Made by a program: the position numbers and the translations under genes. Below, in pieces: positions 1 through 39,808 of a stretch of 39,808 nucleotides of DNA. Location of the stretch: positions 1-39,808 of IMG/VR virus record IMGVR_UViG_3300025151_000105; one strand, 5' to 3'. Source of the DNA: a virus. The notes beneath the pieces are model-generated. The model had not been told where the DNA came from. It made no database searches and saw only the letters and a program-made list of their open reading frames with translations. Position 1 is the first letter of the stretch, and every line of letters begins with the position of its first letter.

Positions 1-23
1 AAACAAAATATAAGGTTTAGCAT
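1..23 (-). CDS. 5' end of an unidentified gene (partial)
   Basis: An ATG at 21-23 opens a frame that leaves the window after seven codons (MLNLIFC). It is preceded by TTGGAGG and a four-base spacer, the standard ribosome-binding layout of this genome, and lies just downstream of a consensus promoter at 51-79. Nothing can be said about function. Confidence 0.55.
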
Positions 24-50
24 TAATCCTCCAATGCTTGGGGTGTTTAT

Positions 51-79
51 AATGTATCCCGTTTGGAATTATTTGTCAA
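51..79 (-). promoter_or_regulatory. sigma70-type promoter
   Basis: TTGACA (74-79) and TACATT (51-56) are separated by 17 bases. The -35 box overlaps the 3' end of the gene at 69-590. It would drive the gene that begins at 23. Confidence 0.8.
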
Positions 80-590
80 GTAAAAGTTGAAAGTTTGTTG
101 TCCGTCTTTCCATAAACCAGTTTGGAACTTTACTTACAGGGTATCGCATCCTTGGCTTGTCTGAATAGAAGTTGCGATAGCTCTCCACAATGTTATCACT
201 TTTGTAGTGATCTGGCATACAAAGAGGGAGGGCGGTAGGTTCTGCCGTTGGGAACAGAGAGGGATCATATAGCTCCATGATCTCCTGAAGGACACCAGCA
301 CACTTGTGAGTCTTTCCAAACCTCTCCGTGTATTCATCCAGCATAGCCTCGGTGTGTTCTACCAAAGACATGAAGTTAGCTGATGATGCCCGTGTCCATT
401 TGGTTGATGGGTGGTTCTTGTGAACCGTCTTGTATGGTGCAACCTGTTCATCGTGCTGAACATTCAGGGTGGTACATAACATTTGGCATGATTCAAGAAT
501 CATCTTGACCACACGATAGTTGTCTAGTGATCGAGCAGACTTAGCCCAGTCGATTTGGTTGTTGTTTCCTTCGATTGCGAAGATATTCAT
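69..590 (-). CDS. conserved phage protein, possible DNA base-modification or repair family
   Basis: A 173-residue protein with the N-terminal block MNIFAIEG followed by VVKMILESCQMLCTT (about residues 27-41), then HKNHPSTKWTRAS (58-70) and a C-terminal RYPVSKVPNWF. Proteins with this VKMILE(S/T)xQML and HPxxxW pattern recur in T4-like and T7-like marine phages. They are usually annotated as hypothetical, sometimes linked to pyrimidine-dimer glycosylase or thymine hypermodification folds; I cannot tell which applies here. The start is well supported by AAGGAGG five bases upstream. It is the last gene of a short run ending at the promoter at 51-79. Confidence 0.7.
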   Translation of the reverse strand: MNIFAIEGNNNQIDWAKSARSLDNYRVVKMILESCQMLCTTLNVQHDEQVAPYKTVHKNHPSTKWTRASSANFMSLVEHTEAMLDEYTERFGKTHKCAGVLQEIMELYDPSLFPTAEPTALPLCMPDHYKSDNIVESYRNFYSDKPRMRYPVSKVPNWFMERRTTNFQLLLDK

Positions 591-599
591 TCGTCCTCC

Positions 600-788
600 T
601 TAATTGACGAGAAAGGGTATAACAGATGTCCAAGTTACTTCAATGGTTGCTGAGCCGTGAACACTATCCATAAAGCGAATTTTAATAAAATGGTCGTCAA
701 GATCATTGTAGTATTTACATTCGATGATAATACCGAAATCTCCATTAATTTCTACAAGTTTTCCTATTGATTTGTGCGGATCTGTCAC
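600..788 (-). CDS. small SH3/KOW-like protein
   Basis: A 62-residue protein starting with GTG that overlaps the upstream stop (GTGA), so translation is probably coupled; no separate Shine-Dalgarno is seen. The pattern GKLVEINGDFGIIIE, then hydrophobic strands (HFIKIRFMD, ATIEVTW), suggests a single small beta-barrel. It belongs with several similar miniproteins in this window (1456, 1969, 2502, 5312, 20379, 23152, 30723). Function unknown. Confidence 0.6.
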   Translation of the reverse strand: MTDPHKSIGKLVEINGDFGIIIECKYYNDLDDHFIKIRFMDSVHGSATIEVTWTSVIPFLVN

Positions 789-1060
789 TTTTTGTCTACC
801 ATGAACGTGTCAATGTATCCGTGCGGAACCATGAACCAAACCATTCGCCATCCCATAAATGTTGAAAGTATTTCTTTATGATAAGGATCATTGCCTTCCT
901 CGTCTCGTTCAGCGATCACTGCTAGATGTGTTCCGCCGTCATCAGTCTGGACTTGGACCGTGTATCTGTTGTTAGTGTAATCAGCTGCTTCTCGCATTAG
1001 TAATTCTACTGCTTCTTTAGCACTGATTTTGTTTGATTTCCAGTTTTGTTTATAGGCCAT
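785..1060 (-). CDS. hypothetical protein
   Basis: A 91-residue protein with a basic N-terminus (MAYKQNWKSNK), a short helix (SAKEAVELLMREAADY) and beta-rich remainder. The start overlaps the stop of the zinc-ribbon gene by one base (TAATG), and its own stop overlaps the next start, so the three genes form a coupled operon from the promoter at 1431-1459. No family recognised. Confidence 0.65.
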   Translation of the reverse strand: MAYKQNWKSNKISAKEAVELLMREAADYTNNRYTVQVQTDDGGTHLAVIAERDEEGNDPYHKEILSTFMGWRMVWFMVPHGYIDTFMVDKK

Positions 1061-1401
1061 TATGCTTTACCTTTGTGATTTGGGTTGCCACCATTATGTC
1101 CGGCATGTTCATATTTAATCTTATTAAGCCTGTGTCCGTTCCGGATTGCACCGCCGCCCGATGCAGCATACCAAGCCTTCTTATACTGGTGGGCTTCTTC
1201 TTTACTTTCAAAGCGAACGAACGAAATATCCTGCATCTTGCCGGAGCCAGTTACAAAACCTCGTATTTCAGGTGCTGGATCGCCACCCATTTCTTCTGTA
1301 CACCAAGGACATACATTTATGTATCCCTTGACTTCTCGTTTCCATTTGGAGTTACTATCGAACTCTTCACCACATTCTCTGCATGTTCTAATTTTAGGCA
1401 T
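1060..1401 (-). CDS. zinc-ribbon protein
   Basis: A 113-residue protein. CRECG near residue 7 and CPWC near residue 32 form a CxxC...CxxC zinc ribbon. The rest is rich in Gly and basic residues and ends in an HxGGNPNHKGK tail, which could bind nucleic acid. A GTG lies directly before the ATG, but GGAGG plus four bases places initiation at the ATG at 1401. First gene behind the promoter at 1431-1459. Confidence 0.7.
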   Translation of the reverse strand: MPKIRTCRECGEEFDSNSKWKREVKGYINVCPWCTEEMGGDPAPEIRGFVTGSGKMQDISFVRFESKEEAHQYKKAWYAASGGGAIRNGHRLNKIKYEHAGHNGGNPNHKGKA

Positions 1402-1430
1402 CACTCCTCCGTTCTCTCGGTGATATATCT

Positions 1431-1459
1431 AATGTATCATGATGCGGATGTTTTGTCAA
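1431..1459 (-). promoter_or_regulatory. sigma70-type promoter
   Basis: TTGACA (1454-1459), 17-base spacer, TACATT (1431-1436), with TGA just before the -10 (extended -10 type). It drives the three-gene run 1401 to 600. Confidence 0.85.
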
Positions 1460-1716
1460 ACAGATTTATCAACTTTTTCAAATTCATTGTAATGGACTGT
1501 CCATTCTTTACCAGTCTTTATCGAGTAAGCTTGGATCCAGTCGTTCTGTCTTGGATAATGAAGGCGAGTAGATCCGACAAAATTAGAAGGAACCCACTTA
1601 ACAAGATGAAGCTCGCCAAAAAAACGAATACTATGGTAATACTCGCTTTTGATTTTGATTAAATCACCAACTTTTACATCGATTTTGGTATACTCAGTCC
1701 CCATCAACTTCTTCAT
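1456..1716 (-). CDS. small SH3-like protein
   Basis: An 86-residue protein with KVGDLIKIKSEYY near the N-terminus, then several short strands and Trp residues (WVPSNF, WIQAY, WTVHY), as expected for a small beta-barrel. AAGGA four bases before the ATG supports this start. It overlaps the upstream gene by 23 bases, and its 3' end carries the -35 box of the 1431-1459 promoter. Function unknown; member of the window's SH3-like group. Confidence 0.65.
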   Translation of the reverse strand: MKKLMGTEYTKIDVKVGDLIKIKSEYYHSIRFFGELHLVKWVPSNFVGSTRLHYPRQNDWIQAYSIKTGKEWTVHYNEFEKVDKSV

Positions 1717-1915
1717 CTAGTCCTTCGAATTTTTCTAAAACTATTTTGAACATTTCTTCAATAAGAACTTGTTCTCGTGGATTGCTTTGGTCTGGATACT
1801 CAGCAACGGTGTCAAGAAGTGTCATTAGAGAACTCACTGCTGATAGTCTCTTAATCATCTTTTCGTGTCTCTCTTCGGCCTCTCCAAAGATCCCGACATT
1901 TTTAAATGGTAGCAT
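1694..1915 (-). CDS. hypothetical helical protein
   Basis: A 73-residue protein, predicted mainly helical with an acidic C-terminus (EKFEGLDEEVDGD). GGAG seven bases upstream of the ATG supports the start. First gene behind the promoter at 1939-1967. No family recognised. Confidence 0.6.
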   Translation of the reverse strand: MLPFKNVGIFGEAEERHEKMIKRLSAVSSLMTLLDTVAEYPDQSNPREQVLIEEMFKIVLEKFEGLDEEVDGD

Positions 1916-1938
1916 AATAATTCTCCTCTCTTGTATAT

Positions 1939-1967
1939 AATGTATCCCATTTGGTTCTAACTGTCAA
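1939..1967 (-). promoter_or_regulatory. sigma70-type promoter
   Basis: TTGACA (1962-1967), 17 bases, TACATT (1939-1944). Drives the genes at 1694-1915 and 1456-1716. Confidence 0.85.
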
Positions 1968-1968
1968 G

Positions 1969-2211
1969 CTAGAAAACAATATTTAATGACCCTGAACCAA
2001 ACAAAGCCTTGTGAAGTTCAATATCATCATCGTTGGTAACCGGTATTATGAATTGATACGGAACCGTTACCCTATCTTTTGATTCAATTAAATAGACCTG
2101 ATAGAATGCCTCTTCGTAATTATTTAAATACAAAACGGTGTCTGTGATCATACCTAAGTACATTCGAGAGGAAACTGACTTAACGAAAACGAGTTGGCCA
2201 ACTTCGAACAT
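1969..2211 (-). CDS. small SH3-like protein
   Basis: An 80-residue protein beginning MFEVGQLVFVKSVSSRMYLGMITD, the VGxLVxVK...GMI pattern of the window's small beta-barrel group. AAGGAGG precedes the ATG. It overlaps the end of the upstream gene by 32 bases. Function unknown. Confidence 0.65.
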   Translation of the reverse strand: MFEVGQLVFVKSVSSRMYLGMITDTVLYLNNYEEAFYQVYLIESKDRVTVPYQFIIPVTNDDDIELHKALFGSGSLNIVF

Positions 2212-2458
2212 TGTTTTCCTCCTTATATCTATCGATTGTAGAAAATGAGAGTTGATGTTTATCGATCAAATCAATTATTTTTTCTTCAAGAATATAAACA
2301 GTATCCATCATCCTCAGTATCTGGTGTTCATCAAAATCATCTATGCTGCATTCGCCTTGAAATGACTCCACATAATGAAGCCAAAGGACTTCTATACTGT
2401 AGTCAAGCCACAGATATGTGTCCATTGCCAGTATCTCTTCCTTTGTCCAAGTGCTCAT
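2180..2458 (-). CDS. hypothetical helical protein
   Basis: A 92-residue acidic protein starting MSTWTKEEILAMDTYLWLDY; mostly helical (DTVYILEEKIIDLIDKH). The open frame extends further upstream, but GGAG nine bases before the ATG at 2458 makes this the likelier start. No family recognised. Confidence 0.55.
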   Translation of the reverse strand: MSTWTKEEILAMDTYLWLDYSIEVLWLHYVESFQGECSIDDFDEHQILRMMDTVYILEEKIIDLIDKHQLSFSTIDRYKEENNVRSWPTRFR

Positions 2459-2501
2459 ACATGTAAACTCCAGAGCCAGTGGGCACATAGGGGGTAGTAG
2501 G

Positions 2502-2720
2502 TCATAATATTTTAATATCCCCTGTCGCCAAAAGTATCTCAAACCCAGATCTTGTCAAGTATGAAAACGTACCGTCTGAATAAAAAACATGATAGGATTC
2601 TTCCCAATGAATCAATGAAGTTTCATCTCCTGTGGATGTTGAACCTATTTTGTAAACATTAATCACTATACCAACCTTGCCATTATCAACGATTAATGTA
2701 CCTTGCTTCACCTCCGTCAT
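2502..2720 (-). CDS. small SH3-like protein
   Basis: A 72-residue protein: KQGTLIVDNGKVGIVINVYKI, then WEESYHVFYSDGTFSYLT. The GxLI...GIVI pattern matches the other small beta-barrel proteins of this window. The start overlaps the 3' end of the protease gene by 35 bases, with GAGAG just upstream. Function unknown. Confidence 0.6.
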   Translation of the reverse strand: MTEVKQGTLIVDNGKVGIVINVYKIGSTSTGDETSLIHWEESYHVFYSDGTFSYLTRSGFEILLATGDIKIL

Positions 2721-3375
2721 AATCTCTCAGTGCCTTATAAATATCTTTATCTGATATGCTAGCAAGCGGCCTAACTAAACATAGTCCATTAAGTAGTTGC
2801 GGCGGCATGCGAGGGTCATAGTAGCCAACTTTAATTCCGTGTAGCACGCCGAGAAAAGCTCCAGTATCATCAAAGATAGAAGCACCAGACGATCCGAGCC
2901 AGCAGAAGGTCTGAAAATAAAAACTGAGGTATTGTGATCCAGCGAGCTGGCCTTCGGTATAAACCATACCATAATCAGATGGCCACGAAACCATATCTAA
3001 GTTCATGCCAATCTCGGGTTGACTGCGGTAAAACTTTACAGGCTTCAATGGTAATTCATGATTTGGTTTTAATATTGCCCAATCAAGAAGTTCATCTACA
3101 ACTACAGGATCTAGTGTGAACTCCTCTCCAGTGTATTCAATTAGTTTAACTTCATGACACGAATCAATAACATGAGCAGCGGTTAAAATAAATTTTTGAT
3201 CTCGAAGCTTGAAGTGGTTGCCAGAGCCAGCACCGGCTACCTTTCCATCTTGATAACACAAAATCATATAAGAAGATTCCATTTTATCTTCGAGTTTGTT
3301 TTTGCCAATGAACGGGCCGATGCCCATCATTGAAAGAGATATAATTCCCAATAAAATAATTTTCAGATACCGCAT
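2686..3375 (-). CDS. exported trypsin-like serine protease
   Basis: A 229-residue protein. Residues 4-20 form a hydrophobic signal peptide or membrane anchor. The chymotrypsin/DegP-type triad is visible: TAAHV with His68, LLDWAILK with Asp98, and GSSGAS with Ser163. The usual GDSGGP is degenerate around the serine (Asp to Ser, Gly to Ala, Pro to Ser), so activity is likely but not certain. GGGGAG precedes the ATG. An exported protease is unusual in a phage; it could act on envelope proteins during lysis or on surface proteins of the infected cell (inference). Confidence 0.75.
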   Translation of the reverse strand: MRYLKIILLGIISLSMMGIGPFIGKNKLEDKMESSYMILCYQDGKVAGAGSGNHFKLRDQKFILTAAHVIDSCHEVKLIEYTGEEFTLDPVVVDELLDWAILKPNHELPLKPVKFYRSQPEIGMNLDMVSWPSDYGMVYTEGQLAGSQYLSFYFQTFCWLGSSGASIFDDTGAFLGVLHGIKVGYYDPRMPPQLLNGLCLVRPLASISDKDIYKALRDYDGGEARYINR

Positions 3376-3435
3376 GACAGTCTCCCCCCATACAGTAACT
3401 AGTAGCGAATTAATAGCAAGCTCTAGTGCTACTCG

Positions 3436-3783
3436 TTATTTTCTAGAATAGTCGTCTTCAATTCTAACAACATCATCTAGTTCGGTTGTGCTAACCTCCA
3501 TTAATTTTACATCGGTTCCTTGTGTTGCAGCAAATCGATGAACAGTTAAAGGAGTAATGTGATAAGTATCACCGGGCTGCAAAATGAGAGACTGTTTATC
3601 TCTTCGTGAGCCCTCATCTAAAACTAACTCTAATACACCCTCAACAACATAAATCGTCTCTTCTTTTTCTCTATGATACTGGAGGGATAATCTTTCACCT
3701 TTCTTGATGTAAAGCAGTTTTCCTACATATTTATCTGTTTTTGCCCAGATGTGTTCGTGACCCCATGGTTTATTTACTATCAT
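3436..3783 (-). CDS. cupin, mannose-6-phosphate isomerase type II-like
   Basis: A 115-residue single-domain cupin. KPWGHEHIWAKT, then YHREKEETIYVVEG and LQPGDTYHITPLTVHRF give the two cupin motifs with metal-binding His and Glu residues. The ending VRIEDDYSRK is typical of the C-terminal domain of mannose-1-phosphate guanylyltransferase/mannose-6-phosphate isomerase. It could isomerise a sugar phosphate for capsule or glycan modification, but single cupins act on many substrates. GGAGG plus four bases before ATG. Confidence 0.75.
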   Translation of the reverse strand: MIVNKPWGHEHIWAKTDKYVGKLLYIKKGERLSLQYHREKEETIYVVEGVLELVLDEGSRRDKQSLILQPGDTYHITPLTVHRFAATQGTDVKLMEVSTTELDDVVRIEDDYSRK

Positions 3784-3792
3784 TCTTCCTCC

Positions 3793-4245
3793 TTATCTAT
3801 GAAGATCCATATACTTTTTTTTAATTTCTTGGTGATATAAATTCAAAGCATACATCATTTGATCTCTAAATGATGCTTCATTGATTTTAAGACCAAGATG
3901 TCTTACTATATTTAATCCCTCAATCCATGCTTGTGTTTCAAGGATTACCACGTCATTGGGTTCTGACTTGCCGCAGAATATAATTGCATGACCGATTTCG
4001 TGTATCAAGGCATAATATTGAAATTCTAGATCCAAACTTCGACCGATCTCAATGTCGCCTATCAAGTCTAAGTCATCAGAGTCAATCGGACCTGAGCCGA
4101 ATGAACACTCTTCGCTTTCTTCAACAAAGTCAACAAGAACAAAGAGCTCATCGTACGAATAATCACTTAATATCTTAATCGCTTTTTTGATGTAGTCCTT
4201 TGTCAATGTATTGTTTGAGGTCGGTAAATCCTCCAATGACTTCAA
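3793..4245 (-). CDS. HExxH zinc metalloprotease-like protein
   Basis: A 150-residue protein with YYALIHEIGHAII: HEIGH at residues 82-86 and downstream glutamates 103 and 109 (ETQAWIEG) as the probable third ligand. This is a gluzincin arrangement similar to small ImmA/IrrE-like (M78) phage peptidases. The frame opens with TTG; GGAGG lies about nine bases upstream and no ATG is available before the motif. It overlaps the glutaredoxin gene by 67 bases. Substrate unknown; repressor or toxin cleavage are possibilities for the family. Confidence 0.65.
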   Translation of the reverse strand: MKSLEDLPTSNNTLTKDYIKKAIKILSDYSYDELFVLVDFVEESEECSFGSGPIDSDDLDLIGDIEIGRSLDLEFQYYALIHEIGHAIIFCGKSEPNDVVILETQAWIEGLNIVRHLGLKINEASFRDQMMYALNLYHQEIKKKYMDLHR

Positions 4246-4441
4246 ATCCGGCTCCCTCCGTGTGCATTTTTAAAACTATCGGTACTGTTTCCATACCGTA
4301 ATTAGTTTTAAACCAAGCCAAAAGGTCTGGTGAATTTTCAATCCAAGAAGCAACAAAAGGAATCTTCTCTTGTAATAACAAAGAGTTAGCCCTCTGGCAG
4401 AAGCCGCAGGATGCATATCCGATGATTTGATAATAATACAT
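4175..4441 (-). CDS. glutaredoxin
   Basis: An 88-residue thioredoxin-fold protein. The active site is CGFC at residues 12-15, the cis-Pro loop is TVPIV and the GG(F/Y)xD loop is GGFTDL. An upstream ATG exists, but GGAG six bases before the ATG at 4441 and the stop of the preceding gene (TAA at 4443-4445) favour this start. It probably supplies electrons to thiol enzymes such as the phage ribonucleotide reductase at 24602. Confidence 0.85.
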   Translation of the reverse strand: MYYYQIIGYASCGFCQRANSLLLQEKIPFVASWIENSPDLLAWFKTNYGMETVPIVLKMHTEGAGFEVIGGFTDLKQYIDKGLHQKSD

Positions 4442-4442
4442 T

Positions 4443-5042
4443 TTATACTCCATATATTTTTAATTTATCTTCAAACAATAAAAAACAATTATTTATATTT
4501 CGATTTGTAATAATGAGTGATCCCTCTTGAAACTTTGTGTCACGATCAGGGAATTCATATAATTTAAAACCTGATGGCTCTTCTTCAAAGCTTACATCAA
4601 ATCTCCTCTTATTGACCGTAGATAGGCTTTTTAAATGTTGTCTCAGTGAATCAAAATCTGGATTTTCTGAGAATGGTCCATCAAAAGAACATAATTGATT
4701 TGAGAAATAATTTAGTGTGTACATCACTATTGCCTCGTTCCACGGATCTATTTTTCTTTTGTGGTTCAAGGCAAAGTTCATGTAATTATCATCAAACGGA
4801 ATCAAGCTCAATAAGTGATTAGTGAACTTGTCTCTTTCTTCCAAAAAAGCCAACAACATAAACAAATACTTTTTATCATTAAAGCAAGCATTTATCTTTC
4901 TATTTTTTGACAATGAGAAAGAGAACGGCATTGACTTTGCATTGGGAACTATTATTTTACTGTGGGGTATGTTTTCATCTAAAAAGCGAAGTTCGTTTGA
5001 GTATCCTCGCAAACTATCGCAAAATGAGAATGGGTAATACAA
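4443..5042 (-). CDS. hypothetical protein
   Basis: A 199-residue protein with no recognised family. It is rich in aromatic residues and Asn and contains the segment RKIDPWNEAIVMYTLNYF. The frame opens with TTG; GAGAGG and five bases precede it, and the previous stop lies two bases upstream, so TTG initiation is plausible. It sits between the FlbD-like protein and glutaredoxin. Confidence 0.55.
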   Translation of the reverse strand: MYYPFSFCDSLRGYSNELRFLDENIPHSKIIVPNAKSMPFSFSLSKNRKINACFNDKKYLFMLLAFLEERDKFTNHLLSLIPFDDNYMNFALNHKRKIDPWNEAIVMYTLNYFSNQLCSFDGPFSENPDFDSLRQHLKSLSTVNKRRFDVSFEEEPSGFKLYEFPDRDTKFQEGSLIITNRNINNCFLLFEDKLKIYGV

Positions 5043-5043
5043 A

Positions 5044-5322
5044 TTAGCCTCTCAATACTTGTCTCTTGCCGTTAAGCTTTTCTTTAATTAATCTTGGATT
5101 ACCCATGATCATAACAGTTTCAGATTGAGAACCACCGCTATACAACACCATTTTTGAGACAGAAAACTGCTCATGTATACCAGCTTCGATGAGTCCTTCC
5201 TTAAGATGATTATATGCTAGATTATCTTCAACAACTGATATGACATGTTGTGGGTTTATATAAACTCTACTAATCGCAGGTGATCCTTCAATCACTTCAA
5301 CCTTTGTTAATTCAACTAGCAT
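5044..5322 (-). CDS. FlbD-like small protein
   Basis: A 92-residue protein with VELTKVEV, then SRVYINPQHVISVVED, and a late segment with LIKEKL. The pattern (V/I)xL...xINPxHIxSI followed by a strand and a short terminal helix resembles the FlbD family, small proteins found beside flagellar genes and in phages. A second copy-like gene lies at 32289. Function in phages unknown. Starts inside the end of the upstream gene (11-base overlap). Confidence 0.55.
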   Translation of the reverse strand: MLVELTKVEVIEGSPAISRVYINPQHVISVVEDNLAYNHLKEGLIEAGIHEQFSVSKMVLYSGGSQSETVMIMGNPRLIKEKLNGKRQVLRG

Positions 5323-5551
5323 TTACCATTTCCTTTGCAAAGAATACATCTTTAGACCTAACTAAAAAACACTCTTTATCAACAAAAACTTTCAAAATAT
5401 CGCCTGCTTTTTCAGATGAAATCACACAAGCAATAGAGGGTTGGGAACTAATTTTCTTAGGATAAAGTAGGCTATTATGCAATGATTCTTCATTAAAAAG
5501 CCATGTGTTTTGTGGAATCCTTATAAGGTCTCCTTTTTTATAGCAACTCAT
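5312..5551 (-). CDS. small SH3-like protein
   Basis: A 79-residue protein beginning MSCYKKGDLIRIPQNTW and continuing with IACVISSEKAGDILKVFVDKE. The GDLIRI...xxVI...FxV pattern fits the window's small beta-barrel group. ATGA overlap with the upstream stop indicates coupling. Function unknown. Confidence 0.6.
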   Translation of the reverse strand: MSCYKKGDLIRIPQNTWLFNEESLHNSLLYPKKISSQPSIACVISSEKAGDILKVFVDKECFLVRSKDVFFAKEMVNAS

Positions 5552-5958
5552 TTCTCTGATTCCTTTGGCACTTCATATGGTCTTTGCCAATCGTATACCC
5601 CTGTTTCAGGATCAATCTTGGGGTTTCTGGGTATATCCTGCTGGACCGGTTGGTCGGGCTGTGGTGCTGGAGGCGGTGCCATGACAGGTTGTGGTGGCGG
5701 ATTAATCGCAGCATCATAACCTTGCAACAACTCTGACATCTCAAGAAGCCTATTGTCAAATGAGGCTAGGTGTTGCCTAACTGTGTCAATTTTGCTAAGT
5801 GCAAATTTTATATTGGGCTGTTCTTGTTTCAAAGAATCACACACTTCTCGAATTGAGTGATCACAAAAGCTTAAGCATCCGCTTTCATCATCAATTAATT
5901 CTGATATAACTTCAGGAACTTCATCTAATTCAACTGAATACTGAATCTTAACTCTCAT
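5548..5958 (-). CDS. hypothetical protein with Pro-rich C-terminus
   Basis: A 136-residue protein. Residues 1-85 are helical and probably coiled coil (ISELIDDESG, FDNRLLEMSELL), followed by a Pro/Gln-rich linker (PPPQPVMAPPPAPQP) and a tail with the segment DPETGVYDWQRPYEVP. GGAGG plus four bases precedes ATG. First gene behind the promoter at 5980-6008. No family recognised. Confidence 0.65.
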   Translation of the reverse strand: MRVKIQYSVELDEVPEVISELIDDESGCLSFCDHSIREVCDSLKQEQPNIKFALSKIDTVRQHLASFDNRLLEMSELLQGYDAAINPPPQPVMAPPPAPQPDQPVQQDIPRNPKIDPETGVYDWQRPYEVPKESEK

Positions 5959-5979
5959 ATTACCTCCAGAGTTTTATAT

Positions 5980-6008
5980 AATATAACACATTATGATTGG
6001 GCTGTCAA
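5980..6008 (-). promoter_or_regulatory. sigma70-type promoter
   Basis: TTGACA (6003-6008), 17 bases, TATATT (5980-5985), with TGT before the -10. The leader after it (ATATAA...TGGAGGTAATATG) matches the leaders at 10784 and 19409. Confidence 0.88.
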
Positions 6009-6265
6009 GCTCCAATTATCATTTGGTAAAGACTTCCGGTAACTAACGCTATAAGTGCGGTCAACATGACCCATGTGACTTTTGAATAAGTCTCCTTCCA
6101 TTGCTCAAGAGAACGAAGCCGAGCATACAAACCGGAGTCTGGATTGTAGACTGCTTCTTTTATCTGCTTAATATCATTAAACATTTCTTCCTGCTTGTCA
6201 GTCATCCTCTGAAGATCACTGCGAAGCTCTTGAATCAAACTTATAAGATGTGCGTTGGTATCCAT
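6005..6265 (-). CDS. holin-like coiled-coil membrane protein
   Basis: An 86-residue protein with heptad-like residues 5-60 (LISLIQELRSDLQRMTDKQ, then RLRSLEQWKETYSK) and one C-terminal transmembrane segment (VMLTALIALVTGSLYQMIIG). This layout resembles XhlA/hemolysin-type accessory holins. It lies directly downstream of groEL and about 3 kb from the endolysin, so a lysis role is plausible but unproven. Confidence 0.65.
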   Translation of the reverse strand: MDTNAHLISLIQELRSDLQRMTDKQEEMFNDIKQIKEAVYNPDSGLYARLRSLEQWKETYSKVTWVMLTALIALVTGSLYQMIIGA

Positions 6266-6272
6266 GCTTTAA

Positions 6273-7847
6273 TTAGTCCTTTAAATCTACAATCGCATAA
6301 TTCATTGTGAGCAATGTTGATGCGGCAGACACAGCATTTTGAAGGGCACATCGGGTCACTTTACAAGGGTCCGTAATACCTGAATCTAACATGTTGGTGT
6401 AATCTCTAGTGAGAAAATTATAGCCTTCATTTTGTGTCTTACTAATTACTCCGTTAACAATTAAATCAGCAGATTCACCAGAATTCAGACACAATTGTCG
6501 CAGAGGTTCTTGAACTGCATCGAGAATAATTTTTGCACCAAGTGCCTGCTCTTCGTTATCAGTTTCAACATAAAGCCCAACAGATGCTCGGAGTAATCCA
6601 ACTCCTCCACCGGGGAGTATGCCCTCCTCCAATGCAGATCGCACGGCCTCAAGTGCATCATCGATTCTGTGCTTCTTTTCAGTCATCTCTATTTCTGTTG
6701 CAGCACCCACGCGAATAACAGCGACACCAGAAGCAAGTCGTGTAATTCTTTCTTGTAGTCTTTCGCACGCTTGCATATCTTCTGTTTCTTTAATTTCGTT
6801 TTTAATCGATTCAATTCTATTTTCAACTGCTTCCTCATCACCTTGGCCTCCTACAATTGTCGTTGTGAACTTTCCAATGGTAGCACTCTTTGATCTACCA
6901 AAGTTTCTTAATTGAACATTTTTTAGGAGCATACCATCTTCCCTAGTAAGGAATGTCGCACCAACCGAGGCGGCTAAATCTCTTAGAATAGACCGTCTTT
7001 CTTCACCATAACGAGGCGATTTAACAGCACATACCTTCATCGTTCCACGAACCGCATTTGCAATCAAAGCAGCGAGTGCTTGTCCGCTAACATCATTAGC
7101 AACGATTAGCAATGGTCTTTGATCTTTTGCAGCGATCTCCAATGCTGGATATACTTGTTCGATGGTATCAATCTGTTCATCTGTGACCAGTATGAGCGGA
7201 TCATGATACTCGGCTGTGTTCTGTCTCTCGTTTGTAATAAACTTTGGAGAAAGGAATCCTTGATCAATACGAAAGCCCTCGATGAGATCTAAAGATGTTT
7301 CAATTGATCTCGCCTCTTCAACAAGAACAGTTCCATCTTTTCCAGCGGAGTCAACAGCATTGGCGATAAGTGTACCGATGCCTTCATCATTGTTTGCTGA
7401 GATGGTTGCCACATGTTCAATATCTTGCTTGGATTGGATAGGTCTTGCGATTTCCTTGAGGTTTGTTACAATTGCCTCGCAAGCCTTATCCATTCCTCGC
7501 TTGATTTCGGTTGGTGAAGCACCAGCCACAATATACTTTTGGGCTCGGTTCAAGATACCACGAGTGAGAATAGTTGCTGTAGTCGTGCCATCTCCGGCAT
7601 TCGATGCAGATTGCTTGGCTGCTTGCTTAACAATCTGTGCTCCCATATTCTCAAATGGATCTTCAAAGGTTATATGTTCTGCGACGGTTACACCGTCTTT
7701 CGTTACCATTGGGATGTTCTCTCCCTGATACATAATACCCACGGTTCTCCCTCTGGGTCCCAATGTAGATCCTACATTGTCTGCGAGTTTGTTAACTCCG
7801 TTTAATACTTTTGTTGATAATTCTTGACCGTTATTATAATGCTTCAC
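6273..7847 (-). CDS. groEL: GroEL-type chaperonin
   Basis: A 524-residue Hsp60. TLGPRG (28-33) and GDGTTTAT are the nucleotide-binding signatures, and RIDDALEAVRSALEEGILPGGG carries the conserved ATPase Asp. The frame has an earlier ATG at 7895, but that overlaps the preceding gene by 38 bases; GGAGG plus four bases before GTG at 7847 gives an N-terminus that aligns with E. coli GroEL. The Gly-Gly-Met tail is absent, the protein ending IVDLKD. Large phages such as phiEL and OBP also encode GroEL. A GroES-like partner is at 24315-24593. Confidence 0.97.
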   Translation of the reverse strand: MKHYNNGQELSTKVLNGVNKLADNVGSTLGPRGRTVGIMYQGENIPMVTKDGVTVAEHITFEDPFENMGAQIVKQAAKQSASNAGDGTTTATILTRGILNRAQKYIVAGASPTEIKRGMDKACEAIVTNLKEIARPIQSKQDIEHVATISANNDEGIGTLIANAVDSAGKDGTVLVEEARSIETSLDLIEGFRIDQGFLSPKFITNERQNTAEYHDPLILVTDEQIDTIEQVYPALEIAAKDQRPLLIVANDVSGQALAALIANAVRGTMKVCAVKSPRYGEERRSILRDLAASVGATFLTREDGMLLKNVQLRNFGRSKSATIGKFTTTIVGGQGDEEAVENRIESIKNEIKETEDMQACERLQERITRLASGVAVIRVGAATEIEMTEKKHRIDDALEAVRSALEEGILPGGGVGLLRASVGLYVETDNEEQALGAKIILDAVQEPLRQLCLNSGESADLIVNGVISKTQNEGYNFLTRDYTNMLDSGITDPCKVTRCALQNAVSAASTLLTMNYAIVDLKD

Positions 7848-7857
7848 TATTCCTCCA

Positions 7858-8085
7858 TTATTTGATTTCGCTAACGCTTTGTGAAATTTCTTCATCCCAA
7901 TCCATTCTCAAACGGATGAGAGGATTGAATGTTGCCGCAACTCGTTCTTGAGTTAGGATGCCTTCGGGTTTTACCAGTTCTCCTTCGATGTCAACAGATT
8001 CAAAGTCGATCTCTGTTCTCTGTTGATAAACAATAATTGGCTCTGGTTCATTGGCAAGAGCCGTTGTTAAAAATAAAAATATCAC
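7858..8085 (-). CDS. secreted protein resembling a gliding-motility family
   Basis: A 75-residue protein starting with GTG, whose first base is the last base of the stop of the Cys-rich gene (TAGTG); GGGGAG lies seven bases upstream. Residues 1-11 form a short signal peptide ending ALA. The mature part carries IDFESVDIEGELVKP and FNPLIRLRMDW. From memory, the IDFxxVxIxGELxKPxG...FxxLIxLR pattern resembles small periplasmic proteins of myxobacteria and Bdellovibrio (CglF-like gliding motility proteins). The function in a phage is unknown. An earlier start at 8109 (TTG) is possible and would add eight residues. Confidence 0.65.
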   Translation of the reverse strand: MIFLFLTTALANEPEPIIVYQQRTEIDFESVDIEGELVKPEGILTQERVAATFNPLIRLRMDWDEEISQSVSEIK

Positions 8086-8231
8086 TATTGATCTCCCCAG
8101 TGACACCAACAGTCATCGCTGCCGCATCTTTCGCATACAATGCTGAGTTCAATACCCCAACCGCAGTCGCAAGGATCACAGCCGCAAGCAGGGCATGCAT
8201 CTTCAATTAATCTCTTTAATATAAACACCAT
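8085..8231 (-). CDS. 48-residue Cys-rich miniprotein with an internal repeat
   Basis: A short gene read directly from the sequence: ATG at 8229-8231, TAG at 8085-8087, AGGAG just upstream overlapping the preceding stop. After a basic hydrophobic lead (MVFILKRLIEDA) come CPACGCDPCDCGWG (13-26) and CERCGSDDCWCHWG (33-46). Both fit CxxCGxDxCxCxWG, so the protein is a tandem duplication of one metal-knuckle-like motif. It probably binds two zinc ions or an iron-sulfur centre (inference). The stop overlaps the start of the secreted protein, so the two are translationally coupled. No family recognised. Confidence 0.75.
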   Translation of the reverse strand: MVFILKRLIEDACPACGCDPCDCGWGIELSIVCERCGSDDCWCHWGDQ

Positions 8232-8237
8232 TTTCTC

Positions 8238-9203
8238 CTAGTCAATATTTTTTTCTACAGATTTTGCTAATTTGTCCGCATCAGCCGCAGCTTGAGCACC
8301 AACCGTTTTGTTTTCAAAGTCTGTAAAATAAATATTAAGGTTGTTGGTCAAATTCGCAAAAGCATCAAAAATATCTGTAACTCTTTGACCAAGGCGAACA
8401 ACATATTTATTTGCGATACCTTTGAGTTGCTCTCTCGATCCAAAATCAAGACGAGCGATCAGCATGTCATTGGGAAGCTTATTAGTTTTAATATCACCAT
8501 TTGCAAATTGGGTGATATCATAATCTCCTTTAATACCTTGTGATTCATCGCCAACAGTAAATTGATAAAAATCAACCCCCAAAATGCTTTTGTCTTGTCT
8601 TTCTTTTTGTCCAATTATGTATGTGATTGGCTTTTGAAATCGCTCTACACCATTTTTAAGGTTTTTAACAGAACCTGAAACTGTTTTATATCCTTTGAAA
8701 AAGAACTTTAAGGATAACGGAGTTTCTCCATCAGAATCAACAAGGTCTTCAATGGGTAGATTGCCGCCAGCGAGTTCAGTAACCTGTGTCCCTTTTATGA
8801 GGGCAGCCAACAAAGCTTCAAACATAAAGCCTCCAGTTTGATCGTTAAAGTCTTCAATAACACCAGCAAGAGAATCAAGAAAGACAAGATTGGCAATAAT
8901 TGTCTCAATCTTTGACTCGTTTATGCAACTCTCATCACAGTCCTTGATAAAAGTTTGGACTGAACTTATTTTTTCTTGAAGTGTATCGCCCTGTATATTG
9001 CTGAAGAATCTTTCAATAATCTGTCTGTCATCAGATGCAGGGTCTCCCCACTTTTCAGATAGTGCGAACTTTGGGAGTTGTAATGTCTTTGTTACATCTT
9101 CTTTATCTTGCTTGAGTGGCATTTGTCTTTCAACAATGCCATTAAATTTATTCGACATCACCTCTTGAATAAGGTTGTCTAAATATTCTGGTGTTAATTT
9201 CAT
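8238..9203 (-). CDS. putative capsid-associated protein
   Basis: A 321-residue protein. The open frame reaches 9248, but the ATG at 9203 overlaps the endolysin stop (TAATG) with GAGG upstream. The N-terminus MKLTPEYLDNLIQEVM resembles T4 capsid-targeting sequences, and LIQE fits the T4 prohead protease cleavage rule (L/I)xE. The body contains FNDQTGGFMFEALLAALIKG and long beta-rich stretches; the C-terminal helix is AADADKLAKSVEKN. No family recognised; it may be packaged with the capsid. Confidence 0.6.
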   Translation of the reverse strand: MKLTPEYLDNLIQEVMSNKFNGIVERQMPLKQDKEDVTKTLQLPKFALSEKWGDPASDDRQIIERFFSNIQGDTLQEKISSVQTFIKDCDESCINESKIETIIANLVFLDSLAGVIEDFNDQTGGFMFEALLAALIKGTQVTELAGGNLPIEDLVDSDGETPLSLKFFFKGYKTVSGSVKNLKNGVERFQKPITYIIGQKERQDKSILGVDFYQFTVGDESQGIKGDYDITQFANGDIKTNKLPNDMLIARLDFGSREQLKGIANKYVVRLGQRVTDIFDAFANLTNNLNIYFTDFENKTVGAQAAADADKLAKSVEKNID

Positions 9204-10096
9204 TATTTGATTTCCTCTAGAAGTTTTTTGAGATCTAAGCCAGCACAATCAATCTTGCGATTAGTTAAATGATAGTGTGATATAAATCCATTATACCTAC
9301 CATTGACGGCAGCCTTACATATACCTGTGGATGTTTTGTTGTTTGGAGTCAAGGGGCACTGTAACGGTATTTCATATGCATTATGAATTGCCTTCATCAA
9401 AGCTTTTAAAGCCTCTTGTTGAACATCGTAAAAACCTAAGAAAGGATCAAGATAATTTCCGTGAACCTTTTTTCTCTCCCACAATGGTCTTTCTCCATAG
9501 CCATTTTTTACATACCAGCTTTGATGTTTTGGATAATATGCATTTGCAATCTCGACTCCAATCGAGTTGTTGTTCCACTTAGAGGAACCAGCATGCCATG
9601 CGATGTGATTACAATCCATAAATTGGTAGATAGTCCCGTCATTATCGATTCCAAAGTGAACAGAGATTCCCCTATTCTTTAAAACTCTATAGCAACTCTC
9701 AGATGATAAGCAAACATCCCAATGACAAACGAAATTGGTAACCTCTCTTCTCTCTCGAACAGTTCGGAATCCACTCGTCAAGCGGAGACCACCTGCTTCT
9801 ATCGGGAGAACAACACGAGGCCACTCAATTTCAAAATAATTGTTGTTGCAAAGAATAAAAGACTCTTTACGATTGATGAGCTCACGAGGAGCATGATCCA
9901 TCAAAGTAGACTCTCTAACAGTCCAAATGCGACGATAAGTCGTTGGCCCAACAAGACCATCAGCCGTGAGACCATACTCTTTCTGAAATGCTCTAACTTT
10001 TTTAAGAAGATCTTCATCAAAGTAGGTGGCCCCAAACCAATCTGGGGTCCACCCGAGTTTTGCAGATGAAGATTCGTTATAAAAAATTTTATCCAT
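9203..10096 (-). CDS. endolysin: N-acetylmuramoyl-L-alanine amidase with peptidoglycan-binding domain
   Basis: A 297-residue modular lysin. Residues 25-60 form a PG_binding_1 domain (VRAFQKEYGLTADGLVGP). The rest is an Amidase_2 (T7 lysozyme-like) domain: His125 in FVCHWDV, VHFGIDNDGTIYQFMD, HIAWHAG, and near the end HYH (274-276) with Cys284, matching the His/His/Cys zinc site. It would cut the amide between MurNAc and L-Ala. No signal peptide, so export would need a holin; the protein at 6005 is a candidate. AAGGA precedes ATG. Confidence 0.92.
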   Translation of the reverse strand: MDKIFYNESSSAKLGWTPDWFGATYFDEDLLKKVRAFQKEYGLTADGLVGPTTYRRIWTVRESTLMDHAPRELINRKESFILCNNNYFEIEWPRVVLPIEAGGLRLTSGFRTVRERREVTNFVCHWDVCLSSESCYRVLKNRGISVHFGIDNDGTIYQFMDCNHIAWHAGSSKWNNNSIGVEIANAYYPKHQSWYVKNGYGERPLWERKKVHGNYLDPFLGFYDVQQEALKALMKAIHNAYEIPLQCPLTPNNKTSTGICKAAVNGRYNGFISHYHLTNRKIDCAGLDLKKLLEEIK

Positions 10097-10118
10097 TTTG
10101 AATCCTTTTTTACTATAA

Positions 10119-10784
10119 TTAGATCAAAATATCAGCAATTCCATGTTCTATTGCTTCTTCAGCAGATAAATAAACATTTACCTTTCGATCCATGAGTTTC
10201 TTTAGGCTCCTCTTGGTAAAGTTTGAATTATCTACGATAGCATCAATATATGCCTCTTGAAGGTTTTGAATCTCATCAAGTTCGTTAACAAGATTGTGAA
10301 CAGTGCCAACATTGCCAGCCGTTACAGCATGAATCATAACACGACAATTTTTTCCAATCTTTCGCTTTCCTTTGGTTCCTGCTGCTAACAAAAGAACTCC
10401 AGCAGACATTACCTTACCAAGACCACAAGTCACAATGTCGCAACGAGTCTTTGCAAAATTCATCACATCATAAATAGAGAACATGTCATCAGCAGAGCCG
10501 CCATATGTTGACACATAAAATGTAATATCTTCGGGCCTCTCCATTTCTTCTCCCTCGTCCAAAGGTAACTGTGGTTCAGACATAGTGATTAAGTGATAGC
10601 AAAGTTCTCCTGCTTTTTCTTCTTCAACTGATCCAAAAAGACCAATGATTCTAGGGTCTTTATCAGTGCCGCCAAGTAATTGGCCTAGATTAATTTTAAG
10701 CTTTGCTGTTTCTTCGCCCTCTTCTTCAGACTTTTCGTCTGTATCGACTTTAGTCTTATTTCTTCGTTTTCCAAAAAATGTCAT
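10119..10784 (-). CDS. clpP: ClpP-like serine protease (S14), catalytic Asp replaced
   Basis: A 221-residue ClpP-fold protein. After an acidic N-terminal extension (1-40) it has the oxyanion-region GGS (95-97), Ser127 in KVMSAGVLLLAAG and His152 in RVMIHAV. The position equivalent to E. coli Asp171 (RDRFLSA) is Asn203 in KVNVYLSAEEA. It may be a proteolysis subunit for host ClpX/ClpA or a head-maturation protease, since it lies beside the prohead-core-like gene. The start at 10784 is chosen over 10814 because GGAGG plus four bases precedes it. Confidence 0.9.
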   Translation of the reverse strand: MTFFGKRRNKTKVDTDEKSEEEGEETAKLKINLGQLLGGTDKDPRIIGLFGSVEEEKAGELCYHLITMSEPQLPLDEGEEMERPEDITFYVSTYGGSADDMFSIYDVMNFAKTRCDIVTCGLGKVMSAGVLLLAAGTKGKRKIGKNCRVMIHAVTAGNVGTVHNLVNELDEIQNLQEAYIDAIVDNSNFTKRSLKKLMDRKVNVYLSAEEAIEHGIADILI

Positions 10785-10804
10785 AATACCTCCATGACTT
10801 ATAT

Positions 10805-10833
10805 AATATAACACAATCGTTTGTGTTTGTCAA
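10805..10833 (-). promoter_or_regulatory. sigma70-type promoter with palindromic spacer
   Basis: TTGACA (10828-10833), 17 bases, TATATT (10805-10810). The spacer holds a perfect inverted repeat (AACACAA-ACGA-TTGTGTT). Drives clpP. Confidence 0.88.
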
Positions 10834-11216
10834 GAATTATTTCTTTCTTTTATAATTCTTGTTATCTCTTTGTTGGCTGTTTCCCAATTATTAAACTCAA
10901 TAAGGTTTCTAAACCTTGGTGGAATAATCTTGAGCATGTTTGAAATAACAGAGTTCATGTGCTCATCCAACTTTATTTTGTCTCGCTTCTTTATATCATT
11001 GATCACCTCTTCAGGTGCTCCACTTTGTTTAAAAGAAAGATAAAGTGCTTCGTTCATGTGAATTTGTTTTTCATAATTGTCTCCAAATAACAGCAAACAA
11101 TCTTCAACAGCTCTCTTGTATATCGTAACTGAAATCCCAAGTGATAGCACATAAGTTATTGTGCTATGAAAAAGATACCCTGTTATAAAAAAGAGTCCAT
11201 ATAAAATGATTTCCAT
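10830..11216 (-). CDS. conserved phage membrane-anchored protein
   Basis: A 128-residue protein with an N-terminal hydrophobic segment (ILYGLFFITGYLFHSTITYV) and a charged helical cytoplasmic part ending with PPRFRNLIEFNNWETANKEI. Similar short anchored proteins with FRNxIxFxxW are common, uncharacterised genes of T4-like marine phages. GGAG five bases before the ATG. It lies between the prohead-core-like gene and clpP. Confidence 0.65.
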   Translation of the reverse strand: MEIILYGLFFITGYLFHSTITYVLSLGISVTIYKRAVEDCLLLFGDNYEKQIHMNEALYLSFKQSGAPEEVINDIKKRDKIKLDEHMNSVISNMLKIIPPRFRNLIEFNNWETANKEITRIIKERNNS

Positions 11217-11228
11217 TTTATCTCCAAT

Positions 11229-11254
11229 AAAAAAGACGGGAAATTCCCGTCTTT
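11229..11254 (-). terminator. Rho-independent terminator
   Basis: On the minus strand AAAGACGGGA-ATT-TCCCGTCTTT is followed by more T. It ends transcription from the prohead-core-like gene and lies right at the expected start point of the promoter 11257-11284. Confidence 0.85.
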
Positions 11255-11256
11255 AT

Positions 11257-11284
11257 ATTATAACACAATTTTGTAATTTGTCAA
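11257..11284 (-). promoter_or_regulatory. sigma70-type promoter, consensus -10
   Basis: TTGACA (11279-11284), 16-base spacer, TATAAT (11257-11262). The transcript would begin within a few bases of the terminator hairpin at 11229-11254, before the gene at 10830-11216. Confidence 0.85.
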
Positions 11285-11287
11285 GTG

Positions 11288-11908
11288 TTATTTGTTTGCT
11301 TTTTTGGCTGCTTCGTTAATTCTTTTAGCAACTCTCTTAGCAACTTCCTGAACGATCTCATCTTCAGTAAGTTCAGCGGTTACTGCGGCTTCATCAAGAC
11401 CAAGATCATCTTCAACATCCATCTCCATCTCTGGTTCAGGATCAGCATCTGGCATATCTGCCATGGCACCACCCATAAGTTTATCAAGAAGTTTTACAAG
11501 TCTGTCTGCTGCTTCTTTAGCATCTTTTACTTCATCTTGATCAAGCATCACATCAACATCGTCGGCATCGTCCTCGTCGTCACCCCCTTCGGCGTCCGCA
11601 TCCATATCTTCGTGTGCTGCTTCGTGCATGTCCTCTTCTTTTTTATCATGCATGCCTTCGTCCATCTCATCATCTACTTTGGCATCGTGCATGCCTTCAG
11701 ACATTTCATCATCTTTCTTAGCATCATGCATGCCCTCTGCCATTTCATCATCTTTCTTGGCGTCGGCGTGCATGCCTTCTTCCATTTCTTCATCATCCTT
11801 TTTAGCATGATACTTCTCTTGGAGAAAGTTTGAAGAAAGGTTAGCATCCATATTTGCGAGGCCCATGAATTTACGTACTTGGGCTTCTGTTAAAAGTTTT
11901 TTAGACAT
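11288..11908 (-). CDS. acidic prohead-core (scaffold)-like protein with tandem repeats
   Basis: A 206-residue, strongly acidic protein. Start at the ATG at 11908 (AGGAG ten bases upstream) rather than 11944. The N-terminus MSKKLLTEAQVRKFMGLAN, followed by NFLQE, resembles the start of marine phage prohead core proteins, with LQE a possible prohead-protease site. Residues 32-85 are about four copies of a 13-residue unit (AKKDDEMxEGMHD). The C-terminal third is helical and ends in a basic stretch (AKRVAKRINEAAKKANK). The composition suits an internal scaffold that is degraded or packaged. Confidence 0.75.
   Translation of the reverse strand: MSKKLLTEAQVRKFMGLANMDANLSSNFLQEKYHAKKDDEEMEEGMHADAKKDDEMAEGMHDAKKDDEMSEGMHDAKVDDEMDEGMHDKKEEDMHEAAHEDMDADAEGGDDEDDADDVDVMLDQDEVKDAKEAADRLVKLLDKLMGGAMADMPDADPEPEMEMDVEDDLGLDEAAVTAELTEDEIVQEVAKRVAKRINEAAKKANK
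11636..11812 (-). repeat. tandem repeats of about 39 bases inside the prohead-core-like gene
   Basis: The coding strand repeats a unit translating as (H)DAKKDDEM(A/S/D)EGM about four times, in frame, with third-base differences between copies. The edges are degenerate on both sides. Confidence 0.75.
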
Positions 11909-11962
11909 GATATAAAATCTCCTAGGTTTGTTATTAATTATCATTCAAAACATGAAAAAGCA

Positions 11963-12292
11963 TTAAAGGTCGGGATATTCTTCTGCTATTAGATCAAAAA
12001 TGCCCTCAAGTTCATCATTTTTGATTCCGAATTTTTCTAAAAGATGCTCGCCTTCCTCAATATCTTCCACAACACGACCTCGTTTTTTCCTATTTTGAAT
12101 GTCATGTTTCTCCTTATAATTAGCAAGATATTTGATTATTTGCCCATCATTTTCAAGATAACCGGTAATCATCGCACGAAAAAAGTCAGCCTGTGTTAGA
12201 CCATCGTGCTGAAGGCGAATTCTAAGTTGTGCATGTCGTGTATCTGTGTCAGTAAATACGACTCTTTTTTCTTTATCACTCTGGTTTGCCAT
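11963..12292 (-). CDS. putative ribbon-helix-helix protein
   Basis: A 109-residue protein. HAQLRIRLQHDGLTQADFFRAMITGYLE (about 20-47) looks like a ribbon-helix-helix unit: a short strand followed by a two-helix hairpin. The rest is a charged linker (NRKKRGRVVEDIEEGEHLLEKFG) and an acidic C-terminus. Homologue-like proteins beginning with VVFTDTDxRHAQL are frequent in T4-like marine phages. It may be a DNA-binding regulator (inference). It overlaps the upstream gene by 17 bases. Confidence 0.65.
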   Translation of the reverse strand: MANQSDKEKRVVFTDTDTRHAQLRIRLQHDGLTQADFFRAMITGYLENDGQIIKYLANYKEKHDIQNRKKRGRVVEDIEEGEHLLEKFGIKNDELEGIFDLIAEEYPDL

Positions 12293-12563
12293 AACCGTGC
12301 TCTCTTTCGTATGCTTGCACTACCTCTTTTGCTTGGCCCCAACATTCAGGGCAATAAAGTCGAACCTCTTCCGTATCGTTCCTAACAACGACGGACCACG
12401 ACATAACTTGTTGTTTATCTTTTTTATCAAATGGTGCTTGGCAAACAAGACACTCATCCTGAAGCTTACCAAACATGGCCATCTTTTCTTCAACTTCTGA
12501 ATTTTCGTTCTTTTTGGCTTTTTTGTTTTTCTTTGCCGCTGCTCTTCTTTGTGCTCTATTCAT
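12276..12563 (-). CDS. small zinc-ribbon protein with basic N-terminus
   Basis: A 95-residue protein. The N-terminus is very basic (MNRAQRRAAAKKNKKAKK) and may contact nucleic acid. CLVC (about 38-41) and CPEC (about 71-74) give a zinc ribbon around SWSVVVRNDTEEVRLY. GGGGG plus four bases precedes the ATG, which abuts the dUTPase stop. Known only as a conserved phage hypothetical. Confidence 0.7.
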   Translation of the reverse strand: MNRAQRRAAAKKNKKAKKNENSEVEEKMAMFGKLQDECLVCQAPFDKKDKQQVMSWSVVVRNDTEEVRLYCPECWGQAKEVVQAYEREHGYGKPE

Positions 12564-12982
12564 TATGCCCCCGTTGATCCAAATCCACCTTCGCCTCTAT
12601 CCGAACCTGAAAGCTCTGCGGTCTCTTCAAATTCAACTTGAGGATAAGGCATAATAATTAGTTGCCCGACACGATCTCCAACCTTGTAGCAACTGAGATT
12701 TGACGAGCAACCAAACTTTAGCATAATCTCTCCACGATAGCCGGAGTCAATAACTCCGACAGCATTTCGCAAAGAACAGCTTGTCTTTGATATTGACGAG
12801 CGAGGGAACAAAAGACCAACATAACCCGCTGGTATTTCGATCGCTAGTCCCGTGTAATGAACATCGTTTTGGTTTTTATCTTTGTCCATCCGCACAGAAT
12901 ACAAGTCAACACCAGCATCACCGTGCTTTGCATATGATGGGATTACCGCATCTTCGTGTAGTTTTTTAATTTTAACTTTCAT
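12563..12982 (-). CDS. dut: dUTP diphosphatase (trimeric dUTPase)
   Basis: A 139-residue dUTPase; hydrolyses dUTP to dUMP, keeping uracil out of DNA and supplying ThyX. All five motifs are visible: GDAGVDLYS, PRSSISK, GVIDSGYRGEIM, RVGQLIIMP and RGEGGFGSTG. An ATG at 12994 abuts the dnaE stop, but GGAGG plus five bases before the ATG at 12982 makes that start likelier. Follows dnaE in the same operon. Confidence 0.95.
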   Translation of the reverse strand: MKVKIKKLHEDAVIPSYAKHGDAGVDLYSVRMDKDKNQNDVHYTGLAIEIPAGYVGLLFPRSSISKTSCSLRNAVGVIDSGYRGEIMLKFGCSSNLSCYKVGDRVGQLIIMPYPQVEFEETAELSGSDRGEGGFGSTGA

Positions 12983-12994
12983 GTGTTCCTCCAT

Positions 12995-15900
12995 TTATCC
13001 TAACATGACCCAAGAATTATTTAGTGCTCCTCTAGTTGAGAAGCCCCATGTTTCGTTGTATTGCGGCTTTATCATATAAGGCCGATTGATATATAGAATA
13101 TCTCGCTCAGGATTTACAGACCAGCAACGAAGTCTAGTCTGAACTGAGTTGTTGTCAATCACATCAACAACATAGAACAGTTTCCCATTCTTAGTTTTTT
13201 TCTTGGTAACCTCTCGCACGATACACCAACACATTTGTAACTCAGGATCGTACTCTGAGATTGGTGGCACACCATACTGGTCTAACTTTCGTTGGATGCC
13301 GTCATCAATAACCAGACTGACCGGAAAGATACCTGTAAGGTTGGCCAAGAAGTCAATCCTCTCATCAGTTGAGAAGTTGCCCTCCGGACGATACTTGACG
13401 ATGTTTTCTTCGAAGTTCTTAAGCTTTCTCGGACGATCAACACAAGTCGCAGTCCAGAAGTGTTTGTCTCCGGTGAAGCGATCATCTTGGAGATCCTTCA
13501 TGGCACCAGCACGACACAGAGCATCCAGTGCTTTCTTATTCAGCTTTGAGTAAACGATGTTATCATTGAACAGAAAGTCCTCGATGGTATTGAATGGCCG
13601 GTGAGCGAGAATCTGATCGATTGCTTTATCGCCAAGACCTTTAATGGTCGTGAGCGGAGCAATCAATGTTGAATCGTCTAGGATCTCCCAAGCCCGATGA
13701 GAATGGTTTACATTCAGAGGCTGGATGTTGTACCCGTGTTGTTTAGCCAAATTTATGGCTTTCTCCTTACGAGTTTCAGGCTCTTTGTCCAAAAAGGATG
13801 CAACCCATTCCGTTGTATAGTAATTACAAAGCCATGCACATTGATAAGAAATTATAGAGTAACTGACAGCATGTGATTTGTTAAAACCATAACCAGAGAA
13901 ATACTCAAAGGTTTGCCAGAGGTCTTTTCCTTGTGATGTTGCAAGACCATTGTCTTCACAACCTTGAATAAACTTTTTATATATTCCGTCTTTGACCTCA
14001 TGACCTTTACCCGTGCCTTTCTTGGTCAATACTTTCCGTAGCAAATTGCCCTCATCTAATGTGAGATTGCGACCCAGCTTGTGAGCCAACAGGGCGATCT
14101 GCTCTTGAAAGATCAAGAAACCATGTGTCTCTTCGGTTACTTCACGAACTAAGTCGTTCATATACCATACCGATTCAGGGTCATTATGGGCCGCCACATA
14201 CTGGCGGTCAACACCGGCACCAAGAGGGCCGGGTCTATAAATAGATGTTATAGCAGAAATGTCAATTATCGATGTAGGTTTTACCTGACTTGCAAATGTT
14301 TGTGCTCCGTTCTCAGTAAACTGAAAGATGCCAATCCACTTTTGATCATGGAAAATATTCTTATACACCTCTTGGTCATCGAGATCAATTACATCTGGAT
14401 GTAGGTTCTCCATGTAAAAATTGCGAACCTGTTGAAATGTTGGATTCTGAATCCCGTGATGACGACGAAGAATCTTTTCGATACAATCCTCAATCATTCT
14501 CAGAGTTGAGAGACCAAGAATATCAAACTTGATAAAACCCATCGGCTCAAGTTGGCGAACATTTTGTCCTTCAGACCATGGAGTCTGGCGGACACCCTTG
14601 GATGAGATAAGCGGCATGTATTGATTGAGAGACTCACCAATCACAACACCGCCAGCATGACGAGAGCAAGATTTTACTTGGCCCGCAAGATCACGGCAAT
14701 GCTTCTCGATCTTTGGATATTTGCGGAAGAATCCCTGAAGTGAATCAGAGAACTCCATAACCTCGCTGAGTGTTGGAGTATAAATACCAGCCTTAATACC
14801 ATGGCGAGCCTTGGCTAATGGTGTTGCTTCACCAATCATCTTTGATGTAACAGGATTTACCTCAGAGAACGGAATCTCATATAGACGAGATATATCTTTG
14901 ATAAGGGATTTCAGCTGAAGTGTATTCCAGTTGGAGATCGGTACAACAACATCGTTACCCCACTCCTCAATAAGCTTCTCTTTGAGAACCATCGGGTCGG
15001 ATACATCATAATCAATATCCGGATAGTCCTTTGCATCAGAACGCAGGAAACGAGAAAACAGAAGTCCATACTTGATGGGGTCAACCTGTGTGATACCAAG
15101 AGCATATGCAACTAGAGAACCAGCAGCAGAACCACGGCCCGGTCCTGCAAGTTGAACTTCATTAGTCTTGTCAACGACTGCTTTCATGGTCAAGAAATAC
15201 TTTGCAAAACCACGACTATTAATTACATCAAGCTCCTGATTCAATCTTTGATTATATTTCTTAAACATCCCGCCATTGGGATCCAAACCACGAGACTTAA
15301 ATACTGCTACAAGACCTTCGAAAGAAAGCTGACCAAGGTAGGTCGTAGCATCTGTCCCAGCAGGAACGACAAAATCAGGCAGCCTAACAGTGTTGTCAGG
15401 GGTGAACGATTCAATGCGTTCGAAAGCGATCCGGTGTGTTTCTGTAATCGAGTTAAGGATGGTTTCATCATCGTAGGTTACTCCACATAATTGTGAATAG
15501 TGCTTATATGATTGCCACATCTGATTTCCATTCTTTGGATACAATTCATATCCGATCTCTTCAACGGAAACAGGTAGTTCCATACTCGCCCATTCTGGCT
15601 TTTTTCCAAGCCAACCTAGTCTTTTATATAGCTCTCTGGATTGCCAAGCGGTAGGATTTGGATAATGGCTATCGCAGGTAGAGATCAGTTTTACACCCAT
15701 CTCATCGGCAACTTGAATAATATATTGATTGAGCTCATGTTGTTCTGGAATATTGTTCCATTGCAGTTCTGCATACCAACGATCACCAAGAATATCTTGG
15801 AATCGCTGTGTGATGTCTCGCATACAATCAAGGACAGCATCAGCACCATCATCACGATTTTCCCAATAGCAACCAGCATAGACACCACCGAGACAAGCGG

Positions 15901-16435
15901 AAGCAGCAATAATGCCCTCTCCGTATTGTTCAAGTAGATTGAAGTCTATGCGAGGATAGCGATAGAAGTTATCACCGGTGTAACTCTGAGAGATCATCTT
16001 GAAAAGATTGTTGAGACCAGTTTGATTCTGAGCCAAAAGAACCAAGTGACGACGACGATTAATGTCATGCTTGGTAACTCCTTTTGAAGCACCCTCGTTT
16101 TCAATCGTTGTGCCAGATTGTTCTTTATCGATCTGCTTTGCAAGCTTCTTATCTTTTCGAAACTCTTCGAGTTGTTCCTTCCATTCGCCAACAGATGGAA
16201 TAAAGTAAGCTTCAACACCATAGATTGGCTTGAAGTCTTTACCTTGTGCTTGCATCTTTTTTGCATGCATAACTTGATAGGCCAAGCCGTTCATGTTTCC
16301 ATGATCGGTCAAGGCCAATGCTTTTGATCCGTTGGAGTAAGCAAACTCCATGTGGTCTTCTGGATAGCCGAAGCCATCAAACGGTGAGCCCACTCCACAG
16401 TGAGCATGTAATCCTACAAATGGTATTCTCTCCAT
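12995..16435 (-). CDS. dnaE: DNA polymerase III alpha subunit, DnaE type
   Basis: An 1146-residue family C polymerase, near the length of bacterial DnaE. The N-terminal PHP domain has HAH (10-12) and ALTDHGNMNG. The palm has GPGRGSAAGSLVAYALG, then DYPDIDYDVSD with the catalytic aspartates, and IKFDILGLSTLRMI with the third. The thumb and fingers carry GSGYGFNKSHAVSY-like YFSGYGFNKSHAVSY and a helix-hairpin-helix (TTIKGLGDKAIDQI); the C-terminus ends in an OB-like part. AAGGAGG precedes the ATG, behind the promoter at 16457-16485. It is probably the main replicase; no T4-type gp43 is in this window. Confidence 0.96.
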   Translation of the reverse strand: MERIPFVGLHAHCGVGSPFDGFGYPEDHMEFAYSNGSKALALTDHGNMNGLAYQVMHAKKMQAQGKDFKPIYGVEAYFIPSVGEWKEQLEEFRKDKKLAKQIDKEQSGTTIENEGASKGVTKHDINRRRHLVLLAQNQTGLNNLFKMISQSYTGDNFYRYPRIDFNLLEQYGEGIIAASACLGGVYAGCYWENRDDGADAVLDCMRDITQRFQDILGDRWYAELQWNNIPEQHELNQYIIQVADEMGVKLISTCDSHYPNPTAWQSRELYKRLGWLGKKPEWASMELPVSVEEIGYELYPKNGNQMWQSYKHYSQLCGVTYDDETILNSITETHRIAFERIESFTPDNTVRLPDFVVPAGTDATTYLGQLSFEGLVAVFKSRGLDPNGGMFKKYNQRLNQELDVINSRGFAKYFLTMKAVVDKTNEVQLAGPGRGSAAGSLVAYALGITQVDPIKYGLLFSRFLRSDAKDYPDIDYDVSDPMVLKEKLIEEWGNDVVVPISNWNTLQLKSLIKDISRLYEIPFSEVNPVTSKMIGEATPLAKARHGIKAGIYTPTLSEVMEFSDSLQGFFRKYPKIEKHCRDLAGQVKSCSRHAGGVVIGESLNQYMPLISSKGVRQTPWSEGQNVRQLEPMGFIKFDILGLSTLRMIEDCIEKILRRHHGIQNPTFQQVRNFYMENLHPDVIDLDDQEVYKNIFHDQKWIGIFQFTENGAQTFASQVKPTSIIDISAITSIYRPGPLGAGVDRQYVAAHNDPESVWYMNDLVREVTEETHGFLIFQEQIALLAHKLGRNLTLDEGNLLRKVLTKKGTGKGHEVKDGIYKKFIQGCEDNGLATSQGKDLWQTFEYFSGYGFNKSHAVSYSIISYQCAWLCNYYTTEWVASFLDKEPETRKEKAINLAKQHGYNIQPLNVNHSHRAWEILDDSTLIAPLTTIKGLGDKAIDQILAHRPFNTIEDFLFNDNIVYSKLNKKALDALCRAGAMKDLQDDRFTGDKHFWTATCVDRPRKLKNFEENIVKYRPEGNFSTDERIDFLANLTGIFPVSLVIDDGIQRKLDQYGVPPISEYDPELQMCWCIVREVTKKKTKNGKLFYVVDVIDNNSVQTRLRCWSVNPERDILYINRPYMIKPQYNETWGFSTRGALNNSWVMLG

Positions 16436-16456
16436 TCTGCCTCCTTAAGTGTTTAT

Positions 16457-16485
16457 AATGTATCATGTTTTGTTGTGTTTGTCAA
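16457..16485 (-). promoter_or_regulatory. sigma70-type promoter
   Basis: TTGACA (16480-16485), 17 bases, TACATT (16457-16462), TGA before the -10. Drives dnaE and dut. Confidence 0.88.
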
Positions 16486-16493
16486 GTATATAT

Positions 16494-17249
16494 TTATATC
16501 CATTTCTCAATATCTTTGAGGGACCCTTTAAATTGCATATTGTGATATAGTGCCGCTGTTTTTCCTGAACCTTTCATTTGCAGAGTAACAGGCCCTAACT
16601 CTACCACTGAGCCATTAGGTCGTATTCTTACTATCGCACTCTCAGCAATTTTATTAATCAAAGGATCAATATCAAATTCGCTTCTTGATTCGTAACAGTC
16701 TTTCTCTTTTGTCCACAAGACTCTGTTGGCTATGGTCTCAGTATTCGCTGGGTTGTTAAAGCTCGTCTTGAAAACAAATTCCAATACCGACCTAATATTT
16801 TCTTGGAACCAGTCAACCATGGATTGAGAATTAGTTAGATTGGAACCCAATACTCTATTCCTTCTAATCTCATATTTCTGTGATAGATATCTTGTATCAA
16901 TTCCCCAAACTTTTTCGCAATGCTCTTTAAAAAGATTTTGATCTTTAAAATAGCCATGGTTACCAAAGAACTGATCGAATTGAATTTTAAGATTATCATC
17001 AATATTAAACAACCTACAGAATCTATTAACAGAACACACTTGGATTTGAGTGCTTGTTTGTGAGTTTTTAATTGAATAGTTGTAGTCTTCAGTTACGACA
17101 TCTGTTTTGGATGTCGTTGTTCGTTCTCCCCAAATGTCTAACATGTCGGATGGAAAACGACCATTCTTATTTAATCTAACAGTTTTTTCAAAATCGTGAC
17201 CCTCGTCTCTACCACGAAGTCCACCATCAATTTGTGCTTGAGTAGCCAT
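16494..17249 (-). CDS. putative PD-(D/E)XK restriction-like endonuclease
   Basis: A 251-residue protein. Glu21, then SKTDVV with Asp50 and YNYSIKN with Lys61, fit a PD-(D/E)XK core with Ser in the third position. QVCSVNRFCRLF follows, as in restriction endonuclease-like proteins (KxDVV...xSIKN). It sits immediately downstream of a cytosine and an adenine methyltransferase but has its own promoter (17274-17302) and GGAGG plus four bases. It may be a restriction-type nuclease acting on host or rival DNA, or a stray repair nuclease. Confidence 0.6.
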   Translation of the reverse strand: MATQAQIDGGLRGRDEGHDFEKTVRLNKNGRFPSDMLDIWGERTTTSKTDVVTEDYNYSIKNSQTSTQIQVCSVNRFCRLFNIDDNLKIQFDQFFGNHGYFKDQNLFKEHCEKVWGIDTRYLSQKYEIRRNRVLGSNLTNSQSMVDWFQENIRSVLEFVFKTSFNNPANTETIANRVLWTKEKDCYESRSEFDIDPLINKIAESAIVRIRPNGSVVELGPVTLQMKGSGKTAALYHNMQFKGSLKDIEKWI

Positions 17250-17273
17250 ACAGCCTCCTTTAATTACACATAT

Positions 17274-17302
17274 AATATAACTCTTTACGAGGCTGTTGTC
17301 AA
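17274..17302 (-). promoter_or_regulatory. sigma70-type promoter
   Basis: TTGACA (17297-17302), 17 bases, TATATT (17274-17279). Gives the nuclease gene expression independent of the methyltransferases. Confidence 0.86.
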
Positions 17303-17305
17303 GCT

Positions 17306-18364
17306 TTATTTTGGTATTGTTTTAATAATCTCCAAGCACATCTTGGGAGGGAAGCATTCGCCGATTATATGTCTCATGAAGTTCTCATCCTGATCTAAAT
17401 GATTATCAAAGCAATTATCAGGGAGACCGCAAAGGATCACTAACTCTCTAACGGATAATGCACGAGCATCAGAATATGTTCCGTCTTCTTTAAGATTACC
17501 GGGGTGTACATTGTTTTGACTATTAATGGAGCCATTTGTCATACCAATTGTTGGAGATGGCTCATCCCATTTAATCCTCTTGTATGTTGTTCTGAATCCT
17601 TTTATCTTTCTCATCTTACCGGTGACTTTATCTTTTGTTTTCGGAAAATGAACAGGGTTATCAAATGCAGTCATACCAGTTGCTGTGTGTTTCATCCAGA
17701 GGATGTGATTGTCATTATGCTTTCTTCCAAAGTGCCATGGTATATCAGTCTGTTGGCTTGCTTCGATTGACGGCAGGTGACCAATCGCTTCTCGAACGGT
17801 AATCTTTTTATCATGCTTTTGAGGCATTTCCCACAATCCTTCAGAAGAAATTAAGGTTATAAGCCTGTTCCTATGTTGAGGTGTGCCGTAATCGGAGGCA
17901 TTTAAAACTTGTGTATTTATAGTGTATTTTTGTGGTATGTTGTCTCGAATATAATCCATTATGTTTACAGATTTTCCATTGTGATTGATAAATGTTTTTG
18001 CCATGCCACGAACATTTTCAATTAAGATATATTTTGGATTGAGGTCATTGATAAGCGAAACAACTTTTTTGATCAAAGAATTTCGTGGATCGTCTTTTTT
18101 GGCTCTCAAAGCATTTGCTTGGGACATCCCTTGGCAAGGTGGAGTCGCAATGATTAAATCAATGTCGTTGGAGACATCAACAATCTGATTATACACATCG
18201 GTGTCTGTGATGCTGCCTTGGATCATTTTCGTCTCAGGATAAAGCTTTTTATAGAAGTCGGCTCGATCTTTTAGTAATTCATTAGCGGCAATGACTTCGA
18301 TACCTTGTTGGCCGAGATACCACTCGTCAATGCCAACATTTGAAAATAGTGTTAATGCTTTCAT
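17306..18364 (-). CDS. dcm: DNA (cytosine-5) methyltransferase
   Basis: A 352-residue C5 methyltransferase. Motif I is LFSNVGI (variant of FxGxG), motif IV ATPPCQGMSQ with catalytic Cys77, motif VI IENVRG with Glu116, motif VIII GTPQHRNRLI. A variable target-recognition region precedes the C-terminal motifs X-like part. The ATG at 18364 (GAGG upstream) is preferred over 18382, which overlaps the previous gene. It would protect phage DNA from cytosine-sensitive restriction; the target sequence is not readable from the protein. Confidence 0.93.
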   Translation of the reverse strand: MKALTLFSNVGIDEWYLGQQGIEVIAANELLKDRADFYKKLYPETKMIQGSITDTDVYNQIVDVSNDIDLIIATPPCQGMSQANALRAKKDDPRNSLIKKVVSLINDLNPKYILIENVRGMAKTFINHNGKSVNIMDYIRDNIPQKYTINTQVLNASDYGTPQHRNRLITLISSEGLWEMPQKHDKKITVREAIGHLPSIEASQQTDIPWHFGRKHNDNHILWMKHTATGMTAFDNPVHFPKTKDKVTGKMRKIKGFRTTYKRIKWDEPSPTIGMTNGSINSQNNVHPGNLKEDGTYSDARALSVRELVILCGLPDNCFDNHLDQDENFMRHIIGECFPPKMCLEIIKTIPK

Positions 18365-18371
18365 GTTTCCT

Positions 18372-19409
18372 CTACTTGTCAATAATAAATAAAAATTCTG
18401 TTAGTTTGTCTGATATTTTGTTCAGACTTTTTGCTTGTGAACAAATCCTGTGATCAATCGAATCAATTGTAAGTTTGCCCTCTCGTTTACAAATTTCTGT
18501 AAGCTCATCAAAGGTCAAAATATTTCTTGGAGCATCGCTGTATGAAAGGATTAGTCGTTTATAGTTGAAGGATTCAAGAAGTTTTGTGAAGTCTTCGACT
18601 GCCCTTGGTTTACTATAGTAAGCACCGGCGGGCTGGTTTTTCTTGCGATAAGCGGCTCTTTCTGGCCTAGGAATGGCATAATCGGTATCCAGCACTGGCT
18701 GATCCCACATTACTACACTATCATTTAGATGGTAGCAGGTGTCATACAGAACACCGGCGGTATATGGAGGATCCAAATAAACTACATCATAGTTTTTCTT
18801 TCTGACCTTGAGAATGTCGCCTTTGTATACCTTACCTTTTGGTCCTTGAACCAAAGTTGGAATCTCAAACACAACATCACTCAAAGCAGCGGGAGTCCAA
18901 TCCTTCAAGCAAGACTTCTGATCGTTGGTGTTGTTGAAGACTTTATCCATTGCCAGAATGATGGAGAAGATAACAGCATTCCTGTCATTAGGGTCTACTA
19001 TGAGATCTGCATAGTCACGAGCGACATCCAGCTTCATGGCATTGGATTTTGTGAATCCCAAAGGTCGTGACTCAATCTGCTTTATGCCTTTTATCATCCG
19101 CTTTCGTTCACCAGAATAGTTGCCTGCGATCCAGCCAGTATAACCCGTAAGCCAGTTAATGTGCTCGATATGCTTGGCTACTGCTTTCATATCAAAGCCA
19201 TTCAGAAAAACTGAAGCAAACAGATTACATGACTCCATCTTATCATTGGCATAAACTTTGTATCCCTGCGATCTTAAGTGAGCAGATACAATTCCAGTGC
19301 CAGAGAAGCCATCAAATACTTCCGTGGCATTGATCTCTTTAATTCGCTTCTCGATATTGGGCAGAAGCTTTCTCTTTGAGCCCTTTAATGATACTGTCTT
19401 GAAAGACAT
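18372..19409 (-). CDS. dam: DNA (adenine-N6) methyltransferase, D12/Dam type
   Basis: A 345-residue D12-class enzyme: KGSKRKLLPNI near the N-terminus, EVFDGFSGTGIVSAHL as the AdoMet-binding motif I and DVVYLDPPYTAG with DPPY at 213-216. GGAGG plus four bases before ATG; behind the promoter at 19431-19459 and cotranscribed with the cytosine methyltransferase. It may protect the genome from restriction or modify it for packaging or timing. Confidence 0.93.
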   Translation of the reverse strand: MSFKTVSLKGSKRKLLPNIEKRIKEINATEVFDGFSGTGIVSAHLRSQGYKVYANDKMESCNLFASVFLNGFDMKAVAKHIEHINWLTGYTGWIAGNYSGERKRMIKGIKQIESRPLGFTKSNAMKLDVARDYADLIVDPNDRNAVIFSIILAMDKVFNNTNDQKSCLKDWTPAALSDVVFEIPTLVQGPKGKVYKGDILKVRKKNYDVVYLDPPYTAGVLYDTCYHLNDSVVMWDQPVLDTDYAIPRPERAAYRKKNQPAGAYYSKPRAVEDFTKLLESFNYKRLILSYSDAPRNILTFDELTEICKREGKLTIDSIDHRICSQAKSLNKISDKLTEFLFIIDK

Positions 19410-19430
19410 AAAACCTCCATGATTTTATAT

Positions 19431-19459
19431 AATATAACATGGCCCCTGATTGTTGTCAA
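19431..19459 (-). promoter_or_regulatory. sigma70-type promoter
   Basis: TTGACA (19454-19459), 17 bases, TATATT (19431-19436). Drives the adenine and cytosine methyltransferase genes. Confidence 0.87.
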
Positions 19460-19467
19460 GGGCCATG
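19438..19467 (-). other. inverted repeat around the -35 box
   Basis: CATGGCCC (19460-19467 on the minus strand) and GGGCCATG (19438-19445) pair around a 14-base loop that contains the -35 region. A near-equivalent structure lies at 30598-30627. There is no T-run after it, so it is not a standard terminator. Confidence 0.7.
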
Positions 19468-19485
19468 AGAAGAAAAAACAAAACT

Positions 19486-19911
19486 TTATTTGATTTCTAT
19501 TGTTATCTTGTCTTTTGGTTTCTGGGGAGGTATTGTTATTTCCAAAAGGCCATTTACAAAAGTGGCCTTAGAGGATGTCAAATCAAGATGATTTTCAAAA
19601 TCAACAAACCTTTTAGAAAAGTCTCGACGGGCGATTCTTCTCTGCTTGTTTATTGTCTGATCGCTAAAGCTCTCAGACCATATGGTTATGGTATTATCTT
19701 CGATATCAATCTTTATATCGTCTTTACTAAAGCCAGCGAGAGCCATTTCTATAATTTGGTTACCTGAATCATCTTTGTAAATATCTGTTACAGGATAACC
19801 ATTTGTAGATCTGCGAATGTGCACATCTGGGTTGGCAAAAAAATCATTTAAAATAGACTGAAACGCCGGTCTTGAAATAATGGCCGATGGCCTTGTTATA
19901 AAATTAGTCAT
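19486..19911 (-). CDS. small heat-shock protein Hsp20
   Basis: A 141-residue alpha-crystallin-type holdase that binds unfolding proteins without ATP. The alpha-crystallin core starts at PVTDIYKDDSGNQIIEMAL, includes AGFSKDDIKIDIEDNTITI and GLLEITIP, and ends with an IxI-like tail (ITIEIK). The frame extends to 19968, but AGGAG eight bases before the ATG at 19911 marks the start, leaving a leader of about 50 bases behind the promoter at 19971-19999. Confidence 0.93.
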   Translation of the reverse strand: MTNFITRPSAIISRPAFQSILNDFFANPDVHIRRSTNGYPVTDIYKDDSGNQIIEMALAGFSKDDIKIDIEDNTITIWSESFSDQTINKQRRIARRDFSKRFVDFENHLDLTSSKATFVNGLLEITIPPQKPKDKITIEIK

Positions 19912-19970
19912 AATAAATTCTCCTATGTTAGCAAGTAATGACATGTGACCCTTGAAGGCATCACGCATAC

Positions 19971-19999
19971 AATATAACCACTTAATACTTGATTGTCAA
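19971..19999 (-). promoter_or_regulatory. sigma70-type promoter
   Basis: TTGACA (19994-19999), 17 bases, TATATT (19971-19976). Drives the Hsp20 gene with an unusually long leader. Confidence 0.85.
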
Positions 20000-20005
20000 G
20001 CAGAT

Positions 20006-20389
20006 TTAAAATTCTTTTATATGTTTCTCGCACATTTGTGAATATATGCCGATCGCTCCTGTGATTGGCTCACCGCACACAATGCAAGCATCTGATGCAT
20101 TCGCTTCGGTTTCAGCCAGTAGAGAATTTAAATAGAAGTCTGATTTGGCCATATAGATTCTTAACATACCAAATTTATTCTTGACAGTCATAATTTTATA
20201 TTCTGTAGGATCGTAGTTGTTTCTTTTTATATGCACATCAAGTTTGACAACAAAGTCGGCGACAAACTCAAACCATCCCGGCCCTACATCAAAACCCCAA
20301 AAAACATCGCTGAACAGATATTCAAAATTATTGTAGAGATCTTCATATTCATTATCTCTGTTGTATTTTTTTGGAAACTTAGCGGTCAT
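20006..20389 (-). CDS. conserved phage zinc-binding protein
   Basis: A 127-residue protein. GPGWFEFVADF, TVKNKFGMLRIYM and then CIVC...CEKH (CxxC, CxxH) match a family of uncharacterised phage proteins in which a zinc knuckle follows a KFGxLRxY strand. The ATG at 20389 is preferred to 20428, giving an 11-base rather than 50-base overlap with the gene upstream, although neither has a strong Shine-Dalgarno. Function unknown. Confidence 0.65.
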   Translation of the reverse strand: MTAKFPKKYNRDNEYEDLYNNFEYLFSDVFWGFDVGPGWFEFVADFVVKLDVHIKRNNYDPTEYKIMTVKNKFGMLRIYMAKSDFYLNSLLAETEANASDACIVCGEPITGAIGIYSQMCEKHIKEF

Positions 20390-20645
20390 TTTCTTTACTA
20401 ACCTCTTTAACTTTAAAATCGGGCACATCTTGCAACTTATAAGAACCGATTACAATATCAGCCAAAAATTTATATCCCAGAACTGACCAAGGATATGTAA
20501 ATTCATCGTACCAAAATATGTGAACTATGATCCCAACACTGCTTTTACTAATTGGAACAAATTTCTTTGAGGCTACACAATAATATGATCCCCTCTCTAC
20601 AGTCACCAGAGAGCCTACTTTAATCTTCTCTTGATTTATAGGCAT
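20379..20645 (-). CDS. small SH3-like protein
   Basis: An 88-residue protein: KIKVGSLVTVERGSYYC, then SSVGIIVHIFWYDEF and YPWSVLGYKFLADIV. The VGSLVTV...VGIIV...W pattern is the clearest example of the window's small beta-barrel group. It overlaps the preceding gene by 26 bases. Function unknown. Confidence 0.65.
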   Translation of the reverse strand: MPINQEKIKVGSLVTVERGSYYCVASKKFVPISKSSVGIIVHIFWYDEFTYPWSVLGYKFLADIVIGSYKLQDVPDFKVKEVSKENDR

Positions 20646-20835
20646 TAATCATTTTCTCGAATTCGGCTCTGTCGATCTTCACTACGGCACGAGAACTAGT
20701 GCTTTCTCCATTTGTCCAGAGTTCAAAAGCACACTCACTAATATCTTCTACCTCGATATAAATACAGTCTCTCTCTGTTTGATCTTCATAGAGGACAGTA
20801 TTTGTTGTGATACAAATAGTTTTTCTCGTGCTCAT
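20620..20835 (-). CDS. hypothetical protein
   Basis: A 71-residue protein, probably a beta-sheet (TICITTNTVLYEDQ, CIYIEVEDI, SSRAVVKID) with a C-terminal helix. AGGAG six bases before ATG; ATGA overlap with the J-domain gene stop shows coupling. No family recognised. Confidence 0.6.
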   Translation of the reverse strand: MSTRKTICITTNTVLYEDQTERDCIYIEVEDISECAFELWTNGESTSSRAVVKIDRAEFEKMINAYKSRED

Positions 20836-21470
20836 ACTCTTCTCCTAAATAATTTATAAATAAAATCTTTTATTACTTGGTCTTTAGCATTCTTTTCTTC
20901 GGTTTGATAAAGCTTCCAGCCGTAAGTTGATTTATGTTTTTGAATTTTTTCATCAACACTCTTGACTTCTCGTCGAAGATGACCATTCATCTTCTTGTAG
21001 TTTGAGGGCTTGATTCCAAGCTCCTCGGCTACTTTAATAACTATTGACCACTTAGCATTATTATATCCCCAAGTTGCTGCCTTAAATCTTGTATTCATTT
21101 TGTTGAAGTATTCCATATTGTCCATTGACAATCTGTCTGGGTGGCATTTTTTAACAATTTCTTTGTACAATTTAGCAAAGACCTTCTTGGCCTCTTTGTC
21201 CTCATCTGATGGTTGCTCAAGAACCACTATTCCGGTCTCGTCTGTCTCGGTTTGAGTCGCACTCATTCTGCTTTTTAGATCTTTGAACTGTGGAGTCTTT
21301 GATTGCTCTAGATCATCTTTGGAAATATTGTTTTCATTCAAGAAAGATTTATAATATTGATCAAAATCAATCATAATATCGGGCATTGACTCCTCAATAA
21401 TCTCAAGTTCTTCATTTTTAAACTTAAGTTCGCTAAGTAATCTTTTATATTCTAGTTCGTTAATACCCAT
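20832..21470 (-). CDS. J-domain (DnaJ-like) co-chaperone protein
   Basis: A 212-residue protein with a helical N-terminus and a C-terminal J-like domain (about 92-150): KVFAKLYKEIVKKCHPDRLS with HPD at 110-112, then FKAATWGYNNAKWSIVIKVAEELG as helix III. A basic helical tail follows (IKDFIYKLFRRRV). J domains stimulate Hsp70 ATPase, so it could redirect host DnaK; no DnaK is encoded in the window. The ATG lies about seven bases from the -10 of its promoter with no Shine-Dalgarno, suggesting a leaderless mRNA. Confidence 0.75.
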   Translation of the reverse strand: MGINELEYKRLLSELKFKNEELEIIEESMPDIMIDFDQYYKSFLNENNISKDDLEQSKTPQFKDLKSRMSATQTETDETGIVVLEQPSDEDKEAKKVFAKLYKEIVKKCHPDRLSMDNMEYFNKMNTRFKAATWGYNNAKWSIVIKVAEELGIKPSNYKKMNGHLRREVKSVDEKIQKHKSTYGWKLYQTEEKNAKDQVIKDFIYKLFRRRV

Positions 21471-21476
21471 ATACTA

Positions 21477-21505
21477 TAAGTATCATGTTTCTGGGTCATT
21501 GTCAA
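21477..21505 (-). promoter_or_regulatory. sigma70-type promoter, weak -10, possibly leaderless
   Basis: TTGACA (21500-21505), 17 bases, TACTTA (21477-21482), preceded by TGA. The ATG of the J-domain gene starts at 21470, at the expected transcription start. Confidence 0.7.
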
Positions 21506-22439
21506 GCCCTATTTTGTTAAATTCTCTATATCCCATGACAACTGGGTTTGGTCTTTTGATTTTCTTACTTTCCTCAGTTCCTAAGAACTCACAGTATTCC
21601 TCCCAAGATCCGATGTCGTAATACCAAGATGGTTCCATGGAATTGTCTTCCGACACATCAAGATCGATGAAAACATCTTGCAAATCAAAATGTCGGGCAG
21701 AATATCGCTCTTCAATTGGTAATCTCACGGTGTGTATGCCTCTTTCATCCTTTGGGCTTTCAGGATCATACATTCCAGTGCCTTTTTGCCTAATTATTCG
21801 CCTATATTTAACAAATTCTTCCTTTCCAAATGTAAATGAAGCATAGAGGTTGTCTTCAACCGACAATCCGCTTTTTGTTACATAAAAGTTAGTTTTTGAC
21901 CTAATCTTGCGACGATGTTCTCGGAGATCAAACGAGTTAAAAACAGAAAAAGGGAACGATACATAATATTTGTCTGGTTTGACCCACTTTGAGAGGAAAT
22001 CTGAGATCTTTAAACAGGAAACCGCACCATGAAGTACCGACCAAGCAAGACAATCCCTCTTGTCTCTGTCCTTTGGGTGGATTGGTACATAAAAGATTGG
22101 GATATGCTTCTGGTAATTCTTTTGTGCGGTTGCAAATTTATTGGTCACATAGATTGGATCCTGTATTCTCTCTCCAATGCGGTGCCTCAACAAAGGGGCC
22201 ATGTCATCATTGACAACAATCCATATTGTGTCACATCCAGCCCAAGCACACTCATAGATTGCATTCTCTATCAGTGTATAGTTTGGAGAAATAGGGGATA
22301 AGCATTCATCCCACTCCATTCCAAAGTCAAGTTTGTGTCCTGCGACGGGAACTATTCCTGCGAGGTGAAAGTTTTGGAGGTCGAGAAAAGGTTTGTCGTT
22401 AAGTTCGTCAGTCGTCTTCCTCTTTGTTTCATTTTGCAT
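21483..22439 (-). CDS. nucleotidyltransferase-like protein (GT-A fold)
   Basis: A 318-residue protein. GIVPVAGHKLDFGM (about 29-42), then PNYTLIENAIYECAWAGCDTIWIVVNDD follow the layout of sugar-nucleotide pyrophosphorylases (signature loop, xxPLIExAIxxxxxAGxxxIxIV), but the GGxGTR loop is absent. It may be an inactive or diverged NTP transferase. GAGG plus four bases precedes ATG. It overlaps the next upstream gene by 88 bases, and similar genes occur in large marine phages as far as I recall, without known function. Confidence 0.55.
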   Translation of the reverse strand: MQNETKRKTTDELNDKPFLDLQNFHLAGIVPVAGHKLDFGMEWDECLSPISPNYTLIENAIYECAWAGCDTIWIVVNDDMAPLLRHRIGERIQDPIYVTNKFATAQKNYQKHIPIFYVPIHPKDRDKRDCLAWSVLHGAVSCLKISDFLSKWVKPDKYYVSFPFSVFNSFDLREHRRKIRSKTNFYVTKSGLSVEDNLYASFTFGKEEFVKYRRIIRQKGTGMYDPESPKDERGIHTVRLPIEERYSARHFDLQDVFIDLDVSEDNSMEPSWYYDIGSWEEYCEFLGTEESKKIKRPNPVVMGYREFNKIGLDNDPET

Positions 22440-23161
22440 AATTCCTCTATCGTGTATAGCGAGTTCACTTCTTTTTTTATTTCTCTCCAGCCATGTTCAA
22501 TCTTGATCTTACCATGGCGAGCGGTGCCCTTCTTTGTGTAGCCAATGCTTGGGCCTTTGATGTTGTATTTCTTGAACAACTGGAGGCATTTGTGATGAAT
22601 GGCCATCTCGCTGTAATCCCAAAGCGAAGACTCTGATTCTTTTATTCTTGAGATAGCCACCATGTCACGCATTCCTTTTTTGACCTTTTGTCTACGAGAT
22701 GGATAAAGAACCATCCTCATTGGAGAGTCGTCATCGCCCCGAAGAACATCCGGACAATTTTTGGAACCTGCTCGAAAATCAAACCAGTCATAGAGTAACA
22801 CATCACCCGTATCATTTAGGTCAAGTTTCATAAGTTCTTGATATCTAACAATAAAACGGGAACTTTGTTTTGTTACGATTGTTACGACCTTTTTGTCACT
22901 ATCGTGACGAAGGTTTTGTATCATATCTGGGATAACCATAAGGCCACCCATTCCAAGGATGAATACAAGACGATCCCATATCTCTGCATAAGTTGGAACC
23001 TTATCAAACAACAGGAAGTCAAAATTGTGATGATCACTAACAATTTCAACATCATTTGGTCTCACAGGATCGTGAAGGATAATCGGAAGTTCATTTTTAT
23101 AGGCATAGAGTAACGACTTAATTGTGCGGCCTATGACAAGTGTTTGAAAACTTAGTTCGAT
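22352..23161 (-). CDS. conserved phage protein with probable ATC start
   Basis: A 269-residue protein if started at ATC 23159-23161. An in-frame GTG at 23065 is available, but the 32 codons upstream (containing FQTLVIGRTIKSLLYAYK) look coding and resemble the N-terminus of a phage family beginning xxVIGRTLxA. No ATG, GTG or TTG occurs in that stretch, while GGAGG plus four bases lies directly before the ATC. Later segments include WDRLVFILGMGGLMVIPD. It is paired with the nucleotidyltransferase-like gene. Function unknown. Confidence 0.6.
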   Translation of the reverse strand: MELSFQTLVIGRTIKSLLYAYKNELPIILHDPVRPNDVEIVSDHHNFDFLLFDKVPTYAEIWDRLVFILGMGGLMVIPDMIQNLRHDSDKKVVTIVTKQSSRFIVRYQELMKLDLNDTGDVLLYDWFDFRAGSKNCPDVLRGDDDSPMRMVLYPSRRQKVKKGMRDMVAISRIKESESSLWDYSEMAIHHKCLQLFKKYNIKGPSIGYTKKGTARHGKIKIEHGWREIKKEVNSLYTIEELCKMKQRGRRLTNLTTNLFSTSKTFTSQE

Positions 23162-23415
23162 GACTCCTCCCTAGATACATGATCAAGAAACCTTTGCGGT
23201 ATCGCTCTTTTTAAATCATTACCAAACTGAACATCATAAAGTGGTTCATTAAACATAATCCAGTCTTGGTAAGAGTATGATTGATCGTATTTTGCTTCGC
23301 TGACAATAATCCCAATTTTTTTTGAGCTATCTTCCAAAACAGTGTAGATGTTGTATGATTCTAAATGAACAAGATCACCAATCTTAAATATTGGTTTTAT
23401 TTTAGATATTGTCAT
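23152..23415 (-). CDS. small SH3-like protein
   Basis: An 87-residue protein with FKIGDLVHLESYNIY, KKIGIIVSEAKYD and PLYDVQFG, a clear member of the small beta-barrel group. The longer open frame to 23610 lies inside thyX; the ATG at 23415 leaves a 14-base overlap and is the likely start, although its Shine-Dalgarno is weak. Its 3' end carries the ribosome site of the gene at 22352. Confidence 0.6.
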   Translation of the reverse strand: MTISKIKPIFKIGDLVHLESYNIYTVLEDSSKKIGIIVSEAKYDQSYSYQDWIMFNEPLYDVQFGNDLKRAIPQRFLDHVSREESSN

Positions 23416-24106
23416 TTTTTCTAAATGCCGATGTAGCCGTCGGCCAAAGTTCATGGCTAATCTCAAGACAGGCTTTGGCAACTTGTTGTATTTCCCACTG
23501 AGCCCCTTCATGTGAACGTAGTTTAACAAATTTAAGCAAGTTATTGAGATTGCAAGTCCCATAGTATTCCGTGTAAAGATTTTGCGGTAAAACCATTCTC
23601 GCTTGCTCACGACAGACTCCCTCTCTCATCAATGTATTAAATAGCACTAATGATTTTCTCACGTGCGATTCGATGGCAGCATTTGCTCTTTTACCATGAC
23701 CATAATCGGCAAGATCGGGAACAATAACAGGATTTATTTCATCTAGATTCGATGCTTGCCGATTCGTTTTGTGCTGCGTTCGAAATGTCTTTGGTGTGTA
23801 AAACTGAATGTCCTTATCTGTATATCGGCGTGAGATTTCATTGTATGACCATGTTCTATGTCTCATATGCTGAGAGCGAACAAACATAGGCACAACAAAA
23901 CGAAAAGTAACGACATTGTGCTCGAAGGTTGATGTGTGACGATGGTCCACCAAATACTTAATAAGTTTTTTATCTCTTGTCTCAAGTTCATTCTTGGTCA
24001 CTCCGAATGAAACTCGGGCAGAGTTTACGATCGTGAGGTCAGTTCCCATGTGATCGATTAAATCAACTCGCCCGATTTCGTCGTCGTATAAATAGATGCT
24101 TTTCAC
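23402..24106 (-). CDS. thyX: FAD-dependent thymidylate synthase
   Basis: A 234-residue ThyX; methylates dUMP to dTMP with methylenetetrahydrofolate, FAD and NADPH. The signature RHRxxSxNExSxRY is RHRTWSYNEISRRY at 82-95, with the substrate-binding REQARMVLP further on. Starts with GTG overlapping the previous stop (GTGA), with GAGG six bases upstream. Supplied with dUMP by the dUTPase; part of the run with RNR. Confidence 0.96.
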   Translation of the reverse strand: MKSIYLYDDEIGRVDLIDHMGTDLTIVNSARVSFGVTKNELETRDKKLIKYLVDHRHTSTFEHNVVTFRFVVPMFVRSQHMRHRTWSYNEISRRYTDKDIQFYTPKTFRTQHKTNRQASNLDEINPVIVPDLADYGHGKRANAAIESHVRKSLVLFNTLMREGVCREQARMVLPQNLYTEYYGTCNLNNLLKFVKLRSHEGAQWEIQQVAKACLEISHELWPTATSAFRKNDNI

Positions 24107-24318
24107 TCTTTTCCTCGAATAAATTTAATTTTCTTACCGGGATGTTGAGATGCTTTCATCATGGCCTCAATAACGGAGTTGGGTGCCTCAACTTCAATAA
24201 CATCAGACTCTTCAAGAATCTCTTTTTCAGTCTCGGGGGACTCAAGAAGAATGCTCTCGCTCTCTTCTCTGATAACCTCTTCAACTAAGTGTTTTAATTT
24301 CTCTTTTGTTAATTTCAT
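24103..24318 (-). CDS. small acidic protein with capsid-targeting-like N-terminus
   Basis: A 71-residue protein beginning MKLTKEKLKHLVEEVIREE, very similar to the start of the protein at 8238 (MKLTxExLxxLxxEV). The middle is acidic (ILLESPETEKEILEESD) and the end basic (HPGKKIKFIRGKE). VEE fits the T4 prohead protease rule. It may be an internal head protein (inference). ATGA overlaps on both sides. Confidence 0.55.
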   Translation of the reverse strand: MKLTKEKLKHLVEEVIREESESILLESPETEKEILEESDVIEVEAPNSVIEAMMKASQHPGKKIKFIRGKE

Positions 24319-24593
24319 TGTAGTCTCCCAAAAACATAATTTTCTAACACTAAATAGTTCGTCTCAGACCCAATAGTTACTTCATGAAGCATTCGCCTTT
24401 CAATAACAATTTTTTGAATCATCGTATTATAAAACTTAGAATCTTGTGCAATATCAAGGACCTCGCACACAACATATTGTGATTGTGGTGGGCGAAAGTC
24501 CTCTGGCATTAGCAACTGGACCGTATTGTCTATATTGTGATCCTCATCAATTGGATTGACAAGGAGATGACGATTTTCTGGTATAATACTCAT
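24315..24593 (-). CDS. GroES/gp31-like co-chaperonin
   Basis: A 92-residue protein starting IIPENRHLLVNPIDEDHN, then VQLLMPEDFRPP as the mobile-loop position, YVVCEVLDIAQD, and IVIERRMLHEVTIGSETNYLVLENYVFGRL. The strand order (xPxxRxLLVxPIxEE...LLPEDx...GEVLxxG-like...VxxxxYxLVxExxVxGxL) follows GroES and marine gp31-like co-chaperonins. The start at 24593 has GGAGG plus four bases. It would cap the phage GroEL or host GroEL. Confidence 0.7.
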   Translation of the reverse strand: MSIIPENRHLLVNPIDEDHNIDNTVQLLMPEDFRPPQSQYVVCEVLDIAQDSKFYNTMIQKIVIERRMLHEVTIGSETNYLVLENYVFGRLQ

Positions 24594-24601
24594 TATTCCT
24601 C

Positions 24602-26575
24602 CTAGATTTCGCAAGTATCGTTTGTGCAGAATTTGCTGCCTATTCCACCCTCATCGGTATCAACACGTTGGATTGGTGTAACATTTTTAATCATTTCCTC
24701 GTATTGTTCCTTTGTTATTGGTTCATAGGGTGCTTGCTCATAACCTGTCTCTTCATATCTTAGAAAAGATACGGCTTTGAGTCTGGTTTCATACATTTCT
24801 AAAGCATCTTTGATTTGATGTGCCTCATCTGGTTTAAATGTGACCGTAATTGAAACCGAATTATCTGCCCAGTAATGCTGATATTGTGCTGCAATCTCCA
24901 GCTGTTCCCACATGGAAACATCTCTCTTTCCCTTTTGGAAATGCGGCTCTTTGACTGGAAACTCTACACACAGTGTATTCGGCGAATATTTATCATCCTC
25001 AATCTTATAGCCTGCTTCACGAAGTGGGCCAATCAATTGTGAGTCTTTCGCAAAGCGAATACGACGAATATAATATTCATCCTCCGGAAAGTGGATGCCG
25101 GGGGTTGATCCGTTCAAAAGGGACACCGTTCCAGATGGCTTGATGGATGTCATCCGAACCGACCTTGGGATACATAGCCAATCCGAATATTCTTCATCCA
25201 GTTCTTTGACATGATCGTAAGCATTGTCGCACCACTCATACATGGCTCTTCGACCAAATTTGTTAAATGCTTGAATAACTCCGGTTTGGGACAAACCGAT
25301 TCGTCGGTTTTTAAGCATGAGTGCATTGGTCTCCGGCCAATGTGTGTTGGCAAGTGTAACGGTCTTTCCATACAGATATGCAATTTTTAAAGTTTTCAAG
25401 TAATCTTCATAAGTGTCGTGCTTCGCAGGATATGTCTCAACAAGGCAGCAAAGTTCGCCGTCCTCCAATTGTTGCTCAACACACGGGTTAAATCCCATAA
25501 CCTTTTGGTCATCGTAGCGTGGGCCGTCTTTCATACGGCCTCGGGTGCGAGCATTATCCAGCCAGATATATCCGGGCTCTCCGTTCTTTTGTGATTGCTC
25601 AGCATGCCATGAATAGTCCATTCCAACTTTTGCTTCGAAAGAGTTGTTCGATCCCCAGCGATGATGATAGAGTTTTTCTTCATCATTTTTCATCGTAAGA
25701 TATTCACGATCATCATGCTGACCCAATGCGAGAGCAGCACTACGACGTACATTACCTGCAACGACACAACGACCAATGAGGTTTTCAGTGTCAACAATAT
25801 CAACCGAAGAAATCGTCTCGCCGATGCGAGATGTGTAAAGTTCTTTAAGAGCATTATGTAGTTCCTCTAGTGGTCCGTGACCAGAAGCAGTCCCTCCAAA
25901 TCCTTTGATAGGAGACCCCGGTGGTCTTATTAGTGAGTAATCAAATTGGGGAATTTTTTTGGCGAAAAAAAAGCCGTCGAGAAGGATCTGGACCGATTGG
26001 ACCCATCCTTCACGAGAATCCGCAACTTTGTAAACTTCATCTGTATACTCTGGTTCTTTAATCTCACATGTTCCTGCACCTAATGTATCAAAACCTACAC
26101 CGATTCCAACCATGAGAGCATCCATCATCCATGCGAAGATGTATCCACCTTTTGAGCTTATCTCTCTTGTTGAGCGGAAGGCACAATTAAAAAGGCCCGC
26201 ACCTGTTCGTTCGTAAATAAACTTGGTGCCCATCATCCAAAGGCCACGGCCCGGTGGGGTCCATTTAAGAGTAAACAATCTTTCGTATGCATCTTTGGCA
26301 GTTCTTTGAGCTTTCTGGTCATTCCACTCCAAACCTAATGCATGAACATGTCTCTTCTGAATGTCAAACATTCCTTCAATTACACGGCGGCAAGTTTGAA
26401 ACCACTCTTCTGTTCCAGATGCTCCCTCGGAAAACTCACTCAAGCGACGAGCATATGTTCGCTTAAAAGTGATGTAACCAACCGGACCCCATGGAACCTC
26501 TCGATCTTTGTAATTGTTTATAAAATTGTCCGAAAGCTTGAACTTGCGAACATTGACCTCGCTTATCTTAAACAT
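24602..26575 (-). CDS. nrdJ: class II (adenosylcobalamin-dependent) ribonucleoside-triphosphate reductase
   Basis: A 657-residue monomeric RTPR type enzyme. PWGPVGYITFKRTYARR opens the protein; LFNCAFRST carries Cys131, NPCVEQ has Cys363 and Glu365 for radical chemistry, GELCCL the second cysteine and the redox pair is Cys650/Cys655 in CTNDTC. It makes dNTPs from NTPs using B12 and no oxygen, so it needs a cobalamin-containing host. AGGAG precedes ATG. No NrdA/NrdB in the window. Confidence 0.95.
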   Translation of the reverse strand: MFKISEVNVRKFKLSDNFINNYKDREVPWGPVGYITFKRTYARRLSEFSEGASGTEEWFQTCRRVIEGMFDIQKRHVHALGLEWNDQKAQRTAKDAYERLFTLKWTPPGRGLWMMGTKFIYERTGAGLFNCAFRSTREISSKGGYIFAWMMDALMVGIGVGFDTLGAGTCEIKEPEYTDEVYKVADSREGWVQSVQILLDGFFFAKKIPQFDYSLIRPPGSPIKGFGGTASGHGPLEELHNALKELYTSRIGETISSVDIVDTENLIGRCVVAGNVRRSAALALGQHDDREYLTMKNDEEKLYHHRWGSNNSFEAKVGMDYSWHAEQSQKNGEPGYIWLDNARTRGRMKDGPRYDDQKVMGFNPCVEQQLEDGELCCLVETYPAKHDTYEDYLKTLKIAYLYGKTVTLANTHWPETNALMLKNRRIGLSQTGVIQAFNKFGRRAMYEWCDNAYDHVKELDEEYSDWLCIPRSVRMTSIKPSGTVSLLNGSTPGIHFPEDEYYIRRIRFAKDSQLIGPLREAGYKIEDDKYSPNTLCVEFPVKEPHFQKGKRDVSMWEQLEIAAQYQHYWADNSVSITVTFKPDEAHQIKDALEMYETRLKAVSFLRYEETGYEQAPYEPITKEQYEEMIKNVTPIQRVDTDEGGIGSKFCTNDTCEI

Positions 26576-26584
26576 TTGTAACTC

Positions 26585-27946
26585 CTATTTCGATAATAAA
26601 TGTGAATATTTATTTTTGATGTGTTCTTTGGCATTCTCAACAGGATTGGCTCTTTGATGTTCAAGCTCCTCTTGATCCTCCAGTATTTTTATGCAGACAT
26701 TCGCTGTATCCATAAATATGGGTAAAACCAAACCATCGGGACCATTACGGTTCTTCGCAAGGAAGATACGACCCATGTTGGCTTTCTTGTCTTCAATTGT
26801 TCTTGATACAGTGAAAATAAAGTCTGCAACGAAGCATTTGTTGAATGCCTCCGAGATTGCTTCCATCGTAATGACTTCAGCATTTAGCCCAGATCGGTTG
26901 GTTTGTGAAGCCGTCCATATTGGACATTCCATAGTCTGGGCAATACCACGGAGTTCTTCATATAATGTTTCCAATTCATGTCTCTTTTCATTACGAGATT
27001 TGACTGGTCTCAAAAGATCAGCATAGTCAACAATCACCATATCTGGATGGATGCCTCTTTTCTTGAGCTTATCCAAATGGTTCTTAATTGATTGTGTCGT
27101 TGCTGATTTAGTTGGATACTCTTTCACGATGAGATTTCCCTCGATGTCTGAGATTTGGTCAAAGATTTCCTCTTTGTTCATCATCAGATCGTTGAGCGGG
27201 ATTCCCGTGATACAAGAATCATATCTCTGGCCGACAACCGTATCGCCCAATTCAAGAGTGTAATGCACAACAGTCTTGCCCTCTTTGAGTGCTTGTGATC
27301 CTAGATGGACCAAGACCATTGATTTACCAGCCCCAGTAGGAGCAATAACCACGCCAAGTTCAGACTTACCAAGGCCACCTTTACAAAAGCCGTCCATTCG
27401 TTCCCATCCTGTTGTGATTGGATTTCTTGCTTTAATTTTAAATCTAGATTCAAAGTCAGCCATCCAATCGTGACCGAAGTTATTATCAGAACCGAGTTTA
27501 AGAGCGTCATTTATCACCTTTGAAATTTCGTCAAATGACGAGGATTTTAGAAGACCAACCGACTTCATCATGGCTTGCTTTAAGACTTGCTTGCGGCAAA
27601 AATCCATTGCGGTATCTTTAACAAATTCAGCACCATCCACCATTGATGATGAGATAATGCGAGTGTAATAATCTCTTACTTGTTTTTGAACTGCTGCATC
27701 ATACTCACTGATGCCTGATTTAAATATAGTGGCAAGAATCTCATATGATGGATGAACACCATATCTCTGTCTGTAATCAAGTATTACCTGAACGAAGACT
27801 TGAAGATATTTTGTCTCAAGAAACTCTATGTCCAAAACTTCTGTGATTTGATCACAAAAAGGTCGATCCTGTAACATAAGCTGGCAAAGTTTCTCTTGAA
27901 AGTTTTTACCAAACTTAGAAAAGTTGTCTGTTTTTTGTTGTTGCAT
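26585..27946 (-). CDS. replicative DNA helicase, gp41/DnaB-like
   Basis: A 453-residue hexameric helicase of the RecA fold; unwinds DNA ahead of the polymerase. A helical N-domain (1-155) precedes GLGKSELGVVIAPTGAGKS (Walker A 202-209), DMVIVDYADLL (Walker B) and TASQTNRSG. GGAG five bases before ATG, within 19 bases identical to the site of the 5'-3' exonuclease. It has the strongest promoter in the window (27968-27996). Confidence 0.94.
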   Translation of the reverse strand: MQQQKTDNFSKFGKNFQEKLCQLMLQDRPFCDQITEVLDIEFLETKYLQVFVQVILDYRQRYGVHPSYEILATIFKSGISEYDAAVQKQVRDYYTRIISSSMVDGAEFVKDTAMDFCRKQVLKQAMMKSVGLLKSSSFDEISKVINDALKLGSDNNFGHDWMADFESRFKIKARNPITTGWERMDGFCKGGLGKSELGVVIAPTGAGKSMVLVHLGSQALKEGKTVVHYTLELGDTVVGQRYDSCITGIPLNDLMMNKEEIFDQISDIEGNLIVKEYPTKSATTQSIKNHLDKLKKRGIHPDMVIVDYADLLRPVKSRNEKRHELETLYEELRGIAQTMECPIWTASQTNRSGLNAEVITMEAISEAFNKCFVADFIFTVSRTIEDKKANMGRIFLAKNRNGPDGLVLPIFMDTANVCIKILEDQEELEHQRANPVENAKEHIKNKYSHLLSK

Positions 27947-27967
27947 ATTTGCTCCGATGTATATAAA

Positions 27968-27996
27968 TATTATAACATGTTTTTAACTGACTGTCA
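27968..27996 (-). promoter_or_regulatory. perfect consensus sigma70 promoter
   Basis: TTGACA (27991-27996), 17 bases, TATAAT (27968-27973), with TGT before the -10. It starts a transcript for helicase and RNR. Confidence 0.92.
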
Positions 27997-28024
27997 AGTT
28001 TGCAAATTAATTTTTTATAGTCAT

Positions 28025-28062
28025 AAAAAAAGATTATGCCCGTCAAAAGAGGCATTTCTTTA
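28025..28062 (-). terminator. Rho-independent terminator
   Basis: On the minus strand AAAGAAATGCC pairs, with mismatches, to GGCATAATCTTT across a loop, followed by seven T. It separates the membrane-protein genes from the helicase promoter. Confidence 0.7.
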
Positions 28063-28118
28063 AAATAAATTTAATTTATTTTTTTTATTAAGTCTAAATT
28101 ATTCTCAAAAGTAACGAG

Positions 28119-28469
28119 TTAAGGTTTCATCAGCAATTGGATTATTACGATAGCAAAGGCTAATATCGTGCAAATTATCGTTTTTAATGAGAATGGTGAC
28201 TCACCAAGATAATACCATGTCAAAAGTGGAAATGTTACATACGATAATGAGAAACCAATAAATCTAGCGGTCCAAAGCTCTGGGGAATGGGCCATCATAT
28301 ATCTGGTGCCATACATCCACATCAATGAGCAGGGTATAGCAAATATAAAAGATAGTAAAATAGACTTATCTTTCCAATATTCAGATATGAATTGAGAGTT
28401 TGATAAAAACCAAGATGTGATGTGGCCACCTATGAAGAACAAAACCCCAATAAGTAATTCTTTACTCAC
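28119..28469 (-). CDS. conserved phage membrane protein
   Basis: A 116-residue protein with four predicted transmembrane helices (LLIGVLFFIGGHITSWFL, ILLSFIFAIPCSLMWMYG, FIGFSLSYVTFPLLTWYY, TIICTILAFAIVIIQLL). Starts with GTG after GAGG. Short four-helix proteins like this recur in marine phages without known role. Overlaps the preceding gene by eight bases. Confidence 0.65.
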   Translation of the reverse strand: MSKELLIGVLFFIGGHITSWFLSNSQFISEYWKDKSILLSFIFAIPCSLMWMYGTRYMMAHSPELWTARFIGFSLSYVTFPLLTWYYLGESPFSLKTIICTILAFAIVIIQLLMKP

Positions 28470-28689
28470 TCTTCACCTCAATAGAAGATGTGTCTCTATT
28501 GAAAAGATCAGTCGTAAATGCTGTGGTGGTCTCAGGATATTGTGCATATGCTTTAATTTGTATTGTCTTGGTATCACGAGATACTTCTTCACATGTCCAC
28601 AGATATTCAATATCCCATTTATCACCTTCCAAGAAGATAGGCTGTGCTGTGATACAGGTTGCTATTATAGATACAAAATAAGAATTCAT
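28462..28689 (-). CDS. small exported protein, possible lipoprotein
   Basis: A 75-residue protein with a signal-like N-terminus (MNSYFVSIIATC); IATC is close to a lipobox but has Thr before the Cys. The mature part is mainly polar and beta-rich (KTIQIKAYAQYPETTT). GGAGG precedes the ATG. It may work with the membrane protein downstream, for example in envelope interaction; no family recognised. Confidence 0.55.
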   Translation of the reverse strand: MNSYFVSIIATCITAQPIFLEGDKWDIEYLWTCEEVSRDTKTIQIKAYAQYPETTTAFTTDLFNRDTSSIEVKSE

Positions 28690-28712
28690 GATAAGTCCTC
28701 CGTGGATAGTAA

Positions 28713-29666
28713 TTATGCCGTAATTCGTCTAAAAGCAGTATAGAGATCATCAAACCTGTAAGATCCAAAGCCATCCTTGATCATCATTGCTTTTATCATT
28801 GTAATATTTACTTCTGGTTCAAATTCTGAGACATTATACATCACCTTGCTTTTTGTTGTTGGAGACATAGTTGGATGATACAGTTGCATAATATTGTAAT
28901 TAGATTGGATTAATGTGGAATTACTTATAATTTTGTTGTGACAAGAGAGTTTCTTCCCAACATTTCGGCAATGTTCGACTAGTTGGTTTGCACTCACACT
29001 GCCTGAATCCTTCATAAATCCAAATCTTTTTTTCATTGTCCCCAAGCCAACACGAGGCACTCCACTAATGTTATCTGATGCATCTCCTGCTACAGCACGG
29101 GCAAGTGCAAAGTTATTTGGATGAATACCAAAATCATCAACAATACTCGCTTCTGTTGTTATTGTATCTTGGATTGGACGATAGATCTTCGTTTCATTGT
29201 CACACAACTGAAAGAAATCCTTGTCGCTTGATACAATAATCTTGCTGCGGCCAGCATAGTGATCCGATCTACACAGAACAGCAATGACATCATCCGCTTC
29301 AATATTATCTGCCATGACTTGAATCACAGGCATCTCATTAAGATACTCAACAAGTCTGTAAAACTGATAAGCTTTGTTCTTTTCTTGTTCCTCCGGAGAT
29401 AACTCATACATACGACGGTTAAAGCGGACAGGTGATCTGCCGCCTTTGTAATCCTTGTTCTGTGCTTTTCGTCGTTGACTTCCGCCTTGACCATCCCAAC
29501 AGATGACTACCTCGTCTGGTTCAAACATTCTCATAACTTTCTGTAGAGATTTTAGGAAGCCCATGCAGCCGCCGATTGGATTACCCTTTGAATCAATCGT
29601 AGGATTGACGATGTAAGATCTGATGAACATGTTCAGTCCATCAATTAACATTACCTCATTTTTCAT
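28713..29666 (-). CDS. 5'-3' exonuclease / flap nuclease (RNase H-like, T4 Rnh type)
   Basis: A 317-residue structure-specific nuclease. Acidic motifs are LIDGLNMF (Asp9), VVICWDGQGG, NIEADDVIA, SSDKDFFQL and GDASDNISGVPRVGLGT with a helix-hairpin-helix. It would remove RNA primers and flaps during lagging-strand synthesis. GGAG five bases before ATG in a 19-base context shared with the helicase gene. Confidence 0.92.
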   Translation of the reverse strand: MKNEVMLIDGLNMFIRSYIVNPTIDSKGNPIGGCMGFLKSLQKVMRMFEPDEVVICWDGQGGSQRRKAQNKDYKGGRSPVRFNRRMYELSPEEQEKNKAYQFYRLVEYLNEMPVIQVMADNIEADDVIAVLCRSDHYAGRSKIIVSSDKDFFQLCDNETKIYRPIQDTITTEASIVDDFGIHPNNFALARAVAGDASDNISGVPRVGLGTMKKRFGFMKDSGSVSANQLVEHCRNVGKKLSCHNKIISNSTLIQSNYNIMQLYHPTMSPTTKSKVMYNVSEFEPEVNITMIKAMMIKDGFGSYRFDDLYTAFRRITA

Positions 29667-30147
29667 ATTTGCTCCGATGTATTTTTTTAAGTTTTAAATA
29701 TTGTTCATTTTCTCTTGCTTCTTTCCAAGCGACATAGAAAATATCTGCCGAGTGTGCCTTCTCGGAAACCATTCTGTCTTCAGCAAGTGGTAATATCTCC
29801 CATTTATTGGTGACCTTTTGCCACTTGCGACCAGACGGATGATTGGCGTACCTTCGAGATCTTGTGAATCCCATGTGAAGAAACTTCTTTGCCATGTCTG
29901 CTCCAACAAAGTCACCTGCTTTGAGATAATCATAGAACATCTGAAGGATCTTTGTAGAAGACTCCATGGCAATTTGCCGTGTTTTAAATCGCCAATGTTG
30001 GCAAATTTCAGACTTGTATGGCTCACAGGTAAGAACACCCTGCTGCCCTTTGCCAATGCGATAAAGTTGTGGATTATCACGATAATTTACATCGTTTCGC
30101 CACTCGTATGTTGATGGTTCAAAATCAACGTAAGATGGTTTTTTCAT
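29656..30147 (-). CDS. DUF4385 family protein
   Basis: A 163-residue protein with the DUF4385 features NPQLYRIGKGQQGVLTCEPYKSEI, HWRFKTxxIA, MAKKFLHMGFTRSRRYANH and ARENEQYLKLKK. The family is common in T4-like phages; the role is unknown. Start at 30147 (GAGG plus five bases) rather than 30180. Overlaps the exonuclease start by 11 bases. Confidence 0.85.
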   Translation of the reverse strand: MKKPSYVDFEPSTYEWRNDVNYRDNPQLYRIGKGQQGVLTCEPYKSEICQHWRFKTRQIAMESSTKILQMFYDYLKAGDFVGADMAKKFLHMGFTRSRRYANHPSGRKWQKVTNKWEILPLAEDRMVSEKAHSADIFYVAWKEARENEQYLKLKKIHRSKYEK

Positions 30148-30568
30148 TTCGTCCTCTTGCATGTCTTTTGGACACCACATTGTTTGGAAAGCCGTCTTGT
30201 TCCCATTTATTTACACTAAATGACTTAGAAGGAATATTTTTATATGTATCAAGTTTATAATAATAAACTTCTCCGTTTTTGTTGACACCGGCCAACCAGT
30301 GAATACCGTGTGCAGCATAATCAAGTGAGTTTCTAGTTTTTCCATTATGGCTAACTCGCTCACCTGACCGATCTACAATTTTAGTAATTGAATTACCAGA
30401 CATAGTTTTCACTTGCACTGTTTCAAAATGATCTCCCATATCTACAACAAGATCGTAAACCGCATCTCTAGAAGATGGAGTATTGACAATCCAGCCTTTT
30501 TTTATTAGGTCCAGATAAACTGTTATTTCACTCCTATCTCCTGATTGATTGGATGTATCTCTATACAC
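30125..30568 (-). CDS. putative PD-(D/E)XK endonuclease
   Basis: A 147-residue protein. GDRSEITVYLDLIKKGW (Glu14), AVYDLVVDMG (Asp39) and FETVQVKT (Gln52, Lys54) are the E, D and (E/Q)xK core of small PD-(D/E)XK nucleases such as group I intron-type enzymes. The frame extends to 30619, but AAGGAGG plus four bases precedes GTG at 30568. First gene behind the promoter at 30591-30619. It may act in recombination, repair or as a homing-type nuclease. Confidence 0.7.
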   Translation of the reverse strand: MYRDTSNQSGDRSEITVYLDLIKKGWIVNTPSSRDAVYDLVVDMGDHFETVQVKTMSGNSITKIVDRSGERVSHNGKTRNSLDYAAHGIHWLAGVNKNGEVYYYKLDTYKNIPSKSFSVNKWEQDGFPNNVVSKRHARGRNEKTILR

Positions 30569-30590
30569 TCTTCCTCCTTTTAATGTATAT

Positions 30591-30619
30591 AATGTAACAT
30601 GCCCCAAGACGGTTGTCAA
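30591..30619 (-). promoter_or_regulatory. sigma70-type promoter
   Basis: TTGACA (30614-30619), 17 bases, TACATT (30591-30596), TGT before the -10. Drives nuclease, DUF4385 and exonuclease genes. Confidence 0.87.
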
Positions 30620-30627
30620 GGGGCATG
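30598..30627 (-). other. inverted repeat around the -35 box
   Basis: CATGCCCC (30620-30627 on the minus strand) and GGGGCATG (30598-30605) flank a loop containing the -35 region, as at 19438-19467. Confidence 0.7.
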
Positions 30628-30649
30628 AGAGAAAATAAATAAAATAAAT

Positions 30650-30844
30650 TTATTCTTCTTTTTCCAAAGCTATCGTACTTTTGATTATATCAGTAGCCTG
30701 CTTTTTGACTTCACGTAGGGCCTTACGAGCTCTGACTCCCGCTGACTTGTTCCCACTCAAGTTCTTGAGAAGGTCTACTTCTATAGAAATTAGAAGATTT
30801 TTTAGTTCTTCGTATTGGTTTCGAATTTTTTCTGCGGACTGCAT
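30650..30844 (-). CDS. histone H1-like (Hc1-type) basic protein
   Basis: A 64-residue, Lys-rich helical protein: YEELKNLLISIEVDLLKN, then GNKSAGVRARKALREVKKQA. The LLxSIxxDLxKxxxGNKxAxxRxRxxxxxxxKxA pattern resembles the chlamydial Hc1 / bacterial histone H1-like family, which binds and compacts DNA. It may coat phage or host DNA. GGAG seven bases before the ATG at 30844. It lies inside the end of the preceding gene (122-base overlap). Confidence 0.6.
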   Translation of the reverse strand: MQSAEKIRNQYEELKNLLISIEVDLLKNLSGNKSAGVRARKALREVKKQATDIIKSTIALEKEE

Positions 30845-31046
30845 AATAATACTCCTCATAGGTTTCGGGTTTATCTAAATATTTCAAATCAGACAAAAAA
30901 ACCCATTCAATATCTAAGGTCAATATGTCCAAAATTGGTATATATTTCTTATGATCCTCTGTTACTCGGGTCATTAGTCTATAAGGAATATCATCAAATT
31001 CCTCATAACAAACGATGCTTCCAAAGGGCCAAAGGGTTTTTGCCAT
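30723..31046 (-). CDS. small SH3-like protein with long basic tail
   Basis: A 107-residue protein. Residues 1-65 (LWPFGSIVCYEEFDD ... YIPILDILTLDIEWVFLSDL) resemble the small beta-barrel group; then comes an Arg/Lys-rich tail (RRKNSKPIRRTKKSS) coded within the Hc1-like gene. AAGGAG precedes the ATG at 31046. The tail could be real, or an unseen frame error could have extended the frame. Function unknown. Confidence 0.5.
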   Translation of the reverse strand: MAKTLWPFGSIVCYEEFDDIPYRLMTRVTEDHKKYIPILDILTLDIEWVFLSDLKYLDKPETYEEYYYAVRRKNSKPIRRTKKSSNFYRSRPSQELEWEQVSGSQSS

Positions 31047-31065
31047 AACAACTCCTTCTATAAAT

Positions 31066-31093
31066 AGTAAAACCGCCCCCAAAAGTGGGGGCG
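31066..31093 (-). terminator. Rho-independent terminator
   Basis: On the minus strand CGCCCCC-ACTTTT-GGGGGCG is followed by GTTTTAC. It ends the RecA transcript. Confidence 0.8.
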
Positions 31094-31116
31094 ATATACT
31101 ATAAACACTGATTCAC

Positions 31117-32244
31117 TTATTCGCTGTCAACATTGATGTCACTTCCATCTGTATCATATTTTTCTATAATTTCTTTGTCCATGATATCATATACTGTATT
31201 GCGAAACTCTTCATCTTTCAGTTGCTGAGTCCATTTAGATCCTTGAAACTTAAATTCTTTACCGCTATCACTAATGATAGTGTACCAAGCACCTGCTCTC
31301 TTGAGACGGTCGGTTCCTGATAGCTTTATTGCTTCCAACCAAGATTCCTCATCTTGGATTCCTACGTCATCACCCCATAGGATCTTAAAAGCACAAGTTC
31401 TACCATATGAACCAAAGCGAGACTTTTCAATCTTCACTTTTGTCTCAGAACCAACACGAACTCCTTTTTCATTCTCGACAAATGATGCACGAGCCTTACG
31501 GCGAGTGAGCCAGATGCGGAGAGAACAGAAGTATTCAATTGCTTTACCACCGGGTGCTATAAAAGGTGTAGTCATAGCCTCAGCAACATTCGAAGTAATA
31601 TTCGTTTTCAACTGGTTGATTAAAATCATTGCTGATTGAGAATTAGCAATTGGAATCGTGAGTTTTGGAAAAGCTTTGGCAAAGATACGAGGCTTAACAG
31701 CCATCGAAGACTGCGGATTAAAATCACCCTCAATGTCTTTCTCTGATGCAGTTGCTGCTATACTATCCCAAATAAATAAGAACTGTGTGTCCTCGTAATT
31801 TGAGAGCAGAGCTTCGATCTGTTCCAAGGTCTTCTCCACCGATACGGCTTGAACATACAAAAGTTTGCTCAAGTCAACACCGGCTCGCTCAAGAAATAGA
31901 GGATCGATTGAAGATTCCGCATCGAAATACACAACCGTAAATCCTTTCTTTTGAGCATTGGCGGCAATCTGGGTTGCCATGAAAGATTTACCAGATGCTG
32001 ATAGTCCAGCGATCTCGGTAACTTTCCCGACGGGAATACCCGCCATCTTACCTTTACATATTATAGAGTCAAGCCACCTTGACCCTGTTGGTATCCAATC
32101 TTTTACAGCCGTTGGATTGTCAGCTTTAAGATCATGAGCAACATTTAAACCTGTTGATTTGTTAATCATTGACCTCATGTCATCCAGCGATAGTTTTCCG
32201 GCTTTCTTTTTCATTTGTAATACTTTTCCCAATTGGGCCTCCAT
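31117..32244 (-). CDS. UvsX/RecA-type recombinase
   Basis: A 375-residue recombinase that forms filaments on single-stranded DNA for strand exchange and recombination-dependent replication. Walker A is GLSASGKS (80-87), Walker B-like FLFIWDSIAA, then ILINQLKTNI and an L2-like APGGKAIEYF. The C-terminus is acidic (DTDGSDINVDSE), as in RecA. The start is uncertain: no clear Shine-Dalgarno precedes the ATG at 32244; 32214 is an alternative. A hairpin (GGGCGGA/TCCGCCC) lies before the gene. Works with the SSB just upstream. Confidence 0.93.
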   Translation of the reverse strand: MEAQLGKVLQMKKKAGKLSLDDMRSMINKSTGLNVAHDLKADNPTAVKDWIPTGSRWLDSIICKGKMAGIPVGKVTEIAGLSASGKSFMATQIAANAQKKGFTVVYFDAESSIDPLFLERAGVDLSKLLYVQAVSVEKTLEQIEALLSNYEDTQFLFIWDSIAATASEKDIEGDFNPQSSMAVKPRIFAKAFPKLTIPIANSQSAMILINQLKTNITSNVAEAMTTPFIAPGGKAIEYFCSLRIWLTRRKARASFVENEKGVRVGSETKVKIEKSRFGSYGRTCAFKILWGDDVGIQDEESWLEAIKLSGTDRLKRAGAWYTIISDSGKEFKFQGSKWTQQLKDEEFRNTVYDIMDKEIIEKYDTDGSDINVDSE

Positions 32245-32253
32245 AAGTGTGGG

Positions 32254-32275
32254 GCGGATTTATCCCTCCGCCCAA
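32254..32275 (-). other. hairpin before uvsX
   Basis: GGGCGGA and TCCGCCC pair around an eight-base loop in the short gap before the recombinase gene. No T-run follows, so it may be a processing or translational control site rather than a terminator. Confidence 0.55.
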
Positions 32276-32288
32276 GGGAATCTAATTT

Positions 32289-32498
32289 TTAACTTCGTCT
32301 AGAGACACTAGGTGCTCGTTGAATATAATCTACTGCACTTTCAACGTCTGTGAACTTTGTATCCAACGTTACCTCTCCTAGGGTAATAAAAACATACTTG
32401 GATGTTTTACCCCCGATGATGTGAGGGCAAATTGAAGTAATCTTTTGAGGATTAATCGCCACATTGCCTTGTTTAGTCTCAATCATAATGAATCTCAT
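32289..32498 (-). CDS. FlbD-like small protein
   Basis: A 69-residue protein: FIMIETKQGNVAINPQKIT, KYVFITLGEVTLDTKFTDVESAVDYIQRA. It has the INPxxI strand and terminal helix of the FlbD-like group, related in pattern to 5044-5322. AAGGAGG plus four bases before the ATG. Lies between SSB and UvsX. Function unknown. Confidence 0.6.
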   Translation of the reverse strand: MRFIMIETKQGNVAINPQKITSICPHIIGGKTSKYVFITLGEVTLDTKFTDVESAVDYIQRAPSVSRRS

Positions 32499-32520
32499 GT
32501 TTCCTCCTTACGGTTATTGG

Positions 32521-32551
32521 AAATAAAAGGCACCTGATAACCCTGTGCCTT
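32521..32551 (-). terminator. Rho-independent terminator
   Basis: On the minus strand AAGGCAC and GTGCCTT pair around an 11-base loop, followed by TTATTT. It ends or attenuates the SSB transcript. Confidence 0.75.
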
Positions 32552-32582
32552 CCCGTGGGGAGAGTGATCTCTCTGGACTTGG

Positions 32583-33350
32583 TTATTTACCCTGAAGTCG
32601 TTGCATAGCTTCCAGAACGGCATCGCCGCCTGTATTATACTTTTCAACTCCAGCACTATCATCGGAGGCACTCGTATTGTTGCCAGAGAGATAGTCACTC
32701 AAAATTGCTTCCAATTCCTCAGTCGTCTTTTTATCAAAAAGAGCCTCAAAGTCTGGAACAGAATCAAGAAGTGTCGCACAATCAGCGATCGCATCATCAC
32801 ACAAAACTGATGGACGACGACGAGGCTTAAGAGTTGTCTTTGGATAAGATCCCGGTGTGCCGGGGACATCATAATTCAAAACAATATCTGTTCCTGTCTC
32901 AGGGTCTGTGATATCACCATAGTCTGGATCTAGAACATAACCAAGAAGAGTTTGATATGCTGTCTTTCCATAAGCCCATACCTTAACACCCTCTGATTCC
33001 ATTCCTCGAACAAGAACTGGTGAGTAATATCGATTCCGAGCAAATAATTGCTTCGCTTCTTTTTTCGCTACTTCATCATTGTTGTCAACGCCTTCCCGCC
33101 ACAACTTGGAAGCGAAGTCACAGATTGGACAATCACCGCCATGATTCTTTTTTGGGCACAGAAGGCCCGGATTTTTACCAACATTATAATGAAAGAAATA
33201 TTCTTTGAACGGATCTCCATCTTCGGTTGGCAAGATTCGTATTGTTTGGTCTCCTTGTTGTGGTCGCCATTTGGTGCTGTCGTTTTTCTTCTTTCCACCA
33301 TTCTTTGATAATTCGAGCTTCGCTCGCATTGCTTCTAAATTAATAGCCAT
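32583..33350 (-). CDS. gp32-like single-stranded DNA-binding protein
   Basis: A 255-residue SSB. After a basic N-terminus (KKKNDSTKWRPQQGDQTIRILP) comes the OB core with a gp32-type zinc site: His54, Cys65, Cys74, Cys77 (YFFHY ... CPKKNHGGDCPICDF), then FARNRYYSPVLV. An acidic Ser/Asp linker and a short C-terminal helix follow. AAGGAG precedes ATG. Expression is from a perfect consensus promoter with a leader hairpin (33427-33455). Confidence 0.9.
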   Translation of the reverse strand: MAINLEAMRAKLELSKNGGKKKNDSTKWRPQQGDQTIRILPTEDGDPFKEYFFHYNVGKNPGLLCPKKNHGGDCPICDFASKLWREGVDNNDEVAKKEAKQLFARNRYYSPVLVRGMESEGVKVWAYGKTAYQTLLGYVLDPDYGDITDPETGTDIVLNYDVPGTPGSYPKTTLKPRRRPSVLCDDAIADCATLLDSVPDFEALFDKKTTEELEAILSDYLSGNNTSASDDSAGVEKYNTGGDAVLEAMQRLQGK

Positions 33351-33392
33351 GATTTTCTCCTTTTTATATTAATCATTATGGGGATATACCCT

Positions 33393-33415
33393 AACGCAGG
33401 AAGCCAAATATTGCT
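33393..33415 (-). other. 5' leader hairpin of the SSB mRNA
   Basis: GGAAGC-AATATTTG-GCTTCC lies close to the expected transcript start. Such a stem may protect the 5' end or control translation, as leader structure does for T4 gene 32. Confidence 0.55.
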
Positions 33416-33426
33416 TCCCACTCTCT

Positions 33427-33455
33427 ATATTATAGCACATTCTGGTGCTTTTGTC
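33427..33455 (-). promoter_or_regulatory. perfect consensus sigma70 promoter
   Basis: TTGACA (33450-33455), 17 bases, TATAAT (33427-33432). The spacer has AGCAC and GTGCT as an inverted repeat. Drives the SSB gene. Confidence 0.92.
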
Positions 33456-33472
33456 AAGTATTTTTTTATTTT

Positions 33473-34504
33473 TTAATAACAAAATACTGGGTTAAATTGC
33501 TGATTGCACCTTACGAAAGTGGTACATTTGCTAAGCTGCTTTAGTGTTTGTGCTCCAACATATGTGCAAGTTGATCTTACACCACCAAGAATATCTTTTA
33601 CAGTGTCCTCAACTCTTCCTTTGTGTAAAATCTCAACTGTTCTGCCTTCAGAGGAACGATAGTCCGCCACACCGCCGCTGTGTTTATTCATAGCAGTATC
33701 TGAAGACATGCCATAGAACTGAACATATTTATTTGGTCCTCGACTTATTATGTTGCCGCCGCCTTCATCGTGACCAGCAAGCATACCGCCAAGCATTACA
33801 AAATCAGCCCCAGCAGCAAATGCTTTTGCAACATCACCGGCACAAACACAACCACCGTCTGCTATAACATGTCCGCCTAATCCATGGGCCGCATCTGCAC
33901 ATTCAATCACCGCACTCAACTGAGGATAACCAACACCAGTTTGGATACGAGTTGTGCAAACAGAGCCCGGACCTATGCCGACTTTAACAACATCTGCACC
34001 GGCAAGAATTAACTCTTGTGTCATGTCTGCTGTTACAACATTTCCGGCTATGATATTAATATTTGGATAATCTTTTCTAACAGTTCTCACAAAGTCAACA
34101 AAGTGCTCTGAATATCCATTAGCAACATCAATACACACCCATTTTAAATTATTAGCTTGAATAATTTCTTTTGCTTTGTCATATTCCTTGAGGCTTGTAC
34201 CTATACTTATTGATGTGTAATTTGTGTTTAGGTATATTTTATTATGATTCTCCCAATCTTTTAGGTTATTATGCTTGGTTATACAAGTAAAAAGACCTAA
34301 ACTTGAAAGTGCCTCGGCCATTTGAAAAGTTCCAACACCATCCATATTTGCTGCCATGATAGGAATGCCAGACCAAACATTTCCGCTATTTATAAAAGTA
34401 TAATCTCTACGAAGTGAAACTTGTGATCTACTTTTTAGTGTGCTTCTTTTGGGCTGAATCAATACATCTTTGTAATCCAGCTTGATTTCATTTATTATTC
34501 TCAT
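33473..34504 (-). CDS. guaC: GMP reductase
   Basis: A 343-residue TIM-barrel enzyme very like E. coli Gua[52 protein letters not shown], and [11 protein letters not shown] with catalytic Cys183, then [10 protein letters not shown]. It converts GMP to IMP with NADPH, shifting the purine pool from G to A, which suits an AT-rich genome (inference). The same fold includes IMP dehydrogenase, but length and motifs fit GuaC. GAGG plus four bases before ATG. Confidence 0.95.
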
Positions 34505-34521
34505 TGTGCCTCAATGTTTTG

Positions 34522-34550
34522 TAAAAAAAGGGGTTTTTTACGAGACCCCA
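34522..34550 (-). terminator. Rho-independent terminator
   Basis: On the minus strand GGGGTCT pairs with AAACCCC and is followed by TTTTTTT. A second hairpin (CTCCC-TTGGA-GGGAG, 34560-34574) lies just before it. It ends the run from 36817 before guaC. Confidence 0.8.
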
Positions 34551-34590
34551 TTAAACTCGCTCCCTCCAAGGGAGTCATCCTTGTCAGGTT

Positions 34591-34836
34591 TTAAAAGTCA
34601 AAACTGGTTTCTTGTGAAGTAACTTCACCAATCGTGCTATTCCAGTTAAAAGCACGGAATCCTCGTCGTTCAATATCATAAACAACTTCATAGCCTTCAC
34701 GAAGATTACGGCTCATGGTTGAGGCTGGATTTTTAAATTGTGATTGTGGAACATCCCGTGAGCGAATAAATCGCATGGTGCGGGTTGTACCGTCTTGCTT
34801 TGTGAAAGTTCCAGTGTAAACTACGTATGTACTCAT
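34591..34836 (-). CDS. conserved phage hypothetical protein
   Basis: An 81-residue protein: YVVYTGTFTKQDGTTRTMRFIR, then LREGYEVVYDIERRGFRAFNWN. This strand-rich pattern is a conserved uncharacterised gene of T4-like marine phages. GGAGG plus four bases; TAATG overlap with the FtsZ-like gene. Lies downstream of the internal promoter at 35001-35029. Confidence 0.65.
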   Translation of the reverse strand: MSTYVVYTGTFTKQDGTTRTMRFIRSRDVPQSQFKNPASTMSRNLREGYEVVYDIERRGFRAFNWNSTIGEVTSQETSFDF

Positions 34837-35633
34837 TATACCTCCTGAGTGAAATGTGTGTAGTAAATCGCATAAGCATATGAAAACTGATGCGATGTGG
34901 GATAAATGGAGAAAGAAGATATGATGTCTTTATCCATAGATTCTTTGATCTCTGAGATTAGATTTGAATTCATTTCTAATTCCGTCTCATTTATGCTATA
35001 AATATAACATGTCTCAGTGATGTTGTCAAGGGGAAAAAATAACTTTTTTTGTTCTTTTTCTATCTCTCGAAATGCAAAGGTTCTAATTCTTGAAATATCT
35101 TTTGGTTCATGAGTGCCGCCAAAGATTGGCTCTGTGTCACCGAACACATTGATTGAGTGAACACAATTAAAAACAAGTTCGTTCATTTTATCATAATATG
35201 ATGTCAGGGGTGATTCTCCAACGATATTAATCATTGAATCATTGGAGACAAAGTAAACTGCATTTAACAAACCAGATCTTGCATATTCTTGCAAGACACC
35301 ACTCGTTACCCGATGTCTCTTTTTTGCCACATCAGGCAAGATAGATAGATCTGGTACAATATAAACAATATTTATTTTGTTGTCTTTGACTTGTTCAAGT
35401 AATCGTAAAGTCGCCCCAGCAATCTTTCCTGCACCGCAAACAAAAAACCATACAGTTTTGTTTTTAATTCTTGAGAGCTCTCGTTTTTTTGTAAACTTTT
35501 TTTCGTATTGTTCCGCTGAAACACATACAGGTACATTATCGCCTCCGTCATAGGTGAAAACTTTGTAATTCTTATCAACTTTAAATAGATTGGCTATGTT
35601 GCAACCTGCTTTACCTAATCCTACAATTACCAT
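34836..35633 (-). CDS. FtsZ/tubulin-like protein
   Basis: A 265-residue protein. IVGLGKAGCNIANLF (3-17) matches the first glycine loop of FtsZ (GxGGxGxNAxxxM), and WFFVCGAGKIAGATLRLLEQV (62-82) sits where FtsZ has GGGTGTG, followed by VYIVPDLSILP and LLNAVYFVSND, as FtsZ IPND. The signature loop is degenerate, so GTP binding is uncertain. FtsZ-like proteins position DNA in some large phages (PhuZ). GGAGG precedes ATG; seven-base overlap with the polymerase gene. A promoter lies inside the gene. Confidence 0.6.
   Translation of the reverse strand: MVIVGLGKAGCNIANLFKVDKNYKVFTYDGGDNVPVCVSAEQYEKKFTKKRELSRIKNKTVWFFVCGAGKIAGATLRLLEQVKDNKINIVYIVPDLSILPDVAKKRHRVTSGVLQEYARSGLLNAVYFVSNDSMINIVGESPLTSYYDKMNELVFNCVHSINVFGDTEPIFGGTHEPKDISRIRTFAFREIEKEQKKLFFPLDNITETCYIYSINETELEMNSNLISEIKESMDKDIISSFSIYPTSHQFSYAYAIYYTHFTQEV
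35001..35029 (-). promoter_or_regulatory. sigma70-type promoter inside a coding sequence
   Basis: TTGACA (35024-35029), 17 bases, TATATT (35001-35006), TGT before the -10, inside the FtsZ-like gene. It would transcribe the 34591 gene; guaC lies beyond the terminator at 34522-34550. Confidence 0.75.
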
Positions 35634-36817
35634 GAAAAATCCTCCAAGGATCCATAAGTTTTACCCGCTTTTGTATTGATTTTGAACTTACCTAGGCGAG
35701 TGTCACCAAAGATCTCTTTGATTCTAGGTAAGAGGTGTGCATCTTGCTCTGAGAAGTCAAGAACCACGCAATCGTGAAGCATGAAAGCAACATTAGATTT
35801 TCTCCCTGATAAAGTCTTTCGTATTTTATTTATTCGGTCCATACAATTATCCGATGATGTGCTTTGGAGCAGATAGTTGAGAGCATGAAAGTTATCGCAT
35901 TCAATCTTTCTTCCAAATGGTGTATTAATGTAACCTTCTTTATAATACTTGTCAAGTATTTTTGTTCGATTATAAAAATTTTCAAGTTCTTCGTCATTTG
36001 ACTGGGGGTTATATAGCCAAGCGAAAAATCTTCTTTTTGCATTCTCCCGATTTAGGTGGGTTGAGAACACATTTTCTATGTTAAACTGGTGTATATCGGT
36101 AGTTGGTTGTTCCATATTTGCTAGCGAAAATAGGGTTCTGATCTCTGCTGCATTAAAATCAAGCTCTACAAACAGGTCATTCTTGGGTAAAATGATCTTT
36201 CGATGCTCAGTTTTTAGGTTCATAATCGGGAAAGAGTTTGGAAAAGTAGATAGTCTTCCCGTAACAGTGCCAAAAATATTGTAATTAATGAAACTTTTTG
36301 ACTTTGAATGCCTTTTGTACAGTGCTTTCGCTTTAGGATCTTGTATGAACAAAAGATTGTGATTATCCCAATCTATTTGTAGTTCTTGTTGCGATATTTG
36401 GTTAACAGTGTCAAATAGTTCAACGAGAAACGAATAATTCTTAGGTTTTGGGTGATTTTCGACAATCCAGTCGGTAATTTCGTTCTTTACTTGATAAAAG
36501 TGCCGCAATACATGCCGAGGCACAAGGTCATAAATACAATTATCATCCAAGTTGATCTTCGAGCTAACAATCGCTTTAACATGTGCTTGAAGGCGTTGCT
36601 GCCTAAGAAGATAACGGTCAAGGAGATGATCAGGACAAACATCTCCAATATTTTTAGAGCCCACCCAGATTTCAGCAAACTCGACATCATAGTCAACCAA
36701 GTGAGGCGACCAAGACCAAGTGCGATCAAGGTTGCGAGGAAGCTTATCGAAATAAAAGTCACCATTGTAAAATACTCCTTTGCAATCTCGTTTGTCGTCT
36801 AATGTTTGAAATGTCAC
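35627..36817 (-). CDS. minimal family A DNA polymerase
   Basis: A 396-residue protein with no 3'-5' exonuclease domain. INYNIFGTVTGRLSTFPNSF is followed by motif A (LDFNAAEIRTL, Asp220 and Glu225), motif B R257-x3-K261-x3-F265-x3-Y269, then PFGRKIE and motif C LHDCVV (His348, Asp349). The Gly after Tyr269 is Asn, and the Glu of HDE is Cys. It starts with GTG (TAGTG overlap). It may serve repair or gap filling beside DnaE; a promoter in the gene upstream (36943-36971) feeds it. Confidence 0.85.
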   Translation of the reverse strand: MTFQTLDDKRDCKGVFYNGDFYFDKLPRNLDRTWSWSPHLVDYDVEFAEIWVGSKNIGDVCPDHLLDRYLLRQQRLQAHVKAIVSSKINLDDNCIYDLVPRHVLRHFYQVKNEITDWIVENHPKPKNYSFLVELFDTVNQISQQELQIDWDNHNLLFIQDPKAKALYKRHSKSKSFINYNIFGTVTGRLSTFPNSFPIMNLKTEHRKIILPKNDLFVELDFNAAEIRTLFSLANMEQPTTDIHQFNIENVFSTHLNRENAKRRFFAWLYNPQSNDEELENFYNRTKILDKYYKEGYINTPFGRKIECDNFHALNYLLQSTSSDNCMDRINKIRKTLSGRKSNVAFMLHDCVVLDFSEQDAHLLPRIKEIFGDTRLGKFKINTKAGKTYGSLEDFSW

Positions 36818-38058
36818 TAATACCCTCCAGATGATCTACTTCGTTTTGTCTGTAGTTTTTGTGCTTCCGTTTTTGAAAGCTTGTCCAGTGTATCATCATA
36901 ACCATATGGCTTTGACCAAGTTTGGACAACAAATCTACTAGCAATATAACTTAAAGCAGACGATCTGTCAAGTGTTTTGTAATAATTTTTTGCTATTTTT
37001 TTAATTGATCTCAAAGATTGCTGTTGGAATGGGACTCCTTCCTCTGCATTACGGAGATCAATGTAGTGTTCGAGAAACCATTCTTCTGGATATTGTTCAT
37101 CAAGTGTTTCAATGGTTAGTGGTTCTCTTATTAGATATTCAGTGAATGATTTTTTACATCTAGTTTTATTTGTTCTGGTAACTCTATATTGTACAACAAA
37201 ATTATTATAATATTTATAAAATATATTTCTTAATATAATAATATCATTTAATTCAGTTCTATCATAAAAGGCTGAAAAAATAGAATCTAAACCGCTTACA
37301 CCATATGGGCTTAAAAATGGAGCGGCAGCTGGTGATGCTAAATCAAATATTAAAACCCACGGTGTATCCTTCGATACAGAAAAACCAGAGTTGAGTGCAA
37401 GTTTGATATAGTAGTCAAAATCAGGGTGGTCAATGAATTCGTCTATCTTTGCTTGGTCTTCACCTTTATCCAAATCAGCAATTGAGATAGCCAACCCAGA
37501 ATTGAAAACAGAACTGGCTGGTGAGCGACACCATTTAGATTGTGTATAAAATCCATCTTTAATCTCATTAGAAATTATTTTAATAAAATGTTTGACATAA
37601 TCATCAAAAGAGGTTATCATGTTTAGGCCGATTCTATTCGGTATCTCTATCGTATTGTAACTTGCAAGTGCATTTTCCAATATAGTTCTATAATCATCGT
37701 TAGGAGGTCTATATGCTTGAGCCGGATTAAATTGAACAAAATATGGATTTGTTCTAGAAATCTTATTGTACTCAACAGCGACTGTCATTCTTTGTTTCAT
37801 TACTTGAAAAGCATCGTTTACAAAATTAAGAATCCTTTTTCCACCAACAGTTGCAACGATGTTTTCTTCTTTTGGTATAATTGGATAATCTCGATTGTCA
37901 ATTGTTCCATAATAAAGTCTTTCAAAGTATGTTATATCTTTTATTTGATTATCACCAGCATTAGGTTGAACATATGCATCAACATCAAACTTAGCACGAT
38001 AGTACCATGTTCTTTTTGATGATGCATCTGTATTACTTCCTCCAAATTTGCGTGACAT
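36817..38058 (-). CDS. putative virion structural protein
   Basis: A 413-residue protein with no recognised family. It is rich in aromatic residues and Asn, with a hydrophobic middle segment (LIFDLASPAAAPFLSPYG) and a basic tail (KTEAQKLQTKRSRSSGG). TAATG overlap and GGAGG link it to the next upstream structural-like gene. Its 3' end carries a promoter (36943-36971). Confidence 0.6.
   Translation of the reverse strand: MSRKFGGSNTDASSKRTWYYRAKFDVDAYVQPNAGDNQIKDITYFERLYYGTIDNRDYPIIPKEENIVATVGGKRILNFVNDAFQVMKQRMTVAVEYNKISRTNPYFVQFNPAQAYRPPNDDYRTILENALASYNTIEIPNRIGLNMITSFDDYVKHFIKIISNEIKDGFYTQSKWCRSPASSVFNSGLAISIADLDKGEDQAKIDEFIDHPDFDYYIKLALNSGFSVSKDTPWVLIFDLASPAAAPFLSPYGVSGLDSIFSAFYDRTELNDIIILRNIFYKYYNNFVVQYRVTRTNKTRCKKSFTEYLIREPLTIETLDEQYPEEWFLEHYIDLRNAEEGVPFQQQSLRSIKKIAKNYYKTLDRSSALSYIASRFVVQTWSKPYGYDDTLDKLSKTEAQKLQTKRSRSSGGY
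36943..36971 (-). promoter_or_regulatory. sigma70-type promoter inside a coding sequence
   Basis: TTGACA (36966-36971), 17 bases, TATATT (36943-36948), within the last part of the 36817-38058 gene. It separates expression of the polymerase and FtsZ-like genes from the virion genes. Confidence 0.75.
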
Positions 38059-39806
38059 TAGTTTTGTCCTCCAAAGTAACTAGGATTTTCTGAAAATACC
38101 AAGTTACCGTTTTTATCTCTTTGGAACACACCGATTATGTTTCCATTAGATTGATCGACAGCAGAAATATTGCCTTCAGTATCAGTAGAGACAAGGTAAT
38201 TAACTGTGCCTTCTGTCGATGAAAGCTGACCAGACCCTTGTCCCTGTTTTGCTGCATCCAATAAAGCAGCCCTTTCTGTTTGGTTTCCGTAGCCAGCAAC
38301 AGCAACAGGCCCTAACAATTCAAGTTCAGCAGCAACTCTTTGAGAAATATCCAATGCAGCATCAATGACAGCACCAATTTGCACTTGGCTATCAGTATTA
38401 GTAAGTGCTCTTGCGGATATCTCTTCGGCACTTGAAACTAGCCTGTTACATGTGTCTTGGCTTGTTAGTTCTGTTGGGTCAGTTATGATTCTATCCTCTG
38501 TTGGGTTAGATACCCTTAGATTGTGATAAGGATTCTCAGATGAAACCCACAGTCCGTCAATTGTTGTTGTAGCCTCCAAGTTGTTCATGGCACCTTGTAA
38601 ACTAAATGTTGTTTTTGTAATAACATAATAGCCATCAATGCCAAGCTCTTCGAATACAAAGAAAGATGGGCTATTTGCCGATGGCCTAATATTTGGCCTT
38701 GAGCCACCTACTCCTTCCATGGTAATTTTATAGAAATTACCCGGGTAAAAGAAACATATTGGAACCATTAGGTTTAGACTAGTATTATACACCGATGATA
38801 ACATTGTGATTCCACTACTAGAGTTTCGAAAATATCGAGCCTCTCTGAGTCCGGTCTGATCTGTTTTAGAAAAATTAAATTCTCTCTCACCAAGAAGTTG
38901 CCCGTTGTTTATATGAAATTCTGGTACAAAACTTTGATCCGCTGATTCGCCAATTTGAATTGGTCCTTGAACATATATAACACAATAATTGCTGTAGTCA
39001 TTGATTGTGCTGTCAAAATCATTTCTAATTAATGGAAAGAACTGCTTATCTATTGTTGACATGGTAGCCACTGTTGAGTTGTTACCCTCAAATGTAATAT
39101 CCTCATATATTTTACTATAATAGAAATCATAAACTGAGTCGTCAACAAATTGAAATCTTTGATCTGCAAGTTTAGCCCCTGCGAAAAAGGATGTTCTAAC
39201 AAGGAATCTTTGATCCTCTGTCGTCTTGAAGCACACTTCACTCAGAAGATTAGTCAGAACTCTTTCAAACAAATCTCTTATGAAAGATAGACAAGGATAT
39301 ATGAACAGGTTTTTATCAACAATTGTTTCTTGATACCACTCCTTAAAAAAGTCTACCGATATTGGCACATGACCTAAATTTATGTTATATGTATTTGCAT
39401 TAGCATCTGTGTAGAGAAAAGAACCTAATATAAATTTAAGCTCTTGCCTTATTGAATACTTTGATGTAGATACACCACCAGTTGTGAATAAATCAGAGTG
39501 CTCCAAAATGACATCAAGTAAATCTGTTATGTAAAAAAAATAAATATTATCTGTAGACTCAAGTACAGAATCAAAATCTCCTGCTACATTTGGCACGGAA
39601 GATGCCAAACTACTAGTTGATGAACTAGTGTTGGGTGTGTTTGAGACTCTGTTGTTTGACACAATATATTTTTTTAATGTATCTAGCCTTATTTGGCTTC
39701 CATCAATCAAGTCATCCCGAATGCTGTCGTTGTTTAAACAAAAGATACCACGACCTGTTAGTGATGAACTTCTTGCAAATAAATCTTTTAAGATGCCAGA
39801 TGACAC
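38058..39806 (-). CDS. putative virion (baseplate or tail) protein, possibly 5'-truncated
   Basis: A 582-residue protein. The frame opens with GTG two bases from the window edge, so the real start may lie outside. The Ser/Thr-rich linker (about 54-70), beta-rich body (VPICFFYPGNFYKITMEGVGGS, DGYYVITKTTFSLQGAMNN) and Gly/Gln-rich C-terminus fit a large virion component; tail or baseplate is a guess. It precedes another structural-like gene in the same run. Confidence 0.6.
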   Translation of the reverse strand: MSSGILKDLFARSSSLTGRGIFCLNNDSIRDDLIDGSQIRLDTLKKYIVSNNRVSNTPNTSSSTSSLASSVPNVAGDFDSVLESTDNIYFFYITDLLDVILEHSDLFTTGGVSTSKYSIRQELKFILGSFLYTDANANTYNINLGHVPISVDFFKEWYQETIVDKNLFIYPCLSFIRDLFERVLTNLLSEVCFKTTEDQRFLVRTSFFAGAKLADQRFQFVDDSVYDFYYSKIYEDITFEGNNSTVATMSTIDKQFFPLIRNDFDSTINDYSNYCVIYVQGPIQIGESADQSFVPEFHINNGQLLGEREFNFSKTDQTGLREARYFRNSSSGITMLSSVYNTSLNLMVPICFFYPGNFYKITMEGVGGSRPNIRPSANSPSFFVFEELGIDGYYVITKTTFSLQGAMNNLEATTTIDGLWVSSENPYHNLRVSNPTEDRIITDPTELTSQDTCNRLVSSAEEISARALTNTDSQVQIGAVIDAALDISQRVAAELELLGPVAVAGYGNQTERAALLDAAKQGQGSGQLSSTEGTVNYLVSTDTEGNISAVDQSNGNIIGVFQRDKNGNLVFSENPSYFGGQN

Positions 39807-39808
39807 AT

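Follow-up and report, generated by a model that had tools for sequence, protein, structure and literature searches.

The question raised by this locus is what a 48-residue, cysteine-rich protein of a marine phage, built around a repeated motif, does, and whether it forms one device with the exported protein of a host-like family whose gene overlaps its own. The locus lies in a 39.8-kb IMG/VR virus record, analyzed here as a whole and referred to as the window, in which the recognizable genes are encoded on the minus strand and include those for an amidase, ClpP, GroEL, Hsp20, a DnaB-like helicase and a class II ribonucleotide reductase.

A conserved microprotein gene overlapping its neighbor

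The Cys-cluster microprotein is encoded at 8085..8231 (minus strand), from an ATG start to a TAG stop. Its product, MVFILKRLIEDACPACGCDPCDCGWGIELSIVCERCGSDDCWCHWGDQ, contains nine cysteines and three tryptophans, and 28 of its 48 residues belong to two strict copies of CxxCGxDxCxCxWG: copy 1, CPACGCDPCDCGWG, at residues 13-26 (8154..8195, minus strand), and copy 2, CERCGSDDCWCHWG, at residues 33-46 (8094..8135, minus strand). The initial annotation, which had described the protein as consisting largely of these two copies, was right as to coordinates and frame, on the minus strand. The motif of copy 1 was also found in 62 viral contigs, whereas copy 2 is a clade-specific variant that lacks the middle cysteine of the wider phage module, C-x2-C-x-C-[DN]-P-C-D-C-x-W-G, and its CWC-type pattern was confined to the window clade in a pattern search. 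The microprotein has no signal-like segment and is therefore predicted to be cytosolic and reduced. In profile searches none of the metal-binding families passed its own cut-off for the microprotein, and a profile search of the PDB gave no match.

The Shine-Dalgarno sequence of the microprotein, AGGAG (8235..8239, minus strand), overlaps the stop of the upstream ORF (TAGGAGAAAATG), a conserved 321-residue frame of no assigned function (8238..9203, minus strand) that ends just before the microprotein and had no family match in profile searches; upstream of it lies an N-acetylmuramoyl-L-alanine amidase, or endolysin (9203..10096, minus strand; Amidase_2, 1.1e-18). On the other side, the TAG stop of the microprotein (8087-8085) and the GTG start of a 75-residue protein predicted to be exported (7858..8085, minus strand) share base 8085 (TAGTG), as had been noted initially. 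The codons for W-G-D in copy 2 (TGG GGA GAT) contain GGGGAG (8093..8098, minus strand), the likely ribosome-binding site of this second gene, and TAATGGAGGAATAGTG precedes GroEL, the next gene (6273..7847, minus strand; Cpn60, 6.4e-67). The start of GroEL is likely GTG 7847 rather than ATG 7895, because GGAGG precedes it at 7852-7856 and because it is conserved in relatives; the ATG-based ORF (6273-7895, minus strand) is probably 16 codons too long.

Searches of viral contigs recovered this gene pair from related phages. Four relatives (L002, L003, L004 and L010) encode the two-copy protein, the near-identical contigs L012 and L013 carry copy 2 alone (MIKICKRCNSQDCWCHWGDQ), and L014 carries copy 1 alone. 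In the window and in all listed relatives the cysteine-rich ORF overlaps the start of the partner gene, by TAGTG in the former and by TAATG or ATGA in the latter, and in those relatives whose loci are long enough to show them an amidase, ClpP and GroEL lie near the pair. By the Nei-Gojobori method, dN/dS of the cysteine-rich protein was 0.07-0.17 in five of the six computable comparisons and 0.56 for the nearly identical L002-L003 pair, which has seven differences; for the partner it was 0.05-0.2. Both genes are hence confirmed as real and conserved, and the finding that would have spoken against the initial annotation, a frame not conserved in related phages, was not obtained. Translation of the microprotein frame is supported by the Shine-Dalgarno sites, by conservation in relatives and by purifying selection. 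No defence family matched either member of the pair. Elsewhere in the window, 2686-3375 (minus strand) encodes a secreted-looking trypsin-like protease (Trypsin_2, 2.9e-12; PADLOC LmuA-like match, 6.8e-10), and an exported protease-like ORF lies near the partner-type gene of another contig, L149.

A cysteine module recurrent in uncultured phages

The wider motif, CxxCxC[DN]PCDCxWG, was searched as a back-translated pattern and matched in 62 viral contigs. The estimated chance probability of about 2^-48 per position gives an expectation of well under one match in IMG/VR, and chance is therefore excluded as an explanation; a mis-spaced copy-2 pattern, used as a negative control, returned 29 junk matches. 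The pattern demanded the cysteines, DPCDC and W-G, and their invariance among the 62 contigs is consequently built in. Among the matches are 50 different DNA sequences, which specify 41 peptides; since the third codon positions of these sequences agree at only 48%, selection acts on the peptide. A stricter version of the motif had no match in 84,980 species genomes of bacteria and archaea, and a near-identical version had one, on a contig of 306 kb from a Methylococcaceae MAG (L082; NHDW01000006.1) that we read as a large phage, possibly misbinned. The motif in that contig neighbors DnaJ-, MetK- and QueF-like ORFs, as named by eye.

In the 49 records that were searched whole, a general C..C....C.C.WG pattern was present in 45 and its reversed control in none. 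It occurs once per record, even in contigs of 185-289 kb, with two copies in three window-clade records only. The module takes the form of a free protein of about 20 residues (MSEQCPYCECDPCDCDWGNE), of a C-terminal tail, or of a segment near the N-terminus of longer ORFs. Proteins bearing it as a tail include an IscU (NifU_N, 8.5e-52), a weakly Smr-like protein and several unnamed proteins. The IscU gene (L005 5611-6108, equivalent to L072), whose tail is CEACGCDPCDCGWG, overlaps a ClpP-like gene at its 3' end. ClpS lies directly beside the motif in nine contigs representing two gene orders (L030, L031, L035, L038, L045, L051 and L077; L036 and L079). A link to Clp proteases was considered on the grounds that the motif adjoins ClpS in these two gene orders and ClpP in L072, but it is not claimed, given a post hoc p=0.004 that becomes 0.18 without the adjacent cases.

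A second cysteine-rich micro-ORF, of the type MEKCECCGCNPSNCKCECCDHK, precedes the motif in another frame in one phage group. Members of this C.CCGCxP..C.C.CC family (L042, L044, L058, L067, L078, L120 and L121, with variants in L022, L039 and L046) mostly lie just before the CDPCDC motif frame or overlap it. The relaxed core C..C.CDPC.C was found in at least 120 viral stretches, in open frames of many sizes. Some of these matches are metallothionein-like peptides and others are inserted into large proteins of structural appearance (for example in L202, L203, L215, L224, L239, L242, L248 and L266); W-G is often absent from the core matches. As just four of the 62 W-G loci are among the core matches listed, the total number of core occurrences may, by rough extrapolation, exceed a thousand. 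In 399 Pseudomonadota genomes the core occurred twice, one occurrence being that of the Methylococcaceae MAG. A described phage family close to the module is phrog_27696 (PHROGs v4; function not assigned, 44 positions), which resembles the single-motif microproteins and matches them in 10 of 48 records, with E-values down to 9e-6; the two-copy protein of the window has no match to it. A tblastn search of INPHARED for cultured relatives gave no credible match to the cysteine-rich peptides, for which the low-complexity filter may hide hits, and no matching phage cysteine motif was found in the literature searched.

The CglF-like partner and its likely host

The initial annotation had assigned the exported partner to a host-like family, and profile searches place it with CglF/GltF. 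It matches NF033764 (CglF) with E=3.3e-12 and 46.3 bits over model positions 26-88 of 88, that is, over the full mature domain. CglF, identical to GltF, is an 89-residue protein of the envelope that has a signal peptide and localizes to Glt gliding clusters (PMC3169522; PMC4488436); by 2011 gltF had been reported from no groups other than Myxococcales and Bdellovibrionales (PMC3169522). The phage protein resembles its counterpart in Myxococcus xanthus (MXAN_4868) in the homology of the mature part, in size and perhaps in having a signal-like N-terminus. It differs in that it scores 46 bits against an equivalog cut-off of 90, which all 49 phage records likewise miss, in being encoded by a phage and in the absence of recognizable glt genes near the phage copies. 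The N-terminus is hydrophobic, ending in ALA and very short in the window clade, and in relatives ending in A-x-A, on the basis of which the 75-residue protein is predicted to be exported.

An alignment search identified 98 viral stretches encoding relatives of the partner, 80 of which were kept, and CglF was matched by all 50 aligned phage proteins, comprising that of the window and 49 relatives (best 7e-17). CglF was not detected in 200 Pseudomonadota genomes, a result consistent with the narrow distribution, although no control genome matched either. The family assignment suggests a host of the Myxococcota/Bdellovibrionota type. One phage group carries an Rz-like spanin beside the CglF-like gene (8.7e-4), and in other groups the neighbors are coiled-coil proteins that have a hydrophobic segment at the C-terminus; given these neighbors, a role in lysis is conceivable. 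An o-spanin identity was rejected, as the CglF-like proteins inspected have no lipobox cysteine after the signal sequence. The CglF-like gene of L191 is immediately followed by a Flp-pilin-like ORF (DEEGQSTVEYMLLISVIVIAIVAAAYVFIEPF). Structure prediction of the partner with AlphaFold gave poor models (pLDDT 52 and 64), too low for a fold search. The tblastn search of INPHARED returned no credible relative of the CglF-like protein, a weak match to P-TIM68 being discarded because it falls within a hypothetical gene of 1.3 kb next to the terminase. No phage CglF was found in the literature searched, and the arrangement seen here is not covered by any described phage family, in agreement with the initial impression that it was unfamiliar from phages.

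Apparently separate modules and their candidate functions

The idea that the cysteine-rich protein and the exported protein constitute one device fared less well. Most of the 62 viral contigs carry the motif without a CglF-like gene alongside, most contigs with a CglF-like gene are absent from the motif matches, CglF is present in eight of the 49 records, four of which lack the cysteine motif, and in the one phage L051 the two genes are about 126 kb apart. The overlap itself is a weak sign of special partnership, because in the motif-bearing loci 317 of 750 other genes (42%) also have the next start close to their stop. With motif and CglF mostly apart and the overlap ordinary, the coupling shows co-expression and not a two-part device; the two genes look like separately mobile modules, associated locally in one phage clade, rather than a dedicated pair. 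A regulatory, maturation or escort function of the cysteine-rich protein toward the CglF-like protein would account for the clade-wide retention of the overlap despite loss of either motif copy, yet in view of the separate distributions, and of products predicted to reside in different compartments, we regard it as improbable.

The explanation we put forward, with about even confidence, is that of a cytosolic metal-thiolate microprotein carrying two copies of a mobile phage module, encoded next to a separate exported envelope protein. Binding of a thiophilic metal by the microprotein is most likely, because of the fixed C-x2-C-x-C-D-P-C-D-C spacing and the lack of a signal sequence. Each motif copy would form a compact site, most likely for Zn(II), with Cu(I) or an Fe-S cluster as possibilities, and the metal would fold the peptide around itself for docking on a protein of the host or of the phage. 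The "metal knuckle" label applied initially to the motif pair is plausible on this reading of the residues: like a CCHC zinc knuckle protein, the microprotein would hold two short cysteine-based candidate metal sites, although the CCHC knuckle is C-x2-C-x4-H-x4-C whereas the window motif is C-x2-C-x4-C-x-C and has no profile match. Asp-Pro, Asp and Trp-Gly point to a defined surface, and thus to a docking target over bulk chelation; their role at the protein level is open to more doubt than that of the cysteines, because these positions were required by the search and W-G codons are often a ribosome-binding site. The CglF/GltF-family protein probably acts at the envelope of a Myxococcota/Bdellovibrionota-type host, either disturbing Glt-type machinery or helping lysis, and the cysteine-rich gene, the CglF-like gene and GroEL are translated in succession and thereby made together.

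The surface residues also bear on whether the peptide might instead sequester or supply metal, or buffer thiols during infection, in the manner of a metallothionein and without a specific protein target. Like metallothioneins (PF12749) the window protein is short and cysteine-rich with CxCxxCxC spacing, some metallothionein-looking peptides share the core of the module, and the sister micro-ORFs (such as MEKCECCGCNPSNCKCECCDHK) are very cysteine-rich; however, it has fewer cysteines, only nine in 48 residues alongside three tryptophans, its weak PF12749 match reaches 14.8 bits against a gathering cut-off of 22, and the conserved Asp-Pro, Asp and Trp-Gly together with a single copy per genome better fit a defined surface. 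Such buffering is accordingly a possibility that we take seriously while thinking it unlikely.

Should the act of translation matter rather than the product, the cysteine-rich frame would be a leader peptide controlling the next gene, through Cys-tRNA or nascent-chain metal sensing, with the W-G codons serving as ribosome-binding site. A start codon follows TGGGG by 4-14 nt in 19 of the 27 motif ORFs ending within 4 aa (control 17%), the next start is near the stop in 70% of motif-terminal genes against the 42% background (p=0.0035, relatedness ignored), and the downstream genes vary. The motif also occurs internally and near N-termini, however, peptide-level conservation extends beyond the cysteine codons, synonymous codons vary and no convincing RNA structure was found at the window gene junction (z=-1.95), all of which make a leader function hard to favor. 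The IscU bearing the motif as a C-terminal extension (L005/L072) would fit a module that receives or delivers Fe-S clusters, but with IscU in just two of 49 records, one of them fused, this seems very unlikely. CxxCxCDPCDC may loosely resemble methanobactin cores, and the protein could be envisaged as the precursor of a copper-binding product modified in the manner of methanobactin or bufferin; MNIO (PF05114) was nevertheless found in none of the 49 records and radical SAM in only three, many records being fragmentary, and we give this reading very little credence.

For the metal-site microprotein with a separate envelope protein, a broader and more tentative reading, which we consider rather doubtful as a whole, is that CxxCxC[DN]PCxC(xWG) represents a metal-site module, so far undescribed and specific to phages, that captures one conserved host target, and that CglF/GltF-type proteins disable or open the envelope machinery of gliding-type hosts. 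If true, the module would be spread over many large phages, free or added to unrelated proteins, and CglF/GltF-type proteins would be a standing part of the phages of gliding-type hosts. A 14-residue module that recurs in uncultured phages and is nearly absent from bacteria makes a clear candidate for a metal-dependent tool produced by phages, of a size that allows direct synthesis and testing. Roughly a hundred viral stretches encode CglF/GltF-like proteins, which point to phages of little-studied gliding or predatory lineages and offer a handle on how phages treat the host envelope.
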